NCBI GenBank assembly: GCA_016281055.1
Contig: JAEEHW010000108.1
Location: 1-64,000 of the forward strand
DNA: 64,000 bases
Direction: 5' to 3'
From: Prevotella sp.
GTDB taxonomy: Bacteria; Bacteroidota; Bacteroidia; Bacteroidales; Bacteroidaceae
In this document: positions 1 to 64,000 of the stretch, one piece after another
Position numbering within the stretch: the first letter of the stretch is position 1
How the letters are laid out: each line of letters opens with the position of its first letter
The notes under the pieces: generated by a model
Database searches by the model: none
The model's input: only the letters and a program-made list of their open reading frames with translations
What the model was told of the DNA's origin: nothing
Made by a program: the position numbers and the translations under genes

Positions 1-103
1 CGTATAGCGTGCATAGGTAGCGAGTACCAGTAGCATCGGTAGCAGTGATAATCTGTGGCACGTCGTAATATTCGAGCGTGGCATTAAGTGTGAGCTGTCT
101 CAT
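1..103 (-). CDS. partial hypothetical protein (runs off left edge), MRQLTLNATLEYYDVPQIITATDATGTRYLCTLY...
   Basis: Open minus-strand frame from ATG at 103 to the window edge; too short to be in the ORF track. Confidence 0.45.
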   Translation of the reverse strand, partial: MRQLTLNATLEYYDVPQIITATDATGTRYLCTLY

Positions 104-193
104 AGTGCGAGCATATCATGACATTCTTTGTGTCAGTTAAAATCGTCGTTCGGTTAATGTCATCGCAGTTGTCTGCATCTTGATATTATGTTG

Positions 194-304
194 TTAACCA
201 TTCTTGACCAATGTGCGCTTGATCTCGAAGTATGCACCGTGGTAGGGATTGCCGTAATGCTCCTGCAAGTCGGCTATGGTCATGTCAAAACTGAGTGCGT
301 ACAT
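194..304 (-). pseudogene. VapD-like N-terminal fragment (36 aa: MYALSFDMTIADLQEHYGNPYHGAYFEIKRTLVKNG*)
   Basis: My translation of the minus strand matches the VapD N-terminal pattern MYAL.FD..I..L...YG.PY..AY....L...G, then stops. Confidence 0.55.
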
Positions 305-307
305 AGG

Positions 308-490
308 TTAATATGCTGGTTTGAACAGACATTCCTTCTCGAAGTAAATCTCTCCGTTGGGTGTCTCAGCCGAGATTACTGTGCCCACGAAAGGATTTGC
401 CTCCACTTCTATCACCGTGCCCTGAGTCCAGTCGCTCTTGTGCGTCACCTCGGGCGAAATCAATACGTTGTCACCTGTCTTCATGCTCAT
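308..490 (-). CDS. small hypothetical protein (60 aa)
   Basis: Minus ORF immediately upstream of the VapD-like fragment; TAACTTTGCA promoter-like -7 on the minus strand near 508-520. Confidence 0.6.
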   Translation of the reverse strand: MSMKTGDNVLISPEVTHKSDWTQGTVIEVEANPFVGTVISAETPNGEIYFEKECLFKPAY

Positions 491-700
491 AATCTTATTT
501 ATAGTTTGATATCAAGTGCAAAGTTACAACTTTTTTCTGAAATAATGATAATAATTGCAGATTTTTAATGCGGAAAGGTTAATATTCGGGTTCCGCAAGT
601 ATGGTAAAAGGAACGTTTTCGTTAAGCCAGATGACCAAAGCCAAACTTGTTTGAGCTTTGGCATGGCGAGAAAAGGTGCATGAATATGAACTAATGTATA

Positions 701-955
701 TTACTTTTCTAACTTCTGGAATAAGTCTTCAACCGAGTCGTATGTCGTAACTCGTCCGTTCTTTACGTCGTCCATCGCCTCACGGTAGCCGGCAGTCTTG
801 GTGATGTCGTACTCCTTCTTAGTAGCCCTCTTCACCTTTACCGAAGCTACGCCCTTGAGCATACTAATAGCCTTCTTGATATCCTTGAGCATCGACATGT
901 CCTCGATGTTCACCAGTATCTGCCCTTCTGCAGGAATTGTTGCTACGTTTGCCAT
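701..955 (-). CDS. small hypothetical protein, C-terminus resembles RelB-type antitoxin tails (84 aa)
   Basis: ORF; GYREAMDDVKNGRVTTYDSVEDLFQKLEK tail. Confidence 0.6.
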   Translation of the reverse strand: MANVATIPAEGQILVNIEDMSMLKDIKKAISMLKGVASVKVKRATKKEYDITKTAGYREAMDDVKNGRVTTYDSVEDLFQKLEK

Positions 956-1474
956 AATTATCTTCTTTATTTGTTTTTAATATGAGTCAGAACAGTGTTT
1001 CTGTTTCCCACTCAAATTTTTATAATGTTAACGTGAGTTCGACGAAAATAATTCATGCAAAATTAATGGGCATTAATGGGCATTAATGTTGAAAAGAAAA
1101 CACGAATCACCATGAATGTCCACGAAGGTTTAGCTCGACGAAGTCAATTATCATAAATATTTTATGTTTATCAAAATTCACCGAATTGACGTTAATGTTA
1201 TGATGATTTATGAGTGCAATGTATCGCACGATAGGAAAAGCAAGTGTCTGCAAAGCAGGCTCGCGGTCGCTATAGCGATTTCCTGAGTGCAAAGTTACAA
1301 CTTTTTTCCGAAACAATGATAATATTTGCAGAGATTTTACGTGATTATGTGTAGAAACCGGTAGGATAGGATATTTCTGATATTTCGCCTTCACAATTTT
1401 GTCGGCAAAAAAATGCAAACCAGAGAGAAAAGAATGACATGATAGCCGTTCAGGTGGAAAAGAAAAGGCATTTT

Positions 1475-1606
1475 TGGTGCTTCCAGATGTTAAAGCATAG
1501 CTTTTACTTTGTAATTAGATAGCTTTTACAGTGTAAAAGGTGCCCTTTTACAACGCAATATGATAGCTTTTTCACCATAAAAGCTATCATATTACATCGT
1601 GATTTT
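1475..1606. repeat. 22-bp-period degenerate tandem repeat, locus 1
   Basis: Units 1497-1518, 1519-1540, 1541-1562, 1563-1584 (ATAGCTTTTACAGTGTAAAAGG-like), weaker flanking units. Confidence 0.75.
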
Positions 1607-1748
1607 TAAACCCTCTCTTGAAAATCAACGAGTTACAACCTTCTTGAGATTTCGATAAAACCAACCAACCGTAAACTTTTTTGAAAAACAGCCCTCTATT
1701 TCGACTTAAAACAGGGTGCAGAATAGGACAATTTAGGTTTATAAAAAA

Positions 1749-1786
1749 GGGAGATATGCTGTTTTCCTGTGGCATATCTCCTTTTT
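1749..1786. terminator. intrinsic terminator-like hairpin
   Basis: GGAGATATGC...GCATATCTCC followed by TTTTT, A-run on the other side. Confidence 0.7.
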
Positions 1787-1963
1787 CTACATAATATGTT
1801 TATCTGTCCCAAATGCTGCTGCCACCGCCTTGGTCACTAAGGTCTAGCTCATCCTCGGCATCATTCCAGCCATTGGATTGCAGACCGGTTATACTCGATT
1901 GCAGAAGTTGTGTCACATACTGCAGCTCTATCTTCTCCATAGAGGGCTTCATATATGCTCGTT

Positions 1964-4900
1964 TCATTCTACTACCTCCTTTCTGCCATTATGGATATAC
2001 AGACCTTTCGCCGTCGGCTTTCCGTTGAGTCTGCGACCATTTAGGTCATACCAGCCATCGCTCTCTTTTTCAATTTTCAAATCTCCATTTTCAATTGAAA
2101 TGATGCCTGTTGCCTCATCGCTATCAAAGTTCAGAGAGGAAGCACACACCTTGGCTCCTGCGTTTCCCTTGATGTACGGCACCGAGAAGTACGCACGGCA
2201 CGAACGTATCTGACGGTCTATGCTGGAATAGTACAGAGTGTTAGCATCGCTCAGGAACAAGATGCTCTTGTCGTCTGCCGTCACGCTAACGGGCGAGTAG
2301 TTGCCTACCATCTCTACTATTTCCAATCCTGCGGTCGTGCTCTCCACAGCCTGAGCCGCTGTATTACTTATGGTAACGCCCTCGAACACAGGATTGCTGA
2401 TGTCGTAGTTCTCTTCGTTGCCCTCGTAGTCCGCAGCCTTCGTCCATTTTACTAAATACGGAACTCCGGCTTCTATCTCAGTTGCCGACTTGAACCACAG
2501 GTACAATGTACCATCCGCAGTGTCGAAACCGTTCTTCTCTGTCACGTCAAGCGTCATCAGCGTTGCACCTGCAAAGTTGCTATTTGCGGCAATCTGCTCC
2601 GCTGTCATGGCGAATGGCAGACAGATGGTGTTCCACTTTCCGTCCTTGTAGAGTGTGCGCCCCTGCAGGGTTACGTCGGCAACGTAACCGTTCACGCTTG
2701 TCAGGTCGTTGGCGGCATTGTCGTAGAACGTCACTGCCTCGGGTGCCACGTAGCATTTCCCGTCGAAGAGGATACCTTTCTCGTAGGCCGTCAGCACGGT
2801 GTACGATACGTCTGTCACTGCCGCGCCGAGGTTAGCAGGGGCAGTGGGGGCGATGTAAGCAAATGCACCCTGCGCCTCGTCAAGGGTCTGGGTGTAGTAG
2901 CAGTTGGTGATGGTGCCGCCATTGCGGGCGAAGGTGGCTCCGCTGCTGACGGCATTAGCGTCAGTCCGCGGTGCGTAGAGGCAGTTGATGATGGTGAGCG
3001 AACCCTTGTCTTTCCTCCAGCCCACGAAGCCACCGCATTTGGTGGTGGCATCCTTGCCTGTGCCGGTGCTGACTATCTTGCCGTCGAACACGCAGCCCTC
3101 GATGGTCAGGTGGGCGGAGTTACTGTCGCCCTTGACACCTACGAATCCACCGTGAGTGCCGTCACCGCTCTTACTGCTGCTAATGGTGGCACTCACACGG
3201 CAGTTGCGGATGGTGACAGTGCCGAACTGGTTGCCGACAATGCCGGCGGCGAACTGGGCAGAGGTTGCGATGGAGCCTTCAACGATGAGGTTCTCAATCA
3301 CACAGCCGCTCTCAGCGTTGCGGAAGGGCGCGGCGTAGTTCTCGGTGGCGTTGTAGTCGACGGTCAGCGTCTTGCCGTCGCCGTCGAAGGTGCCCTTGAA
3401 GTCGTGGCCGCTCGAGCCCGCCATACGGGTGACAGGGTCCTCCTCCGTACCGATATCGCCACCCAACTTCACGGTCTTGCCACTGAAGCGGTTGTATGTG
3501 TCGTTGTCCTGCAGGGCGTCGCAGAAGACGCTCCAGCCCGTAGCGGTCTTGATGGTGTACGAGCCGTCGCCATTGTCAGCGAAGTGGGCTGGGTCGGGGG
3601 TCCACTTAGCGTAGAGCATCACGTCTTCGTTGGGCATGGTGAACGTATAGGGGTTGGCTGAGCCGCTGAGAGTACCTGCGCTGGCGGTGTAACTGCTGAA
3701 TTTGTAGCCCTCGCAGCCCCCCCCGTGACTTATGCTGAGGTTCACTTGGTCGCCATTACCATAGTAGTACGCACTACCACATGTGATGCCATTGTTGTAG
3801 ACAGTTATACCACTGACATTATAAGTAGCAATACTACTTCCTATTGGACTGGCCTCACAAGTAGTAACATATGTATCACCAGCCAAAACACTGCGGACCT
3901 GTTTACCAGTAGTAGCAATCAAAGAAGAATTGGTCAGCGTGGGGGCGACGGTGTAGTAGCAATTGCTGACACTGGCTTTGGTTGATGAGTTGACGTTATG
4001 GATAGCAATGGGATGGAAACCATTATTAGCCGTTCCGGTGTAACTGCCCATAAAGAGGCAGTTGGTAATGGTGAGCGTGTTGCCGTCGCTCCAGCCCTGC
4101 ATGCCTCCAGCATAATCTCCACTATTACTCATCGTGCCGCTGAATACGCAACCCACAAGGTTCAGCGTAGATGAAAAACCGTGGCCCACGATGCCGCCCA
4201 TGTGACGGTTGCCACTGGTGGCAGGGACGCTCACGTTGACTGCCACATTGCAGTTTTCTATTGTATTCACACCGCTGCGGGCAAAGCCTACCAGTCCAGC
4301 AGTGTGGGTTGTTCCCGTAACGCTACCCATCACTGTTAGGTTCTTGATTGTGGCACCACTGATTTCGCGGAAGGGGGCGGTGCCCTGCGTAGCAGTTTCG
4401 TTGATGTTGACGGTCAGCGTTTTCTGGTTGCCATCAAAGGAACCGCAGAACTGATAATTGGCATCACCCACCATCTCTGTAATGCCACTGATATTATCTT
4501 TCAGTATGTAATATTTATCAAGCCTCTGGCCCAGACTGACATTCAAAGAGAATGTGCGCCAGTCGTTAAGGTTATATATCTCATAAGGGCTATTCTCTGT
4601 GCCATTTCCGTTCAATACCCCCAAAACATAGAACGAAGTACTCTTTGAGCCATAGTAGCCTTTGTTATTCACACCAGTGATAGTCAAAGTATAAATTCCA
4701 GCATCCTTCACTTGTGTGATTGTCTCATTTTGGCTATTCTTTATGCTAACGGTATAGCAATCGGAGTTGAGCGCTGTGCCATCGAACGTTACAGTGGGAG
4801 TGACACTAATGTTAGAGCCAGTATAATCATAGGGGCCAACACTGATGACTATGTCACCTCTATAATAATAATCTTCGTTATGGACAGTGATCTTTTTACA

Positions 4901-5758
4901 GAATTCCGATTGTGCCGAAGCGTAAGCTACTGTTGCTCCATCAACATCATGATCCTTTACTGCACCACCATAATTTCCTGTCACATTAACGTAGAAGTTA
5001 TTAATTACCGAAATAGCACCATTCTTAGAACCTAAAAAAACTCCTTCTCCCTTTTTTGACCATGTAGTTGATGAATAGCTGTTATTGATGTAACCATTTT
5101 TTACGATACAATTCTCTATCGTAAATACATCATTTACATTCATGCAATGACTTACTAAGGCTGCTAAACCTTCTGAACTGTAAGTATCTATGCGGAAATT
5201 ATCTATAATTAAGTCTTTAATCCACCCTGTTCCTTCTATAACGCCAAAAAAACCTACGTATGTGCCAGCTCCATGATTATCATTTCTATCAAGGTATAAC
5301 CCACTAATAGTATGACCGTTACCATTGAATTTTCCATTAAAGTAATATTTTATCATGCCAGCACCGTTATATCCTATAGGTTTCCAATAGTGTGCGCTCA
5401 AGTCGATGTTGGCTTGCAGCTCGACGGTGCGGGCACAGTAGTATTTATCGTTTTCGATCATTATATCGTGGTTCACGTTGTAGGCATAGAGCGCAAGTTC
5501 TTCTGCCGTCGAGATGTAGATAGTGTTGTGGTCCTCGCTCTCATTAAGGCTTGTTGCCTTGTAGTCCTCCCAGTTGCCCGATGGCGACTGCGCCCACGCT
5601 GTTATCGTCGTGAGCAGCATTACAAGCAACATCATGGCTGCTCGCCTTGTCATGTTTCTTACTGCGGCCTGCGCTGTGCCGAGCCGCTGCCATGCACCCC
5701 TAAGTGTTAGTAGTCCCAGATGTCTGGGGGGGACAAGTTTTGTTGTTCTTTGTGTCAT
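1964..5758 (-). CDS. secreted surface protein with GLUG-like repeats and Listeria-Bacteroides/InlB-B-type repeat
   Basis: Signal peptide (real start probably MTRRAAMMLLVMLL..., ~5653), repeated 'GGIVG...IENC', 'YTFTMPNEDVMLYAKW', C-terminal '...GWYDLNGRRLNGKPTAKGLYIHNGRKEVV' T9SS-like tail. Confidence 0.8.
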   Translation of the reverse strand: MTQRTTKLVPPRHLGLLTLRGAWQRLGTAQAAVRNMTRRAAMMLLVMLLTTITAWAQSPSGNWEDYKATSLNESEDHNTIYISTAEELALYAYNVNHDIMIENDKYYCARTVELQANIDLSAHYWKPIGYNGAGMIKYYFNGKFNGNGHTISGLYLDRNDNHGAGTYVGFFGVIEGTGWIKDLIIDNFRIDTYSSEGLAALVSHCMNVNDVFTIENCIVKNGYINNSYSSTTWSKKGEGVFLGSKNGAISVINNFYVNVTGNYGGAVKDHDVDGATVAYASAQSEFCKKITVHNEDYYYRGDIVISVGPYDYTGSNISVTPTVTFDGTALNSDCYTVSIKNSQNETITQVKDAGIYTLTITGVNNKGYYGSKSTSFYVLGVLNGNGTENSPYEIYNLNDWRTFSLNVSLGQRLDKYYILKDNISGITEMVGDANYQFCGSFDGNQKTLTVNINETATQGTAPFREISGATIKNLTVMGSVTGTTHTAGLVGFARSGVNTIENCNVAVNVSVPATSGNRHMGGIVGHGFSSTLNLVGCVFSGTMSNSGDYAGGMQGWSDGNTLTITNCLFMGSYTGTANNGFHPIAIHNVNSSTKASVSNCYYTVAPTLTNSSLIATTGKQVRSVLAGDTYVTTCEASPIGSSIATYNVSGITVYNNGITCGSAYYYGNGDQVNLSISHGGGCEGYKFSSYTASAGTLSGSANPYTFTMPNEDVMLYAKWTPDPAHFADNGDGSYTIKTATGWSVFCDALQDNDTYNRFSGKTVKLGGDIGTEEDPVTRMAGSSGHDFKGTFDGDGKTLTVDYNATENYAAPFRNAESGCVIENLIVEGSIATSAQFAAGIVGNQFGTVTIRNCRVSATISSSKSGDGTHGGFVGVKGDSNSAHLTIEGCVFDGKIVSTGTGKDATTKCGGFVGWRKDKGSLTIINCLYAPRTDANAVSSGATFARNGGTITNCYYTQTLDEAQGAFAYIAPTAPANLGAAVTDVSYTVLTAYEKGILFDGKCYVAPEAVTFYDNAANDLTSVNGYVADVTLQGRTLYKDGKWNTICLPFAMTAEQIAANSNFAGATLMTLDVTEKNGFDTADGTLYLWFKSATEIEAGVPYLVKWTKAADYEGNEENYDISNPVFEGVTISNTAAQAVESTTAGLEIVEMVGNYSPVSVTADDKSILFLSDANTLYYSSIDRQIRSCRAYFSVPYIKGNAGAKVCASSLNFDSDEATGIISIENGDLKIEKESDGWYDLNGRRLNGKPTAKGLYIHNGRKEVVE

Positions 5759-5932
5759 TGTTATGTTGTTTATTATCTGAAATTCCCGTTTATAAACATA
5801 TTCGTTGGTTAAAGACCTTTTTTGAAACTAATTATACTAATTAAAATTATTTTGGTTCACGAATTATCTTAACAATAGTTTTATGGTTTAACTCTTGATT
5901 TGTTATTCTCATCAACGTATAGCATACAAATG

Positions 5933-5981
5933 CGACAAGGCTCGTTCACATCTCACGAAGAGACATGAACGAGCCTTGTCG
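5933..5981. terminator. 16-bp perfect stem hairpin terminator downstream of prfC
   Basis: CGACAAGGCTCGTTCA / TGAACGAGCCTTGTCG. Confidence 0.75.
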
Positions 5982-6070
5982 TTGAAATCACCCCAATAAA
6001 TAGAGCCTATTAATATGCAATATATTACACATTTTTTTTATAATAATATGCAATCGCACGGAAAAAAATA

Positions 6071-7663
6071 TCAGAACTCGCTGGTGAAGTGGAACTTGAT
6101 ATGCTCAAAGTCCTGCTGAGCCATTGAGAGCACATAGCCGGAGTCGGCAAGGAAGACGTCGCGGCCGTCTTTGTCCTTCGCCATGTACTGGTATTTGCGC
6201 TTCTTGAAGTTTTCAAGTTGCTCCGCATCATCGCTTTCTACCCAGCATGCCTTATAGAGATGCACCGGTTCCCAGCGACACTTGGCGTTGTACTCGTTCT
6301 CCAGACGGTACTGTATGACCTCAAACTGCAACTGGCCTACGGTGCCCACGATGCGGCGGCCGTTGAACTGATTGACGAAAAGCTGTGCCACGCCCTCGTT
6401 CATAAGCTGCTCCAAACCCTTCTGGAACTGCTTTGCCTTCATCGGGTCGTCGTTCTCTATGTATTTGAACATCTCTGGCGAGAACGAAGGCAGTCCGCGG
6501 AAGTGCAGCTGCTCGCCCTCGGTAAGGGTATCGCCAATCTTGAAGATGCCGTTGTCTGGCAGACCTACGATGTCGCCAGCCCATGCCTCGTCGATGGTTT
6601 CCTTGCGCTGCGCCATGAACTGCGTTGGCGATGAGAAACGCACAGTCTTGCCCATGCCGACGTGCAGGTAGGGCTGGTTGCGCTGGAACTTGCCCGAGCA
6701 TACCTTACAGAAGGCTATGCAGGAGCGGTGGTTAGGGTCGATGTTGGCGGTAATCTTGAAGATGAAGCCGGTGAACTTTGCCTCGTCAGGGCTCACCATG
6801 CGCTCCTCTGCCTTGGTAGGACGTGGGGATGGGGCTATCTCTACGAAGCAGTCGAGGAGCTCCTGCACACCGAAGTTATTGAGGGCGGAACCGAAGAATA
6901 CCGGTGCCACCTCGGCAGTGCGGTAGGTCTCGACGTCAAACTCTGGATATACGCCGCTGACAAGTTCGAGGTCGTCACGCAACTGCTGTGCATCGTCCTC
7001 ACCCACCTGGGCATCGAGCTCGCTCGATGCGATGTCAACGGCTACCTTCTCGGTGACGCGCTGCTTGTCAGGGGTGAAGAGGTTGAGCTGCTGCTCATAT
7101 ATATTATATACGCCCTTGAACTTTACGCCCTGGTTGATAGGCCAAGACAATGGGCGCACCTTTATCTGCAGCTCCTGCTCCAGTTCGTCGAGCAGGTCGA
7201 AGGGGTCGCGGCCCTCACGGTCCATCTTGTTGATGAATATGATGACAGGGGTGTTGCGCATGCGGCACACCTCCATGAGTTTGCGTGTCTGTGCCTCCAC
7301 GCCCTTGGCACCGTCAACGACGATGATGGCAGAATCGACAGCCGTCAGCGTACGGTAGGTATCCTCGGCGAAGTCCTGGTGACCAGGAGTATCGAGGATG
7401 TTTACCTTGTAAACCACGTCGGCAGATGCCGTCGGTGGTGTGTAGTCAAACTCCATCACGGAGGTTGACACCGAGATACCGCGCTGCTTCTCTATGTCCA
7501 TCCAGTCGGATGTGGCGGTCTTGCGTATCTTGTTAGACTTCACTGCTCCGGCAACCTGTATCTGTCCGCCGAAAAGGAGAAATTTCTCTGTCAGCGTTGT
7601 CTTACCTGCGTCAGGGTGTGATATGATGGCGAACGTTCGCCTGCGTTCTATTTCCTGATTCAT
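6071..7663 (-). CDS. prfC: peptide chain release factor 3 (RF3)
   Basis: GTPase: [44 protein letters not shown]; 530 aa. Confidence 0.96.
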
Positions 7664-8208
7664 TCGTCTTCAAATTTTAATCCTTCTTCTTTGTCTTTCT
7701 TGTAATAGTCGGAGAGCATACCGAGGAATGTGGTAATCTCCTTGACTGCAGCCTCGGTGCTTGCGCTCACCTCTTTCTGCTGCAATCGCAGCATCATCAC
7801 GCCATACAGGGCATTGAGGCAGGTCTCTATCTCCCCTATCTCCTTGCTGCCCTTGCTGCGCAGTTCCACAATGAAGGGCAACACCTTGTAATATTCTGCA
7901 CTGTAGAACGGGAACTTGGGCGACTGCATCAGCATTTCATGCAGCTCAGTCATCTGCTGCGTCACTATCTGCAGAATCTGTATATGTCCCTGCTGTGTCT
8001 TGCCCTCCTCGCGCATCATGCGGATGAGGTTGCCATACCAGTCAATCATCTCGTCGCGCTGCTCGTCAGTGAGTTCGAAGCGTGAGATATACTCACGGCG
8101 CAACAGTGAGAGGTCAAGGCCGTAGGCACGTATGATGTCCTCCACCTGCCACATATACAGCAGGTACTCGGCAATGTTCGTCTTACGAAGTTCTTGTGAA
8201 ATAAACAT
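7660..8208 (-). CDS. DUF4924-type hypothetical protein
   Basis: 182 aa, ATGA overlap with prfC, Bacteroidota-conserved style. Confidence 0.75.
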
Positions 8209-8876
8209 TAGTATATTGAAAACAGATTAAACGCTGTTCCGATAAAGATGGCAAACGAAAACACCATAACTATCGTACCTATTATGCGATTGATGATGAC
8301 GATGGTGTCCATCGAGAAAAACTCGCGCACCTTATCTACCAGCCATGTCAGTCCGTACCACCACAGGAGAGCGCCACCCACAATGCTCAGATAGCCCAGT
8401 GACATCTCTACGGGATGGTTGGGAATAACGAAGGCAAACTGTGCAAACGTGGCGAGGAAGAGGAATATTATCAAGGGGTTGGACACGGTGACGAGAAACG
8501 CTGTCACGAAATTATGAAGCAGCGTGCCCTTCTGGTTTTTCTTGCTCTCATGCACCTTCTTGCGCGGGTCGCTCTTGAAACAGTACCATCCGAAGCAGAA
8601 CAGCAGTATGCTGCCGAATATCTGCAAGAAAAACTTATTCTGTGGTTCGTCAATGAGTTCCATGACGAAACTCATGCCGAAACCTGTCAGCAAGGCATAG
8701 AACAAATCACTGGCGGCAGCGCCCAGTCCAGTGACGAAGCCAAACCATCGACCTTTGTTCAGCGTGCGCTGCACACACAGCACACCGACGGGACCCATCG
8801 GCGCAGAGCAGATGATTCCCACTATCATTCCCTTTACTATTATATCGAGGAAGTTGAACGGAAGTGTAAACGGCAC
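8208..8876 (-). CDS. LysE-family amino acid exporter/translocator
   Basis: MIVGIICSAPMGPVGVLCVQRTLNKGRWFGFVTGLGAAASDLFYA motif, multi-TM. Confidence 0.88.
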   Translation of the reverse strand: MPFTLPFNFLDIIVKGMIVGIICSAPMGPVGVLCVQRTLNKGRWFGFVTGLGAAASDLFYALLTGFGMSFVMELIDEPQNKFFLQIFGSILLFCFGWYCFKSDPRKKVHESKKNQKGTLLHNFVTAFLVTVSNPLIIFLFLATFAQFAFVIPNHPVEMSLGYLSIVGGALLWWYGLTWLVDKVREFFSMDTIVIINRIIGTIVMVFSFAIFIGTAFNLFSIY

Positions 8877-9000
8877 TTTTTTATATCAATATTAAATTAC
8901 AAATTGACTGCAAAGTTACTCATTTTTTATGAATTACACAAACTTTTAACCCTACAATCTCGAACATTCCTGTTTTTAATCCTGAATATCTCCCACCGTC

Positions 9001-10725
9001 CTACCCTAAGCAAACGTCACAATGGCCACAGTCGCACTCCGTTTTTTCTCCGAAATACTCCATCAACATACGTTCACGACATGTGTTGTCATTGGTGATA
9101 TAGGCAATCACTTTGCTAATGCGTTCGCCAAGACGCTCTTGCATGGTTTCATACACGCTGCGTGTTATCCTCAATCTGCTTGACTCCACTCGCTGCACAA
9201 GATATGTGATGGACGGCAGACGTCTGGGAGGTACATATTTTATTATACGTTTCTGCGCCAGCGATTTCAAAACGGCATGCAACTCATCATCCCCAAGGCG
9301 GGCACGCCGTTCCACCAGTCCCTTGTCTATATATGTCAAGTCTGCAAACAAGGTGCCGTAATGCCTCAACAGCACATTCAAAACACTATCCTCCTCTTTC
9401 GTAAGATGGTGTATGTCATACAAATCTTCACGCATAACCGTTATCATGACACGTATGCGGTTTTCAGGTTCAAAGTCAACGTCAACATATCCTGCATTCT
9501 GCAATATCTGCAATGCGCTCTCAAGGTGAGCAGGATAATGCTTGAAGCGACGACAAAACTCCATCTCGTTAAAATCGTAATGTAATCCCTCTCCGCTGTC
9601 AACTGCCAGTTCAAAGAAATATGCGAGCTGGTCGTACACCTTTCTTATATAATCCTTGGGAGGAAAAGCTACTGTTACTCTCCGTGAGAGCGTGGTAACA
9701 TCGGAACCGTTGCACAGCAATACTGCATACGCACGCTTACCATCGCGTCCCGCCCTGCCTGCTTCTTGGAAATATGCCTCAAGCGAATCGGGACAGTCAA
9801 CGTGTATCACCAGCCTGACATTAGGTTTGTCGATGCCCATGCCAAAGGCGTTGGTTGCCACCATCACGCGCACCTCGTCATTCTGCCAGTGCTCCTGACG
9901 CTGTTCCTTTATCGACGTGTCAAGGCCTGCATGATAAAACGTAGCCTTCACACCCTCCGCGTTTATCTTCTCTGCATACTCTTTCGTTTTCTCACGGTTG
10001 CGTGTATAGACTATGACACTGCCTTTCACCGAGGATATGATATGCATCATCTCTCGAAACTTGTCATCTGTGTCTCTCACCACATAGGAGAGGTTTTCCC
10101 GGCGGAAACTCATGGTGAACACCTGCGGTACCATATCGTTATGCCTGCCGAACTCCAATTTATCCTGTATATCCTCTGCCACCTGTCTCGTGGCTGTGGC
10201 TGTCAGTGCCAGCACCGGCACGTTACCCAGTATCTCCCTCAGGCGGTTTATCTGCAGATATGACGGTCGGAAATCATAGCCCCACTGCGATATACAGTGA
10301 GCCTCGTCAACAGTGACGAAACATACTTTCATATAATGCAGCTTGGCTAAAAAGAGTTGGTTAGACAACCGCTCCGGCGAAACATAAAGAAACTTGACGG
10401 CACCAAATATGGCATTGTCCAATATGCGCTGCACATCAGCACGAGACACACCGGTGTATATAGCCTCAGCCTTGATGCCACGTTCTTTAAGATGCTGCAC
10501 CTGGTCTTTCATCAGTGCCACTAACGGCGACACGACTATGCACACCCCGTCCATAGTCAGTGCCGGCACCTGAAACGTGATGCTCTTGCCGCCACCTGTA
10601 GGCATCAGCCCCAAAGTGTCGTGAGCGCCACCTATACTGCGTATGATGTCGAGTTGTATGCTACGAAAACTGTCGTAGCCGAAATATTGGCGCAGTACCC
10701 GAAGATATACATTATCGTCATTCAC
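9001..10725 (-). CDS. recQ: RecQ-like ATP-dependent DNA helicase
   Basis: FGYDSFRSIQLDIIRSI, PTGGGKSITFQVPAL, DEAHCISQWGYDFRPSY, QEAGRAGRDGK, C-terminal Cys cluster. Confidence 0.93.
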   Translation of the reverse strand: MNDDNVYLRVLRQYFGYDSFRSIQLDIIRSIGGAHDTLGLMPTGGGKSITFQVPALTMDGVCIVVSPLVALMKDQVQHLKERGIKAEAIYTGVSRADVQRILDNAIFGAVKFLYVSPERLSNQLFLAKLHYMKVCFVTVDEAHCISQWGYDFRPSYLQINRLREILGNVPVLALTATATRQVAEDIQDKLEFGRHNDMVPQVFTMSFRRENLSYVVRDTDDKFREMMHIISSVKGSVIVYTRNREKTKEYAEKINAEGVKATFYHAGLDTSIKEQRQEHWQNDEVRVMVATNAFGMGIDKPNVRLVIHVDCPDSLEAYFQEAGRAGRDGKRAYAVLLCNGSDVTTLSRRVTVAFPPKDYIRKVYDQLAYFFELAVDSGEGLHYDFNEMEFCRRFKHYPAHLESALQILQNAGYVDVDFEPENRIRVMITVMREDLYDIHHLTKEEDSVLNVLLRHYGTLFADLTYIDKGLVERRARLGDDELHAVLKSLAQKRIIKYVPPRRLPSITYLVQRVESSRLRITRSVYETMQERLGERISKVIAYITNDNTCRERMLMEYFGEKTECDCGHCDVCLG

Positions 10726-10750
10726 CCTTGCCTGTCTTGTATGTTAGCGG

Positions 10751-12466
10751 TTAATTGAAATGGATATCCTCTATCTGCAACTGCACATTGCCGCGCCTAT
10801 AGATATTCTCTTCTATCGTATATAAGATACTGAAAGACTGTCTTGACTTCACATAGCGTACTGCCGCTGACTGTCCGAAGGCTATGCCGTTCATCACTGT
10901 CGGTGACTTGGAGTCAACCAACTCCAGTTTTATGTGTTCCTGCTGCCTGCCTACCACTTTCGATGTGCCAAAGTCATACACATCCTTGGTAACGAATATC
11001 GGTTTGGGATTGCCTGGTCCGAATGGTGCAAAGCGTTTCAAGTCATGCAGCAATCGCTTGTTGATGTCGCTGAAATCAATCACTGCATCTGCCTTCAGCG
11101 TAGGCACTGTCTGCGTAGGTAATATATGCTGACGTACATATTCCTCCAAGCGCTGCTTGAACACCTCCACATCTGACCACCGTATAGTCAGTCCACAGGC
11201 ATGTGTATGTCCACCGAAGTTTATCAACAAATCACGGCAACTCTTCACTGCCGTATAGATATCAAATCCCGCCATGGAACGTGCTGAGCCTACAGCAAAC
11301 TGTCCATCACGCGTCAGCACCACCGTTGGACGGAAATACATATCCATCAGTCGTGCTGCGACAATACCTACCACGCCTTTTTTCCAGTTTTCGTCATAGA
11401 CAACGATACACTGCTGGTCGTCTTGATTGTTCAAGCGTTCCACAATACCGTTGGCCTCCTCGGTCATCTGCTTGTCTATATCACGTCGCTGCTCATTATA
11501 CTCGTCTATCTCCTTGGCGATACGCAATGCAGCATCATGGTGGCGTTCCACAAGCAAGTCAACAGACAACTTGCCGTTCTCCATACGTCCGGAAGCGTTG
11601 ATGCGCGGACCAATCTTGAACATTATGTCGCCCATACTTATCTCACGCTCCGACAACCCGCAGGTGTCAATTATCGCCCCTATTCCCACAGAGGGTTGCT
11701 GGTTGATAAGTTTCAATCCATGATATGCCAATATGCGATTCTCATCAGTCACGTCCACCAAGTCCGCCGCAATGCTTATGGCACACAGTTCCAACATTGG
11801 CATGAGTTTCGAAAATGGTATTCCATTGTTTCTCGCAAATGCCTGCATAAACTTGAACCCTACGCCACAGCCACACAGGTCCTTGAAGGGATAGGTGTCG
11901 TCAAGACGTTTTGGATTGAGCACTGCAACCGCCGGGGGCAATGTTTCATCAGGCACATGATGGTCGCATATAATAAAGTCGATACCAAGACTTTTGGCGT
12001 ATGCAATTTCCTCGTGAGCCTTTATGCCGCAGTCGAGGATGATAACCAGCGAAACACCTTGAGCCTTGGCATAGTCTATACCTTTATGGCTTACACCATA
12101 TCCTTCGTCATAACGATCGGGGATATAGTATTCTATATTGCTGTAGAACTGCAGTATAAACTGATACACCAGTGCCACAGCTGTGCATCCGTCAACGTCA
12201 TAGTCACCATACACCAGAATGCGTTCCTTACGTCCTATCGCATCGTTAAGACGGTCAACAGCCGCATCCATGTCACGCATCAAAAAGGGATTGAGCAAAT
12301 CACCCAACTGCGGACGAAAGAAGCGCTTTGCAGCAGACTCGGTGGTGATGCCACGCTTCACCAACTGCCTGGCAAGCACAACAGAGATATTGAGTTTTTC
12401 GCCCAACTCACGTGCCTGCCGCTGCTGCTGTTCATCAGCCTGATCTATCGTCCACTTGAAATGCAT
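10751..12466 (-). CDS. recJ: single-stranded-DNA-specific exonuclease RecJ
   Basis: YGDYDVDGCTA, DHH motif ICDHHVP, GGHTHACGL. Confidence 0.95.
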   Translation of the reverse strand: MHFKWTIDQADEQQQRQARELGEKLNISVVLARQLVKRGITTESAAKRFFRPQLGDLLNPFLMRDMDAAVDRLNDAIGRKERILVYGDYDVDGCTAVALVYQFILQFYSNIEYYIPDRYDEGYGVSHKGIDYAKAQGVSLVIILDCGIKAHEEIAYAKSLGIDFIICDHHVPDETLPPAVAVLNPKRLDDTYPFKDLCGCGVGFKFMQAFARNNGIPFSKLMPMLELCAISIAADLVDVTDENRILAYHGLKLINQQPSVGIGAIIDTCGLSEREISMGDIMFKIGPRINASGRMENGKLSVDLLVERHHDAALRIAKEIDEYNEQRRDIDKQMTEEANGIVERLNNQDDQQCIVVYDENWKKGVVGIVAARLMDMYFRPTVVLTRDGQFAVGSARSMAGFDIYTAVKSCRDLLINFGGHTHACGLTIRWSDVEVFKQRLEEYVRQHILPTQTVPTLKADAVIDFSDINKRLLHDLKRFAPFGPGNPKPIFVTKDVYDFGTSKVVGRQQEHIKLELVDSKSPTVMNGIAFGQSAAVRYVKSRQSFSILYTIEENIYRRGNVQLQIEDIHFN

Positions 12467-12500
12467 TTCTTTTTAAGGTGAAGGCGTGATTGCAAGGAGA

Positions 12501-13733
12501 TTATTTTTCCTTGAGGTTAAACTTCGTAATCTTCTTGTCTGACGATATCTCGACTGTCACAGCATATTTTGCCTTTGTCTTTTTCGTCTCATCGGTGCGT
12601 TCTATGCGCTGTTCGGCCGTAAAATGAGCAACAACATTCGGAGAATCCGAGTCTCCTTCTGTGCTTTTGTCAACTTTGAAGTCGTCAAGGATATACCAAT
12701 TCATGTTTGTAATGTCATCCTTGTACATTTTGTTCATAAAGTCAACAGCATCCTGTGCATCAGCACCTCCACGTCCTAAGAACGATGTCAGATTGCCTAT
12801 GGTAGAGAGCAGTTTTTCCTCATTTTGTGCATTGATGGCCTGGAAGAAGCGCTTGCATACGTCACGAGCCATTGCTTTCTCCTCCGGAGTTGCCTCTGTG
12901 GCTTTCTTGTTGTCAAGGAACTCCTGTGCCTCGGCAGCATGTTTGCTTTCCGAGTGCATCTTTAGATACTCGGCATACGCCTCAGCAGTGCCCTTACGCA
13001 CTGCAACGCTGAAATCGATGGAGTCTATGAGGTTTTCTGCTTCACCCTTATGCAGCGAGTTTGGATGATTCTTTATGTATTCCTCCAATGCTTTCCTTGA
13101 ACCTCCTGCAACGGTGTTCATCCAATCGGCATCCTCTTTGGTAAGGAGTTCAAGACGTGCATTCACTGAGTCACGGTGTTCCTGCGGAGCATCATTGAAC
13201 TGCACCAGATAGTCTTTCAAATCCTGCACGTTGGTGCTAAGCATTGCTTCCTCATAACGCTGCATCTCCAATTTCTCGTTGGCAGCATTATTCCACACCA
13301 TATATGCCACTATGCAGATGACAAGGGCCACAATGAACGAAATCATATACAGCAGTCCCTTGTTGGTCTTTTTCTGCCCGTCTTCAAAACCACCATCACT
13401 GTCATAAGAGTACTGAGCCTGTGACCTTGGTGTCTCCACAGCAGGACGTGCCTGTTCCACAGACGACCTCACCTGCCCTGCAACAGACGGCGAAGGATTC
13501 ACCACTGGCTGCGATGGAGCAACAGGTTCAACAGCCGCCGGCGTCACCGGCTGTCCCACAGAGACTGCATCCGTCGGTTCCACATGAGTCTCATCTGATG
13601 CACCTTGTGACACATCAAACTTTATGTTGCTTACATCCACACCAGCAGGTGCTATTCTTATGCCACAGTTTGGGCATGTTTCTGCATGATCACTTACCAC
13701 ATGACCACACTCTGGACAGTTTATCAATGCCAT
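12501..13733 (-). CDS. zinc-ribbon membrane-anchored protein
   Basis: N-terminal CPECGHVVSDHAETCPNCG zinc ribbon, single TM, 410 aa. Confidence 0.8.
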   Translation of the reverse strand: MALINCPECGHVVSDHAETCPNCGIRIAPAGVDVSNIKFDVSQGASDETHVEPTDAVSVGQPVTPAAVEPVAPSQPVVNPSPSVAGQVRSSVEQARPAVETPRSQAQYSYDSDGGFEDGQKKTNKGLLYMISFIVALVICIVAYMVWNNAANEKLEMQRYEEAMLSTNVQDLKDYLVQFNDAPQEHRDSVNARLELLTKEDADWMNTVAGGSRKALEEYIKNHPNSLHKGEAENLIDSIDFSVAVRKGTAEAYAEYLKMHSESKHAAEAQEFLDNKKATEATPEEKAMARDVCKRFFQAINAQNEEKLLSTIGNLTSFLGRGGADAQDAVDFMNKMYKDDITNMNWYILDDFKVDKSTEGDSDSPNVVAHFTAEQRIERTDETKKTKAKYAVTVEISSDKKITKFNLKEK

Positions 13734-13773
13734 ATCTTATACTCTTTATTCTCTATTTTATTCTAAATAACAA

Positions 13774-14547
13774 TCAAGGCTCACCTTTGCGATGCCTGAA
13801 CCTCAGTTCACGCAGCTTATGTCCACCCATAAAACGGCTTTTGTCCACATATCCGTTGATGCCGTGCAGATGACCGCTGCCTGTGTACTGCCACATGGTA
13901 ACATCGCGACCATCGGCCAGTACCGGTTCTTTTTGTGAATACTGTGCCACCATTATCAGATAGCGGTCCAGTTGCCCCTGCAGGTGTTTGTTATAGAAAT
14001 TGGCACCCACATAGATGAGCGGACGCTGGCGATACACCTGTTCTATCATATCGAGGAATTTGGACAGTGAATCCCTCAACTGTTCCGTTGACAGTCCACC
14101 CGTCACTTCCACGTCAATCATAGGTATCAAATCCTGTTCGCTGGGCTTGCACTGTGCATAGAAATTAGCCACCTGCAGTTCCTGCTCCACTGTGGGACGG
14201 TAGAAATGATAAGAACCCACCTTCAGTCCGTAGCGGTGCGCCGTCAGTACATTCTGCTCGTATGTAGGATCTATGCGTGTACTGCCTTCCGTGGCTTTGA
14301 TGTAAACGTATGCCATTTTGGTGCCGGTTCCTACCGCTTCCCAAAACACTGCGCCCTGATAATGCGAGATGTCAATGCCATGTATATGGGCACACGTGTC
14401 TTCACATTCCGAATATTGCGACTGTGCACTTATCGACACAGGTATCATACTTAAAGTTGTTGCAATCAATGCAACTATAGTGTGTTTTAATCCGTTTCCT
14501 GCTTTTATCATAAATGCAAAGTTACTAATATTTCCCGATATAAGCAA
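13774..14547 (-). CDS. GH25-family lysozyme-like muramidase
   Basis: IHGIDISHYQGAVFWEAV...AYVYIKATEG...GLKVGSYHFYRP...PMIDVE. Confidence 0.9.
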   Translation of the reverse strand: MLISGNISNFAFMIKAGNGLKHTIVALIATTLSMIPVSISAQSQYSECEDTCAHIHGIDISHYQGAVFWEAVGTGTKMAYVYIKATEGSTRIDPTYEQNVLTAHRYGLKVGSYHFYRPTVEQELQVANFYAQCKPSEQDLIPMIDVEVTGGLSTEQLRDSLSKFLDMIEQVYRQRPLIYVGANFYNKHLQGQLDRYLIMVAQYSQKEPVLADGRDVTMWQYTGSGHLHGINGYVDKSRFMGGHKLRELRFRHRKGEP

Positions 14548-14576
14548 TTATTTTATGTTTTTTTATAAAACAAAAA

Positions 14577-14607
14577 AATAAGGCGCATCAAAACGATGCG
14601 CCTTATT
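14577..14607. terminator. terminator hairpin (ancestral tRNA-Lys downstream side)
   Basis: AATAAGGCGCATC/GATGCGCCTTATT perfect 13-bp arms. Confidence 0.75.
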
Positions 14608-14608
14608 G

Positions 14609-14658
14609 CTTTGTACACCCTCAGAGGCTCGAACTCTGGACCCACTGATTAAGAGTCA
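14609..14658. repeat. attL: 50-bp direct repeat of the tRNA-Lys 3' half
   Basis: Identical to 20054-20103: CTTTGTACACCCTCAGAGGCTCGAACTCTGGACCCACTGATTAAGAGTCA. Confidence 0.95.
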
Positions 14659-14709
14659 TAAAATTATACATCTAAACATGTCAAAAAACATCAAAAAACT
14701 TTACTTTTA

Positions 14710-14743
14710 TTTGGCTGATTATCAAATATTTTGTAACTTTGCA
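14710..14743 (+). promoter_or_regulatory. Bacteroidota-type promoter for integrase
   Basis: -33 TTTG at 14710-14713, 20-nt spacer, -7 TAACTTTG at 14734-14741. Confidence 0.7.
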
Positions 14744-14796
14744 GCATAATAAACAAACAAACGGATTTTGGACTAAAAAAGGGCTTTTAATAGCCT

Positions 14797-14821
14797 AAAT
14801 CGTTCGCAAATCGTTCGCAAA
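14797..14821. repeat. left arm repeat AAATCGTTCGCAAATCGTTCGCAAA
   Basis: 25 nt identical to 19985-20009, tandem ATCGTTCGCAA units. Confidence 0.92.
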
Positions 14822-14829
14822 GTTGAAAT

Positions 14830-16281
14830 ATGGCTAAAAAAGTGACATCATTAACGACTAATCGTGTAGGGGATTTTAACCTCTCAATCATTCTCGACAA
14901 ACGAAGTAATAGAACCTCAGACGAATATCCTTTGTCTATTCGCTTTTACAGGTCTATCAACGGCAAGGAAGAACGTTACTTCCACCACCTTAACGAATTT
15001 TATACGGAAAAGTATTTCAATGAGGTGTGCAGCGTCAGTGCAAGCCGTAGTGCATTATTTCCCATAAAAAAGAAATGGGAAAGCATTTTGGAAGGCTACC
15101 GCACAAGATTGGCTAAAGTGGCAGAGAAGCAACAACTCTCCATGCCACTTATTCGGGCAATGCTTTCTGGTGTGGACATAGATGGACAGAAAAACATGTC
15201 CTTTATTGGTATATGGGAGGCTATCATTGCCACCAGGCGCAAGGAAGGACGTGCTGGCACTGCCGACAGTTACGAATGCGCTCTACGCTCTTTCCGAAGA
15301 GTGGTGGGGGATATTGAAGGCTTTTCCCTTAACAAGAGCGTAATTGCTAAATGGAATGACGGCATGAAGGACGGCATTGACGCACAAGGTAATTTCATTA
15401 AACAGATGTCTGACACCACAAGGGGTATCTACCTTCGTGCCTGTCGAGTGGTGTGGAACGAATGTGTCAAACAAGGTTTCCTTGCAGAAGTCGAATATCC
15501 TTTCGGCAACAAGAGTAATGACCTTATTTCGATACCACGGGGTAAAAAAAGGCAGAAGTCATACCTTAGTGTCACTGAAATGACGGAACTGTACAATGTA
15601 TTTATTGAAAAACGTTATCCAAAAGAATGGGGACCGATATATACAGAACGAGCACACCAGTCGTTGGGGTTATTCTTGGCACAATATCTTTGCAATGGAT
15701 GCAATCTCACGGACATTGCACGTCTTACTTATAATGCCGCCTATTGGCAGGACGGTGGCAGAACGCTTGAATTTCAACGCAGAAAGACCGCAGCACGCAG
15801 TAATGACAACTCAGTGGTTGTCGTACCCATCATAGAGCCACTCAAAAAAATCCTTGACGAGATAGCAGCATCACCAACAAAGAATGGGGTCGTTTTTCCT
15901 TTTATTTTCAGTGGAGTTATTGATGAGGAAGAACGTAGAAGAAAAATTCTCATGGAAAACTCCAACGTACAAGATAGGATGAATCGAATTTGTAAAGAAT
16001 TACTTGGTTGGGAGAAAAACGTTTCCGGAACCTGGGCCCGACACTCTTTTGCTACAAACCTCAAACTCGCTGGAGTCGAAGAAGAGTACATTGCCGAGAG
16101 CATGGGGCACAGCCACGGCAACGATGTGACCGCAGGCTACATGGATGTGTACCCTTTGGAAATTCGATACCGCAACAACATGAAGCTGCTCAATATAGAG
16201 GAAAAACAAGAGACGCCAGACTTAGATAAACTGTCGAAAACGGAATTGAAAGCTTTATTAAAGAAGTTGCTTAATATATAA
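14830..16281 (+). CDS. tyrosine recombinase/site-specific integrase
   Basis: C-terminal ARHSFATNLKLAGVEEEYIAESMGHSHGNDVTAGYMDVYP (R-H-x-x-R...H...Y). Confidence 0.94.
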   Translation: MAKKVTSLTTNRVGDFNLSIILDKRSNRTSDEYPLSIRFYRSINGKEERYFHHLNEFYTEKYFNEVCSVSASRSALFPIKKKWESILEGYRTRLAKVAEKQQLSMPLIRAMLSGVDIDGQKNMSFIGIWEAIIATRRKEGRAGTADSYECALRSFRRVVGDIEGFSLNKSVIAKWNDGMKDGIDAQGNFIKQMSDTTRGIYLRACRVVWNECVKQGFLAEVEYPFGNKSNDLISIPRGKKRQKSYLSVTEMTELYNVFIEKRYPKEWGPIYTERAHQSLGLFLAQYLCNGCNLTDIARLTYNAAYWQDGGRTLEFQRRKTAARSNDNSVVVVPIIEPLKKILDEIAASPTKNGVVFPFIFSGVIDEEERRRKILMENSNVQDRMNRICKELLGWEKNVSGTWARHSFATNLKLAGVEEEYIAESMGHSHGNDVTAGYMDVYPLEIRYRNNMKLLNIEEKQETPDLDKLSKTELKALLKKLLNI

Positions 16282-16329
16282 ACGATGTTCCCCACGCTAA
16301 AACATGGGAAACTTTAGCATTCTCATTAT

Positions 16330-17061
16330 TTACACGGGAGACTGTTTTTTATTCTTTCTTTTCTTTGGTGGCGTAGAACATCTAATACCATCAATGTGTT
16401 CAAACAATTGTGGCTCAACATTTGCCTTCATTGGGTCAAGAATAAAATCCACGCCTTCTCTACGTGCAAGTTTTGCAGCAGGAACGAAATCCGAATCACC
16501 AGCAAACAAAACAATAGTATCAACAAATCTTTTCAAAGCTAATGACGAAATATCGACACCTATCTTCATATCAATACCCTTCTGACGTATTTCAAGATAT
16601 ACATCGTCTTCCGCAAGGTCTTCGACACTAATCTTGCCCGATAAAAGTTCTTTCACCTTTGCTGGACGTAAATGCCAGTTATTATTATCTTTCAAAGTAC
16701 CAGTACGCAAGGCAACCTTACGCTTTTTCCTTAAAGCGTCAAGTAGTTCTTTTCGGAATTTGTATTCTGGAGTTTTACTAAAATCGACAGCTCGCTTGGT
16801 CAAGGGGTTATGGACTTTCTTGCCGAGCGGTTCGCAATCATAGTAGAAAATACGATATAATGTATTGTTTTCTCCTACATGTGACATTGCCATTGTATAT
16901 AACATATCAGCAACCTGCTCACCTGTCATAGAGCGGTCTTTATTATACAATGCGTTAAATCTCTTCACAAAAAAACCACCATCAATCAGAACTGCAATCT
17001 TAACAGGCGGAAAAAGTTTTGTCTTGCTCATTATATGATAAATATAAAAAAAAATGCTCAA
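16330..17061 (-). CDS. NYN-domain (LabA/DUF88-like, PIN-fold) putative nuclease
   Basis: IAVLIDGGFFVKRF ... KGIDMKIGVDISSLALKRFVDTIVLFAGDSDFVPAAKLARREGVDFIL; real start may be MSKTKL (~17031). Confidence 0.88.
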   Translation of the reverse strand: MSIFFYIYHIMSKTKLFPPVKIAVLIDGGFFVKRFNALYNKDRSMTGEQVADMLYTMAMSHVGENNTLYRIFYYDCEPLGKKVHNPLTKRAVDFSKTPEYKFRKELLDALRKKRKVALRTGTLKDNNNWHLRPAKVKELLSGKISVEDLAEDDVYLEIRQKGIDMKIGVDISSLALKRFVDTIVLFAGDSDFVPAAKLARREGVDFILDPMKANVEPQLFEHIDGIRCSTPPKKRKNKKQSPV

Positions 17062-17360
17062 GGGTCGGCATTTCCATTATCAAGAATAAGCGATTTGTCA
17101 CCGCTTTCGGATATGCGTAGCCATGAGCGTAATTATAATGCAAAGGTAATAAAAAAAAATAAACAAACAAATTAATTTCAAAAAAAGTGAAAATATTTAA
17201 CATTTTATAAAATATAATATTGTTTGGGGACATTACTCATTTGCTTCAAACCTCAAACCTCTGTTGGAGGAATTGCTTGGATAATTATAGTTTTTGAGGT
17301 TATTTGAGAAAATTTTCTTAAAAATCCTTAATACTTCGAGGTGTTTTGAAATAAATTTAT

Positions 17361-17700
17361 TATTTTTGCATCATCAATAACAGACTTTAGGTCTGTAAAA
17401 ATAAAAAATGGGCGAGAAAGCATGGACGACCCTCGCCAAGAGAGTTCTATTTATTGGGCTGGCTACACCGCCTTAAGCTGAGGGCAAAGCCGCTCGGCAA
17501 GCGACTAAAAACATCACAATTCGACCGCATGTAGCGATGTAATTATAAGGTAGGAACTCTCGCTTCTTTCTTCTCGCATTGTTTGCGAGGTATGCCGCAG
17601 ATATTGCGGCAATTCACTTGACTTGCGTTGGAAAAACGCGAGAAGGGAGGGGTTTATATAATATTAAGTTTTTAACTCGGTCGAATTGTGATGGATTACA
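17361..17700 (+). ncRNA. candidate structured leader/ncRNA upstream of the HTH gene
   Basis: -7-like TATTTTTGCA at 17361, then hairpins CAGAC/GTCTG 17381-17395, GGCGAG/CTCGCC 17411-17437, GAGAGTTC/GAACTCTC 17440-17561, CTCGCA/TGCGAG 17573-17589, GCCGCA/TGCGGC 17594-17610, CTTGCGTT/AACGCGAG 17622-17642. Confidence 0.5.
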
Positions 17701-18018
17701 ATGAGTACAGAACTCTTAGAGTTGCTGGAGCGTGAAATCGAAACACGCGCCAGAGCATTGGCAGCAGAAATGGTCGCTGCTAATGCGAAACCGCAATTGC
17801 CTTCGGACGTCGCACCGAATGGCGAGTTAATCACCCCTTTCACCTTCGGAGGCGAAAAGCTGCTGACAAGTCAGCAAGTGCAAGCGCTGCTCGGTGTAAA
17901 ATACCCAGCATTATGGGTAATGAACAAGAAAGGCACCCTCAAAAATCGGAAAGTCGGTGCACGAATTTTTTACAATTATGATGATGTGCATAAGCTGATG
18001 AAAGGAGGTGCGTGTTGA
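17701..18018 (+). CDS. helix-turn-helix (excisionase/MerR-like) DNA-binding protein
   Basis: LLTSQQVQALLGVKYPALWVMNKKGTLKNRKVGARIFYNYDDVHKLM. Confidence 0.8.
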   Translation: MSTELLELLEREIETRARALAAEMVAANAKPQLPSDVAPNGELITPFTFGGEKLLTSQQVQALLGVKYPALWVMNKKGTLKNRKVGARIFYNYDDVHKLMKGGAC

Positions 18019-18368
18019 CTATGGATGCAAGAACTGACCAGAAATGGGCAGAAATACTGCAGTATGCCCGTGAACATGCCACCGGGAAGGGGCTGCACAA
18101 GGGTTATCGTTGGCTTCAGGATGCCTACGAAGAATACTTCAACGACCACGAAGAACGTGTCGAGAAGGGCACCATGCCGTCATTCGGTGGTGTTTCTTTC
18201 AGCGACCATAACCGCACAGTGTTCGCTGCTCAGATAGCACGCTCATTGAGATACAACGAAAATGGCTATGGGGGTGCCAGGCTGACAGACGAACAGTTTG
18301 AGAAACTGACCGACACCCTGCAGTACATCAAGGAACACCCACAGCAGAGACAAGAACTTAGAATTTAG
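18012..18368 (+). CDS. hypothetical protein of integrative element (118 aa)
   Basis: ORF overlapping the HTH gene end; an internal Met at 18021 could be the start. Confidence 0.65.
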   Translation: MLTMDARTDQKWAEILQYAREHATGKGLHKGYRWLQDAYEEYFNDHEERVEKGTMPSFGGVSFSDHNRTVFAAQIARSLRYNENGYGGARLTDEQFEKLTDTLQYIKEHPQQRQELRI

Positions 18369-18377
18369 AAAAATGGT

Positions 18378-18456
18378 AAAAAAAGATCCCCGACAGGGGC
18401 AAATTGTCGGGGAGATTAAGCATTTTTTCAACGAGTTTCTAAATCTTTTCTCTTTA
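18378..18456 (-). ncRNA. candidate antisense RNA (ctRNA-like) opposite the rep leader
   Basis: Minus-strand promoter TTTG(18493-18490)-19 nt-TAACTTTGCA(18470-18461), then stem TCCCCGACA/TGTCGGGGA (18387-18413) followed on minus by TCTTTTTTT. Confidence 0.55.
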
Positions 18457-19463
18457 TGGATGCAAAGTTAGTAAAAAAATCTGAGATTCCAAATAATTTT
18501 AGAAATAAACTACAGAAAAGGAATAAATTTAAGTATTTTGGGTATCATCTGGCGGGAATGCTGTATTACCAAAATCCAAATAGCCAACTCGCCAAAGGGT
18601 ACAGGAACACCTTGTATTGCTGCAATATAATAGAGGTGACGGCAGAGGGGCTGGCGAAATCAAAATATTGTAAGAATCGGTGGTGCCCCATTTGCCAACG
18701 AAACAAAATGGGCGCACTCATCAATGCCTATGGGGAGAGGCTGCGGATGGAGAAAGAACTGTGGTTTCTCACACTTACACGCCCGAATGTGACAGCCGAG
18801 AAACTAAAGGCAGAGGTGGCACGCTATCAAGAGCTTTGGCGACAAATAGCCAATAGCCGTGAGTATCGGAAGGCAATGCGGAACGGGGTGATAGGCATTC
18901 GAAAATTTGAATGCACATACCACGGCAGGAAATTCCTCGAAGACGGCACTGCAGACCCTTGGTGGGATACTTACCACCCTCATTTCCATTTTTTCATTTC
19001 CAGCAAAGAGCTTGCCGATTTCATCCTTTTCCTCTGGATGCAACTCAACCCCGAGAGCAGAGATAAAGGTCAAAAATTGGAAAAAGTCGACAAGGAAGGG
19101 CGCTATCTGGAGATATTTAAGTATTTCACCAAATTAATAGCAAAGGATAGCGAGGGCAGGCGTTTCTTCGATGCCGTGCACATGAACACCATCTTTGAGG
19201 CTCTGCAAGGTCGGAGAGTGTATTTTCGGCTGGGCACTAAAAAAGCCTGGGGATGCGACGAGGTGACCGAGGAAGATGAATACCAAGTCGCAACCATAGA
19301 GACAGACGCAACGCCTTCCTTCTATGGGTGGCAAGAGTTCGAAAACGAGTTCGGTTACTACGACATCGAGACGGGCGAGGTACTGACCGAACTTCCCAAG
19401 GAGGGAAGTCTCTATGACATCGTGACCGATAGCGAGCATCGCATCCGCTCCCCCAACATCTAA
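18456..19463 (+). CDS. HUH-type (Rep_1 family-like) rolling-circle replication initiator
   Basis: CKNRWCPICQ zinc motif, HUH motif YHPHFHFFIS, downstream YLEIFKYFTKL candidate nicking tyrosine. Confidence 0.85.
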   Translation: MDAKLVKKSEIPNNFRNKLQKRNKFKYFGYHLAGMLYYQNPNSQLAKGYRNTLYCCNIIEVTAEGLAKSKYCKNRWCPICQRNKMGALINAYGERLRMEKELWFLTLTRPNVTAEKLKAEVARYQELWRQIANSREYRKAMRNGVIGIRKFECTYHGRKFLEDGTADPWWDTYHPHFHFFISSKELADFILFLWMQLNPESRDKGQKLEKVDKEGRYLEIFKYFTKLIAKDSEGRRFFDAVHMNTIFEALQGRRVYFRLGTKKAWGCDEVTEEDEYQVATIETDATPSFYGWQEFENEFGYYDIETGEVLTELPKEGSLYDIVTDSEHRIRSPNI

Positions 19464-19620
19464 ATATATTAAAAATATCAGTTATTTCTTTTCCCTTTTC
19501 TTGAAAAAAACAACTGTCATACACCAGTTGCGAACCGCAGGAAAGAGGGATGCAACACTCTTCCCTTTGCTTGGAAAACCAAAAACGCACAAAATGCCGT
19601 TTTTGTGCAAAAAATAGGTA

Positions 19621-19793
19621 TGTATAACGATGTTATACAAAGTTATACAAAAACAGCGTTTTGTTATACAAAAACGTGTTATACAAAAAATTTAGTTGTT
19701 AGCAAGAAGTCTTTTTGTTATACAACAAAAACTACAAACAAAGAAAAAGTTTCCGTATAACAACGTTATACATTGTTATACACTTTTTCTTTG
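19621..19793. repeat. iteron-like array of GTTATACA and bounding inverted repeat
   Basis: GTTATACA at 19632, 19642, 19663, 19678, 19717, 19765, 19775; inverted TGTATAAC at 19621 and GTATAAC at 19755; CAAAGAAAAAGT 19739-19750 / ACTTTTTCTTTG 19782-19793. Confidence 0.85.
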
Positions 19794-19858
19794 TTCTCTT
19801 CTTGAACTGCTCGCAGGCTCACAGTTGAAAATAATAAAACAAAAGGGATATGAAAAGT

Positions 19859-19892
19859 AAGCTTTTTTGATAAAAAAAGCTTTTCCTTGATA
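19859..19892 (+). promoter_or_regulatory. candidate rolling-circle double-strand origin
   Basis: AAGCTTTTTT-gat-AAAAAAAGCTT hairpin directly followed by CTTGATA (19886-19892), a pC194/pUB110-type nick-core match. Confidence 0.4.
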
Positions 19893-19984
19893 AGTTAGCA
19901 TAACTGCGTTACTTTATCTAATTACATTATAATTTCTGCAAACCGCATTCGTCAATGTTAAAAGAAATCATCAATATACATTAC

Positions 19985-20009
19985 AAATCGTTCGCAAATC
20001 GTTCGCAAA
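19985..20009. repeat. right arm repeat AAATCGTTCGCAAATCGTTCGCAAA
   Basis: Identical to 14797-14821. Confidence 0.92.
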
Positions 20010-20010
20010 T

Positions 20011-20046
20011 AAAAGAAAAAAGCACTTGCGATTTCTCGTAAGTGCT
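20011..20046 (-). terminator. element-borne intrinsic terminator downstream of tRNA-Lys
   Basis: Stem AGCACTTGCGA/TCGTAAGTGCT (20021-20046), minus-strand U-tract TTTTTCTTTT. Confidence 0.7.
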
Positions 20047-20053
20047 TGATTTT

Positions 20054-20103
20054 CTTTGTACACCCTCAGAGGCTCGAACTCTGGACCCACTGATTAAGAG
20101 TCA
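20054..20103. repeat. attR: 50-bp direct repeat in tRNA-Lys
   Basis: Identical to 14609-14658. Confidence 0.95.
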
Positions 20104-20131
20104 GTTGCTCTACCAACTGAGCTAAGGGTGC
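20059..20131 (-). tRNA. tRNA-Lys (anticodon CUU)
   Basis: GCACCCTTAGCTCAGTTGGTAGAGCAACTGACTCTTAATCAGTGGGTCCAGAGTTCGAGCCTCTGAGGGTGTA; cloverleaf, loop CTCTTAA. Confidence 0.96.
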
Positions 20132-20249
20132 GTGTTGTTCCTTAAAAGCGAGTGCAAAATTACTCAAAAAAATTGAACCTACCAAATTTTTGACAGTATT
20201 TTTACTTTTATTAACACAAAATCTGTTGTTCAAGAAAATAAAATGGTGA

Positions 20250-21017
20250 TTATTCCTCAACAAGCGAAGAAGAAATGGCATCAAAGCTTTCGTCCATAAG
20301 CCGCTGCATGTTCTCAGGCCCCTGCGACTGCGGATATATAGGTTTATGTATCGTAAGCCTCAACGGATGACGATGTATGAAGTGTCCGTCACGCTGCGGC
20401 GGCAGGATGTCATAGGAACCATTTATGGTCATCGGCACCACAGGCAACTGCAGTTCGTCAGCAAGGGCAAACGCTCCTTTCTTAAAACGATTGATGCGCC
20501 CCGTCTTTGTGCGCGACCCTTCCGGAAAGACCATCAGCGATGCTCCGCCCTGCAGTACTTTTTCTGCCCTGCGATATGTAGAGCGCACGGCTCCGGGATT
20601 GCCTTTGTCAACATATATATACCCAGCCTTACGGGCACCTATGCCTACAAACGGTATTTTCTCAAGCGAGCGTTTCAACATCCAGCGTATCTCCGCCCCA
20701 AGGAATCCACACACAAGGAAGATGTCATAAGCCCCCTGATGGTTGGCCACAAACACATACGAAGTGTCTTTGTCGAAATTCTCTCTTCCCTCCACGGTAA
20801 CAGGAATGAGCGATGCCCATATTATGACACGGCCCCACCAGCGTGAAGCGAAAGAGCCCCACCAGTCGCCATACTTGCCTGTCAAAGGACACATCACAGC
20901 CATGGTGGTACCGGCCCAGGCGCTCATGATTATCACCACCGGGCACACCACAACTATCTGATATAATTTATACAACTTATCTAAAATCCACCTGCTCACC
21001 ATATTTCCTTTCATCAA
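20250..21017 (-). CDS. plsC: 1-acyl-sn-glycerol-3-phosphate acyltransferase
   Basis: VANHQGAYDIFLV, FPEGSRTKTG motifs. Confidence 0.93.
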   Translation of the reverse strand: MMKGNMVSRWILDKLYKLYQIVVVCPVVIIMSAWAGTTMAVMCPLTGKYGDWWGSFASRWWGRVIIWASLIPVTVEGRENFDKDTSYVFVANHQGAYDIFLVCGFLGAEIRWMLKRSLEKIPFVGIGARKAGYIYVDKGNPGAVRSTYRRAEKVLQGGASLMVFPEGSRTKTGRINRFKKGAFALADELQLPVVPMTINGSYDILPPQRDGHFIHRHPLRLTIHKPIYPQSQGPENMQRLMDESFDAISSSLVEE

Positions 21018-22323
21018 AAACTCCGTCGTTGTATATCACATTTCCATTGACCACCGTCTGGCAAACTTGCCAGTTAAACTGCCTACCCTCAAGCGGACTC
21101 CATCCGCATTTGCTCTGTATTCTGTTTGGCGTCAGCGTCCAGGGGGCATCACAGCGTCTCACCACCGCAATGTCGGCTTTGTATCCGGGACGAAGGAATC
21201 CACGTTCTCTTACACCAAAGAGCACTGCCTGATTATGGCACATCAAATCCACAAGGTGCTCCATTGTAAGCACTCCCTCATCAACGAGCGACAGCATGCT
21301 TACGAGTGAGAACTGCACCATCGGCATACCCGACATAGCATGTGCCGCCCCACCCTGTTTCTCTTCAATCGTATGTGGCGCATGGTCTGTTGATACTGTA
21401 GTGATTTTAGCATTGCCTAATGACAGTGCCTTACGCAGCGCATCTCTGTCTTTCGTCATCTTCACGGCTGGATTGCATTTTATCCGTGCACCGAGAACAT
21501 CATAGTCTGGCGCTGCAAACATCAAGTGCGCCACAGTGGCTTCACCTGAAACATTCCCACCAAGCATGGACAGCTCTTTCTCCGTACTCACATGGGCTAT
21601 ATGGAAACGCGTACCGTGTTTTTTTGCCAAACGCACTCCTAGTTCTGAAGATTTAACGCATGCCTCTTCGCTACGTATCAACGGATGCAGCCTTACATCC
21701 GGGTCATCACAGCCTGTCACCTGTTTATAATAGGCCATGTTGGCGTTTATCACTTCCGTATCTTCACAATGCGCCATCAGCGGCAGGTCTTTTTCTTTCG
21801 CCAATGCAAACACTGCGTCAAGCGCTTCTTCCTGGTCAACGAGCATATTGCCCGTAGAGGAACCCATAAACAGTTTTATGCCGGGAACAGCATGAACGTC
21901 AAGACGGCGCAACTCTTCTATGTTGTCATTGGTAGCCCCTGGAAAGAATGCGTAATTCACATGCATCTTTCCGCTTGCAGTATGTTGTTTTTCTGCAAGT
22001 GCGGCAAGCGTCGTGGTCTGCGGTTTTGTATTGGGCATGTCAAAGACTGTCGTCACGCCGCCGTATGCCGCCGCCCTACTTTCGGTTTCCATGTCGGCCT
22101 TATGCGTAAGCCCCGGCTCGCGAAAATGCACATGCGAGTCTATGACACCCGGCATGACGTATGCTCCTTCGGCATCAATGATAACATCAAAGGAATTGGC
22201 ACAACAAGTGTCAATTCCTTTGTCATATATCTCTTTTATACGGTCGTTTTCGATTACGAGGTCTGCCTTTCTGCACGTTCCCTCGTTCACCATCGTACCG
22301 CCTTTTATCAATATTCTCATCAT
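20977..22323 (-). CDS. pyrC: dihydroorotase
   Basis: PGVIDSHVHFREPGLTHKADMETESRAAAYGGVTTVFDMPNT, STDHAPHT. Confidence 0.93.
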   Translation of the reverse strand: MMRILIKGGTMVNEGTCRKADLVIENDRIKEIYDKGIDTCCANSFDVIIDAEGAYVMPGVIDSHVHFREPGLTHKADMETESRAAAYGGVTTVFDMPNTKPQTTTLAALAEKQHTASGKMHVNYAFFPGATNDNIEELRRLDVHAVPGIKLFMGSSTGNMLVDQEEALDAVFALAKEKDLPLMAHCEDTEVINANMAYYKQVTGCDDPDVRLHPLIRSEEACVKSSELGVRLAKKHGTRFHIAHVSTEKELSMLGGNVSGEATVAHLMFAAPDYDVLGARIKCNPAVKMTKDRDALRKALSLGNAKITTVSTDHAPHTIEEKQGGAAHAMSGMPMVQFSLVSMLSLVDEGVLTMEHLVDLMCHNQAVLFGVRERGFLRPGYKADIAVVRRCDAPWTLTPNRIQSKCGWSPLEGRQFNWQVCQTVVNGNVIYNDGVFDERKYGEQVDFR

Positions 22324-23114
22324 TCCTGTGGTTTAGCCATTTCGTTTGGTGTCATCGGTGGCGGCATACTGCCCTGCACTTCTTGCGGCAACGGCGGAGC
22401 CTGCTTCGGTACATCTGCCACGCCCGTCATGATGTCCTGGTTTTGCTTTGCCAGGGTCATATATTCCTTAACGTATGGCGAGTTTTTGAATGTCTCTGTC
22501 GCCTTCGTCATCAAAGCATCTATCCACGGCGTAAGCATCGGATACTGATAACCGCTGGTGGCTATCTGGAACACATAGGGACCGAGGCAGTTGTCGAAGT
22601 TTTCTGCTATGAAAGAGGAAATCATCTTGTCTTCCTGCACCACTAATTTGTTGTGCTGTCCCTCCAGTCGCTGGTTCACAACGTCAATATCTTCTCCGTT
22701 CATGATGGCCTGGCTCTGCTGGTGCGAGAGGTCTTCAAACTGCGACATCAACAATTCATAGCGTCTGTTGAATGCGGTCAGGGTGTCATTGAGCGGTGTA
22801 CCTTTGCATTGCTGTCGTTGTTCGTTGAGTTCTATAATCACCTCACCGTCTTCAAGCACCAGAGGCATCACCGGATCCTCATCAATGCAGAGTGTCACCA
22901 CCTGCACGGAATCGAGTGAACCGGAGAATTTGAATTTACCATGCACCACCTCACACGAATCGATATTCACCAACTCGTCGTTGACGATGCCTTTAAGGTA
23001 AAGCATGTGTCCATCTATATTCTGCAGGCTCGACGTGCCGGTGACATTGTATTTCGTACATGACATCAGCATGAGCAAGCCCATCAAAGATACAAAAGAG
23101 TAGTATTTCTTCAT
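22320..23114 (-). CDS. DUF4369-domain lipoprotein
   Basis: Lipobox LMLMSC; 'IDGHMLYLKGIVNDELVNIDSCEVVHGKFKFSGSLDS' pattern. Confidence 0.78.
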   Translation of the reverse strand: MKKYYSFVSLMGLLMLMSCTKYNVTGTSSLQNIDGHMLYLKGIVNDELVNIDSCEVVHGKFKFSGSLDSVQVVTLCIDEDPVMPLVLEDGEVIIELNEQRQQCKGTPLNDTLTAFNRRYELLMSQFEDLSHQQSQAIMNGEDIDVVNQRLEGQHNKLVVQEDKMISSFIAENFDNCLGPYVFQIATSGYQYPMLTPWIDALMTKATETFKNSPYVKEYMTLAKQNQDIMTGVADVPKQAPPLPQEVQGSMPPPMTPNEMAKPQE

Positions 23115-23247
23115 AATATTGTTTTAGCACTTGCAAAAGTAATAAGAAATACTGAACTGAAAAAAAAATTTTATGGCTTGTTAATTAATAAGCCAAGCGA
23201 TTAAGTTTTTTTTAGTATCTGCCCCCTTGCATTATGATTTATAAACA

Positions 23248-23799
23248 CTATCGTTTTTTCAATTCGCTTGCAATGCGGTGTGTGGTGTACATCTCAAGTA
23301 TTGCAGCGATGAGCAGTGCCACCACCCAGTTGTTATACACATAATGTACCCAGGCATTATATCCTTCGACGCTCGTCGCTATGTATGGAAAGAGGATATG
23401 GAAATTGCTTTCCACCATCAGCAGGGCTGCAAGTATGAAGCACACATCGCCTATCACCATGATGCGGCGCAGACGACGTATGACGATATCCGTTCCTTCA
23501 TATACCTGCATCATCTGCATCAAGGCGAAGAGTATGGCTCCCACGGCAAACACCACGGTGGCTATCTTCACGAATGTCAGTCCTGCCAGCGAGCCGAACA
23601 CCACGCCGCCAACACCGGCCACCATCATCACTGCACCGACAGCGAGAGCCATCGACTGGGTATGTGTCAACTGGCGCAGGCCTGCTGCGTTTTCTTTTCT
23701 ATGTTTCTGTTCCATGTTATAACACGCTTGTTTTCCATCACTCTTCATCTGTGCCGGCGTTTTTCTCCGTACTGAGCACAAAGACGTCTTCGTCAGCAC
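23248..23799 (-). CDS. membrane protein, hypothetical (true start likely ~23717, MEQKHRKENAAG...)
   Basis: Multi-TM ORF; the upstream extension overlaps the divIC gene. Confidence 0.7.
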   Translation of the reverse strand: MLTKTSLCSVRRKTPAQMKSDGKQACYNMEQKHRKENAAGLRQLTHTQSMALAVGAVMMVAGVGGVVFGSLAGLTFVKIATVVFAVGAILFALMQMMQVYEGTDIVIRRLRRIMVIGDVCFILAALLMVESNFHILFPYIATSVEGYNAWVHYVYNNWVVALLIAAILEMYTTHRIASELKKR

Positions 23800-24061
23800 G
23801 CTTCATCTTATAACGCTCACGGGCGATGGTCTCCACTCCCTTCAGACTTGCTTCAAAATTATGCAGTCGTATGGAGTCACGTTCAAACTGATCTTCATAC
23901 GACTGCAATTCTGCTTTCCTTTCACTGAGCCGCATGTTCAACATGACAAGAGAGCGCACGCTGTTCTCGTCAACCACTCCTACCAACACCATACCTATCA
24001 CTATAGTGATAAGGTATTTGTGCCTTGAGAAGTAATACCATATATTGTTGATGCGACCCAA
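23738..24061 (-). CDS. FtsB/DivIC-type septum formation initiator
   Basis: Short TM + coiled coil + 'ETIARERYKMKRADEDVFVL'. Confidence 0.85.
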   Translation of the reverse strand: MGRINNIWYYFSRHKYLITIVIGMVLVGVVDENSVRSLVMLNMRLSERKAELQSYEDQFERDSIRLHNFEASLKGVETIARERYKMKRADEDVFVLSTEKNAGTDEE

Positions 24062-24069
24062 TGCCTATA

Positions 24070-25005
24070 TTATATAATGTATTGAGACGATATACTCTCG
24101 TTGTTGATGACACGTCTTATAGTCTCAGCAAACATATCAGCAACGCTGAGCTGCTTCACCTTGGCACAACGCTGAGAATATGGGATGGAGTCAGTAAACA
24201 CTATCTCCTCCAATGCAGACTCCTGCACACGCTCACTGGCCGGGCCAGACATAACACAGTGACTTGCCACGGCACGTACCGAACGGGCTCCTGCCTCCTT
24301 CATGATGTCGGCAGCCTTAGTGATGGTGCCCGCTGTGTCAACCATATCGTCAACGATGACCACATCCTTGTCCTTCACGTCGCCGATAATCTGCATCTCT
24401 GCCACCACATTGGCACGGGCACGTGTCTTGTTGCACAATACAAGCGGACAGTCAAGGTATTTGGCAAAGCTCTTGGCACGCTTTGCACCACCCACGTCAG
24501 GCGATGCAATGACAAGGTTCTCCAGTTTTAGGTTTTTCAGATACGGGAGTATCACGCCCGAACCATAAAGATGATCCACAGGCACATCAAAGAAACCCTG
24601 TATCTGGTCGGCATGCAGGTCCATGGTTATGAGTCGGTCTATTCCTGCCGCACTGAGCATGTCGGCAACAAGTTTCGCACCGATTGAAACGCGCGGTTTG
24701 TCCTTACGGTCCTGACGTGCCCAGCCGAAATAAGGTATCACGGCATTGATGGTGCGTGCCGAAGCGCGCTTGGCTGCATCAATCATCAGAAGCAGTTCCA
24801 TGAGATTGTCCGAACTTGGGAATGTACTCTGCACGAGGAACAGGTCGCGACCGCGTATGCTCTCCTCGAAACTGACAGCAAACTCGCCATCGCTGAAACG
24901 GGTTATCACGAGGTTACCCAACGGACAGCCGAGGCTGGCGCATATTTTCTCTGCAAGGTAGCGTGTGGCCGTGCCAGAGAATACAAGGAAAGAATCTTTT
25001 TCCAT
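24070..25005 (-). CDS. prs: ribose-phosphate pyrophosphokinase
   Basis: FSDGEFAVSFEESIRGRDLFLVQST, VIPYFGWARQDRKDKPR, DKDVVIVDDMVDTAGTI. Confidence 0.96.
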   Translation of the reverse strand: MEKDSFLVFSGTATRYLAEKICASLGCPLGNLVITRFSDGEFAVSFEESIRGRDLFLVQSTFPSSDNLMELLLMIDAAKRASARTINAVIPYFGWARQDRKDKPRVSIGAKLVADMLSAAGIDRLITMDLHADQIQGFFDVPVDHLYGSGVILPYLKNLKLENLVIASPDVGGAKRAKSFAKYLDCPLVLCNKTRARANVVAEMQIIGDVKDKDVVIVDDMVDTAGTITKAADIMKEAGARSVRAVASHCVMSGPASERVQESALEEIVFTDSIPYSQRCAKVKQLSVADMFAETIRRVINNESISSQYII

Positions 25006-25069
25006 CTATATAGTATTGATTTTTATGATTATCTCTATTAGTTACAACAAATCCGCATATCAAGCATCT

Positions 25070-25675
25070 TCACCCCACGGCTTTGCGCAGTTTCTTGAAA
25101 TGCTCTATCAGTCCCTTGAAATCCACCTCATGCTGTATGCTGAAACGGCTCCAAAGGTCTCCGCATATCACCACCCCGCCGAAACCGAGTTCCTTTGCCT
25201 TGGCGATATTCTCAAGACTCATGCCACCGAGGGCATATACATGCTTGTCTATCAAGCCTGCCTTGCGTGCCGCGCGCATCTCGTCTTCTGTCAGCGAGGC
25301 TTTTGCACCGTCATGCAATGAATCATACAAAGAATGCAGCATCACATAGTCGCACTCCTTCTTCATCGCCTTCAGGTCGTCTATGTTTGGTGTACTGCGC
25401 GTCACATGTCTGCGCATACCGTCCGGCACTGGTTCTTCGGGTCTGTCTATGTGTATTCCCCTGAGGTCAAACTCTTTTTTCAAGAAATAATGCTGATGCA
25501 CGACGATGCGGTCCAGAATGCGCTGTGGCAACAGTGACAGCAGTCGTTCGGCATAGACGAGATCCAACTCCGGCTTGTTCACATGCAGAATGTCAAGTCC
25601 CTCGTCAAACAGTGCGGAAAGTATTTTGTCCTCCTCCACAAAATATGTGGGTTGGGTCATTATTATCAGTTTCAC
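25070..25675 (-). CDS. thiamine phosphate synthase-like protein
   Basis: TIM-barrel ThiE-like: HQHYFLKKEFDLRGIHI, YALGGMSLENIAKAKELGFGGVVICGDLW. Confidence 0.82.
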   Translation of the reverse strand: MKLIIMTQPTYFVEEDKILSALFDEGLDILHVNKPELDLVYAERLLSLLPQRILDRIVVHQHYFLKKEFDLRGIHIDRPEEPVPDGMRRHVTRSTPNIDDLKAMKKECDYVMLHSLYDSLHDGAKASLTEDEMRAARKAGLIDKHVYALGGMSLENIAKAKELGFGGVVICGDLWSRFSIQHEVDFKGLIEHFKKLRKAVG

Positions 25676-25730
25676 GACTGCAAAATTAAGAAAAAAATGT
25701 TAAATATGCAATTTTCTCGAATATAAAAGT

Positions 25731-25740
25731 TACCTTTGCA
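25731..25740 (+). promoter_or_regulatory. -7 element TACCTTTGCA upstream of nspC
   Basis: Matches TAnnTTTGC, 60 nt before start codon. Confidence 0.5.
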
Positions 25741-25800
25741 CTGTTTTTTATAAATTATTAAATTAAAAGTAGCGAAAACTGCAACTATGAACTGTGAATT

Positions 25801-26940
25801 ATGAACTATGAACTGATAAAACGCCCCACTTACATCCTTGAAGAGGACAAACTGCGCCGCAACCTCGCGCTGATAAAGAGCGTGGCTGACGAAGCCGGCG
25901 TTGAGATCATCCTGGCTTTCAAGGCTTATGCCCTATGGAAGACCTTCCCCATTTTCCGTGAATACATCCAGGCCACCACGGCAAGCTCGCTCTTTGAAGC
26001 GTGCCTTGCCTACAAGGGGTTTGGCGCTCCGGCGCACACTTATTCACCTGCATATACGGATTACGAGATTGACGACATAGCACGGATGAGCAGTCATCTG
26101 ACGTTCAATTCCCTGTCGCAGTTCAATCGCTATCATGAGCGTGCGAAAGGAGTAAACCCTGCACTGCGTTTCGGACTGCGCATAAACCCGCAACATTCCG
26201 AGGTGGAGACGCTTCTCTATAATCCATGCGCTCCCGGCACACGCTTCGGGGTGCGCTCCACTGCCCTACCCGACCAGCTGCCTTCCGGCATCACAGGTTT
26301 TCACTGCCATTGCCACTGCGAGAGCGGATCCGACGTGTTTGAACGGTCACTGAAAGTCATTGAGGAGCGTTTCTCCAAATGGTTCAACCAGATAGAATGG
26401 ATAAACTTCGGCGGCGGACATCTCATGACGCGTGCTGACTATGACGTGCCTCGACTTATCCGACTGCTGCAGGGTTTCAAGGAGCGTTACCCTTGGCTTC
26501 ACGTCATTCTGGAACCCGGCAGTGCCTTCGCATGGCAGACAGGACCGCTCGTGGCACAGGTGGTTGACATTGTAGAGGATGGAGGAATACGCACCGCCAT
26601 ACTGAACGTGTCGTTTACCTGCCACATGCCCGACTGTCTCGAAATGCCGTATATGCCGACGGTGCGTGGAGCACGCATATTGCAAGAAGGCGAGGAAGGC
26701 GGCTACCGTCTCGGCGGTTGCAGTTGCCTGAGCGGCGACTATATGGGCACATGGCAGTTCGACCACGAACTGCAGATTGGCGAGAACGTCATCTTTGAGG
26801 ACATGCTGCACTACACCACGGTGAAGACAAATATGTTCAACGGCATCAGTCACCCGTCTATAGCTCTCCTTCGCAAAGATGGCGTAATAGAAACCCTGAA
26901 GGAATACAGATACGAAGACTACCGCGACCGTATGGACTGA
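25801..26940 (+). CDS. nspC: carboxynorspermidine decarboxylase
   Basis: PLP decarboxylase pattern; FKAYALWKTFPIFREYI, FHCHCHCESGSD, GGCSCLSGDYMGTW. Confidence 0.92.
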   Translation: MNYELIKRPTYILEEDKLRRNLALIKSVADEAGVEIILAFKAYALWKTFPIFREYIQATTASSLFEACLAYKGFGAPAHTYSPAYTDYEIDDIARMSSHLTFNSLSQFNRYHERAKGVNPALRFGLRINPQHSEVETLLYNPCAPGTRFGVRSTALPDQLPSGITGFHCHCHCESGSDVFERSLKVIEERFSKWFNQIEWINFGGGHLMTRADYDVPRLIRLLQGFKERYPWLHVILEPGSAFAWQTGPLVAQVVDIVEDGGIRTAILNVSFTCHMPDCLEMPYMPTVRGARILQEGEEGGYRLGGCSCLSGDYMGTWQFDHELQIGENVIFEDMLHYTTVKTNMFNGISHPSIALLRKDGVIETLKEYRYEDYRDRMD

Positions 26941-26965
26941 AAAGTGAAAAGTGAAAGGTGAAAAG

Positions 26966-27053
26966 TGAAAAGTGAAAAGTGAATAATACAAGTTACGTTT
27001 AGACTTATCATCAAGTCTGTGTCACCAGCGTATTATTCACTTTTCACTTTTCA
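26966..27053. repeat. 24-bp perfect inverted repeat of GTGAAAA microsatellite
   Basis: TGAAAAGTGAAAAGTGAATAATAC (26966-26989) / GTATTATTCACTTTTCACTTTTCA (27030-27053). Confidence 0.85.
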
Positions 27054-27162
27054 TTTTTCACTTCCCAAATGGGACCTCTAATCCCCCTGTCCCAAACAGA
27101 GAAAAATCAGTCAAAGTGTAACTCATTCCCTCCCCCCACGGGGGAGGTAGGTGGGGGCTTTT

Positions 27163-28950
27163 TTATTGTCCCAAGAACATATTCACTATCATGTTGGCAT
27201 CCGCCATCGTGATTGAACCATCACCGTTCACATCAGCTGTTTCCTTATCAAAGTCGGATGGCTTGTCGGTAGCAAGGAAGTAGTTCACCACGGCATTGGC
27301 ATCTGCCATTGTTATCGAACCGTCATGGTTCACGTCACCGGGCTGATATGTTACAGTCTTCTCTATCACCACTGCCGTACCGGCTACAGGCGTGAGCGTC
27401 GTTGTTGGATCAGACAGTTCCTTACCAAATGACAGCGACAACCTGCAGAAGGTGTAATAATCCGCTCCATCTAACTTGCCGTAATACGCAGTGCGCGACG
27501 GTGATGTCACCTCGTAGCCATCTGCTGCGATGAAACCACCGAGGGCCATGAAGCATCTCTCCGTACCTTTCACGCTGAGTTTTGAATTCGTACCACCTAC
27601 TTTCAATTTGGCGGGACATATCGTGGTGACTTCTCCTGTCTTGAAATTGTGTTGTATGGTTACCACACCCTGCATACCGTAGTGGCCAGCGGTGACGTTC
27701 ACAGTCGCATTGCCGTCGATGACAAGGTAGTTTACAGCAGTGTTTGTCATATTAATTCCGTGGATTTCACCAGTGATATTCAGCGTACCCGTACCATTTA
27801 TTATCAATGTCTTGCTGGCGTTCTTTATGCCTGTGCCTGCGGCTGACGATATGCTACAGTCGCCCGTCACGTTGATTTTTAATGAATCTATGCCATTTTC
27901 TATTGCGTAGCCACCTGCTAATGTCATCTCTGTTATGCTGGCATTCTCAAGGTACAGCGTCTTTGTTTTGTTGTCGTATGAAGCAGTGCCCGTAACGCCG
28001 GGGATTGCGGTGAGGTCACCCTCGTTTAAATTTGTCACAGTTTTGCCATTGACAATTATGTCGCGTTTTTCATGCTTGTAAGTAAAGTAACCAGTTTCCG
28101 GAGTCGCATAATTGATATCCAACTTGTCTGCTGCATAAGAAATTGCTCCTACTAGCGAACTACAGTCCTTAAACATATCTGTGCCGTCAGCACCTGTTGA
28201 TGTCCAAGAATCATTACAGTATATGGTTTTAAGGCCGCTACTACCACTAAACATATATAGTGCATTACGCATATTTGACACATTAAAGCTCGTTATATCA
28301 AGGACTTCCAATTTTGGACAATTACTAAACATACTTGACAGTACCCTGACACTTGATGTATTGAAATTACTTACATCAACAGACGTTAAGGAGGTGCAGC
28401 CGGCAAACATACCATTCATACCTGTCACTGAGGATGTATTAAAATTGCTGACATCAACACCTGTGATTTTCTTGCATGCTGCAAACATAAATGACATGTC
28501 AATTGCCTTGGAAGTATCAAAACCACCCACCTCAATATTTGTAAGATTGTAACAGTACTGAAACATTCCATAAAAATATCGGACGCTTGATGTGTTCAAA
28601 TAATTCAGGCCTTCTATATTCGTAATGTTTTGCATATTGGCAAACCAATTGTAGCAACTTCTTGGGGTCGCTGATGCAAAAGAACTGGTAAAGACCACCC
28701 TGTTAATCTGATATGCTAATTCTGACCATGGTGGCGATGTTTTTCCAGTGTCATCCACATTCCATACAATTCCTGTCGATGGCATCGCTCCATAACTAAA
28801 GGTCAAGATTCCTTCTTCTGACAAAGGGTTATAACTATACGATGCATAGGCAACAGGCTCTGTCAGGAATCCCTCTGCCTTAACATTCATCACGAATGTA
28901 AACACCAATACAAACAAAAATAAACTTTTTCTAAAAAAATTAGTGTACAT
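27163..28950 (-). CDS. DUF285 (BspA-like) surface protein with C-terminal type I dockerin repeats
   Basis: Repeated FNTSSVTGMNGMFAGCTSLTSVDVSNF; GDVNHDGSITMADANAVVNYFL...ADVNGDGSITMADANMIVNMFLGQ. Confidence 0.88.
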   Translation of the reverse strand: MYTNFFRKSLFLFVLVFTFVMNVKAEGFLTEPVAYASYSYNPLSEEGILTFSYGAMPSTGIVWNVDDTGKTSPPWSELAYQINRVVFTSSFASATPRSCYNWFANMQNITNIEGLNYLNTSSVRYFYGMFQYCYNLTNIEVGGFDTSKAIDMSFMFAACKKITGVDVSNFNTSSVTGMNGMFAGCTSLTSVDVSNFNTSSVRVLSSMFSNCPKLEVLDITSFNVSNMRNALYMFSGSSGLKTIYCNDSWTSTGADGTDMFKDCSSLVGAISYAADKLDINYATPETGYFTYKHEKRDIIVNGKTVTNLNEGDLTAIPGVTGTASYDNKTKTLYLENASITEMTLAGGYAIENGIDSLKINVTGDCSISSAAGTGIKNASKTLIINGTGTLNITGEIHGINMTNTAVNYLVIDGNATVNVTAGHYGMQGVVTIQHNFKTGEVTTICPAKLKVGGTNSKLSVKGTERCFMALGGFIAADGYEVTSPSRTAYYGKLDGADYYTFCRLSLSFGKELSDPTTTLTPVAGTAVVIEKTVTYQPGDVNHDGSITMADANAVVNYFLATDKPSDFDKETADVNGDGSITMADANMIVNMFLGQ

Positions 28951-28988
28951 AGCTTTTATTTTTTATGTTATCTTTCACATATATACGC

Positions 28989-29113
28989 AAAGCGTCCGCA
29001 CACGCAGCCATCAGGCTACGCATGCGGACGCATCATTTTTCTTTCCTATAAGAGGTTATTATATAGTGAGTGATATACAAATTATTGGATTGAGCAAATG
29101 TTTGCCCAACTAA
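28989..29113 (-). promoter_or_regulatory. conserved upstream/leader region (copy A) with GCGTCCGCA/TGCGGACGC hairpin
   Basis: Near-identical to 32016-32135; hairpin arms 28992-29000 and 29023-29031. Confidence 0.7.
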
Positions 29114-29427
29114 ATTTGGCACAATAGCGTTATTTAACGTATTTCGTATCATACACAAATATTTACCTTATTGCTAAACCACCTGCGCATTCTTCAATTC
29201 ATTCTGCAGGAATGAATAGACATAACCTGCGCTCTGGTAATACAGCCCCGACGTATCATCTTGCAGACGGTCAAACGTTTCTGAAGTATAAAGTACATCC
29301 AGGGCTTCCTGATCAGTCTAAACGTAATTCTATCCCTCCCCCCACGGGGGTTGCTCTCCCCCGCGAAACGGGGGAGCCAGGAGGGGGTGAAAAGACTATT
29401 GAACAGGAGGGGGCTTACTGATGGGGC

Positions 29428-31953
29428 CTACTGCCCCAGGAACATATTCACTATCATGTTGGCATCCGCCATCGTGATTGAACCGTCACCGTTCACATCA
29501 GCTGTTTCCTTGTCAAAGTCGGAAGGCTTGCCGGTAGCAAGGAAGTAGTTCACCACGGCATTGGCATCAGCCATCGTTATCACTCCGTCATGGTTCACGT
29601 CGCCGAGGATGTATGGTTTCTCTATCACCACTGCGGTGCCTGCTACAGGAACAAGAGTCAAGACTAACGTACCTGTTCCTGTTTTCCCACTTCCTGACGT
29701 TGTTGCAACAACTCGGCAGAAGGTGTTTGAAGCAGGATCGAAAGCAGTGCGTGACGGTGATGTCACCTTGTAGCCGTCGGCAGGTTCAAAGGCTTTGAGA
29801 GTCAGGAAACTCTGCTCCGTACCCTTGACGCTGAGCTTTGAGTTTTCGCCGCCGACCTTCAGTGTAGTGGTGTAAATAGTGTCTGTCCTGTCCAGTAAGC
29901 GTTTAACAACTTCCCTGCCTACCATGCCGTATGTATCGGCTTCTACGTTCACCGTCACCTTGCCGTCTATGTCGAGGCTGTTGGCGGCGGTGCTGTTCAT
30001 CACTATACCTGCAACACTGGCATCAATGTTCAGCGTGCCTGTGCCGCCGATTACCACGTTGCGTGAGTTGCTGTGTAAGCCTACGCCTTTGCTTGAGGAT
30101 ATGTTGCAGTCGCCAGTTACGTTTATGCGCAGCGTGTCGAGGGTGGTTTTGATGGCGTAGCCGCCTGCAAAGGAATTTTCCGTTATGCTGGCATCTTCAA
30201 GGTACAGCGTCTTTGTTTCAGGGTCGTATGAGGCAGTGCCCGTTACGCCGGGGATGGTGTTGAGTATGCTGTTGTTGGCTGCCGTCACTTGCGTGCCGTT
30301 GAGTGTCAAGTCGTAAGGCTCAGCATATTCTATCGTCACCCTTTTTATCTCGTTGCCGTCTATGTCAACAATGGTGCCGTTTGAGTATTTTGCTCCCAGC
30401 GGATCCATTATTGCGAGGTTGTCGGTCAGCGTCAGTGCTCCTAAGTTTTTGCAACTGCCCGTCGTGCCTGATATACTCAGTTTTGTGTCCTTGCCGCTTA
30501 CCTTTAATGCCTTACATCCGTTGATGCCATACTCTCGGTAGCCTTGTATGTCAAGTTGCACGCCGTCTGTTACGGTTAGGCTGCCTAAGTTCTGTAACAA
30601 GACTACGGCGTTTACGCCTACAACCGTCAGTTTGCCACTGCCCTTTATCACTACATGTGATGTGCCAGTAATGCCTGCGAGTTTCGTTGAACCTATCATG
30701 CATTCGCCATTTACCACGATGTAGAGAGAGTCGAGGTTGGTCTGTATGGCAGAGGTATCGTTCGCAGCAGTGAAAATCATGGCATCTGTCAGTGTCAGTG
30801 TCTTGGAAGGGTTGTCGTATCTGGCAGTGCCTTGAACGCCGTCAATTTTTGTGAGGTCACGCTCGTTAATGTCTGTCACTGTCGTGCCATTGATGCAGAG
30901 TGGGCGTTCGTCCGCTGCCTTGTACGTAAAATAACCGGTCGTCGGATTGGCGTATGTTACGTCTGTCTTGCCTGCTGTATATTCTATTCCGCCTCTTAAT
31001 TTCATACAACCTACAAACATAAGGACAGAACGTTCACAACTCCAAGAATCATTACAATATATTGTTGCAAGTACTGAGCAACCATAAAACATATCGCTCA
31101 TATCATTGACATTAGAAGTATCAAAACCTCTTAGATCAAGACTTGTAAGACTTGAGCAGTATTGAAACATATTCTTCATAGAAGATACATTCGAAGTGTC
31201 AAAATTACTGACATCGAGGAGTGTCAGACTCGAGCAACCATCAAACATGCCTGTCATACTACTGACCCAATAAGTATTGAAACCGCTGACATCAAGGGTT
31301 GTAAGAGCACGACAATCAAAAAACATATTGCTCATATTCGTTACTCTTTTCGTATAAAAGCCACTGACATCAAGGGTTGTAAGAGCAGAGCAGAATGCAA
31401 ACATATATTTCATATCATTGACGTGAGCGGTGTAAAAACCGCTTACATCGAGGACTTTGAGCTTTGAGCAACGTTCGAACATATGACTCATATCACTGAC
31501 CTCAGAAGTACTGAAACCGCTAACATCAAGGGTTGTAAGATTGTAACAACCACTGAACATATACCCCATGTTCGTCACATAAGAGGTGTTAAGATATTCT
31601 ATTCCTTCTATCTCTCTTAAATTTCTCATATCACGAAACCAACCATAGCAATTCATAGGACGGCATTGTGAAAAAGAAGAGTCAAAGACAACTTTTTTAA
31701 CAGAATTTCTTTTATTAAACCATACAGGAGTATCATCTTTGACCTCCGTACTATAAATGTAAGTGTCAATATCATAAAAGTAAGTATTCGGCGAACTTGA
31801 TTTCTCAGTAAACTTAAACGTTAAAGTACTATCATTTTCGTCAAGCACTGCATAATAAACACAATCTGTTGCTGCATTAACACTCACGACCATTGTCATG
31901 AGCATCATAACAATTAGAAAAATTCGATTCTTTAAGTTAGTCTTTCTTTTCAT
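29428..31953 (-). CDS. DUF285 (BspA-like) surface protein with C-terminal type I dockerin repeats, paralogue
   Basis: FDTSNVSSMKNMFQYCSSLTSLDLRGFDTSNV repeats; dockerin tail nearly identical to the neighbouring gene. Confidence 0.88.
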   Translation of the reverse strand: MKRKTNLKNRIFLIVMMLMTMVVSVNAATDCVYYAVLDENDSTLTFKFTEKSSSPNTYFYDIDTYIYSTEVKDDTPVWFNKRNSVKKVVFDSSFSQCRPMNCYGWFRDMRNLREIEGIEYLNTSYVTNMGYMFSGCYNLTTLDVSGFSTSEVSDMSHMFERCSKLKVLDVSGFYTAHVNDMKYMFAFCSALTTLDVSGFYTKRVTNMSNMFFDCRALTTLDVSGFNTYWVSSMTGMFDGCSSLTLLDVSNFDTSNVSSMKNMFQYCSSLTSLDLRGFDTSNVNDMSDMFYGCSVLATIYCNDSWSCERSVLMFVGCMKLRGGIEYTAGKTDVTYANPTTGYFTYKAADERPLCINGTTVTDINERDLTKIDGVQGTARYDNPSKTLTLTDAMIFTAANDTSAIQTNLDSLYIVVNGECMIGSTKLAGITGTSHVVIKGSGKLTVVGVNAVVLLQNLGSLTVTDGVQLDIQGYREYGINGCKALKVSGKDTKLSISGTTGSCKNLGALTLTDNLAIMDPLGAKYSNGTIVDIDGNEIKRVTIEYAEPYDLTLNGTQVTAANNSILNTIPGVTGTASYDPETKTLYLEDASITENSFAGGYAIKTTLDTLRINVTGDCNISSSKGVGLHSNSRNVVIGGTGTLNIDASVAGIVMNSTAANSLDIDGKVTVNVEADTYGMVGREVVKRLLDRTDTIYTTTLKVGGENSKLSVKGTEQSFLTLKAFEPADGYKVTSPSRTAFDPASNTFCRVVATTSGSGKTGTGTLVLTLVPVAGTAVVIEKPYILGDVNHDGVITMADANAVVNYFLATGKPSDFDKETADVNGDGSITMADANMIVNMFLGQ

Positions 31954-32015
31954 AATTTATATAATTTGCTGGTAATAAAATCTGAGAATATCTGTGCTAT
32001 CTGTGGGACATACGC

Positions 32016-32135
32016 GAAGCGTCCGCACGCGCAGCCATCAGGCTACGCATGCGGACGCATCCGTTTTCTTTCCTATAGAGGTTCTTATATAGTGAGTGAT
32101 ATACAAAATATTGGATTGAGCAAACATTTGCCCAA
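32016..32135 (-). promoter_or_regulatory. conserved upstream/leader region (copy B) with GCGTCCGCA/TGCGGACGC hairpin
   Basis: Hairpin arms 32019-32027 and 32050-32058; same flanking TATATAGTGAGTGATATACAAA as copy A. Confidence 0.7.
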
Positions 32136-32179
32136 TAAAATCCAACGTGTTATGATTATTTAACTCACAAACAGACATA

Positions 32180-32401
32180 TTACAAACTCTTTATTTCGTC
32201 AATCGTCAGTCCTGTAGCAGCGGCTATCTGTTCATCAGAAAGCACGCCCATCGCTTTCAACTTTCGCGCAGTATCACGTTTTTCCTCCGCACGACCCTCC
32301 GCACGACCTTTCTTCTCCGCTGTTTGCAACGTACTCGTATAATCCCAGTATTCCTTTTGGAAATCAGTATATGGATTTATGTAGCGTTCGTTACCTTCCA
32401 T
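32180..32401 (-). pseudogene. internally deleted Rpn-family (PD-(D/E)XK transposase-like) protein, 73 aa
   Basis: N-terminal RYINPYTDF joined directly to C-terminal QKEYWDYTSTLQTAEKKGRAEGRAEEKRDTARKLKAMGVLSDEQIAAATGLTIDEIKSL. Confidence 0.7.
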
Positions 32402-32824
32402 TATTCACTTATTATATGTTACGAGTGCAATGCATCATTAGATTAAGGATGAGTGGATTAAGGTTTAATACTTATGCAGTATCCCCACATAAACTTTCTT
32501 CCTTATTCCATTCAGCATTATTCAATATTGAGTGCAAAGTTACTAACTTTTTCTGGAACAGCAAAATAATTGCGTTGTTTTCTAAGGAAATGTCTCACGC
32601 AGATAGTAAAGGATTGTAAGGGATATTTATTTCTCCCACAGATGTCACAGATCTTCGCTGATGGATTCGTATAATTCGTGCAATTCGTAGTATAATGTTT
32701 TTTTTCTATTTCTCCACTATTCAGAAAACTCATTTTAAGACGGGGTAAACGTGGTGGGTGGACAAAGTGTCCAGAAAAGGGGTACGATGCAACAGAGGGG
32801 CCTTAAAACGTTTTTTTCAATTCA

Positions 32825-32920
32825 TAATGCAAAATGCACAATGTATAATTATGTCATACAAAACAAAAAATGCGAGTTGTCCGTAATAATTGTGCATTGT
32901 GCATTATGCATTGTGCATTA
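32825..32920. repeat. imperfect inverted repeat of TGCACAATG-type microsatellite
   Basis: TAATGCAAAATGCACAATGTATAATTAT ... ATAATTGTGCATTGTGCATTATGCATTGTGCATTA. Confidence 0.65.
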
Positions 32921-32925
32921 ATCAA

Positions 32926-33035
32926 CGCCTTTTTACGTTGTAAAAGCATAGCTTTTGCAGTGTAAAACGATAGCTTTTACGCTCTAAAACGATAGCTTTT
33001 ACACTGTAATTTGATAGCTTTTACACCGAATTAAG
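32926..33035. repeat. 22-bp-period degenerate tandem repeat, locus 2
   Basis: Units 32948-32969, 32970-32991, 32992-33013, 33014-33035, plus 32926-32947. Confidence 0.8.
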
Positions 33036-33091
33036 AAAACTTTACATTTTTAACATTTGCCTAAATGTCGGATTCATCCTACATAATTCGC

Positions 33092-33173
33092 GGAAATTTA
33101 TCCTTGCCTACGGCGTACCATTAATTTCCAAGAATTATCATGAATTTTTCCATAAAATATAATTTATGAGAAA
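33092..33173. repeat. left arm of 82-bp inverted repeat pair
   Basis: 79/82 identity by eye to the reverse complement of 36569-36650. Confidence 0.88.
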
Positions 33174-33308
33174 TCTACTCCCCTATCACTCCCAAAAGCC
33201 TCCCTCCCAGGGTGGGGCCAAATTATACAATATTACCTTGAAAATATTTTAAAAGCCACAATATTGCAGGGTAAACATCGATTATTATGCGAAAAATATC
33301 TTTTTTTC

Positions 33309-33339
33309 TTGTGTATATAAATAATAAATAGTATCTTTG
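33309..33339 (+). promoter_or_regulatory. promoter of pectate lyase
   Basis: TTG 33309, 20-nt spacer, TATCTTTG 33332-33339. Confidence 0.55.
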
Positions 33340-33386
33340 CCATTGAATATTCAAAAGCAATAAAGTATATACAAATACAGGCAATT

Positions 33387-36092
33387 ATGTCTAACAAACA
33401 ACTACCCTATCATTTTATCAAGACGCTGATACTCTTGATATTGTTTTCATGTGCGCAGACATCACTGGCGCAATTCAATTCTGCTCCTGCATTCCCAGGG
33501 GCTGAAGGCTTCGGTCGCTACACCACCGGTGGACGCGGCGGACAGGTAATCCATGTGACAAACCTCAACGACGATGGCGAAGGTTCTCTGCGTGAAGCAA
33601 TAAAGACAAATGGAGCACGCATCATCGTGTTCGACGTGGCCGGCATAATAGAACTGCAGTCGGACCTGAAGATAGAGAAGGACAACTGCACCATACTGGG
33701 ACAGACGGCACCGGGCGACGGCATCTGCCTCAGGAACTATACTTTCCACATCAATGCCAACAACGTCATCGTGCGTTACATCCGCTGTCGCATGGGCGAT
33801 ACGGAAAAGAACGATAACGATGCCATGTCGGCAAGTCACAAGACGGGAAGCTATAAGCAAAACATCATCATTGACCACTGCTCGGTGTCATGGTGCGTGG
33901 ATGAGTGCGCCTCATTCTACGGCAACGAGTTCTTCACACTGCAGTGGTGCATACTCTCTGAGTCGCTGCGCAACTCCGTACACGACAAAGGCAGTCACGG
34001 CTACGGCGGCATCTGGGGCGGCGACAAAGCGGCTTTCCATCACAACCTCCTGGCTCACCATGACTCACGCAACCCGCGCTTCGACCACGGCTATTTATCT
34101 GAGCAGGACGGCATCGTTGACTATGTGAACAATGTGGTTTACAACTGGGGAAGCAACTCCACCTACGGCGGTGAGAACAAGCCAGGACTTCAGCCGAAGA
34201 AGTTTAACATGATAAACAACTACTACAAGCCGGGACCGTACACCCTGACGACTTCAAAATATAACCGTCTGCTTAACCCTACAACCAGTTGTGGAAACTG
34301 CAGCAGCAACAAAATAGACATAGTGCCGGGCAAGTTCTATATCAACGGCAATAAGGTGAACGGCGCAACCGTCACCCTAAACACTTCATCCACAGGTTGC
34401 AACAACATCGATTTCGACAGTGGATATGACTTTTCAGCCTTCAGAACCAACTGCATATCAAACTACCGCTACATATCGTCTTACGTGGATTTCGACATGT
34501 ACAACACCATATCGCTCCACTCTGCCGACAATGCTTTCGCAAAGACCGTGGCATACGCAGGCGCAAGCCTCAGCCGCGATGCTATTGACACTCGCATAGC
34601 AACAGAGACGACCAACGGCACTGCCACATATGGCGGTAGCAACGGTTCTACCAACGGTCTCATCGACACACAGAGCGACGTGGACGGATGGCCTACATAC
34701 AGCGGTACGCCAAAGACAGACACCGACAATGACGGAATACCTGACGACTGGGAGACGGCACACGGACTGTCAAACTCTGTAAACAACGCAGCAACATACA
34801 TGCTCGACTCTCGCGGTTACTACACCGACCTTGAGGTATATGCCAACTCCCTCGTGGAGAGCATCACCAAGGCAGAACGCGCCGATGCCACAGAATCTTT
34901 CGAGGAGTATTATCCTCTTGACGAGCAGGGAAGTTCCACAGATGACATTAGCGGAACATTCTTCTCTATGACAACAACAGCGACGAGTGATGTCACAGTA
35001 AATGGCAAGTCAACCATAAACCTTGCAGACTATGCCACAATAACAGGAGGCACCGCTTCACTGTATAACGGTCACAACGATGCAAAAGTCTATATAAAGT
35101 CAACAGGAATTACTCTGGGAGGTTCTGGCAACTCTTATGTAAAGATAGAACTTGACCACGCACTGCAGGCTGGCGACATACTGACCACAACAGGCGGTGA
35201 TGGAGGTCATCTCGCCACAGCATACACCAACGAATCAACGAACAACATCAGCGGCAACACATTCGTGTTTACAGATGATTTCACTGGTGTCAGAACGCTT
35301 TACATCATGCGTGGTGCATCACCATATCCTACTTTCTCATCCGTCACCATAACACGTCCAAGTACAACCTGTGCATTGACAGACGGCGAGGAATATACAG
35401 CAACGTCTGACACGGAGTATGAGGAAGTGACATTCACCAAGACTTTCAGCGCTACACTGGCCGGCAAATGGACGGCCCTCTATGTGCCTTTCGCCATCGA
35501 CATCGCTGACTATACGGACTTGTTCGACATTGCAGAGATAACGGCATTCACACCATACCGCGACACAAACAATGACGGCGTTGTAAATGATGAGGACGAC
35601 GACATGCTGATAGTGACAAAGATCAAGAGCGGCGCCACACAGCCTAACATGCCGTATCTCATCAGGGCTAAGACAGCGGGAGACATCACCATCATCCCAG
35701 TGAACAACACAACATACGCCGCCACAAACGGTCAGAAGGTATGCCAGACCAACAAAGCGACATACACCTTCACTGGCCTCAACCATTCGGTGGTTGCCAA
35801 CTCTACCAACAACTACTATTACATGTCGAACGGCAGCATCAGTCACCGCACATCGGGCGAGACAACGATAAAGCCCAACCGCTGGTATATGACTGTAAGC
35901 AACGCTAACAATGCAAAGGCATCTTTCGGCATCGCCGTAATAGACGAAGACGAAGCCACTGGCATTTCTCTCAACAAAGAGGTGCAGAGGCTTTCACATG
36001 ATGTCATACACTCTGTAAACGGTATGCGAATGAACAGCAGCAAGAACTTACCGGCAGGCATTTACATAAAGAACAACAAAAAAACATTGTGA
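33387..36092 (+). CDS. PL1-family pectate lyase, secreted, multi-domain with T9SS-like tail
   Basis: FPGAEGFGRYTTGGRGGQVIHVTNLNDDGEGSLREAI, GIWGGDKAAFHHNLLAHHDSRNPRF; tail GIYIKNNKKTL. Confidence 0.9.
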   Translation: MSNKQLPYHFIKTLILLILFSCAQTSLAQFNSAPAFPGAEGFGRYTTGGRGGQVIHVTNLNDDGEGSLREAIKTNGARIIVFDVAGIIELQSDLKIEKDNCTILGQTAPGDGICLRNYTFHINANNVIVRYIRCRMGDTEKNDNDAMSASHKTGSYKQNIIIDHCSVSWCVDECASFYGNEFFTLQWCILSESLRNSVHDKGSHGYGGIWGGDKAAFHHNLLAHHDSRNPRFDHGYLSEQDGIVDYVNNVVYNWGSNSTYGGENKPGLQPKKFNMINNYYKPGPYTLTTSKYNRLLNPTTSCGNCSSNKIDIVPGKFYINGNKVNGATVTLNTSSTGCNNIDFDSGYDFSAFRTNCISNYRYISSYVDFDMYNTISLHSADNAFAKTVAYAGASLSRDAIDTRIATETTNGTATYGGSNGSTNGLIDTQSDVDGWPTYSGTPKTDTDNDGIPDDWETAHGLSNSVNNAATYMLDSRGYYTDLEVYANSLVESITKAERADATESFEEYYPLDEQGSSTDDISGTFFSMTTTATSDVTVNGKSTINLADYATITGGTASLYNGHNDAKVYIKSTGITLGGSGNSYVKIELDHALQAGDILTTTGGDGGHLATAYTNESTNNISGNTFVFTDDFTGVRTLYIMRGASPYPTFSSVTITRPSTTCALTDGEEYTATSDTEYEEVTFTKTFSATLAGKWTALYVPFAIDIADYTDLFDIAEITAFTPYRDTNNDGVVNDEDDDMLIVTKIKSGATQPNMPYLIRAKTAGDITIIPVNNTTYAATNGQKVCQTNKATYTFTGLNHSVVANSTNNYYYMSNGSISHRTSGETTIKPNRWYMTVSNANNAKASFGIAVIDEDEATGISLNKEVQRLSHDVIHSVNGMRMNSSKNLPAGIYIKNNKKTL

Positions 36093-36093
36093 A

Positions 36094-36255
36094 ATGATGA
36101 AAAAGAATTGCCACTACATACAACCAAACATCAAGGTTTTCAAGACAAGCCATGCAACGATAATGGCGGCATCGGCCATCGAAGTAACAGAGAACGGAGA
36201 GGCCGACGCAAAGGCTGCCAATTACTTCATGATGGAGGACGAGGACGAGGAATAA
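36094..36255 (+). CDS. small acidic-tail ORF (53 aa): MMKKNCHYIQPNIKVFKTSHATIMAASAIEVTENGEADAKAANYFMMEDEDEE
   Basis: My translation; starts 1 nt after the pectate lyase stop; shorter than the ORF track minimum. Confidence 0.65.
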   Translation: MMKKNCHYIQPNIKVFKTSHATIMAASAIEVTENGEADAKAANYFMMEDEDEE

Positions 36256-36321
36256 TAACATTCCTCGCAAGACACGGCTATATGCTACACTCAAGAAATA
36301 CATTTTAAAAAAACGATAACC

Positions 36322-36474
36322 ATGAAGAAAAAAGAGTACACTATTCCAACATTGGTGATAGTCAGATCCAGACCAGTGAGATTGCTGAGTGAATCTGGCG
36401 ACCTTACCAACCAAGGAGATCAGACAACCGGCGACCCCGACGATGACGAGGAGTTTGACGGTTTGTTTGACTGA
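36322..36474 (+). CDS. small acidic-tail ORF (50 aa): MKKKEYTIPTLVIVRSRPVRLLSESGDLTNQGDQTTGDPDDDEEFDGLFD
   Basis: My translation; same layout as the preceding ORF. Confidence 0.65.
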   Translation: MKKKEYTIPTLVIVRSRPVRLLSESGDLTNQGDQTTGDPDDDEEFDGLFD

Positions 36475-36568
36475 CATGAAAACACAAACCAAGTGTTTAG
36501 AATTAATTATTCATGGAATTAATACTATTCTCTGCCAGGCACCATAAATTCTCACGAAAGTCACAAGT

Positions 36569-36650
36569 TTTCTCATAAATTAAATTTTATGGAAAAATTC
36601 ATGATAATTCATGGAAATTAATGGTACGCCGTAGGTAAGGATAAATTTCC
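36569..36650. repeat. right arm of 82-bp inverted repeat pair
   Basis: See 33092-33173. Confidence 0.88.
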
Positions 36651-36703
36651 ATAAAAATTTAGCTAACTAACTTCTATCAAAACTTTTTATCAAAAAACTA
36701 AAA

Positions 36704-39700
36704 ATGAAAAAACATCTTTTCATATTACTTCTTTTAGCACTGACCGTCGTCACGGCCAATGCACAAAGAAAGACTGACCCGCTGGACCGTGGTCTGGTGG
36801 CAGTCAAGGTCTCCAACGGAGTATTCGTAAGTTGGCGTCAGCAGGCTGAGGAATACTACGACGTAACGTATAACCTGTATCGTAATGGAACGAAGATAAA
36901 CAGCGAACCGCTGACAGTGACAAACTTTACAGATGCCAGTGGTACGACATCGAGCACCTACACAGTAAAGGCAGTAGTAAAAGGTGTAGAGCAAGAAGCA
37001 TCTGCAGCAAAGAGCGTATGGGCTAACGATTATCTTGAGATCACACCACAACATCCTTCAGCCATTCACTCTACACTTGTTCCTAACGATGCCTGCGCTG
37101 CTGACGTTGACGGCGACGGACAAGTGGAGATACTCATCAAGTATGACAACAAGAATGAGGTGGACAATGCCATGCAGAAGAACGGCTGGTACAATGAGCA
37201 CACCATCTTCGAGGTAATGAACCTTGACGGTTCGGTACGCTGGTGGGTGAACTGCGGTCCAAACATGGGTGACTTCCAAAACAACGAACAGAACATCGTG
37301 GGCTACGACTGGGACCAGGACGGCAAGGCTGAGGTGCTCATGCGACTGGAGGAAGGTTCCACCATACACATGTCTAACGGCACAACATATCAGATAGGAG
37401 CCGACGGACAAAACGGCACTGCATGGACAAACTATCGTGAACCACGCGGCCTTGCTGCTGGTGCAACTACTGTGGCACTGGCTTTCGGACTTCCAAACAA
37501 TGCTACGGCCACAGCTGCAGACGACTGGGTTACCACAAGCATTCAGAACGGTGTATTGTATGCCACGACTACAGCCAACGAAACAGAGGGTGACGGTGTG
37601 CATGCCACCGGTCGCACAACGACAGTCACCGTCAATGACGGAACCAATGAAACAGAATACTCTATATTCCAGTTAGACAAGACAGCAAGGTCAGTGGAAT
37701 GGTTCACTCACTATGGCAAGGAGTTCCTTGTATATTGCAATGGCGAGACTGGTGAAATATACGACATCATTGATTTCCCATGCGCCCGACTGGAAAGCGA
37801 CGAGACTGACCTGAATGCTGCATGGGGTGACGGCTATGGCCACCGCTCAAGCAAATACTTCTATGGTGCTCCTTATCTTGACGGACGCAATCCGAGCATA
37901 TTCGTGGGACGCGGTATATACACACGCCACAAGTTCGTGGCTCTCGACGTGAACAAGAACACTCACAAACTCTCTGAGCGCTGGCGCTGGATGAACAATT
38001 CCAACGGTCCATGGAAGGGACAGGGCTACCACAACTACGCCATCGTTGACGTGGACTGGGACGGCCGCGACGAGATAGTATGGGGAAGTATGGTTATCGA
38101 TGACAACGGTATGGGACTGTCAACCACTGGTCTGGGCCACGGCGACTCACAGCATCACGGCGACCTCAATCCGTATGTGCATGGACAGGAGGGTTTCTTC
38201 TGTAATGAGGACAACCCAGGCAACAACTACCGTGACCTCACTACATCAAAGATTTATTATCGTTTCGTGGCTGGCAGAGATGACGGCCGCGCCATTGCCG
38301 GCAACTTCAGCAATGACATCCCTGGTTCCATCGCTTCAAGTTCTCGCGACTCTGAGAATCCTATCGGCCTGCTGGCAAACGAACACGTTGGCGGATACAG
38401 CACAGACGGTATGTCGCAGAACTTCCGTTGCTACTGGGACGGCGACCTCTGCGAAGAGACATTCGACGGTACTGGTTCACCCAACTATGACGATCATCCA
38501 GGTGGTATATATAAGTTTGGAGTAGGACAGATAAAGGAACTGACAGGTTCGCTGACCAACAACTGGACAAAGGCCACCCCATGCTATATGGGCGACATTC
38601 TGGGTGACTGGCGCGAGGAATTCATCATGCGCACCGCCGCAAACAAAATCCGCATCTACACCACTACCATTGAGACGCCTTGGCGCAACTACTCACTGTG
38701 GTACGACCACCAGTATCGTAACGCTATGGTATGGCAGATGTGCGGTTACAACCAGACTCCACACGTATCATACTTCCTCGGCGAGATGGAAGGCATCACC
38801 GCCGCTCCACCTGCACTGACGATGGCAGGACGTACTGAGATTGCCAACGGCGGCACAATCAGCACCACCGACAACACTCTGATTACATGTGAGACAAACG
38901 ACATGACCGTCAACGTAGCCAACGGTGCTTCTCCTTATATCTATATAGACAACGCTCCGTCATGGGTACAGGGTTCAGCACCGTCTGAGGCAACATCCAT
39001 GCAATACGACATCACCTACAAGTATTACACCCACACACTCACGGGCAGCGCCTTCACCGGCAGCACCCGCATAGTGAAGCAGGGTGACGGTACGCTGAAA
39101 CTGCCTGATGTAACACAGACATACAACGGCAACACCGACGTATGGGGAGGTGCACTTGCCTTCAACGGCACCATGCAGAACAGTCCGCTGTGGATGAACC
39201 GCCACACAGCTCTCTACACAGCAGGAACATTCAACCAGCCTGTGACCATGGAGTATGGTTCAAGGCTCTACATCAGCGAGACCGCTGCAGAGAACGGTGG
39301 ATCACCTGAGAATGTTGACTACCAGAACGCCACATTCAAGACCCTCAACCTACACGAAGGTGCAAGGGTGGTGTTTGACATCAACAAAACAAGAGGACAA
39401 TATGACAAGCTGACCGTAGAAAACCTCAACCTGCGCAAGACGGTATGGGAATACGGTCCTGAATACGTTGCACCGGTATTCGAGGTAAACTCTGCCAATT
39501 CTAAAATCTCTGTCGGCACATATCCACTCTGCGATGCAGAGAACATCAGCGGCGACATCAGCGACATCGCCATAGAGAGCGCCACTGGTTTCGCAAGCAA
39601 CACCGTACAGACACTTGAGAATGTGGACGGCACGATATACCTCAACGTGGCATTTGAAAACGAGGCATACATCGGTTCAAAGAATAACATTTCTTCTATC

Positions 39701-41977
39701 TGGACAGAGTTCTCACCGTCATACACGTTAGAGGCAGGAAACAGCTGCGAGTTCAAGTTCACCAACTACGGTGGCAAGAACGATAACTACAACTGGATTC
39801 TTGCAGCCGTGAACGGTGAAGGCCACTCTACCGCTGACCGCGCCGACTATGCTGAATACTTCAGCCTCCGTGCCGACGGCGTGGCACTTGCTCCTGGTCA
39901 CAGCACCACGGCATCCAACGTCACGATAACGAAAGACTGGACTGACGATGCTACATTCGTTGCAGATATGGCAGAAGCTGACGTGAACATGACCGTAACA
40001 TACAGCAACGCACACGAACTGAACGTGACGGCTGTTATCACTTCCAACACCGGCAACGAGTACAACTTGACCGCAACTTATACAGGTTGCAGCGAAGATG
40101 CCCTGACATTGTTCTTCACCGTTGACCACTCGCACATGACATATCCTGAGGTTACGAGAACAGAGGCTGCACCGCAGGTCAAGATGACGTATGTGAACTA
40201 TAACGATCCGAACGTTTCGTATGGTGAGGTAGAAACTGCAGAGACCGGTTACAACAGTGTTTCCAACAGCGTAGGCTTTGCCAAAACAAGCTGGGATGTA
40301 AACTTCATCACCTATATGCAGGTTGACCTTTCTGAATACAAGGGCAAAGATGCCAAGAACGTATTGCTCACTTTCGATGGTTCGGGAGCCATTGCCGGCA
40401 CTCGCGCCATGATATTTGGCGTAGGTTACAACACCAGCACATGGTCAAGTGACATGACATACAACACCGCCGATAAGACCATCACCGTATTGGGCGATGC
40501 ACAGGGAGGTACGGCAACAGAGGAAACAGCATTCGACACCTACACATTCGACATTACCAATGCCTTCACTGCAGATGCTGACGGTGTACTCAACATCATT
40601 GCTTACGCAACAATAGCCGGTGGTGCATACATACAGAACCCATCTGTCAGCATCATATTCGCTGAAGAAAGTGAAACCGTAAGCAACGACCCAACAAACA
40701 TTGTGAACAGCGGCGAAGTGCTCTATCAGCAGGACTTTGAAACGGCAAGCACAATCAGCAATGATTGGAGCGCTACCCAGTCTGACCGTTTCTTCTCTGA
40801 GCAGGATGACTTGGGTGATGACACACACTACGGAAAATTCAATGCTCATGCCACGAATGGTAGTACGTTCACATTCTCTGCCCTGCCAAGTGTAGGTGAT
40901 GGCTATACCACGGCAAGCGGATATACCCTTGACTTCGACTTTGCTGTAATCCCAACCGATGGTAGCAGTAGTTCTGGTGCCCAGACAGCTGAGTTCAGAA
41001 TCCTTGACACCGGTAATGCAGAACTTTGCTCATGGAAAGTTACAACACAAGCCCATACGGATGCAGCAAACTCAACTGGCACATTCTCTCTCAACCGCAC
41101 AGAGACAGGCACATTCACTGCGAACCTGGAGCCTTACTGGTATCATGTCAATATCAAAGCCTCTGCCGACGGTACATTCATGACCGTGACCGACAAGGCT
41201 GCTGGCACATCAGAGGAATACACCATTAATGAAAATCTGATATATGTTGGCAACTGGACTTATTATACAGGTAAGACATACGGTGGTCTGTGCCTTGACA
41301 ACATCACACTGAAACAGCTTGTGCCAGCCGAACTCACACTTTCATCAACAAGTGCCCTGCCTGACTATGAAGAAGGAAGATACAGCACCGTTACCGTTGA
41401 CCGCAACTTCAAGGTCGGTTACTCTACGCTCTGTCTGCCGTTCAACATGTCAGTAGAGAAGTTCACTGGCGGCGACACAGAGGCATACGTGGCATACCTG
41501 AGCGACGTGACAGACAAAAACGGTGAATATACCCTGCATTTTGTCAACGCCGCAGAGATAGAAGCCAACCGTCCCTGCATTATTTACCTTAGCAAGGCTC
41601 TTGATGCTCCGTCATTTTCCGACCTTGCCGTACACAGTGCAGAAGCAGGCTATCTCACCGCTGGTTCATGGACTATGACAGGCAACTACACACCGGGGGT
41701 TTCAATGTATGGGAAATACGGTGTGGCAAACAACGCCAGAATCATGAAGGGCGGCAGCAATTCCACCCTCAACGGTCTGTCTGCCTACATCACCGGACCT
41801 GCCAATGCTAATGCAAAGATTGCATTCGGAAGCATTGACGAGGAAGACACCCCGACAGCAATAAACGCCGTAAACGGTGAAGCATCACTAAAAAACGGAA
41901 AGTTTGCTGACAACGATGCCATCATAATCAGGCATGGTGACAAGAACTACAGGGTTAGCGGCATAGAAGCTAAATAA
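36704..41977 (+). CDS. PL11-family rhamnogalacturonan endolyase, giant multi-domain secreted protein
   Basis: DPLDRGLVAVKVSNGVFVSWR, DVDGDGQVEILIKYD, YTRHKFVALDV, NYAIVDVDWDGRDEIVWGSMVIDDNG; 1757 aa. Confidence 0.9.
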   Translation: MKKHLFILLLLALTVVTANAQRKTDPLDRGLVAVKVSNGVFVSWRQQAEEYYDVTYNLYRNGTKINSEPLTVTNFTDASGTTSSTYTVKAVVKGVEQEASAAKSVWANDYLEITPQHPSAIHSTLVPNDACAADVDGDGQVEILIKYDNKNEVDNAMQKNGWYNEHTIFEVMNLDGSVRWWVNCGPNMGDFQNNEQNIVGYDWDQDGKAEVLMRLEEGSTIHMSNGTTYQIGADGQNGTAWTNYREPRGLAAGATTVALAFGLPNNATATAADDWVTTSIQNGVLYATTTANETEGDGVHATGRTTTVTVNDGTNETEYSIFQLDKTARSVEWFTHYGKEFLVYCNGETGEIYDIIDFPCARLESDETDLNAAWGDGYGHRSSKYFYGAPYLDGRNPSIFVGRGIYTRHKFVALDVNKNTHKLSERWRWMNNSNGPWKGQGYHNYAIVDVDWDGRDEIVWGSMVIDDNGMGLSTTGLGHGDSQHHGDLNPYVHGQEGFFCNEDNPGNNYRDLTTSKIYYRFVAGRDDGRAIAGNFSNDIPGSIASSSRDSENPIGLLANEHVGGYSTDGMSQNFRCYWDGDLCEETFDGTGSPNYDDHPGGIYKFGVGQIKELTGSLTNNWTKATPCYMGDILGDWREEFIMRTAANKIRIYTTTIETPWRNYSLWYDHQYRNAMVWQMCGYNQTPHVSYFLGEMEGITAAPPALTMAGRTEIANGGTISTTDNTLITCETNDMTVNVANGASPYIYIDNAPSWVQGSAPSEATSMQYDITYKYYTHTLTGSAFTGSTRIVKQGDGTLKLPDVTQTYNGNTDVWGGALAFNGTMQNSPLWMNRHTALYTAGTFNQPVTMEYGSRLYISETAAENGGSPENVDYQNATFKTLNLHEGARVVFDINKTRGQYDKLTVENLNLRKTVWEYGPEYVAPVFEVNSANSKISVGTYPLCDAENISGDISDIAIESATGFASNTVQTLENVDGTIYLNVAFENEAYIGSKNNISSIWTEFSPSYTLEAGNSCEFKFTNYGGKNDNYNWILAAVNGEGHSTADRADYAEYFSLRADGVALAPGHSTTASNVTITKDWTDDATFVADMAEADVNMTVTYSNAHELNVTAVITSNTGNEYNLTATYTGCSEDALTLFFTVDHSHMTYPEVTRTEAAPQVKMTYVNYNDPNVSYGEVETAETGYNSVSNSVGFAKTSWDVNFITYMQVDLSEYKGKDAKNVLLTFDGSGAIAGTRAMIFGVGYNTSTWSSDMTYNTADKTITVLGDAQGGTATEETAFDTYTFDITNAFTADADGVLNIIAYATIAGGAYIQNPSVSIIFAEESETVSNDPTNIVNSGEVLYQQDFETASTISNDWSATQSDRFFSEQDDLGDDTHYGKFNAHATNGSTFTFSALPSVGDGYTTASGYTLDFDFAVIPTDGSSSSGAQTAEFRILDTGNAELCSWKVTTQAHTDAANSTGTFSLNRTETGTFTANLEPYWYHVNIKASADGTFMTVTDKAAGTSEEYTINENLIYVGNWTYYTGKTYGGLCLDNITLKQLVPAELTLSSTSALPDYEEGRYSTVTVDRNFKVGYSTLCLPFNMSVEKFTGGDTEAYVAYLSDVTDKNGEYTLHFVNAAEIEANRPCIIYLSKALDAPSFSDLAVHSAEAGYLTAGSWTMTGNYTPGVSMYGKYGVANNARIMKGGSNSTLNGLSAYITGPANANAKIAFGSIDEEDTPTAINAVNGEASLKNGKFADNDAIIIRHGDKNYRVSGIEAK

Positions 41978-42000
41978 TCCGATTTAAGTAAACAAATAGA

Positions 42001-42033
42001 AACAGCCCGTACCAAGTGTTGGTACGGGCTGTT
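42001..42033. terminator. bidirectional terminator hairpin between convergent genes
   Basis: AACAGCCCGTACCA / TGGTACGGGCTGTT 14-bp arms. Confidence 0.8.
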
Positions 42034-42097
42034 TCTATTGTTGGTACTACTTGTACCAGCACATGGTACATATGGTACCAAGTGCTGATACTATTTA

Positions 42098-45000
42098 TTA
42101 TTTCACCATTACCTTGCGCACAGTGCCGTCATTCATGCGGATGATGTTGAATCCACGCTTCAGACCGTTGGTCTGACGGCCTATGATGTCATACGTGCCG
42201 GCAGACTTGTACGCTGCGTTCTTGACTGTCTTGACATCCGTTGGGTTCGGAGCCTCGCCTCCAAGGTTGTCCATGCAGAAGTATGTTGCGGTGGTAGGAC
42301 CGTAACTGTTCTTCTTAGTGGTTTCAAACGTGAAGGACAGGTCTTTCACCGTACCCAGTTCAGTGAGGTCAACCCATGTCCACTCATTGATGTAGTAGCG
42401 GTCAGCCTCGTCGTCAGCGCGGTAGTCAGCCAGATATACGTCGATGCTGTTGCCGTTGTTGGCAGTGATGGTCAGCTTCAGGAAGTCGCCCTTGCCGAAT
42501 GGAAGTCCACCGTCGTCGCTCAGTCCGTCGCCGTTCACGATGTTGTCAATGGTGTAAGCATCGTTGTTGATGTAGAAACCACTGATTACCTCACCGTCAG
42601 GGTTGTTCATGACGTAAATCTTACCACCGTAGTAACCAGGATATGCCACCATGTAGTTCTCTGAACCCTCTGCACCGCCGCCAGTAGCGTTCTTCCACTG
42701 TCCGAGGAAGTAACCGTCGAAGTTGGTCGATGTCATGTTGGTATAACCGTAGTTGCCCCAGTAGCCGCCGTAGTCAGGCGAATAGAAGTTGTCGAACTTG
42801 AATGAACCGCTCACAAACGAGCCAAATGGCAGGTTGCGGCCGTCCTCATAGCTTTCCTCCTCCAGGTAAAGGTCTTCAAACGTAGCTGCAGCCATGTCAC
42901 CGGTAACGATGACGCGCACGGTAGCGGTGTCTGCCCCACCTTCACTGTCGGTTACGAGGAAGATGTAGTCGGTGCACTGTGTAGGTTCGTCCGTTGTCAT
43001 GAAGATGTCGTCAGGCATCTCGTCGAAGGTCTCGGACAGCAATACGTTGTGCTTCTGGTCCATCCATGTCAGGGTGTAAGGAGCTGTGCGCTCGTCAACC
43101 GTCACCATAGCCATCAGTGTAACCGTTGAACCGGCTTCCATTGTCTCTTCCTCGTCAGAGTTGTTGATGAAGACCATAGCCTCTGGCTTCTCCAACGGCA
43201 CAGGTGTTACCTCCATTGTGAATGCTGCGGTCTGGCTTGCAGCCTCAGCGGCGTTGCCACGCAGGCTGACGGGCAGCATGTAAACCACATACTCCTCGCC
43301 GTCGGTGAGGTTGCTGATGGTGATTGATGTCTCTGTGTTGGCTGCCACATCCTGTTTGGTGTCGGCAGCTGCCAGTTCATCAGTAGTAGGAGCATCCTCC
43401 GTAGATTTCTTCACGATGTAATATACAGTAGAAGCCATGTCGGTCTTCACTGATACCGAAGCCACACCGTCAATGTGGCTAACCACTGCGGGATAGCCCT
43501 CCTGCATTACAGGAGCACCCACTGCATCAGCGTCAAACTCATATGCACCGATGGTGATGTCCTCCTCAGGACGAGCCTTGCCGTTGATGTCGGTGGTAAC
43601 GTATGCAAGTGCAAGTGCCTTCTGTAAATCACCTTCGAGGTTGTCGGCAGGTTCAAGGACTGCATCACTCAGGAAGTTCACCTTCTTGTTGATGCTGCCT
43701 GTTGCGCCCGTATTCTCCACGAAGGCGGCGAAGTCACCATTAGTGCCGGATGAGGCACGGAAGAAGGTTGCACCTGCAGTGTAGATAATGTTGTTCTGGA
43801 ACGTAATCTTGCCGATATTCTCATCATTATAGAGGTTTACTGCATAGCCACTGCCCTCGTTCTGTATGATGTTGTTAATTACGTTCACGTTCTCACCGTT
43901 GAGCTTGTCAAGCAGCCAGAGTGCCACACCCGTATTCTCGCCGTTCAAACGGATGGTGTTGTTGGCGATATATACGTTGCTTACAGCCTTGTCGGTGAGT
44001 TTTACGCCACCGTAACTTGTATTGAGTGATGTCACGTTGACTACGTTGTTGGCAATGATGATAGGAGCTTCGGCAGTACCTGCCATCTGGCGCAGATACA
44101 TACCTGCGGTGTATTTAGACGGTGCGAGGTTGAAGGTGTTGCCCGTAATCTCACTTGACTGACTGTAGGTATCGCGCAAAGTAAAGTCAAGCGCACCCAT
44201 AGTGGCGTTTGTCGTAACTTCGTCAGTCATGATGATGGTGTTGTTCTTCACCTTCACGCCGAGCTCATCGTAGCAGTATATAGCCTTTGAACCCTGGTTC
44301 TTGAAGGTGTTGCCCTCAATCACACCGCCCACTTCCTTAGGCAGTGCCACATAACTTGTACCGCCCATGCTGACACCGATATATCCACCTTCGAGCAGCG
44401 AGTTGCTGACGGTAAGATAGTCGTTGTTGCAGTTTGCCACATCCTGTGCATAGTGTCCTATCAGATAGATGTCCTGCTGATTGCTTGTGGTAGTGGCAGC
44501 GTGTATGTAGCAGTCGTCAATCGTGACATGGCGACTCTGGTTCTTCACCATCACCACTGCATCGTAGTTCAGGTCGGTGGTGGTAACCTCCACGCCTTTC
44601 AGCGTGACATAGCTGGCTTCATAGAACGTAACAACGCCATATACCTTAGAATACTGATCGTCGCTGTAGCCTCCAGAGGTGTACTGGTCGTGATATATCT
44701 TCACGTCACGCTGTCCGCTTTCACTCTGCAGTGTCAGAGTGTTGGTTGCACCCATACCCTTTATATAAGGTATGCGCACTCGCTCATTATATTCACCTGC
44801 ACGGATGTTGAGCGTAACAGGACCTTCTATGCCGAGTGAACCAAGGTCGTCGATGGCACCCTGTATGGTAGCGTAATCGGCATCTGCACCACCTACGGTG
44901 TATGTGCCGCTCTTGCCCTGTGCCACACTCACGGATGCAATGACAGGAACGTCGCCGTCACTTACGGTTACGGTCTCGTCACCCGCAACGATGCTTGCAA

Positions 45001-48000
45001 GGCTTGCAGTGGCTGCCTGACCTACCGTAGCATCGCTGTTAATGTCGTATGCCACCCAGAAATAGTATGTGCCTGGGGTTGATATGGTGCATGTGCCGTT
45101 GAACTCCTCGTTTGCAGAGAAGCCATCTACCGTACCAGTCTGATAGATGTGCTGTGCAGATACACACGCATTGTCAGCATCAGCGAAGTTGAAGCCAGTG
45201 ATGTCGAGCGGTGCCTTCTCACCGTCAGCCTCCACTGTTATCTTCAGCATACGGGTGTCGGTCTGTCCCTTCAGTACCTCGCTTACGCTGATGTCTTCAG
45301 TTGTCACGCTCTTCACATATACATCCTGCTTGGTGTATGCGCTGACCTCGATGGCGAAGCCTGCCGGGCCGCTGGTGCCGGTAATGAACTGGAGCGTTAT
45401 CTTGCCGTCCTCGCTTGTGGCGCGTATCGGCTGTTTCTCCGGCATATTGTCATACATAGAGTACTGTGCATCGTAGTCGCCCTCGGCATTGTCCTTCTGG
45501 AATACATTAAGCTTCGATGTGTAATATACATCCCATGCCTTGAACGTAAGCTGTATGCAGTCGGCTGGTGACTGAGGCACGAACGTCACGGTGCCGTTGA
45601 AGTTGGCAGAAGCGTTGCCGTCGGCTCCACCGTCATCGTAGAGCATTATCGGCTTACCTTCTGTAACAGTAAACACTCCGTTGTCACCGTTCTGCAGCAG
45701 ATACATCAATTTCAGCGTGCGTGAGCCTTCAGGGTCGCCAGCCTTTACAGATTTATCCTCTGTACCTATTACAACAGCCGTAACCTTGGCATCAATGACC
45801 GACTCAGGGATGGCTTCAGAACTTGCGTCAACCTTAACGGTGAACACGTTGCCACCCTCAGTAAGCGTTACTGCCTCGTCGAATGTCACCGTCACCTCTT
45901 CTGCAGCATCAGCCTCGCCAATCTTTGCATCGTCCTTCCAAACAGTGACCTTGCTGATGTTTGCCTCAGTGCCTTTCAGGTTTACCTTGATACCACCCAT
46001 CTGCAGTGGTTCGAGGTTGCCCTCTGTCTTCACGTTCACCGTGAGCAGTTCCTGGTTGGCTGCGCCCATAGAAGCAGCGGCAGTAGAAGCCTGTGCCACC
46101 TCGATGGTGTCAACAGCCATCGCTGATGGCTGGTATTCAGAAACTGTGGCCTTCCAACCCTTACTATAATAGCCATAAGAAGAATTAGGATTGAAGACAA
46201 CAGTCAGAGCACCGTCAGCAGCCGATGAGCGAATTACGCTTCCAGGACCCGTTGACTGTTGGCTGTTGTCGTTAAGTTCCCACAGCAAGGTTCCAGTGGT
46301 GCCCTGTCCGGCGTAAATCTTGAATACAGACTTGGTGCCGTAGGTGGTAGATGAATACGTCACATCAAACTCGCTGAAGTCTATCTGGCAAACCATGCCA
46401 TCATGCTTAGGCACAAACACATTCACGCGGTTGTCTGTACCAGCCTCGCAGTAAGAATTGTATTCCGATGCTTTCTTGGTTTCGAAACCCAGAGAGCCGT
46501 TGACAGTCTTTGTTACTGTGCCCTGACTTGCATGGCTAATCGCAATGTTCTTCACCGTACGCACAGATGCCTCGGCAGTCACTGCCTCTGTTGTTGCAGC
46601 ATTATTGACAAGTGCCGTAACACTTGCAAGCTGCGCACTGACAGACTGGTCATTGAGTGCCTCGTCGCTGATGGAATATTTCAGAGTGAAAGCATTGTCA
46701 CCCTCAACGAGTGGCTGTGCCTCATCGAGTGTGACGGTGAACGACTCACCTGTAACATCAGCCTCTCCCACCTTCGTGGTACCGAAGTAAAGCGCTGCTT
46801 TTGTCACGAGTGCACTGTTCTCGCCTGCGGTGAACGTCATCTTGGTAACCTGTATGGCTGGTTCAGTGTCTTTAGTCTTCACGTTGATGGTAAGCATATC
46901 CTGCTCTGCATCACCTGCTGCCACTGTCTCCGTAGATGCTGCAGCGGTCGTGATGCCGTCGAAGGTCATCGCCTGCGGAGTGAACAGACTCACGCTTGCC
47001 TCAAAGCCGTCGGCGGCAGTCGTTGACGAAGCATCGCTGAACAGCACAACTGTCAGCGAACCGTCTTCTGCAGTCGAGCGTACTATGCCTGTCTCGTCCT
47101 TCTGCAGTGTCTTGATAAGGTTGGCGTCGCTCACCTCCTGACCGTTATATATGCGCAGCTCCTGATTGTAGTATGTGCCGTGCCATATATTGTTAGAAGT
47201 AAAGTTCACCATCACTTTCTTGCCTTCCTCGCCAGAGAGGAATGTCACCTGTCCGTTGGTTTTTGCCTGTATGCCTCCGTCCTTGCCTCCTTCATCGAAG
47301 AATGCCAGCGAGGTTTCGCCTACGGTGACGGTCTGTGCCTCACTGCCCATAATGACGATGGCAGGGTTTACCACTTCCACGCTTGTTGCAGACGTGAATG
47401 GTGCTATGCCATCAGCCTGGCCAGTCGATGCAATCTTTGTTATGTCCACCTGTGCTTTTGCTCCCACTGCTGACGTGGCAAGGAAGTCACCGGCAATGGT
47501 GAATGTCGTTGTACCGTCAGAGAGAGCCTCGTCCAATGCAAACGCATAGTTCTCACCGTCAGCGCTGACAGTGGCGCTTACCTGTGTACCGTCCTTGAAG
47601 AGTTTCAGTGCCAACGGGTCGAAAGCGTTGTCGTTCTGCGTCATCGTGAAACCGATGGTTGTCACATGGTCGGGGTTCATCACACCCGTAGCAGTTACAT
47701 AGGCGTTTGCAAGCGCCACGTTGTTTCTCGACGTGAGCGCACCGCCCACATCGTCGTAGTTGCTTCCGGCGCCTGTCACTGTCATGTCTTCCAGTGTCAC
47801 GCACTTCACCTTTGCCACCCAACCGTCACACGCCTTGGCATATTTCCACAGCATGCCCACGGAGAGCGAGCCGTCAGCAGCTGCCGACGTATAGGTCTTG
47901 TTGGAATACGTACCGTCGAGTTTTTCGAGCACGGTGCCGTCGGGCAGCGTGGAAGTGCTGCTCAGCGTGGCATTGTATTCGAAAGAACCCTCCGAATCAG

Positions 48001-48322
48001 GGTCTCCGCTATACACCCACACTTCGCCCATCCAACCTGTACCGTCGTTGGTGACATCGATGCTCTCGAAGGTGATTTGAATACTCATACCTTCCGCAGG
48101 TTTGAACACGGTCAGCGATCGCGAGTTGTTCAAACTACTGCTCGCAATACTTTCCGTGCCTTTCCAGTCGTAGAAGGTAATTTCCTGGTCGGCGGCCACA
48201 TCTATGACCTGCCGTCCCCATTGCTCCTGCAGCACAGTGTTGCCGTCCTGCGATGCCCATGCGGACACGCCGACGACTAACGTCAGCAGCAAAAGCAATG
48301 TTTTCTGAAACATTGTCTTCAT
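42098..48322 (-). CDS. giant surface protein: tandem CUB-like modules, right-handed beta-helix, Ig-like, DUF4465, T9SS-type C-terminus
   Basis: Four modules with 'FYDWKG/FFDEGG/LYDDGG...VTF' pattern, 'YATIQGAIDDLGSLGIEGPVTLNIRAGEYNE', DUF4465-like 'YLADYRADDEADRYYINEWTWVDLTELGTVKDLSFTFET...YFCMDNLGG'. Confidence 0.8.
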   Translation of the reverse strand: MKTMFQKTLLLLLTLVVGVSAWASQDGNTVLQEQWGRQVIDVAADQEITFYDWKGTESIASSSLNNSRSLTVFKPAEGMSIQITFESIDVTNDGTGWMGEVWVYSGDPDSEGSFEYNATLSSTSTLPDGTVLEKLDGTYSNKTYTSAAADGSLSVGMLWKYAKACDGWVAKVKCVTLEDMTVTGAGSNYDDVGGALTSRNNVALANAYVTATGVMNPDHVTTIGFTMTQNDNAFDPLALKLFKDGTQVSATVSADGENYAFALDEALSDGTTTFTIAGDFLATSAVGAKAQVDITKIASTGQADGIAPFTSATSVEVVNPAIVIMGSEAQTVTVGETSLAFFDEGGKDGGIQAKTNGQVTFLSGEEGKKVMVNFTSNNIWHGTYYNQELRIYNGQEVSDANLIKTLQKDETGIVRSTAEDGSLTVVLFSDASSTTAADGFEASVSLFTPQAMTFDGITTAAASTETVAAGDAEQDMLTINVKTKDTEPAIQVTKMTFTAGENSALVTKAALYFGTTKVGEADVTGESFTVTLDEAQPLVEGDNAFTLKYSISDEALNDQSVSAQLASVTALVNNAATTEAVTAEASVRTVKNIAISHASQGTVTKTVNGSLGFETKKASEYNSYCEAGTDNRVNVFVPKHDGMVCQIDFSEFDVTYSSTTYGTKSVFKIYAGQGTTGTLLWELNDNSQQSTGPGSVIRSSAADGALTVVFNPNSSYGYYSKGWKATVSEYQPSAMAVDTIEVAQASTAAASMGAANQELLTVNVKTEGNLEPLQMGGIKVNLKGTEANISKVTVWKDDAKIGEADAAEEVTVTFDEAVTLTEGGNVFTVKVDASSEAIPESVIDAKVTAVVIGTEDKSVKAGDPEGSRTLKLMYLLQNGDNGVFTVTEGKPIMLYDDGGADGNASANFNGTVTFVPQSPADCIQLTFKAWDVYYTSKLNVFQKDNAEGDYDAQYSMYDNMPEKQPIRATSEDGKITLQFITGTSGPAGFAIEVSAYTKQDVYVKSVTTEDISVSEVLKGQTDTRMLKITVEADGEKAPLDITGFNFADADNACVSAQHIYQTGTVDGFSANEEFNGTCTISTPGTYYFWVAYDINSDATVGQAATASLASIVAGDETVTVSDGDVPVIASVSVAQGKSGTYTVGGADADYATIQGAIDDLGSLGIEGPVTLNIRAGEYNERVRIPYIKGMGATNTLTLQSESGQRDVKIYHDQYTSGGYSDDQYSKVYGVVTFYEASYVTLKGVEVTTTDLNYDAVVMVKNQSRHVTIDDCYIHAATTTSNQQDIYLIGHYAQDVANCNNDYLTVSNSLLEGGYIGVSMGGTSYVALPKEVGGVIEGNTFKNQGSKAIYCYDELGVKVKNNTIIMTDEVTTNATMGALDFTLRDTYSQSSEITGNTFNLAPSKYTAGMYLRQMAGTAEAPIIIANNVVNVTSLNTSYGGVKLTDKAVSNVYIANNTIRLNGENTGVALWLLDKLNGENVNVINNIIQNEGSGYAVNLYNDENIGKITFQNNIIYTAGATFFRASSGTNGDFAAFVENTGATGSINKKVNFLSDAVLEPADNLEGDLQKALALAYVTTDINGKARPEEDITIGAYEFDADAVGAPVMQEGYPAVVSHIDGVASVSVKTDMASTVYYIVKKSTEDAPTTDELAAADTKQDVAANTETSITISNLTDGEEYVVYMLPVSLRGNAAEAASQTAAFTMEVTPVPLEKPEAMVFINNSDEEETMEAGSTVTLMAMVTVDERTAPYTLTWMDQKHNVLLSETFDEMPDDIFMTTDEPTQCTDYIFLVTDSEGGADTATVRVIVTGDMAAATFEDLYLEEESYEDGRNLPFGSFVSGSFKFDNFYSPDYGGYWGNYGYTNMTSTNFDGYFLGQWKNATGGGAEGSENYMVAYPGYYGGKIYVMNNPDGEVISGFYINNDAYTIDNIVNGDGLSDDGGLPFGKGDFLKLTITANNGNSIDVYLADYRADDEADRYYINEWTWVDLTELGTVKDLSFTFETTKKNSYGPTTATYFCMDNLGGEAPNPTDVKTVKNAAYKSAGTYDIIGRQTNGLKRGFNIIRMNDGTVRKVMVK

Positions 48323-48423
48323 TGTTTTATAAAAAAATAAATAGAACCTTAGCCTATATGTAAAGGTGTAAGTTGTTCCATAGTGCCTAACCCACGAGCG
48401 CTACTATGGTTGTTAACATGATA

Positions 48424-48575
48424 TTGGCAGGTATTCTGACTTCCTCCAGCTGTCATTGCCTTCCCACAAAGTCCACAAGGACTGTGCAGTGGCTGTTGTT
48501 AATGACGCTATAACAGAGGTTACAGCAGCGGGACTGTTCAGGATTCTCACCTGATTCCCTTTTAAGCATCGGCGG
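48424..48575 (-). ncRNA. cobalamin (AdoCbl-type) riboswitch
   Basis: Minus strand reads GGGAATCAGGTGAGAATCCTGAACAGTCCCGCTGCTGTAA...ACAGCCACTG...GTGGGAAGG...GGAAGTCAGAATACCTGCC: B12 box and conserved core. Confidence 0.93.
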
Positions 48576-48956
48576 CATGATAGTCATGCTGCGTCAGCAC
48601 CAAATCTGTACAATGTTGTTGTGCGAAGCAACTAATTCTTCGCTTTGTCGATATTGCAAGTGCAAAGTTACAAACTTTTCCTGAAACCACAAAATGTTTT
48701 TGTTTTCTATTATCATTAATCCTCTTTATTATTTGCAGGTCGTCCGGCGATGTTAGAAGACGCTTCCCTAAACAAGAAAACGTCGAAAGTACCGAGCGAA
48801 CGACGTTAAGACCATACAATATGGAGGAGAATTAACTTCGTACCGCGAGATTTCTTTTCCTATTTGACCATCCCCAAACCCCATTAAAATACAAGGTTGA
48901 CACAAAAACGAAATAAAACGAAACGTAAAATAGAACAACAAATAAAAGATTATTTT

Positions 48957-48966
48957 TAACTTTGCA
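48957..48966 (+). promoter_or_regulatory. -7 element TAACTTTGCA of the susC-like operon
   Basis: TAnnTTTG match; implies a leader of about 165 nt. Confidence 0.6.
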
Positions 48967-49079
48967 ACAGATTTTATTTATTCCTAAATATTGTCAACAA
49001 AATCATCAAAAATATAACTACATAATATATGTAGAAACTACATTATATAAAATATGTCAACTATGTCAACAAACTGATA

Positions 49080-49126
49080 TTACTAACAAACATACTTATT
49101 ACTAACAAATATTTTTTACTAACAAA
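49080..49126 (+). repeat. three TTACTAACAAA repeats in susC leader
   Basis: 49080-49090, 49099-49109, 49116-49126. Confidence 0.85.
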
Positions 49127-49134
49127 CCAAACGT

Positions 49135-52100
49135 ATGAGTTTCAAAGCAAAGAAAACAGCCTTGGTGGCTGGCTTGTGCCTTTTGGGCATGACCACCGCA
49201 CAGCAGGCTTCGGCAGAAACAGCAACAGTTGCTGCCGTACAGACGCAACAGAAGCAGGCATCGGGTGTTATCAGTGACTCTCAGGGTCCACTGATCGGTG
49301 CCACGGTCATGGAAAAAGGTACTAACAACGGTACCGTTACTGACGTAAACGGTCATTTCTCCCTCAATGTCAAGCCGGGCGCAACGCTCGTTGTTTCCTA
49401 TGTGGGCTACGAGACACAGGAAATCAAGGCAGGTGACGGAGTAAACGTAACGCTCGCCGAAGACGGAGCCAACGTGTTCAACGAGGTTGTCGTTATCGGT
49501 TACGGTACACAGCGCCGTGAGTCTGTGACAGGTTCAGTAGCCAACATCGGTGGCGACAAGCTGAACCAGATTGCTGCAACCAACGCTGCCCAGGCCCTCC
49601 AGGGACGTGTAGCTGGTGTGCTCATGCAGCAGACAAGTTCTAAGCCGGGTGCAGAAATGCAGATCCGCATCCGTGGTCAGCGTTCGCTCTCTGCCAGCAA
49701 CGACCCGCTGATCGTGCTCGACGGTATCCCATTCATGGGTCAGTTGAGCGACATCAACCCAGCAGACATCAAGTCTATGGACATCCTGAAGGACGCCTCA
49801 GCAACAGCCATCTACGGTTCTCGTGGTGCTAACGGTGTCATCATCATCACCACAGTCAAGGGTGCCATGGGTTCTCCTGCTAAGGTAAGCTACAACGGCT
49901 ACCTGAACTTCAAGACTGTCTTCAACAAGTATCCTATGATGGATGGTCCTACATATTCTAAGTTCCGTAAGTATGCTGGCAAATATAGCAACTCCCTGGA
50001 CGAGAGCGACGACAACAACACAGACTGGCAAGATCTTTACTATAAGACAGGCGTAGGCTACAGCCACGACGTAAGCGTTACCGGCGGTACAAACGGCGGC
50101 AGCTACAGCTTCGGCGCGGGTTACTACCATGACGAGTCTGTAATCCCTACCGAGGAATACAACCGTGTGTCTATCCGTGCCAACTTCGACCAGAACATCG
50201 GCAAATGGTTCCGCTTCGGACTGAGCACCAATACCAGCTATCGCAAGAACGCAGGTACCAGTGACATCTACAATGTACTCAGCAAGACACCATTGACAAG
50301 CCCATACGATGCTGACGGCAACTACAAGCGCTACGTGTCAATGCCTGCTGATGATTCTGCAGTCATCACAAGAGAGACAGCTGAGCGCGACCAGGAGAAC
50401 TGGATCAACAGAACCCGCGGTATCGGTACTTACAACACTCTGTTCGGCGAAGTGAAGTGCCCATGGGTTGAAGGCCTCAGCTATCGCATGAACATCGGTT
50501 TGAACTACCGTTCTTCTAAGGGTGGCGGTTTCACCGGTACAGGTATCAACAACAAGGATGCCAACGCCCTCAACAATGCTTGGGTATCAAACGACATCAC
50601 ACGTAACTGGGCTATCGAGAACCTCGTTACATACGACCGCACATTCAACGAGAAGCACAACCTGAACGTTGTCGGCATGTACTCTGCAGAGCAGACCCTT
50701 TACGAGTCAAGCGGCGCAAGAGTTGAGGACATTCCTTCTGACCTCTTCCAGTACTATGCACTCGACAAGGCTACTGGCGACAAGACTCTCCAGAACTTCA
50801 GAGAATGGAAGAGTGGTCTGATGTCATGGATGGGTCGTGTGATGTATTCTTACGACAACAAGTACATGGCTTCTGTAGCTATCCGTTCAGACGCTTCTTC
50901 ACGTCTGGCAAAGGGTCACCAGTGGCACACATACCCTGCATTCTCTTTGGGTTGGAACATCGCCCGCGAGGACTTCATGCAGGACATCAAGTGGGTTGAC
51001 AACCTGAAACTGCGTGTCGGCTACGGTGAGACATCTAACCAGGCTATTGATCCATACTCTACCCTCGGTGGTCTTGCTGTCCGCAACTACAACTTCGGAA
51101 GCACCTACAAGGCTGGCTACTATGTAAACGCACTGCCTAACCCTGACCTCGGCTGGGAATATTCAAAGACATGGAACTTCGGTCTCGACTTCTCTCTCTT
51201 CAGCGGTCGCTTGAACGGTTCTTTCGAGTACTACGTCCAGAAGACAAAGGACGTGCTGCTTGACGTCTCAATGCCTTCTACATCAGGTGTAACAGGTTAC
51301 ACTGGCAACATCGGTACAACACAGAACAAGGGCTTCGAGTTCTCTCTGAATGGTGTCATCATCGACAACAAGAATGGTTGGAACTGGGAGGCTGGCATCA
51401 ACCTCTATGCTAACCGCAACAAGTTGACTGCCCTCGAGTCTGGCCGTGAAAAGAACGAAGGTAACCGTTGGTTCGTAGGTCATCCTATTGACGTTATCTA
51501 TGACTACGAGTACGAAGGTCTGTGGAATGAGAGCGACATCGTTACTTATGCAGACGGTACAACAAACCTCGATATCCTTGAGCCAGGTGGCAACCTTGGT
51601 ATGATTAAGGTGAAATACACTGGTGGATACGACGAGAACGGCAAGCCATTGCGCGCCATCAATTCTGACGACCGTCAGATTATGGACATGGAGCCAGACC
51701 TCCTCGGTGGTTTCAACACAACTGTTACTTACAAGAACTTCGACTTCACTGTTATCGGTGCCTTCCAGATTGGCGGCAAGGTTATCTCTGCCATCCACTC
51801 TTCTAACGGTTACCTCAACATGCTCACAGGTCGTCGTGGTCAGCTCGACGTTGACTACTGGACAGAGGAGAACACTGGTGCCAAGTATCCGAAGCCAGCA
51901 GGTGCAGGCGATACCGACAATGCAAGATACGCTTCTACACTGGGCTACTTCAACGGTGGTTACCTGAAGATTCGTGCCATCACTCTCGGTTACGACTTCG
52001 CAAAGATGCAGGCAGTCAAGAACCTCGGCATCAGCCGTCTGCGCCTCTATGCTACAATCCAGAACCCATTCATTCTCTTCTCACCATACAACAACGAGTG

Positions 52101-52248
52101 TGGTCTCGACCCAGAGACAAACTCATGGGCTAATGAGAATACAGCAGTGGGCTACGGTGAGTACTCTGGCAAGCACAAGATGCCTATCATCGGTTACAAC
52201 ACCCCATCTACACGTAATTTCATGTTTGGTCTTAACGTGACATTCTAA
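49135..52248 (+). CDS. SusC-like TonB-dependent outer membrane receptor
   Basis: ASGVISDSQGPLIGATVMEKGTNNGTVTDVNGHFSL, EVVVIGYGTQRRESVTGSV, TonB plug; 1037 aa. Confidence 0.95.
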   Translation: MSFKAKKTALVAGLCLLGMTTAQQASAETATVAAVQTQQKQASGVISDSQGPLIGATVMEKGTNNGTVTDVNGHFSLNVKPGATLVVSYVGYETQEIKAGDGVNVTLAEDGANVFNEVVVIGYGTQRRESVTGSVANIGGDKLNQIAATNAAQALQGRVAGVLMQQTSSKPGAEMQIRIRGQRSLSASNDPLIVLDGIPFMGQLSDINPADIKSMDILKDASATAIYGSRGANGVIIITTVKGAMGSPAKVSYNGYLNFKTVFNKYPMMDGPTYSKFRKYAGKYSNSLDESDDNNTDWQDLYYKTGVGYSHDVSVTGGTNGGSYSFGAGYYHDESVIPTEEYNRVSIRANFDQNIGKWFRFGLSTNTSYRKNAGTSDIYNVLSKTPLTSPYDADGNYKRYVSMPADDSAVITRETAERDQENWINRTRGIGTYNTLFGEVKCPWVEGLSYRMNIGLNYRSSKGGGFTGTGINNKDANALNNAWVSNDITRNWAIENLVTYDRTFNEKHNLNVVGMYSAEQTLYESSGARVEDIPSDLFQYYALDKATGDKTLQNFREWKSGLMSWMGRVMYSYDNKYMASVAIRSDASSRLAKGHQWHTYPAFSLGWNIAREDFMQDIKWVDNLKLRVGYGETSNQAIDPYSTLGGLAVRNYNFGSTYKAGYYVNALPNPDLGWEYSKTWNFGLDFSLFSGRLNGSFEYYVQKTKDVLLDVSMPSTSGVTGYTGNIGTTQNKGFEFSLNGVIIDNKNGWNWEAGINLYANRNKLTALESGREKNEGNRWFVGHPIDVIYDYEYEGLWNESDIVTYADGTTNLDILEPGGNLGMIKVKYTGGYDENGKPLRAINSDDRQIMDMEPDLLGGFNTTVTYKNFDFTVIGAFQIGGKVISAIHSSNGYLNMLTGRRGQLDVDYWTEENTGAKYPKPAGAGDTDNARYASTLGYFNGGYLKIRAITLGYDFAKMQAVKNLGISRLRLYATIQNPFILFSPYNNECGLDPETNSWANENTAVGYGEYSGKHKMPIIGYNTPSTRNFMFGLNVTF

Positions 52249-52287
52249 TACAACGATTAAAACGAAATTAAAAGATTTTCAAAAAAT

Positions 52288-54351
52288 ATGAAAACTAAAA
52301 ATATTAAATATTATCTTGCTGCGGGTATCGTAAGTTGTGGCCTTGCCTCAACTTTGGTTTCCTGCTCCGACATTCTCGACGAGCAGCCACGCAGTCAGTT
52401 CGATACCACATTCTTCACTACGAAGGCTGGTATTGAGGGCGGTCTGACATCTCTCTACGCCCACCTGCGCTATTTCTATGGCAACGGTTACTATCTGAAC
52501 AGCTGTGAGAATGGTACCGACGAGTACACATTCGCAGAAAGTGGTAATGGCGACAACTTCAAATCACTTGACGAAACGCTTGACGCTAATGGTAAGCGCG
52601 ACGTGGCACAGGTAACTCCAAACAACTGTGACGCCGGCAACCTCTGGGGACAGGCATTCACCAATATCAACACTGCCAGCGGTATCATCGAGAACGGTGC
52701 ATCTGCAGGTATCAGCCAGGAGTTGCTGGCAGAGGCCAACTTCTTCCGTGCCTTCGACTATTTCCTGCTTGTGCAGACATTCGGTGGTGTGCCTCTTGAT
52801 TTGGGTTCTGGTGAACTGAAGTTCAACACTTCAACCAACCGTTCTTCTGTACGTAATACAGTTCCTGAGGTTTACAAAGCTATCTTCAGCGACCTCGAGA
52901 TAGCTGTTAGAGACCTGCCAGAGACTGCACGTCTTACTGGTACTGTAACAAAGAACGTAGCTCGTCTGTATCTCTCTAAGGCTTACCTGACATACGCATG
53001 GTGGCTGAAGAACCCTAACAACATCCCTACTTACCCAGAGGATGGCACAGATGCTACCAAGGCAAACGGACAGCGTACTGATCCTAACGGCAAGACACCT
53101 GCACAGTATTTCCAGATGGCATACAATGTTGCTATGGAGGCCATCAACAATCCTAAGCCATACGCTCTGCAGGAGACATTCTATGACGTAAACGTTGCTA
53201 CAAAAGACCGCAACACTGAAGTCATGCTCTATGCCGACCACGACGAGAACGAGCAGTATGGTAACGGCGGCGCCGGCTACGGCTGGGGTGGCGGTGGTTC
53301 TCCAGAGAACTTCGCATACTGGTTTGAGACCTGGAACTACACCGAGATACAGGCTCTTAACTCTAAATCAAATGCCAAGATAAACCCTGTTCAGCGTGAG
53401 GCAGTGCAAGGTCTCGGACGTCCTTGGACACGTATAGCACCTGTTGCTGACGCATTCCTCGAGGGCGGTGTATGGGAAGACGCTGTAAAGGCTATCGACT
53501 CTCGCTATGACGGTACATTCACTCTCAGCTACTTCACAAACTGGGACAAGGCATACGATGCCAATACCAAAGAAGATTCTAAGGATGCATTTGTATATGG
53601 CCCTAACGGTTCACAAATCAAGCCTAACGAGATTTATTTCCGTTTCGTAGATGAAGCATCTGAGGCAAACATCGACTGGACAAAGACTACTGCTGTAATT
53701 AATGGTGAGAACCAGGAAGTAACAAGATTCAACTTCGGTTCTATGTCTCAGACTCCATACTTCGTACGCAGTGTCAAGAACATCAGCCGCAAGTGCTACC
53801 CATGTAACTGGAAGATTGGTATCTACCGTACCGACAACAATGGTGGCTTAGGTTCAAAGGTGAACGGTGGTAGCCCACGTCCTTGGAGCATCGCAAAGTT
53901 CTCTGAGTTCTACCTCATCGCAGCCGAGGCTGCCGTTATGGGTGCAACAGGTTCTATGAGCGCACGCGACCTTGTGAACGTACTCCGTGCACGTGCCGGC
54001 AAGCAGAAATACTCTGTAAACGACCGCATGACTGTTGACATTGACAACAGCGAAGCAATGAAGGCTGCTACTCCTGCAGAAATCACCATCGACTACATCC
54101 TCGACGAGCGTAGCCGTGAGTTCTGGGGTGAAGGTTACCGCTGGTACGACCTCGTCCGCACACAGAAGTGGGCTGAGCGTGCTGGAACCTACAAGATTGC
54201 AGGCAGAGATTTTGCAGACACCGAGTTGCAGCAGTACACTCGCGACATCACTCCTGGTCACTATCTGCGTCCTATCCCACAGGGCGATATCGATGGCATG
54301 GAGATGGATGATGCTGCAAAGAAGGAATATCAGAACCCTGCATACAGATAA
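52288..54351 (+). CDS. SusD-like outer membrane lipoprotein
   Basis: Lipobox VSCSD, ILDERSREFWGEGYRWYDLVRT. Confidence 0.94.
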   Translation: MKTKNIKYYLAAGIVSCGLASTLVSCSDILDEQPRSQFDTTFFTTKAGIEGGLTSLYAHLRYFYGNGYYLNSCENGTDEYTFAESGNGDNFKSLDETLDANGKRDVAQVTPNNCDAGNLWGQAFTNINTASGIIENGASAGISQELLAEANFFRAFDYFLLVQTFGGVPLDLGSGELKFNTSTNRSSVRNTVPEVYKAIFSDLEIAVRDLPETARLTGTVTKNVARLYLSKAYLTYAWWLKNPNNIPTYPEDGTDATKANGQRTDPNGKTPAQYFQMAYNVAMEAINNPKPYALQETFYDVNVATKDRNTEVMLYADHDENEQYGNGGAGYGWGGGGSPENFAYWFETWNYTEIQALNSKSNAKINPVQREAVQGLGRPWTRIAPVADAFLEGGVWEDAVKAIDSRYDGTFTLSYFTNWDKAYDANTKEDSKDAFVYGPNGSQIKPNEIYFRFVDEASEANIDWTKTTAVINGENQEVTRFNFGSMSQTPYFVRSVKNISRKCYPCNWKIGIYRTDNNGGLGSKVNGGSPRPWSIAKFSEFYLIAAEAAVMGATGSMSARDLVNVLRARAGKQKYSVNDRMTVDIDNSEAMKAATPAEITIDYILDERSREFWGEGYRWYDLVRTQKWAERAGTYKIAGRDFADTELQQYTRDITPGHYLRPIPQGDIDGMEMDDAAKKEYQNPAYR

Positions 54352-54386
54352 TGATAGTTAGTTAGTAAGTTCGATTATGTATGACG

Positions 54387-54421
54387 CGGGTCGTCCAATT
54401 GGTTTGGGCGGCCCGTTTTTT
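54387..54421 (+). terminator. intrinsic terminator after susD-like gene
   Basis: CGGGTCGTCC/GGGCGGCCCG + TTTTTT. Confidence 0.8.
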
Positions 54422-54588
54422 CATTTCTTAACAATCACGCACGTCAATTTTAACGTCTGAAAATCAGGAAACCGGAAATCAACGTCGTACAGCGCAAGCA
54501 TGAGAGTTTAGACTTAACCACCACAGACATAAGCCATTAACACACAATCATACGTCAAAAAGGTATTTTGACGAAGGATGAAGCGCTG

Positions 54589-54698
54589 TAAAAGCTATCA
54601 TATTACCCTGTAAAAGCTATCATATTAGGGTATAATATGGTAGCTATTACACTGCAAAAGCAATGAGATTACACTGCAAAAGCATTGACATTGCACCC
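54589..54698. repeat. 22-bp-period degenerate tandem repeat, locus 3 (opposite orientation)
   Basis: Five consecutive 22-mers: TAAAAGCTATCATATTACCCTG, TAAAAGCTATCATATTAGGGTA, TAATATGGTAGCTATTACACTG, CAAAAGCAATGAGATTACACTG, CAAAAGCATTGACATTGCACCC. Confidence 0.85.
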
Positions 54699-54732
54699 AA
54701 AAACGATTCCTTTCCACGAAAAAAGGCATAAA

Positions 54733-54766
54733 AAAGGCGGAAGAACAGTCTTCCGCCTTTCTATTT
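54733..54766. terminator. hairpin terminator
   Basis: AAAGGCGGAAGA/TCTTCCGCCTTT. Confidence 0.7.
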
Positions 54767-55017
54767 TACGTTTTCAAACCGAAATTTCCGCCCCATCAAT
54801 TTAACATTTCAAGCAGCCTGACATGTTAACGATTATTTAACCCGGATTCGGTCATTTTTGCTTTTTTACGTTAATGCCGCTAATTTCATTCATTAATACA
54901 ATGAATGTTTATCATAAGATTATTAATGACATTAATGGTATATATTAACGACACTAACAAGAAAAGATTATTCCGTAGAATTCACGCTAAAAACACTCAT
55001 GCCGTGCATACATAAAA

Positions 55018-55046
55018 AAGGCTGACTCAACGAATGAGTCAGCCTT
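55018..55046 (-). terminator. terminator after 55109 gene (minus) / bidirectional
   Basis: AAGGCTGACTCA/TGAGTCAGCCTT with flanking A/T tracts. Confidence 0.75.
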
Positions 55047-55108
55047 TTATTTATTTTCCCGTGCCTTACCGCCATTCAAATATGGCATTAAAGCACTTTC
55101 ATAAGGAT

Positions 55109-56404
55109 TTAATCTACCTTCTTAACTGGTCTTACAGAAACGCCGAAGCTAGTGCTCAGGTTGTTGTAGAGGTCAAGGGAATTATACTGGCCATGCTGGA
55201 AGATCAGCATGTTAGGCATATTCTCTTTGCCATTAATCTCACCCTTTGAGCCCTTAAGCTGTGCAGCCATTGATGGGAAGCTGTAAGTACCGGTAATCTC
55301 ACCAGAAGCATAGTAGCCAGCATTTCCGTTTCCGTACTGCTGCTCGCCGTAACGATAACCTGCAGCTGGCAGGAAGATACTGTTACCATTTACCTTAGAG
55401 GTAACTCTATAACCTGTACCTTCAAACTCCCAATCACAATTCTCAAGCAGCTCTACGAAATCAGCAGTGTTAGGCATCTGCCAGCCGTTACCCCAGTTTA
55501 CTGCTGCTGGATCTTGATCTGTATCGATAATGTTATAAACAGGAACGAAAGTCATGTTATTCTTCTTCTTTTCGTCAAGTCTGTCCTTCACATCATTACC
55601 GATGTCACCACCAGCGTAGTCCTTACGAATCACAGCACCAAACTGATCTTTGATCTCAGTGTACTTATCTTTTAACAAAGAAGACTCAAAGAACGAATTT
55701 TCTTCAGTACCAATCTGATCAATTACGAGAGTGGTTGCCTTAGTGTAGTCAAACGTCTTGTAATAGTCCAAGGTATCCTGGGCTTTTGCGTCATGATCAA
55801 GCTTCAATGCTTCCTTTATATTAGGCAGTCTTTCAACAAACTTAGAACCATCCCACTCTATGATGCACTCAAACTCATCATTGGTAAGTGTTGCCTCAAG
55901 GGAACCTGCATAAGAATCTTTAAAGGAATTCAACTTAGCCTCTACGAAAGCGAGGATTTCGTCCCTTTTCTGATCATCACTTACACCCAACAGATCTATA
56001 AGCATAGGCTCTGTAGTCTTGGAAATATTTGTTGTGTCACAAACCTTTCCAGTTTTCTCGTCGCCTTTGTACAGTTCAAACAAATCTGCAAGAGGTGTTT
56101 GTTCTGTCACATCTGTATAGGACGTAGAATTGTCTGCCAGGAGCTTGGTTCCTGTCACATCTCCCCAAACGAAGAGAATGCCATTGTCTGTTTCTGACGC
56201 CGCTCCGACATTCGTACTAGCCCACAGGGTGCCACTCGGAAGTCCCAAATCTACAGCCTGACCTGCATTATGGATATTAGCAGTGTTTGCCGTATATGGG
56301 GTATCGACCGTATTCTCGCTAATCTCCTCACTGCAAGCCACAAACAAGCTTGAAGTGACAAGCGCAGAGAGTGCGAGCTTACTATAATTCATTATTTTTT
56401 TCAT
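55109..56404 (-). CDS. lipoprotein with FISUMP-like motif
   Basis: Lipobox VACSE; AVDLGLPSGTLWASTNVGA...GILFVWGDV. Confidence 0.75.
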   Translation of the reverse strand: MKKIMNYSKLALSALVTSSLFVACSEEISENTVDTPYTANTANIHNAGQAVDLGLPSGTLWASTNVGAASETDNGILFVWGDVTGTKLLADNSTSYTDVTEQTPLADLFELYKGDEKTGKVCDTTNISKTTEPMLIDLLGVSDDQKRDEILAFVEAKLNSFKDSYAGSLEATLTNDEFECIIEWDGSKFVERLPNIKEALKLDHDAKAQDTLDYYKTFDYTKATTLVIDQIGTEENSFFESSLLKDKYTEIKDQFGAVIRKDYAGGDIGNDVKDRLDEKKKNNMTFVPVYNIIDTDQDPAAVNWGNGWQMPNTADFVELLENCDWEFEGTGYRVTSKVNGNSIFLPAAGYRYGEQQYGNGNAGYYASGEITGTYSFPSMAAQLKGSKGEINGKENMPNMLIFQHGQYNSLDLYNNLSTSFGVSVRPVKKVD

Positions 56405-56442
56405 TATAAGCGATATTTAAATATTACACATAAAAGAATTTA

Positions 56443-57570
56443 TTACTCTTCATAGTAAACCGACCTGATAGTAACAGAACCTGCTCTCATCAAGAGGTCA
56501 AGGTCTTTTCCGTCACCACCCTGGGCACAATCACTAGCCACAACATCGGTAATCGGGAACTCCCACAAGCCTGCTGAAATTGGGCCTTCATAATAGGTAT
56601 TACTCCACCAACCATTCATGACGCGTACGGTAAGACCTGTTGGGCCACCCCAGATGTCAGGACCTGGCTGAGCATCGATAATATCGAAGATGAGGGTTTT
56701 CTTGCCGAAGTAAACCTCGTCAGAGAGGTACTTGAAGTGCTGTCCTTCACCGTCACTGAAACGACCACCTGCGGCGTTACCTGATCCCAAGACGAATGGT
56801 TCCTGAGGATCTTCAGCTTTTTCTTCGTCAGGCCTGTTAGGATCACCATAGACATAGTTCTTAACAAGTGGATTAGAAACCTTTTCACACTCTACAGGGT
56901 AATCTACAGTAACCACGGTACCGTCAGGACAAAGAGCAGTGAGAGTAACTACATAGTCAGTAGAAACGAAATCACCATCTTCATTCCAATTAACCTTCAT
57001 CTTCTTCGTTGCATAGTTACCGATGAATTCCTTTCCACCGATATCCCACTTTGCATTGACAGGAGCAGAGGTATGGCAGGTAATAACATTACCGAACTCT
57101 CCTTCTTTTCCAGGAGCCACCTTAGGACCGTAACGCTTATAAATGGCTTTTACTGTGACAGAGTTGTCTTCAGTGTCTTCTGTACGCTTTAATACGATCT
57201 GGTTCAGCTTGCCGTTGACAGCCTTGTCATCAAAACCACACCAGTACTCTGATGTACCTCCAGGAATCTTCTCAAAGCTTCCGTCAGGCAGGTAAGAAAC
57301 CTCCCAATTTTTGTCAACCTTTTCTGCAAAGTAAATGACAACACCGTTGCAGTCAGTAACGTCAACGTTCTCCAACAAAACAACAGACTCTCCTTTTGCA
57401 GCCGTAAAGGTTTGCTGTCCCCCTATCTGCTCCACCTTGTCAACAGTGACAGTGGTCATTGCCTTGAGCTCGTCAGCAGTGATGTGACCACCATTGTCGA
57501 AATCCTCGTGAACAGGATCACAGGCAGCCAAAGCACACACTGAGGCAAATAATAAAAATATCTTTTTCAT
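56443..57570 (-). CDS. lipoprotein in SusCD operon, hypothetical
   Basis: Lipobox LAACDP; 375 aa downstream of SusD. Confidence 0.75.
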   Translation of the reverse strand: MKKIFLLFASVCALAACDPVHEDFDNGGHITADELKAMTTVTVDKVEQIGGQQTFTAAKGESVVLLENVDVTDCNGVVIYFAEKVDKNWEVSYLPDGSFEKIPGGTSEYWCGFDDKAVNGKLNQIVLKRTEDTEDNSVTVKAIYKRYGPKVAPGKEGEFGNVITCHTSAPVNAKWDIGGKEFIGNYATKKMKVNWNEDGDFVSTDYVVTLTALCPDGTVVTVDYPVECEKVSNPLVKNYVYGDPNRPDEEKAEDPQEPFVLGSGNAAGGRFSDGEGQHFKYLSDEVYFGKKTLIFDIIDAQPGPDIWGGPTGLTVRVMNGWWSNTYYEGPISAGLWEFPITDVVASDCAQGGDGKDLDLLMRAGSVTIRSVYYEE

Positions 57571-57587
57571 ATTGATCTCTTACTAAA

Positions 57588-59483
57588 TTAATAAATAACT
57601 TTGTATGTGTACTCATTAGCTGGAGTCTCGTCACCCCATCCTTTGTTCTGCTTAAGGGCACCATTCATGAGATTAATCTGAGTCTGAGGCTTAGGCAAGA
57701 AACCGTTGGTGTCAGCGTAACGCTTAGACCATGAACTGGTCATGTGAGCCATATTCATAGAATTCTTCTTACCCTTGACGGTAATAGCCCTACCAGACTG
57801 AGCCTGAAGAGCCTTGGCAGCGTATGAACCCTCACCAGAATCAATACCTGACCAACGACGCATATCGTTGAAGCGCAGGCCTTCCAATGCAAACTCCCAG
57901 CGGCGCTCGTCCTGGACAGCCTTCCAAGAATAACCTGTCTGAGGCACACCTGCACGCTTCTGAACCTGGTTCATATACTGAGCGTCACCTGTGAGTTCGG
58001 TGAGCATCAGCAGCACGTCAGCATAACGCATCAGGTAGTAGTCCTCGAAGTGGTCACCCTGCTGCTTGTTGTCAAGTGAACTTGCAGAATAACCTGGGCA
58101 CTTAGACCACCATGAATCGTTGTCGGCAGCGCAAGCATCAAGGTTTACATCAGCGTACTTCTTAACTGCATAGCCTGACTCCTCACAGTCATCCTTCTCA
58201 TATGTATAAGAAGCGAGCTCGTTATCGAGATCGATCAGAGATGCCTTCTTGCGGAGGTCAGTATAGCCGCCAGCAGTCTCTGCTGCTGTCCAGTCTGCCC
58301 AGATATTAACAGAAGGAGTACCCTGACCCCAGCCCTGGTTGAACGGATAAGTCTTGTCGCGCTTACCATTGTCTTGGGTTGCACCATTACGGAGACCCCA
58401 GAAGCAAGAGAGGTAGTTTGAATACATACGTGGGTTGTTGTATGTACCACTGATGTTCCAGCTTGAAGCATTCATAAACTGAATCTGGAAGATTTCCTCC
58501 GTGTTGCCGTTACCCATACCAGGCATGTCGAAGCAGTTCTCACGCTTCATGTCGGCGATGAACTCGTATGCATGACCCTTACCGTCGTGAGCCTCATCCC
58601 AGAGGAGACTGTTAGAGTACTGCCAGAGTGAACGGAAGTCCTCGCAAAGTTTGTAACCGCCATTGGTAACGATGTCCTGCAGGGCAGCAACGATCTGAGC
58701 CTTTGAAAGAGTACCACCAGGGCAGCCTTCCTGCTCTACGAGCTCAATAGTTGCATCTGCATTTGCAAGTTCACCAGCTTTCTTATAGAAGCCAGCCCAG
58801 AACATCCAAGCACGTGCCATGAATGCCTCTGCAGCAAACTTGTCTGCATGACCTGAGCCGTTGGCTCTTTCTGCCTTCATGAGATTCTTGGCAGAAACAA
58901 AGTCTGAGAGAATCTGTGGGTAAATCTTATCCGCAGCACTTACCTCCTGCTTCATGTCGTCTGTAATAGTGGTAGAAGTAATCAGAGGTACATCGCCGTA
59001 CAACTGGCTCAGCCACATGTAATAGAGACCACGCATGAAATAGCCCTCACCGAGCAGCTGATTGCGCTGGGCAGTGTTGCCTGTCCAATCAACGTTATCG
59101 ATGGTCGCAATCATGTTATTAGCACGAGAAATACCACCATAGAGAAGGGTGAAATCTGCTTCATACTGGTTAGCACTTGCCGTTGTAAAATGATGGAGTG
59201 ACTTAATCACATTATCCTGCAAACCACCGCTACCGTAGCAGTCGTCTGACATGATAGACCACCAATAGAAAGGATTATTCAATACACCACTTTGATCACC
59301 ACCACCGAGCGTATTCATAATACTGTAGGTAGCAGTATTCAAAGCCTCAACGTCCGCAGGCTTGCCAGGGAATGTAGCCGCCGTCATCTCTGTCACACGA
59401 GGATCAGTGTCCAGCATATCATTACAAGAAGTAAAGAGGGCTGCTGACGAAGCGACTAATGCTGATAATATATATTTATTCAT
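57588..59483 (-). CDS. SusD-like outer membrane lipoprotein
   Basis: FTSCNDMLDTDPR; VQDERRWEFALEGLRFNDMRRW. Confidence 0.94.
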   Translation of the reverse strand: MNKYILSALVASSAALFTSCNDMLDTDPRVTEMTAATFPGKPADVEALNTATYSIMNTLGGGDQSGVLNNPFYWWSIMSDDCYGSGGLQDNVIKSLHHFTTASANQYEADFTLLYGGISRANNMIATIDNVDWTGNTAQRNQLLGEGYFMRGLYYMWLSQLYGDVPLITSTTITDDMKQEVSAADKIYPQILSDFVSAKNLMKAERANGSGHADKFAAEAFMARAWMFWAGFYKKAGELANADATIELVEQEGCPGGTLSKAQIVAALQDIVTNGGYKLCEDFRSLWQYSNSLLWDEAHDGKGHAYEFIADMKRENCFDMPGMGNGNTEEIFQIQFMNASSWNISGTYNNPRMYSNYLSCFWGLRNGATQDNGKRDKTYPFNQGWGQGTPSVNIWADWTAAETAGGYTDLRKKASLIDLDNELASYTYEKDDCEESGYAVKKYADVNLDACAADNDSWWSKCPGYSASSLDNKQQGDHFEDYYLMRYADVLLMLTELTGDAQYMNQVQKRAGVPQTGYSWKAVQDERRWEFALEGLRFNDMRRWSGIDSGEGSYAAKALQAQSGRAITVKGKKNSMNMAHMTSSWSKRYADTNGFLPKPQTQINLMNGALKQNKGWGDETPANEYTYKVIY

Positions 59484-59498
59484 AACTTATTTGTCGAA

Positions 59499-62400
59499 TT
59501 AAAATTTAATACTTGCACCAATCAAATATGTACGAGATGATGGGTAAAGACCCAGGTCAACACCAGAAGCCCAACCATTACCACCTGCAGAGTTACCTAC
59601 CTCAGGATCGAGGCCTGTGTAACCAGTGAAGGTGTAGAGGTTCTGAGCCTGAACATAGAGACGGAGCTGCTGGAATGGACATGCCTTCCAGATATACTTG
59701 AAGTCGTAACCGAGTGTGACAGTCTTGATCTTGAAGTAGTCAGCATCCTCCATATAACGGGTAGATACCCAGTTTACGTTCTCACTACCAGTACTTGTGA
59801 TATGTGGCTGAGTGTTAGAGATACCCTCACCAGTCCAACGCTGCAAGATAGAGGTATCATAGTTCTGGTAAGGAGCATCACTGTATGAACGATAAGAACG
59901 CATAATCTGCATACCGAATGCACCGGCACCGTTCAAAGCGAAGTCAAAGCCCTTATAGCTCAGGCCGAGGTTGATACCAAGCATAACGTCTGGGTTCGGG
60001 TTACCAATCTCATGACGGTCTGAAGAAGCGCCTTCAGCGTATGTGATAACGCCATCACCGTTATAGTCTTCCCAAATCATGTCACCAGGCTGTGCATTGT
60101 CAAGAACTGCCTGACCTGCTGCACGAGCTGCCTCAATCTGATCCTGGTTCTGCCAGATACCGCTGTATGACATACCGTAGAAATAACCGATAGGCTTGCC
60201 TTCCTCAGCGCGATAGATGTACTCAGTACCCTGTGAGAGAACGCCTGAAGGACCATTGATATAGTGGTTGTCGTTAGCGATACGAGTTACCTTGTTCTTA
60301 TTGGTTGTGAAGTTCACGCCAACGTTATAACGGAGGTCGCGGCCAATCTTGTCGTTCCAAGTGAGGGCAAGCTCAATACCTGTATTCTGAACGTCACCAC
60401 CATTGATGGCTGCAGGATTGGTACCGTTGATGGCAATCTGCTGACCAGTGATAAGCCAGTCCTTAGTAGTCTTCTTATACCAGTCGAAGTTTACGCCCAA
60501 ACGGCTGTTGAGGAAGCGAGCGTCGAAACCGAAGTCTAACTGCTCAGAGGTCTCCCAAGTAAGGTCTGGGTTAGGCACGATGTTAGCATAAGCACCAACG
60601 TTAGGAGTACCTGCAACAGATGTATTCATGTCAGAACCGAACTTGTAACCACTGTCACCAGCCTCGCCTGACAGAGCGATAGTAGCCAGATACTGATACT
60701 TAGAGATATTCTTGTTACCGTTCTGACCCCAAGATGCACGGATCTTCAAGAAGTCCATCCAGTTCTTAGTGCTCTCCATGAATGCCTCATTGCTGACTAC
60801 CCAACCTGCAGAGAATGATGGGAAGAAGCCCCAGCGCTTACCGTCGGTGAAGATACTTGAACCGTCATAACGCATGGTTACTGTAGCCATATAGGTCTCA
60901 TTCCAGTCCCAAGTCAAACGACCGAACCAAGAAGCGAGATACTCCTCGTCATTTGGCTTACCAGTCAGAGTAACATCAGTTGCATTCAGCACCTTGAAGT
61001 TTGAAAGCCATGCAGAATCCCAACCCTTCAGAGTTGCGAGCTGCTCGCCATAAGAAACCTTATTAGATCCAGCGAGGTTGAAACTCCAAGCTGAGCTCTC
61101 GAATGACTGACCAACCATTGCGGTGATCTTGTGTCCACTCAATTCTGGAAGCTCGTAAGTAAGAGTGTTCTCAAAAGAGTAATTGGTATTCATACCTGAG
61201 CTCTGGTTATTGGTATATACAACTGATGTAGAGTTGCCATAACCAGAAGAACGAGGCTCACCAAAGCCACGATATGCATTTGAGTTCCAGTTGTAGTTCA
61301 ACTGTGAACGGAGTTTCAGACCCTTGATAGGCTGGATGATTGAGTAAACAGTGGCACTGGTATTGACGTTGCGGCTCTCAGCGAGAGAGTTGAAGCCACC
61401 AGTTGAGAGGTTCTCCCATGGGTTGCTGAACAAAGAAGAGTTCCAACCCTGACCATACACTGCATTACCGTCAAAGCCCTGATAATAATATGTATCACCA
61501 TTGTAAGCGTCACGTGGCATAAGTGGAGTAGTCTGGAGCAGACTGTGGATGTAGCTCCAGTACATGCCATCCTCTGCCAGGTCGTGGCTTCTTGTATAGC
61601 CTACAGAGAAGTTCTCACCGATGGTGATGGCATCAAAGTCCTTAGCCTTCAGAAGCACGTGGTCGCTGTTGAGGCGGATAGTATGACGCTTGTAGAAAGA
61701 AGCCTGGTCGGCACCCATGATACCCTCATTGCCGGTATATGTGTATGACATGGCAAACTTAGAACGGTCGGTACCGCCAGTCAGAGTGAACGAATGATTA
61801 TGCTGCACGGCGTTCTTGTTCTCGAACTTTCCCCACCAGTCAGTGCCTGACCAACCGCTGTTCACCTTAGTGATAATGTCCTGTGGAACATAACCTGCCC
61901 AATCCATCTTCTGACCAGAAGTGTTGAAGGTGTACTCATCCATGATTGTCATGAACTGTGATGCATTGAGCAGCTGAGGACGCTTGTAAGCGTTAGACCA
62001 GCCGATAGAACCATTATAAGACAGCTCAATCTTACCAGCCTTACCCTGTCTGGTGGTCACGAGGATTACACCGTTTGCGGCACGAGCACCATAGATGGCA
62101 GCAGATGCGGCATCTTTCAGCACGTCGATGCTCTCGATGTCGTTGGGGTTGATACCATCAATGTTATCGCACGCCACACCATCGACAACATAAAGAGGTT
62201 TAGAGTCACCTGTGGTACCGATACCACGGATGTAAACCTTGTAGCCCTTACCCGGCTGAGCAGATGACTGTGTGATCTGCACACCAGGAGAACTTGACTG
62301 CATGGCCTCAAGGGCGTTAGTGGTGTTCAGCTTTGCAAGAGACTCACCAGATACCTGTACTGTGGCACCAGTAACGAGTTTCTTCTTTTGAACGCCGTAA

Positions 62401-62741
62401 CCGACGACAACAAGTTCGTCAAGGCCTGTGTTGTCCTCTTCAAGAACAACGTTAACGTTACTCTCGCCAGAAAGGCGCACCTGCTTTGTGAGGTAACCAA
62501 TGTAGCTGACATTCAAGGTAGAGCCAGAAGACGCGTCAATAGAGAATCGTCCATCTACATCAGTAACTGTACCCGTGTTCGTACCTTCGACCCTAATGGT
62601 AGCACCCATGACGGCTTCACCATTCTGATCTTTTACAACACCTGACACCTTCTGCGCCTGAGCACAGACGGCTACAAAGCAAAGGATGGAAAGTAGAAAA
62701 AACGACCTACTCCAAATTCCCAACTTTTTAAGTTTTCGCAT
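59499..62741 (-). CDS. SusC-like TonB-dependent receptor
   Basis: VSGVVKDQNGEAVMGATIRVEGTNTGTVTDVDGRFSI, ELVVVGYGVQKKKLVTGA; 1080 aa. Confidence 0.95.
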   Translation of the reverse strand: MRKLKKLGIWSRSFFLLSILCFVAVCAQAQKVSGVVKDQNGEAVMGATIRVEGTNTGTVTDVDGRFSIDASSGSTLNVSYIGYLTKQVRLSGESNVNVVLEEDNTGLDELVVVGYGVQKKKLVTGATVQVSGESLAKLNTTNALEAMQSSSPGVQITQSSAQPGKGYKVYIRGIGTTGDSKPLYVVDGVACDNIDGINPNDIESIDVLKDAASAAIYGARAANGVILVTTRQGKAGKIELSYNGSIGWSNAYKRPQLLNASQFMTIMDEYTFNTSGQKMDWAGYVPQDIITKVNSGWSGTDWWGKFENKNAVQHNHSFTLTGGTDRSKFAMSYTYTGNEGIMGADQASFYKRHTIRLNSDHVLLKAKDFDAITIGENFSVGYTRSHDLAEDGMYWSYIHSLLQTTPLMPRDAYNGDTYYYQGFDGNAVYGQGWNSSLFSNPWENLSTGGFNSLAESRNVNTSATVYSIIQPIKGLKLRSQLNYNWNSNAYRGFGEPRSSGYGNSTSVVYTNNQSSGMNTNYSFENTLTYELPELSGHKITAMVGQSFESSAWSFNLAGSNKVSYGEQLATLKGWDSAWLSNFKVLNATDVTLTGKPNDEEYLASWFGRLTWDWNETYMATVTMRYDGSSIFTDGKRWGFFPSFSAGWVVSNEAFMESTKNWMDFLKIRASWGQNGNKNISKYQYLATIALSGEAGDSGYKFGSDMNTSVAGTPNVGAYANIVPNPDLTWETSEQLDFGFDARFLNSRLGVNFDWYKKTTKDWLITGQQIAINGTNPAAINGGDVQNTGIELALTWNDKIGRDLRYNVGVNFTTNKNKVTRIANDNHYINGPSGVLSQGTEYIYRAEEGKPIGYFYGMSYSGIWQNQDQIEAARAAGQAVLDNAQPGDMIWEDYNGDGVITYAEGASSDRHEIGNPNPDVMLGINLGLSYKGFDFALNGAGAFGMQIMRSYRSYSDAPYQNYDTSILQRWTGEGISNTQPHITSTGSENVNWVSTRYMEDADYFKIKTVTLGYDFKYIWKACPFQQLRLYVQAQNLYTFTGYTGLDPEVGNSAGGNGWASGVDLGLYPSSRTYLIGASIKF

Positions 62742-63190
62742 GTTTAGATGTGTTTAAGTTAATTAATAAATGTTAGTAATAATATTGTTTGTTAGTTTGA
62801 TTCAACTTGATTTTGAAAAATCGAATGTAAAATTACAGTTTATTTTCAAATACACAAAATTTTTAAGTTACTTTTTGTTGCTTTTTGGAAAAATTCGTAA
62901 TAAAAATGTAGATATGTAACATACACTTGACAATGCAACGGCCATTTGGGAGCATTTATCCCCCAAATAGAGCCGCAAATCACCGCTCAAGCAACATTTG
63001 GCGCAACAAAAAGAAACGAAATATACCATTATTAAACATTAGTGGATGTTTTGAATAAATCAAAACTCCACCTTAAAATGACACAATTTTCCACCTTTTT
63101 TTATTATTATGATGCAGGTAACTGGAATTCTTTTATCTATGTTGAAGATATAAGCCAACGTACCTTTTTAGGGACATCATATAAAACAAA

Positions 63191-63225
63191 AGCTGACAGC
63201 GAGCATAATGGCATCACTGTCAGCT
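63191..63225 (-). terminator. terminator downstream of the 63307 TonB receptor
   Basis: AGCTGACAG/CTGTCAGCT with T-rich minus-strand tail. Confidence 0.65.
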
Positions 63226-63306
63226 GTGCAAAAAAGCCTGTAATAATTTGTATATCTTAACAACTTATTTTACATATCTTAACAACTCATCAGAAGTAAC
63301 AACTCA

Positions 63307-64000
63307 TCAGAAGTGGAAACTCAAATCAAAGCCGCACTGGAAAGGATTGCCCTGCTGTGCCATATAGACCTCACGACCTGTAGCCTTGCTTGAGAATGCG
63401 AATGTATTGTATTTGCTGTCCGTAATATTGCGTCCCCACAGGTTCAGTTTACACAACCCGAAGTCTGCTGAAACATGCGCTCCCAACACTGCATAGAAAT
63501 TCTGTGAATAGGTATTAGCCTCATCCCACCATATTTTTCCCTGTGCATTCATATTCAGACCTATGGTCAGTTTCTTCATGAATGACAGATTCGTGTCTAT
63601 CGTATAATCAGCCGTGGCTGACAGGGTGTGTGCCGGTACGTATGGAACTTTCTTGCCTTCATAATCTATTTCCACTGCATTCTTACTTGCACGGTTCTTG
63701 TATTCCTTGAAGGCTGCATGAGTATAACCATACCCCAGTGACCATGCAAAGTGATTTTCTACAGCACTGCCACGCAACGTCATCTCCAGACCGCAGCTGT
63801 AGCTCTTACCTGCATTCACCATTTTTCGTCCATAACCATAATCCTCAGTAAAGACTGAGAGTTGCTGATTGCGAATCTGCATATAGAATACGTTCAGATC
63901 GGCATGTATACGGTTATTGAACAGATTAACATGTGTACCTACTTCATAGTTCCATGACTCCTCGGGCTTGAACTTAATTCCCTCCAGAATGTCAGCACAG
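63307..64000 (-). CDS. TonB-dependent receptor, C-terminal part (runs off right edge; ORF-track ATG at 63882 is internal)
   Basis: Frame stays open to 64000 (...CADILEGIKFKPEESWNYEVGTHVNLFNNRIHADLNVFYMQIRNQQLSV...); beta-barrel end GFDLSFHF. Confidence 0.88.
   Translation of the reverse strand, partial: CADILEGIKFKPEESWNYEVGTHVNLFNNRIHADLNVFYMQIRNQQLSVFTEDYGYGRKMVNAGKSYSCGLEMTLRGSAVENHFAWSLGYGYTHAAFKEYKNRASKNAVEIDYEGKKVPYVPAHTLSATADYTIDTNLSFMKKLTIGLNMNAQGKIWWDEANTYSQNFYAVLGAHVSADFGLCKLNLWGRNITDSKYNTFAFSSKATGREVYMAQQGNPFQCGFDLSFHF

What the first reader, a model, noticed from the sequence alone, without database searches (positions are those of the whole stretch)
14609..20053. Minimal 5.4-kb integrative element in tRNA-Lys carrying its own rolling-circle Rep but no visible relaxase/mobilization gene
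Seen: 50-bp identical direct repeats (14609-14658 = 20054-20103), one being the 3' half of a complete tRNA-Lys(CUU). Between them lie a tyrosine integrase, an NYN gene, an HTH gene, a hypothetical and an HUH Rep. Established: tyrosine-integrase elements often use tRNA 3' ends, and Rep_1-type proteins drive rolling-circle replication. Inference: a self-excising, transiently replicating element, satellite-like or dependent on helpers for transfer, differing from NBU/Tn4555-type elements that carry mobilization genes.
Basis: partly seen in the sequence, partly recalled or inferred. Interest (0 to 1): 0.8.

Follow-up and report, generated by a model that had tools for sequence, protein, structure and literature searches.

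The report
tRNA element with orphan Cas12f guide
A 5.4-kb mobile element inserted in a lysine tRNA gene of a Prevotella-like bacterium carries its own integrase and rolling-circle replication starter and, unnoticed at first, a gene for a CRISPR-Cas12f-type guide RNA, although no Cas12f protein that could use it was found in the element or in its host genome.

Summary
Observation confirmed: 50-bp repeats (one is the 3' half of tRNA-Lys CUU) bound a 5,445-bp element with tyrosine integrase, NYN, HTH, a small ORF and a Rep_1 HUH protein, and no canonical relaxase. It belongs to a modular family. A red-deer Prevotella MAG has the same element without NYN in tRNA-Asn; an integrase-HTH relative in tRNA-Met has Rep3 plus a MobV relaxase. 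A pC194-like nick motif lies near each of the closest Reps, supporting rolling-circle replication. 'No relaxase' is weaker than it looks, since Rep_1 proteins are reported to support mobilisation by ICEBs1. Satellite status is unsupported.

The surprise lies between NYN and HTH. At 17454-17535 is a guide-RNA scaffold (two hairpins and a covarying pseudoknot) that in Prevotella Cas12f systems sits between cas12f and a CRISPR array (three chromosomal loci, one phage contig). Here, and in three other integrative elements, it stands alone as a natural single-guide RNA. No Cas12f was found in the four host genomes (two are incomplete), and the guide has no second match in its own genome. It may be an RNA anti-CRISPR decoy, a guide for a foreign Cas12f, or a relic; which is not resolved.

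The parts
14609..14658 (.). attL: 50-bp direct repeat, 3' half of tRNA-Lys only
   Evidence: same position relative to int in L006 and the other family loci
14797..14821 (.). left tandem AAATCGTTCGC repeats, candidate integrase arm sites
   Evidence: D1; identical repeats at both ends of L006; a different tandem repeat at both ends of L166
14830..16281 (+). tyrosine integrase, 483 aa
   Evidence: Pfam Phage_integrase and Phage_int_SAM_5; 83% identical to L006
16330..17031 (-). NYN-domain protein, cargo; absent from L006
   Evidence: Pfam NYN 1.3e-9, PHROG 5783 2.7e-86
17361..17368 (+). TAnnTTTG, Bacteroidota-type -7 promoter element ahead of the guide RNA (TATTTTTG; TAATTTTG in L006)
   Evidence: read from the sequence; consensus from general knowledge; no -33 element at the usual spacing was established
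17380..17447 (+). 5' hairpins of the guide RNA (ACAGAC..GTCTGT; GGCGAG..CTCGCC)
   Evidence: fold; equivalent hairpins in L006 by eye
17454..17504 (+). Cas12f-type guide-RNA scaffold core: hairpin A (loop GCTACA 17462-17467) and hairpin B
   Evidence: models R1 and R2; covariation; same core between cas12f and CRISPR array in L214, L219, L220, L221
17512..17527 (+). 16-nt arm CATCACAATTCGACCG, exactly complementary to 17678-17693; paired equivalent in L006
   Evidence: (I11)
17530..17535 (+). 3' strand of the pseudoknot (TGTAGC), pairs with the loop of hairpin A; the guide follows
17536..17555 (+). predicted guide GATGTAATTATAAGGTAGGA (length assumed 20 nt)
   Evidence: position by analogy with Cas12f guide RNAs; no second match in own genome at up to 3 mismatches
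17678..17693 (+). second arm CGGTCGAATTGTGATG, 7 nt before the HTH start codon
17701..18018 (+). HTH_17 protein, probable excisionase/regulator
   Evidence: Pfam HTH_17 2.2e-5, PHROG excisionase families; present in L006, L165, L166, L167
18012..18368 (+). 118-aa ORF, no family
18456..19463 (+). Rep_1 HUH rolling-circle initiator, 335 aa
   Evidence: Pfam 2.9e-16; H176, H178, E219, Y223 invariant in 10 relatives
19465..19850 (.). strongly hairpin-forming region, candidate single-strand origin
   Evidence: DNA fold z -6.7; L006 has 29-bp and 23-bp inverted repeats at the same place
19886..19900 (+). candidate double-strand origin / nick site CTTGATAAGTTAGCA
   Evidence: same 15-mer (A/C at position 8) near rep in L006, L004, L002, L003, L007
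19985..20009 (.). right tandem AAATCGTTCGC repeats
   Evidence: D1
20054..20103 (.). attR: 50-bp direct repeat within tRNA-Lys
20058..20131 (-). complete tRNA-Lys(CTT), the target gene

Best explanation
This is a compact integrative element of a modular Prevotella family built on one integrase + HTH pair that inserts at the anticodon-to-3'-end part of tRNA genes. The integrase recombines the 50-bp att site in tRNA-Lys (site shown by homologous elements; excision inferred), with the HTH protein probably acting as excisionase (inferred). The circle replicates by pC194-type rolling circle, Rep_1 nicking CTTGATAAGTTAGCA downstream of its gene (inferred from motif conservation and catalytic residues). 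Transfer most likely uses a helper conjugative element with Rep doubling as relaxase (inferred, not tested). NYN sits in a slot that holds defence-type cargo in relatives (inferred role). The element also encodes an orphan, naturally single-molecule Cas12f-type guide RNA (structure and kinship shown; expression and protein binding inferred). It would have to act with a Cas12f supplied by another genome, either occupying it as a decoy (RNA anti-CRISPR) or directing it with its own guide.
For: att repeats in window, L006 (tRNA-Asn) and L166 (tRNA-Met); a tRNA 3' half just upstream of int in the other family loci that have enough sequence. Rep_1 with invariant H176, H178, E219, Y223; nick motif by rep whether coding or not. 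Relaxase role of Rep_1 plasmids in literature. Cargo slot: SLFN_AlbA_2, AbiEi, HipA in relatives. Guide RNA: 51-nt core shared by three elements; same core between Cas12f and CRISPR array in L214, L219, L220, L221; hairpins plus pseudoknot 95.9% paired over 7 sequences, 10 pairs changed on both sides, 0/500 shuffles; same architecture in the published Cas14a1 sgRNA. No Cas12f in the four host genomes.
Against: No circular junction or syntenic empty site was found. Rep as relaxase and HTH as excisionase are by analogy. The guide has no target found in own genome, IMG/VR or family loci, and spacers from Cas12f arrays do not hit the elements (few spacers looked at). Expression of the RNA is unknown. 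Two of the four host genomes are incomplete, so absence of Cas12f is not proven. In window and L006 the repeat:anti-repeat stem is short (about 3 bp), so binding to Cas12f could be impaired.
Confidence: 0.68

Rival explanations
1. The guide RNA is a decaying relic of a Cas12f (or TnpB-type) system once carried by the element family and has no present function.
For: No target found; no Cas12f in any of four hosts; repeat:anti-repeat stem short in window and L006.
Against: The loop and its distant pseudoknot partner change together in window, L006, L167 and L211, and the core stays 90% identical in three elements whose integrases have diverged to 64-83%. A relic would lose this pairing.
Confidence: 0.2
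2. The structured RNA is now a cis-acting leader controlling the HTH (excision) gene, exapted from a guide RNA, and needs no Cas12f.
For: It lies directly upstream of HTH in three elements; a perfect 16-18 bp inverted repeat joins it to the HTH start region, with compensating changes between window and L006.
Against: The Cas12f-specific pseudoknot is kept; in L211 the same RNA is not next to the HTH gene; L165 and L166 have HTH without it.
Confidence: 0.2
3. The element is a phage satellite that hitch-hikes in particles of a filamentous or other ssDNA phage.
For: Rep is 27-30% identical to Reps of porcine inovirus records and 29-34% to Reps of two viral contigs that share the nick motif.
Against: The closest Rep outside the family (50%) is on pRGI00604, a plasmid whose other large ORF has a weak Relaxase-domain match. 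No packaging, coat or phage-derived gene. The int-HTH sister carries MobV.
Confidence: 0.1
4. The element is a static remnant that no longer moves.
For: No excision evidence; Rep very rare; NYN is in opposite orientation and could be late-acquired cargo.
Against: All genes open; att repeats exact over 50 bp; arm repeats, nick motif and catalytic residues kept as in L006.
Confidence: 0.15

Closest known systems
Streptococcal IMEs with rolling-circle-initiator relaxases (PMC5357655)
   Same: Compact tyrosine-integrase elements, many in tRNA genes, whose only DNA-processing protein is an RCR-type initiator
   Different: Their domains are Rep_trans, Rep_2, PHA00330 or Viral_Rep, none Rep_1; most carry TcpA; Firmicutes, not Bacteroidota
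NBU1/NBU2, Tn4555, MTnPi4 (Bacteroidetes IMEs, PMC5704250)
   Same: Tyrosine integrase; NBU1, NBU2 and MTnPi4 at tRNA 3' ends
   Different: They carry canonical (MobP) relaxases where typed; this element has Rep_1 and none
pC194/pUB110 family and pRGI00604 rolling-circle plasmids
   Same: Rep_1 initiator; CTTGATA nick motif (pC194 site from memory; pRGI00604 tested); Rep_1 plasmids reported mobilised by ICEBs1
   Different: They are free plasmids without integrase or att sites
Type V-F CRISPR-Cas12f (Cas14a1 sgRNA, PMC12955468; Prevotella loci L219-L221)
   Same: tracrRNA core with hairpin A, hairpin B and loop-to-repeat-end pseudoknot just before the guide
   Different: No cas12f gene and no CRISPR array; tracr and guide are one molecule
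RNA anti-CRISPRs (Racrs, PMC10651486) and viral mini-arrays (PMC11656645)
   Same: CRISPR RNA parts carried by a mobile element without its own effector
   Different: Racrs mimic single repeats and mini-arrays use host repeats; here a whole tracrRNA-like scaffold plus guide. The Racr paper's main text has no occurrence of Cas12 or tracr

Membership tests
Integrative and mobilizable element (IME) | site-specific integration with own integrase and att repeats | tested here: met
Integrative and mobilizable element (IME) | own relaxase (canonical) or oriT that allows transfer by a helper | tested here: inconclusive
   no canonical relaxase; Rep_1 may serve (PMC5357655, PMC5714925); transfer not testable here
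NBU/Tn4555-type Bacteroides IME | canonical relaxase gene (MobP where typed) | tested here: not met
   none among the ORFs
pC194-type rolling-circle replicon | Rep_1 domain with HUH and catalytic Tyr | tested here: met
pC194-type rolling-circle replicon | nick-site motif near rep | tested here: met
   19886-19900 and relatives; nicking itself not testable
pC194-type rolling-circle replicon | autonomous replication of a circle | not testable with these tools
   needs a plasmid or minicircle assay
Type V-F (Cas12f) guide RNA | two-hairpin core and pseudoknot to the bases before the guide | tested here: met
Type V-F CRISPR-Cas system | cas12f gene and CRISPR array | tested here: not met
   absent from the element; no Cas12f match in own genome
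RNA anti-CRISPR (Racr) | RNA inhibits a CRISPR effector | not testable with these tools
   needs an interference assay
Phage satellite | packaging or helper-phage-responsive genes | tested here: not met
   none among the ORFs

The most novel reading that the evidence does not exclude
Integrative elements of Prevotella-type bacteria carry native single-guide RNAs for Cas12f (or nuclease-dead Cas12f) proteins encoded by other genomes, using them either as tracrRNA-type RNA anti-CRISPRs or to redirect a resident phage's or host's RNA-guided protein.
Probability: 0.5. Interest if true: 0.87.

Novelty: new variant of a known kind. Interest (0 to 1): 0.7.

Why it matters
It would place Rep_1-based integrative elements in Bacteroidota, where a 2017 review (PMC5704250) lists only canonical relaxases, and it shows type V-F guide RNAs travelling without their protein. 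That makes a concrete question testable: do mobile elements use whole tracrRNA-plus-guide mimics against, or together with, Cas12f? Natural single-guide RNAs may also inform the design of short Cas12f guides.

Tried and rejected
Rfam for the structured region: no match. Guide targets: no second match to the first 20 nt in own genome at up to 3 mismatches, no exact 18-nt match in IMG/VR, none in the family loci. Spacers of Cas12f arrays against all held loci: hits only within overlapping pieces of the same phage, none in the elements. Empty site with joined flanks: the flanks are not adjacent in relatives, so no syntenic empty site; an 81-bp stretch with the tRNA-Lys att site is 99% identical in relative G301. 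AlphaFold model of Rep: mean pLDDT 58.5, no useful fold match. Invertible promoter for the 16-bp inverted repeat: considered, but the stretch between the arms itself folds as part of one long hairpin. Integrase search in IMG/VR: none. Papers linking NYN genes, prophages and superinfection: none.

Full report
OBSERVATION. The 50-bp repeat 14609-14658 = 20054-20103 covers tRNA-Lys(CUU) from anticodon to 3' end; start-to-start distance is 5,445 bp. Inside each end lie tandem AAATCGTTCGC repeats, candidate arm sites for the integrase.

FAMILY. The Rep is rare: no other match in 301 family and 398 genus genomes. One contig of the GTDB collection holds a close relative: L006, a red-deer Prevotella MAG, has integrase 83% and Rep 73-74% identical, the HTH gene, 47-bp att repeats in tRNA-Asn(GTT), the same arm repeats, and no NYN. 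The integrase is common: 45 of 398 genus genomes at E<=1e-60. In the family loci that have enough upstream sequence, a tRNA 3' half lies just upstream of int, ending at the anticodon loop (Asn, Met and Phe types by eye). L166 is a complete 5.7-kb element in tRNA-Met with 66-bp repeats, carrying int, HTH, Rep3 and Mob_Pre. Other members carry DUF5906, DUF3987 or AAA_25 proteins after HTH. So int + HTH is a module joined to different replication and transfer modules. Cargo next to int in relatives is SLFN_AlbA_2 (L171, L174, L175, L176, L177), AbiEi (L168) or HipA (L170, L173), which suggests a defence slot; NYN fits this. Its family (PHROG 5783) sits beside cI in lambdoid phage 2B8 and is spread over E. 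coli, Dorea, Streptococcus and other phages and Campylobacter plasmids. Its function is inference.

REPLICATION. Rep is Rep_1. H176, H178, E219 and Y223 are invariant in ten relatives; the E-x3-Y spacing recalls pC194 (from memory). The 15-mer CTTGATA[AC]GTTAGCA occurs once in the window, at 19886, and near rep in L006, plasmid pRGI00604 (L004), L002, L003 and L007. In L002, L003 and one L007 copy it lies inside rep and encodes LDKLAQ; in window, L006 and L004 it is noncoding. Conservation regardless of coding argues for a DNA function, the nick site. Expected by chance in 5.4 kb: about 2e-5. The region 19465-19850 is strongly hairpin-forming and its counterpart in L006 has long inverted repeats; it may be a single-strand origin.

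TRANSFER. No canonical relaxase is present. PMC5357655 reports 118 streptococcal IMEs with rolling-circle-type relaxases (none Rep_1) and cites Rep_1 plasmids mobilised by ICEBs1; PMC5714925 agrees. PMC5704250 states that known Bacteroidetes IMEs encode canonical relaxases. Rep acting as relaxase is the most economical reading, but untested.

GUIDE RNA. The region 17370-17705 folds with z -5.9. A 51-nt core (17454-17504) is 90% conserved in window, L006 and L167; the exact core pattern is absent from the other 300 family genomes searched and from IMG/VR. A covariance model found further copies, and a relaxed pattern found phage contig L214, where the core follows a 439-aa Cas12f (Cas12f1-like_TNB 1.6e-22; PDB 9nzo 6e-68) and precedes a CRISPR array. 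A second model, built without them, found L219, L220 and L221: chromosomal Cas12f, then the core, then repeats with spacers, in each case. There the loop of hairpin A (GTTGGA) is complementary to the last six bases of the repeat (TCCAAC). In the orphan copies the loop pairs with six bases 62-78 nt after the core's start: GCTACA/TGTAGC (window), GCTGGA/TCCAGC (L006), GTTAGA/TCTAAC (L167), GCTGTG/CGCAGC (L211). Over seven sequences 95.9% of cells pair, ten pairs have changes on both sides, and no shuffle reaches this; slid controls fall to 28-49%. Caveats: I assembled that seven-row alignment with the variable middle left out, and chose the six-base partner by its complementarity, so the pseudoknot rows lean towards pairing; for one site alone a complement arises in 4-31% of shuffled tails. 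The independent support is that in the array loci the partner is fixed by the repeat end, and that the published Cas14a1 sgRNA (PMC12955468) reads GGGCUGCUUGCAUCAGCC-UAAUG-UCGAG...CUCGA-AACAA...AUGCAAC-guide: same order, same loop-to-end pairing.

ORPHAN STATUS. Neither the L214 Cas12f nor the phage dCas12f query finds a match in G000, G660, G423 or the genome of L006. The first query did find the 37%-identical phage dCas12f in G376, so its sensitivity is fair. Two of the four genomes are incomplete (G660 80%; the L006 MAG is 1.9 Mb). By model score the orphans lie nearer to the dCas12f-phage copies than to the chromosomal Cas12f loci (65-67 against 59-73 and 43-46 bits), but orphans and phage copies were in the model and the chromosomal loci were not.

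FUNCTION. Three readings remain: decoy, guide for a foreign Cas12f, relic; and a fourth, a leader of the HTH gene. Kept pairing without cas12f speaks against a simple relic. Absence of a self target fits a decoy or a foreign target. I do not choose firmly between these two. The extra 16-bp pairing with the HTH leader, also present with compensating changes in L006, is unexplained and could couple the RNA to HTH expression.

VERDICT. The element is a new variant of IME-like elements; its orphan Cas12f-type guide RNA is the surprising part.

Noticed in passing
L209 and L210 (G376:C48; same phage as IMGVR_UViG_2903631197_000003, 109.7 kb); L210:11063-12199 minus: A Prevotella phage with a 379-aa Cas12f homologue whose best solved relative is named nuclease-deactivated Cas12f (PDB 9n9c, 4e-49), five scaffold copies, three arrays of about 36-nt repeats and 30-nt spacers, and nearby a protein with HTH_17 and RNA polymerase alpha CTD domains (L210:13041-14000): a candidate phage RNA-guided regulator.
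   Followed up: partly
L219, L220, L221 (G379:C32, G356:C192, G453:C39): Three chromosomal Prevotella-type Cas12f loci (456-495 aa) each followed at once by the tracrRNA core and a CRISPR array with repeats ending ATCCAAC.
   Followed up: partly
L211 (G423:C27:118189-118239): A fourth orphan guide-RNA scaffold, in an element with a serine resolvase, AAA_25 and a primase-like gene and an HTH gene distantly like the window's.
   Followed up: partly
L002, L003 (IMG/VR 14-kb contigs): Viral contigs with a Rep_1-like Rep whose coding region contains the nick motif, so that the peptide LDKLAQ may be a footprint of the origin.
   Followed up: partly
L006:4239-4263: A third, 25-bp copy of the tRNA-Asn end upstream of the element, perhaps a footprint of an earlier insertion.
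   Followed up: no
window 17512-17527 and 17678-17693: Perfect 16-bp inverted repeat between the guide RNA and the HTH start region; L006 has an 18-bp one with compensating changes. Unexplained.
   Followed up: partly
window 48409-48619 minus: Cobalamin riboswitch (Rfam 86.8 bits), ordinary.
   Followed up: no

What the first reader, a model, noticed from the sequence alone, without database searches (positions are those of the whole stretch)
17361..17700. Dense ~325-nt structured leader or ncRNA between the NYN gene and the HTH gene
Seen: a promoter-like TATTTTTGCA at 17361, then no long ORF before 17701 but at least six hairpins by eye: CAGAC/GTCTG, GGCGAG/CTCGCC, long-range GAGAGTTC/GAACTCTC, CTCGCA/TGCGAG, GCCGCA/TGCGGC, and CTTGCGTT/AACGCGAG with a GGAAA loop. 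Inference: a structured RNA, a regulatory leader for the HTH/Rep operon, or a DNA origin/packaging structure. I do not recognise it as a named RNA family.
Basis: partly seen in the sequence, partly recalled or inferred. Interest (0 to 1): 0.75.

Follow-up and report, generated by a model that had tools for sequence, protein, structure and literature searches.

The report
Structured RNA leader on mobile element
Inside a small gene-hopping DNA element in a Prevotella-type bacterium, a roughly 325-base stretch encodes a conserved, knotted RNA fold that hides the start of the element's excision and replication genes, so it probably works as a switch for when the element leaves the chromosome and copies itself.

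Summary
All six hairpins exist. The fold is far better than shuffles (z -6.1).

The region lies in a ~5.5-kb integrative element in tRNA-Lys: integrase, NYN cargo, RNA, excisionase-like HTH, small ORF, rolling-circle Rep_1, origin.

One relative, in a red-deer Prevotella MAG at tRNA-Asn, keeps the RNA: 7 helix pairs changed on both sides and stayed paired, 3 became G-U wobbles, none is broken there. P3 and P7 cross and both co-vary, so this is a pseudoknot or a switch. No Rfam family matches.

Three related int+HTH loci lack the RNA and have short leaders. The likely replication origin lies elsewhere (19464-19925), so 'origin' is a poor explanation.

Best reading: a new cis-regulatory leader whose closed form hides the HTH/Rep translation start and keeps the element quiet. 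The trigger is unknown, transcription is untested, and only two members are known.

The parts
17361..17368 (+). -7 promoter box TATTTTTG (TAnnTTTG)
   Evidence: Conserved as TAATTTTG at L008:4117; only such motif on either strand of the leader in both copies
17369..17693 (+). Structured RNA leader
   Evidence: z -6.1; homologue z -4.4; 7 compensatory pairs, 0 broken in L008
17380..17396 (+). P1 hairpin near the 5' end
   Evidence: A-U to G-C double change
17411..17437 (+). P2 hairpin GGCGAG/CTCGCC, 15-nt loop in both copies
   Evidence: One double change, one G-U wobble
17441..17560 (+). P3 long-range helix AGAGTTC/GAACTCT (17441-17447 with 17554-17560); crosses P7
   Evidence: One double change, one U-G wobble
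17457..17472 (+). P4 hairpin (one U-C mismatch in the window, paired in L008)
17478..17497 (+). P5 hairpin CUGAG-GGC-AAA-GCC-G-CUCGG
   Evidence: All stem pairs invariant; only loop and bulge vary
17512..17527 (+). P7 5' arm
   Evidence: Perfect 16-bp complement of 17678-17693; three double changes in L008
17678..17693 (+). P7 3' arm, ending 7 nt before the HTH ATG
   Evidence: Same 7-nt spacing in L008
17573..17589 (+). P8 hairpin CTCGCA/TGCGAG
   Evidence: One double change, one wobble
17594..17642 (+). Two window-specific hairpins, GCCGCA/TGCGGC and CTTGCGTT/AACGCGAG
   Evidence: Absent from L008
17701..18018 (+). HTH_17 protein, excisionase-like
   Evidence: Pfam PF12728 at 25.1 bits, just below its cut-off of 27; phrog_66 and phrog_7735, excisionase
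18456..19463 (+). Rep_1 rolling-circle replication initiator
   Evidence: Pfam PF01446, 2.9e-16
14830..16281 (+). Tyrosine integrase
   Evidence: Pfam PF00589, PF13102
14609..14658 (.). Left att repeat (3' end of tRNA-Lys)
   Evidence: 50-bp perfect repeat of 20054-20103
20054..20103 (.). Right att repeat inside tRNA-Lys
19464..19925 (+). Probable replication origin (not the finding): candidate sso, GTTATACA repeats, nick-like CTTGATA at 19886
   Evidence: DNA fold z -8.5, homologue z -13.1; motif shared with L008 and pRGI00604

Best explanation
17369-17693 is the structured 5' leader (a cis-regulatory RNA) of the HTH-orf-Rep_1 operon of a small integrative element that replicates as a rolling circle. 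Transcription starts just after the conserved -7 box. The RNA forms local hairpins (P1, P2, P4, P5, P8) and two crossing helices, P3 and the 16-bp P7. The 3' arm of P7 covers about -8 to -23 of the HTH start codon. While P7 is closed, ribosomes load poorly, so the excisionase-like HTH protein, and probably Rep, stay low and the element stays integrated. Opening P7 (trigger unknown: a protein, an RNA in trans, or a change between the P3 and P7 folds) would allow excision and replication. Shown here: conserved structure, covariation, strand bias, place between promoter and start codon, predicted occlusion. Inferred: transcription, repression, trigger, outcome.
For: Fold z -6.1 and -4.4 in the two copies. 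Seven compensatory double changes, three G-U changes valid only on the + strand, none broken in L008; 0 of 100,000 simulations of independent change reach this. 98.8% of cells paired against 33-38% with partners slid by 1-3 columns. The -7 box is conserved at the leader start with no counterpart on the - strand of the leader. P7 ends 7 nt before ATG in both copies although the loop it closes is 150 nt in one and 89 nt in the other. -25..-9 is 10% and 8% unpaired with the full leader, 42% and 44% without the P7 5' arm. Related int+HTH loci have the same gene order with only short leaders, so the RNA is an added or lost module between promoter and start codon.
Against: Only two sequences carry it. 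Transcription is not shown and no canonical -33 box was found. The displaced + strand of the replicating element would fold the same way as DNA, so strand bias does not exclude a DNA role. Rep lies two genes downstream with its own upstream hairpin, so control of Rep may be separate. Folding programs cannot judge the pseudoknot. The accessibility figures come from nested folds only.
Confidence: 0.6

Rival explanations
1. The region gives a separate or dual-function RNA that acts in trans, for example as copy-number or incompatibility control: the P7 5' arm on truncated or processed transcripts pairs with the HTH start region of other copies.
For: The 5' arm is a perfect 16-nt complement of the HTH translation start region, duplex -26 kcal/mol in both copies. 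Mobile elements do carry RNAs that affect transfer (sgm-sRNA of SGI1, PMC9299015; RteR of CTnDOT, cited in PMC7366714).
Against: No terminator-like site was found on the + strand of 17361-17700. Every full-length transcript has both arms, so pairing within one molecule should win.
Confidence: 0.15
2. The structure works as DNA: a single-strand origin (sso) on the displaced + strand, or another ssDNA hairpin used in replication.
For: Found only with Rep_1 elements so far (2 of 2) and not in three related loci, two of which carry other replication or AAA proteins. DNA fold z -7.1. The nick-like motif is on the + strand, so the + strand would be displaced. sso function depends on structure and orientation (PMC4595007).
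Against: A more strongly folding candidate lies directly 5' of the nick-like motif in both elements, z -8.5 and -13.1. The finding lies exactly between a conserved promoter box and a start codon with fixed spacing. Two Flavobacteriaceae Rep_1 elements have only ~70-76 nt before the HTH gene.
Confidence: 0.13
3. Classical attenuation: a leader peptide or an antisense RNA controls a terminator in the leader, as in amino-acid operons or pT181/pIP501-type plasmids.
For: A long structured leader before a rep operon; a 22-codon ORF at 17408-17476.
Against: The ORF is not kept in L008, where the matching frame (GTG start) stops after five codons (sequence) and no ORF of similar length exists. No + strand terminator in 17361-17700. 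No TAnnTTTG on the - strand of the leader in either copy.
Confidence: 0.06
4. Chance or decayed sequence: folded DNA without function.
For: Only two copies are known and no expression data were available.
Against: Compensatory changes in five helices and an invariant P5 hairpin between elements whose integrases differ by 17%.
Confidence: 0.03

Closest known systems
AICEs such as pSAM2 of Streptomyces (int-xis-repSA operon, PMC3218068)
   Same: Small tRNA-integrated element with tyrosine integrase, small HTH excisionase-like protein and a rolling-circle initiator; AICE initiators have been compared with the pC194 family.
   Different: AICEs have a tra gene and control the operon with the protein Pra. 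Here no tra or mob gene is found, and a structured RNA stands before the HTH gene.
Structured leaders of plasmid rep genes (pT181, pIP501, IncI/IncB repZ; from own knowledge)
   Same: A long structured leader, in IncI/IncB with a pseudoknot near the rep start, limits expression of a replication operon.
   Different: Those use antisense RNAs and, in pT181/pIP501, a terminator. Neither signal was found here. The first gene here is excisionase-like. Sequences were not compared.
RteR sRNA of CTnDOT (cited in PMC7366714) and sgm-sRNA of SGI1 (PMC9299015)
   Same: RNAs carried by integrative elements that affect their mobility.
   Different: RteR is a 90-nt trans-encoded sRNA acting on tra genes; sgm-sRNA comes from the 3' end of a primary RNA near oriT. 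Neither is described as a xis/rep leader. Sequence and structure were not compared here.
Single-strand origins of rolling-circle elements (e.g. ICEBs1 sso1, PMC4595007)
   Same: Orientation-dependent stem-loops on an element that replicates as a rolling circle.
   Different: The better candidate in this element lies at 19464-19885; the finding sits between a promoter box and a start codon.

Membership tests
Any Rfam 15 family | Covariance-model score at or above the family's gathering cut-off | tested here: not met
   No match in the region by gathering score or meaningful match up to E 10
Structured cis-regulatory 5' leader | Conserved secondary structure supported by covariation | tested here: met
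   7 double changes, 3 wobbles, 0 broken in L008; slide control 98.8% against 33-38%; two sequences only
Structured cis-regulatory 5' leader | Promoter upstream on the same strand, gene directly downstream | tested here: inconclusive
   -7 box conserved, HTH gene 7 nt downstream; no -33 match
Structured cis-regulatory 5' leader | Structure covers the translation start region or a terminator | tested here: met
   P7 3' arm covers -8 to -23; predicted occlusion in both copies; no terminator
Structured cis-regulatory 5' leader | Transcribed, and changes expression of the downstream gene | not testable with these tools
   Needs RNA-seq and reporter assays
Antisense-controlled rep attenuator (pT181/pIP501 type) | Antisense promoter inside the leader and a terminator | tested here: not met
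   No TAnnTTTG on the - strand of the leader; no + strand terminator. Consensus scans only
Leader-peptide attenuator | Conserved short ORF in the leader | tested here: not met
   22-codon ORF in the window has no counterpart of similar length in L008
Single-strand origin (sso) | Structured on the displaced strand | tested here: inconclusive
   + strand structured, but a stronger candidate lies beside the nick-like motif
Single-strand origin (sso) | Orientation-dependent lowering of ssDNA | not testable with these tools
   Needs a plasmid assay
AICE-like integrative element | tRNA-site integration with int, xis-like HTH and rolling-circle rep | tested here: met
AICE-like integrative element | FtsK-like tra gene, actinobacterial host | tested here: not met
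   The element's five genes are int, NYN, HTH, a small ORF without family match and Rep_1

The most novel reading that the evidence does not exclude
A new family of pseudoknotted RNA that acts in cis and in trans as copy-number and excision control of integrative rolling-circle elements: the P7 5' arm, released on truncated transcripts, blocks HTH/Rep translation from other copies, so the element senses its own copy number without an antisense promoter.
Probability: 0.13. Interest if true: 0.72.

Novelty: new variant of a known kind. Interest (0 to 1): 0.52.

Why it matters
How small integrative elements of Bacteroidota choose between staying in the chromosome and excising or replicating is poorly known, and few regulatory RNAs of mobile elements in this phylum have been described. 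This RNA is compact and makes a clear prediction: break and restore a 16-bp helix at a start codon. If confirmed, it adds an unlisted RNA family and a switch for a minimal element that excises and replicates itself.

Tried and rejected
Rfam scans with strict and loose thresholds gave nothing.

Searches for the RNA itself found no further members: plasmids and phages by blastn, 300 family genomes by blastn, 398 same-genus genomes by exact core motif, IMG/VR by two motifs, and a covariance model of the core over 50 relatives and 26 held loci. Exact motifs are strict, so diverged copies could be missed.

Rep-based searches gave one close relative, L008, a plasmid with a Rep of about 50% identity but no RNA, and remote ones. 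Related integrases of 28-55% identity that could be examined led to other gene contents without the RNA. IMG/VR scans with HTH and integrase gave nothing.

Rejected: leader peptide (not conserved), antisense/terminator attenuator (no signals), double-strand origin (lies elsewhere). A pairing of the P3 5' strand with GAACTCT in the first HTH codons, seen by eye, is not kept in L008. The possible P6 pairing AAGCG 17499-17503 / CGCTT 17561-17565 is invariant in both copies and could not be tested.

Full report
What was checked. Its + strand folds at -115.5 kcal/mol against -84.5 +/- 5.1 for dinucleotide shuffles (z -6.11); the - strand scores z -4.76. The main feature was missed: a perfect 16-bp inverted repeat, 17512-17527 / 17678-17693, not equalled in any of 3000 shuffles. 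Rfam gives no match.

Where it sits. The window's genome is consistent with Prevotella (the one close relative of the element is in a Prevotella MAG; the genomes are otherwise unnamed). A 50-bp perfect repeat of the 3' end of tRNA-Lys(CTT), at 14609-14658 and 20054-20103, bounds an element of about 5.5 kb: tyrosine integrase, a NYN protein on the - strand, the RNA, an HTH_17 protein with weak matches to excisionase families, a small ORF, and a Rep_1 rolling-circle initiator. No relaxase or transfer gene was recognised.

Homologue. A Rep search found one close relative, L008, in an uncultured Prevotella MAG from red deer. It has the order int-RNA-HTH-orf-Rep, with integrase 83% and HTH 79% identical, sits at tRNA-Asn(GTT) with a 47-bp repeat, and lacks the NYN gene. 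Its leader folds with z -4.44.

Covariation. On a structural alignment of eight helices (52 pairs), 41 pairs are identical, 7 changed on both sides and stayed paired, 3 changed on one side and stayed paired, 1 (in P4) is a mismatch in the window but a pair in L008, and none is broken in L008. The three one-sided changes (G-C to G-U in P2, U-A to U-G in P3, C-G to U-G in P8) are wobbles that would be A-C mismatches on the - strand. None of 100,000 simulations with independently changing 3' arms reached the observed counts. On the automatic alignment, which leaves out P1 and P8, 5 double changes remain and 98.8% of cells pair, against 33-38% when partners are slid by 1-3 columns; the shuffle control is weak with two sequences (14 of 500). 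P7 carries three double changes. P3 (17441-17447 / 17554-17560) encloses only the 5' arm of P7, so P3 and P7 cross, and both co-vary. That means a pseudoknot or two alternating folds; two sequences cannot separate these.

Link to expression. The leader starts at the only TAnnTTTG box on either strand of the leader in both copies (consensus as quoted in PMC7366714). No -33 TTG at 17-22 nt was found. P7 ends 7 nt before the ATG in both. In ensemble folding the stretch -25..-9 is 10% (window) and 8% (L008) unpaired with the whole leader, but 42% and 44% when the part up to and including the P7 5' arm is left out. That a closed P7 represses translation is inference.

Presence and absence. A profile of the two HTH proteins found relatives beside the same kind of integrase (L050/L054, L051/L055, L053/L056). 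None has the RNA. L054 carries a Rep_3 initiator and a Mob_Pre relaxase; L055 an AAA protein and an unassigned 479-aa protein; L056 looks like a remnant. In L053 the promoter reads TTTCAGTAATTTTG, as in L008, with the start codon within about 35 nt. So the RNA is a separable module between promoter and start codon, seen so far only with Rep_1, in two elements. Two Flavobacteriaceae Rep_1 elements (L009, L010) have only about 70-76 nt before the HTH gene, so Rep_1 does not require it.

Not the origin. CTTGATAAGTTAGCA at 19886 recurs in L008 and, as CTTGATACGTTAGCA, in plasmid pRGI00604, whose Rep is about 50% identical. CTTGATA matches the pC194-family nick core as I recall it. Just upstream, 19464-19885 folds as DNA with z -8.5, and its counterpart in L008 with z -13.1. 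This is where an origin would be expected. A DNA role of the finding is not excluded, because the displaced + strand would fold too (DNA z -7.1).

Mechanism proposed. Closed leader by default, little HTH and Rep, quiet integrated state; opening of P7 gives excision and replication. Shown: structure, conservation, position, predicted occlusion. Not shown: transcript, repression, trigger. Attenuation by leader peptide or antisense RNA is unlikely.

Novelty. The kind (a structured leader controlling a mobile-element operon) is known. This RNA, with its crossing 16-bp helix at a start codon, was not found in Rfam or in the papers searched. That paper library is partial, so this is not proof of absence.

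Noticed in passing
19464-19925; L008:6021-6560: Probable replication origin: very strong + strand DNA fold (z -8.5 and -13.1), GTTATACA repeated seven times in the window, nick-like CTTGATA conserved with plasmid pRGI00604.
   Followed up: partly
18388-18412; L008 about 4930-4970; L011 about 2430-2455: A hairpin just upstream of rep recurs with different sequence (CCCCGAC/GTCGGGG, CCCAGACAG/CTGTCTGGG, CCCGAGA/TCTCGGG), including in plasmid pRGI00604: possibly a second control point for Rep.
   Followed up: no
16330-17028 (- strand): NYN-domain gene (phrog_5783, 2.6e-86), cargo between integrase and RNA, absent from L008; TACCTTTG box at 17148 on its strand.
   Followed up: partly
14797-14821 and 19985-20009: Repeated 11-mers AAATCGTTCGC near both ends of the element, also in L008: probable integrase arm sites.
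   Followed up: no
14609-20103; L008:2368-6733; L054: Related integrases sit at or near different tRNA genes: Lys (window), Asn (L008), and a tRNA-Met close to the element in L054.
   Followed up: partly
48409-48619 (- strand): Cobalamin riboswitch, 86.8 bits.
   Followed up: no

What the first reader, a model, noticed from the sequence alone, without database searches (positions are those of the whole stretch)
42098..48575. Cobalamin riboswitch placed upstream of a 2074-aa surface protein with DUF4465 domain
Seen: a textbook cobalamin riboswitch (minus, 48424-48575) about 100 nt upstream of the start at 48322, with no btuB/btuG gene in between. The protein has tandem CUB-like modules, a right-handed beta-helix, and a C-terminal DUF4465-like domain with a T9SS-like tail. 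Established: Bacteroidota B12 riboswitches control surface corrinoid uptake. From memory, DUF4465-type proteins occur in such loci (BtuH-type B12 binders); verify. Inference: a giant, T9SS-secreted B12-capture protein rather than a small lipoprotein.
Basis: partly seen in the sequence, partly recalled or inferred. Interest (0 to 1): 0.82.

Follow-up and report, generated by a model that had tools for sequence, protein, structure and literature searches.

The report
Giant B12-capture protein behind a riboswitch
A Prevotella-group gut bacterium that seems unable to make vitamin B12 carries a B12-sensing RNA switch directly in front of a 2074-residue secreted protein that ends in a known B12-binding domain, and relatives keep the same protein in their B12-uptake operons, so it is most likely a very large, previously undescribed vitamin scavenger of the cell surface.

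Summary
Observation confirmed. Rfam finds a full cobalamin riboswitch (window 48409-48619, minus; 86.8 bits) ending 86 nt before a 2074-aa ORF (42098-48322). The ORF ends in DUF4465 (E 1e-41), and nothing lies between. Interpretation largely supported, with one correction: DUF4465 is the BtuJ domain, not BtuH. Eight divergent DUF4465 proteins were shown to bind B12 (papers of 2025-2026).

New evidence: the modelled domain matches the B12-bound crystal structures 9HMU, 9FCT and 9I2L. Three of the four hydrogen-bonding residues shared by BtuJ1 and BtuJ2 are kept (Y1923, T2011, Y2014; N241 is T2010). All 33 homologous giants found, mostly in Prevotellaceae, have a same-strand cobalamin riboswitch upstream. 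It is immediate in 12. In others the order is riboswitch-btuB-btuG-btuH-giant. The genome has btuB and btuG, methylmalonyl-CoA mutase, a MetH-type synthase, SprA and PorV, but no CbiC and no btuH.

Best reading: a B12-repressed, T9SS-exported giant BtuJ-type capture protein. Binding by this protein, its B12 response and its export are untested. One riboswitch-led relative lacks DUF4465, so the scaffold may do something else as well. This is a new architecture of a known family.

The parts
48663..48693 (-). Likely Bacteroidota promoter: TTTG (48693-48690) and TAACTTTG (48670-48663)
   Evidence: Read from sequence; matches the -33 TTTG / -7 TAnnTTTG consensus known for Bacteroidota (own knowledge, not tested)
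48409..48619 (-). Cobalamin riboswitch aptamer (RF00174)
   Evidence: 86.8 bits, E 4.9e-20; also found by the clade model R1, 122 bits (the window was in its training set)
48370..48406 (-). Probable expression-platform hairpin CCATAGT...CTCGTGGGTTAGG...ACTATGG just after the aptamer
   Evidence: Loop motif class in 51 of 71 riboswitches of the clade, 5.3 expected in shuffles; sequence; L5-L13 kissing role inferred
42098..48322 (-). 2074-aa giant secreted protein, BtuJ-type (DUF4465)
   Evidence: 33 homologous giants
48251..48322 (-). Signal peptide, residues 1-24 (MKTMFQKTLLLLLTLVVGVSAWAS), no lipobox cysteine
   Evidence: Read from the translation; no predictor was run
44947..48250 (-). N-terminal modular rod, residues 25-1125, with BNR_assoc_N (739-854) and repeated jellyroll/CUB-like modules
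   Evidence: BNR_assoc_N E 5.9e-13, two stretches; all 20 homologs carry it, CUB scored in only 2
43525..44917 (-). Right-handed beta-helix, about residues 1136-1599
   Evidence: Beta_helix PF13229 in 10 of 20 homologs; repeating short strands in model m4900e7c2b6eb, mean pLDDT 87 over 1125-2030
42902..43524 (-). Two FN3/Ig-like spacer domains, about residues 1600-1807
   Evidence: Model strands and FN3-type Foldseek matches
42251..42901 (-). DUF4465 (BtuJ) B12-binding domain, residues 1808-2024; pocket residues Y1923, T2011, Y2014
42101..42199 (-). C-terminal sorting-type tail, residues 2042-2074 (YDIIGRQTNGLKRGFNIIRMNDGTVRKVMVK)
   Evidence: Tail profile built from 61 DUF4465 relatives, E 1.7e-13; same tail on unrelated ORFs across the genus

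Best explanation
The locus is a one-gene, B12-repressed cobamide scavenging unit. The cobalamin riboswitch in the leader holds expression down when internal B12 is sufficient and releases it under starvation (inferred from the family and from a related rumen species). The product enters the periplasm by a type I signal peptide and crosses the outer membrane through T9SS using its C-terminal tail (inferred). At the cell surface, or shed from it, the rod, beta-helix and Ig-like domains carry a terminal DUF4465/BtuJ domain away from the membrane. That domain binds cobamides tightly and hands them to the BtuB-BtuG importer encoded elsewhere in the genome (binding strongly inferred, hand-over inferred). 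The customers are methylmalonyl-CoA mutase and MetH, in a cell that appears unable to make the corrin ring.
For: Riboswitch and adjacency. DUF4465; profile matches to B12-bound 9HMU and 9FCT and to 9I2L; predicted fold matches 9HMU (TM 0.79 on the target), 9FCT (0.73-0.75), 9I2L (0.57-0.59). Conserved cobalamin hydrogen-bonding residues kept: with residue roles from PMC12751083 and PMC13398666. Linkage: 29 of 33 giants have a same-strand riboswitch in the DNA fetched, 12 within 500 nt; the other four are resolved. Operons riboswitch-btuB-btuG-btuH-giant in L071, L073, L077, L078, with BtuH identified by homology to 7BIZ/8BLW. Own genome: BtuB (8BLW chain A, E 3e-111) and BtuG at C44; no btuH; no CbiC; MutAB; MetH; SprA and PorV. 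Closest relative L057 (80% identical) keeps riboswitch, gene and neighbours. In the rumen relative X. ruminicola KHP1, genes next to cobalamin riboswitches were among the most strongly B12-responsive (PMC11575231).
Against: No experiment on this protein. Asn241 of BtuJ1 is Thr2010 here. One riboswitch-led homolog (L029, 1432 aa, one-contig genome) lacks DUF4465, so the scaffold is B12-regulated even without it. The standard T9SS tail model does not score on this protein. The window gene sits beside pectin-degradation genes and away from btuB. Absence of CbiC is from one family in a 97% complete draft genome.
Confidence: 0.85

Rival explanations
1. Adhesin first: the rod and beta-helix anchor the cell to plant cell wall or to other microbes that supply B12, and DUF4465 is an accessory. 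B12 starvation switches on attachment rather than capture.
For: L029 keeps riboswitch and scaffold without DUF4465; most of the protein is scaffold and the beta-helix stretch is the best conserved part, about 60-63% identity against 49% for DUF4465; neighbouring genes are rhamnogalacturonan and pectate lyases.
Against: DUF4465 is present in 19 of 20 aligned giants and often duplicated; giants lie in btuB-btuG-btuH operons.
Confidence: 0.1
2. Shed or vesicle-borne scavenger (a variant of the best explanation, differing in location): the protein is released, free or on vesicles, and acts like a siderophore, as proposed for BtuJ1/BtuJ2 of B. thetaiotaomicron.
For: BtuJ1/BtuJ2 on vesicles deliver B12 (PMC12751083); no lipobox here, so the protein is not a surface lipoprotein.
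Against: No tool here tells surface-attached from released; T9SS type A cargo is usually anchored to lipopolysaccharide (own knowledge).
Confidence: 0.3
3. The gene sits behind the riboswitch by accident, for example by rearrangement, and its function is polysaccharide binding in the neighbouring pectin locus.
For: Neighbouring SusC/SusD pair and lyases; the genome's btuB-btuG locus is elsewhere, with an unexplained riboswitch downstream of btuG.
Against: 33 of 33 giants have an upstream same-strand cobalamin riboswitch and many lie in btu operons; the pectin neighbours are shared only with L057 among ten relatives checked.
Confidence: 0.03

Closest known systems
BtuJ1 / BtuJ2 (BT_1491, BT_1957) of Bacteroides thetaiotaomicron, DUF4465 / IPR027828 (PMC12751083, PMC13398666)
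   Same: DUF4465 domain, fold, conserved tyrosines of the DE helix and HI loop, cobalamin riboswitch control, btuB/btuG context in relatives
   Different: BtuJ are single-domain lipoproteins (crystallised chains of 244-305 residues); this is 2074 aa with rod, beta-helix and Ig-like modules, a type I signal peptide and a T9SS-like tail, transcribed as a lone gene
BtuH2 (BT_1956), 7BIZ (PMC8941943)
   Same: Surface B12 binder with N-terminal Ig-like spacers and a C-terminal binding domain, in riboswitch loci
   Different: A different B12-binding domain; here BtuH homologs are separate neighbours of the giant in relatives and absent from this genome
D5EK51 of Coraliomargarita akajimensis (9HMU, PMC13398666)
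   Same: Closest solved DUF4465-B12 complex by sequence and fold
   Different: Small single-domain protein

Membership tests
Cobalamin riboswitch (RF00174) | Covariance-model score above the gathering cut-off over the full aptamer | tested here: met
   86.8 against 31.5 bits, model 1-189
Cobalamin riboswitch (RF00174) | Binds B12 and represses the downstream gene | not testable with these tools
   Needs RNA or reporter work; riboswitch-linked genes respond in X. ruminicola KHP1 (PMC11575231)
DUF4465 / BtuJ | Pfam PF14717 above cut-off | tested here: met
   143.7 against 25 bits
DUF4465 / BtuJ | Augmented beta-jellyroll fold of the B12 complexes | tested here: met
   Foldseek to 9HMU, TM 0.79 on target, and 9FCT 0.73-0.75
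DUF4465 / BtuJ | Conserved cobalamin H-bonding residues Y146, N241, T242, Y245 (BtuJ1 numbering) | tested here: inconclusive
   Y1923, T2011 and Y2014 kept; N241 is T2010, as in most orthologs
DUF4465 / BtuJ | Tight B12 binding | not testable with these tools
   Shown for eight relatives (PMC13398666), not for this protein
BtuH | Similarity to the BtuH B12-binding domain (7BIZ) | tested here: not met
   The PDB search with the giant returns only DUF4465 chains; no BtuH elsewhere in the genome
Type IX secretion cargo | Recognised C-terminal sorting domain (PF18962 / TIGR04183) | tested here: inconclusive
   No hit for this protein; 4 of 20 homologs hit PF18962; own tail profile hits at 1.7e-13
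Type IX secretion cargo | Secretion machinery in the genome | tested here: met
   SprA E 3e-212, PorV E 9e-64

The most novel reading that the evidence does not exclude
Prevotellaceae evolved a class of giant, T9SS-exported, multi-domain cobamide-capture proteins that display one to three BtuJ domains on a long rod, with a parallel class of tandem-BtuJ proteins carrying up to four, in place of the small lipoprotein scavengers of Bacteroides. This would be a clade-wide, long-reach strategy for competing for B12 in the rumen and mouth.
Probability: 0.6. Interest if true: 0.65.

Novelty: new variant of a known kind. Interest (0 to 1): 0.55.

Why it matters
B12 competition shapes gut and rumen communities, and in rumen Prevotella-group bacteria B12 gates propionate production (PMC11575231). 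DUF4465 proteins are known as small lipoproteins; a family of 1,800-2,800-aa secreted versions tied to btuB, btuG and btuH across rumen and oral Prevotellaceae is not described in the papers I could search. It gives a concrete answer to how these B12-dependent bacteria may scavenge cobamides, and it can be tested in cultured species (Prevotella koreensis, Prevotella corporis and Hoylesella marshii carry it).

Tried and rejected
BtuH membership: rejected, different domain. Chance adjacency: rejected by 33 of 33 linkage. Folding the DUF4465 domain from one sequence: failed (mean pLDDT 35) and replaced by an alignment-based model of residues 1125-2030. Internal repeats of the rod by self-BLASTP: nothing reported. 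A riboswitch in front of the genome's btuB-LRR-btuG operon: none found. A strict search for one hairpin loop motif matched only 5 of 70 riboswitches; the looser class matched 51 of 71 (looser motif chosen after seeing the sequences).

Full report
Rfam places a complete cobalamin riboswitch at window 48409-48619 on the minus strand, 86.8 bits against a cut-off of 31.5. Its 3' end lies 86 nt before the ATG at 48322 of a 2074-aa ORF that runs to 42098, with nothing coding between. Upstream the sequence offers a Bacteroidota-type promoter, TTTG then TAACTTTG (consensus from my own knowledge). Directly after the aptamer a hairpin carries the loop CTCGTGGGTTAGG. The same loop class follows 51 of 71 cobalamin riboswitches of the clade, 5.3 expected in shuffles, so the regulatory hairpin is probably conserved as well; that motif was loosened after seeing the sequences.

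The protein has a type I signal peptide without a lipobox cysteine, a long modular N-terminal part with BNR_assoc_N domains, a beta-helix, two Ig/FN3-like spacers, a DUF4465 domain at 1808-2024, and a 33-residue tail. A model of residues 1125-2030 built from 22 homologs is confident (mean pLDDT 87).

DUF4465 is the BtuJ family. In B. thetaiotaomicron BtuJ1 (BT_1491) and BtuJ2 (BT_1957) bind cobalamin tightly (PMC12751083), and eight divergent members all bind it (PMC13398666). Sequence profile and fold both put the window's domain with the solved B12 complexes: 9HMU E 1e-41 and TM 0.79, 9FCT E 5e-25 and TM 0.73-0.75, 9I2L E 1.5e-9. Of the four hydrogen-bonding residues shared by BtuJ1 and BtuJ2, Tyr146, Thr242 and Tyr245 correspond to Tyr1923, Thr2011 and Tyr2014 here; Asn241 is Thr2010, a substitution seen in most orthologs.

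The decisive evidence is comparative. Of 150 genomes of the same genus, 20 including this one carry a near-full-length or long homolog. A search of GTDB genomes gave 78 loci, mostly rumen Prevotellaceae and also Prevotella koreensis, P. corporis and Hoylesella marshii. A covariance model built from 22 riboswitches of the clade found 71 hits in these loci, all but one on the strand of the DUF4465 gene. Of 33 giants, 29 have a same-strand riboswitch upstream within the fetched DNA, 12 of them within 500 nt as in the window. The other four also have one: L066 in the longer stretch L044, and L060, L076 and L082 about 4.5 to 8.6 kb upstream by coordinates (contig identity inferred from the coordinates). 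Between riboswitch and giant lie btuB, btuG and btuH in L071, L073, L077 and L078, or btuH alone in others. The BtuH assignment rests on homology to 7BIZ and 8BLW. The nearest relative, L057, is 80% identical over 2074 residues and keeps riboswitch, gene and the neighbouring pectin genes.

The genome fits a B12 importer and user. It has BtuB (best match BtuB1 of 8BLW) and BtuG at C44, methylmalonyl-CoA mutase, a MetH-type synthase, SprA and PorV. It has no CbiC and no BtuH.

Mechanism, shown and inferred. Shown by sequence: riboswitch, adjacency, domain identity, kept pocket residues, clade-wide linkage. Inferred: repression by B12 (supported by riboswitch-linked genes in X. ruminicola KHP1, PMC11575231), cobamide binding by this protein, T9SS export, hand-over to BtuB-BtuG. 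The main caution is L029, a riboswitch-led homolog in a one-contig genome with the scaffold but no DUF4465, which suggests a second function of the scaffold, perhaps attachment.

Novelty: the parts are known, the assembly is not described in the papers found. I class it as a new variant of a known kind.

Noticed in passing
L006:10184-10390 (own genome, contig C44): A cobalamin riboswitch lies about 100 nt downstream of btuB-LRR-btuG, with no sizeable ORF for some 430 nt before a DegP-like gene; btuB itself has no detectable riboswitch but has a tandem repeat in its leader (L006 5523-5690).
   Followed up: partly
L007:11772-11983 (own genome, contig C22): A cobalamin riboswitch stands in front of a biotin carboxylase / biotin carrier / carboxyltransferase operon, probably acyl-CoA carboxylase; unusual for a B12-repressed element.
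   Followed up: no
L121, L111, L118, L116 and others: Proteins with two to four tandem DUF4465 domains directly behind riboswitch-btuB-btuG in many rumen Prevotellaceae: likely multivalent B12 binders.
   Followed up: partly
L029:1104-5607: Riboswitch directly followed by the scaffold (1432 aa) without any DUF4465 domain.
   Followed up: partly
window 27163-31953 (-): Two LRR/DUF285 proteins each ending in a type I dockerin, unusual in Bacteroidota.
   Followed up: no
G000:C9:6167-6994: The MetH-type B12-dependent methionine synthase match shows one in-frame TGA in the draft assembly; sequencing error or pseudogene not resolved.
   Followed up: no
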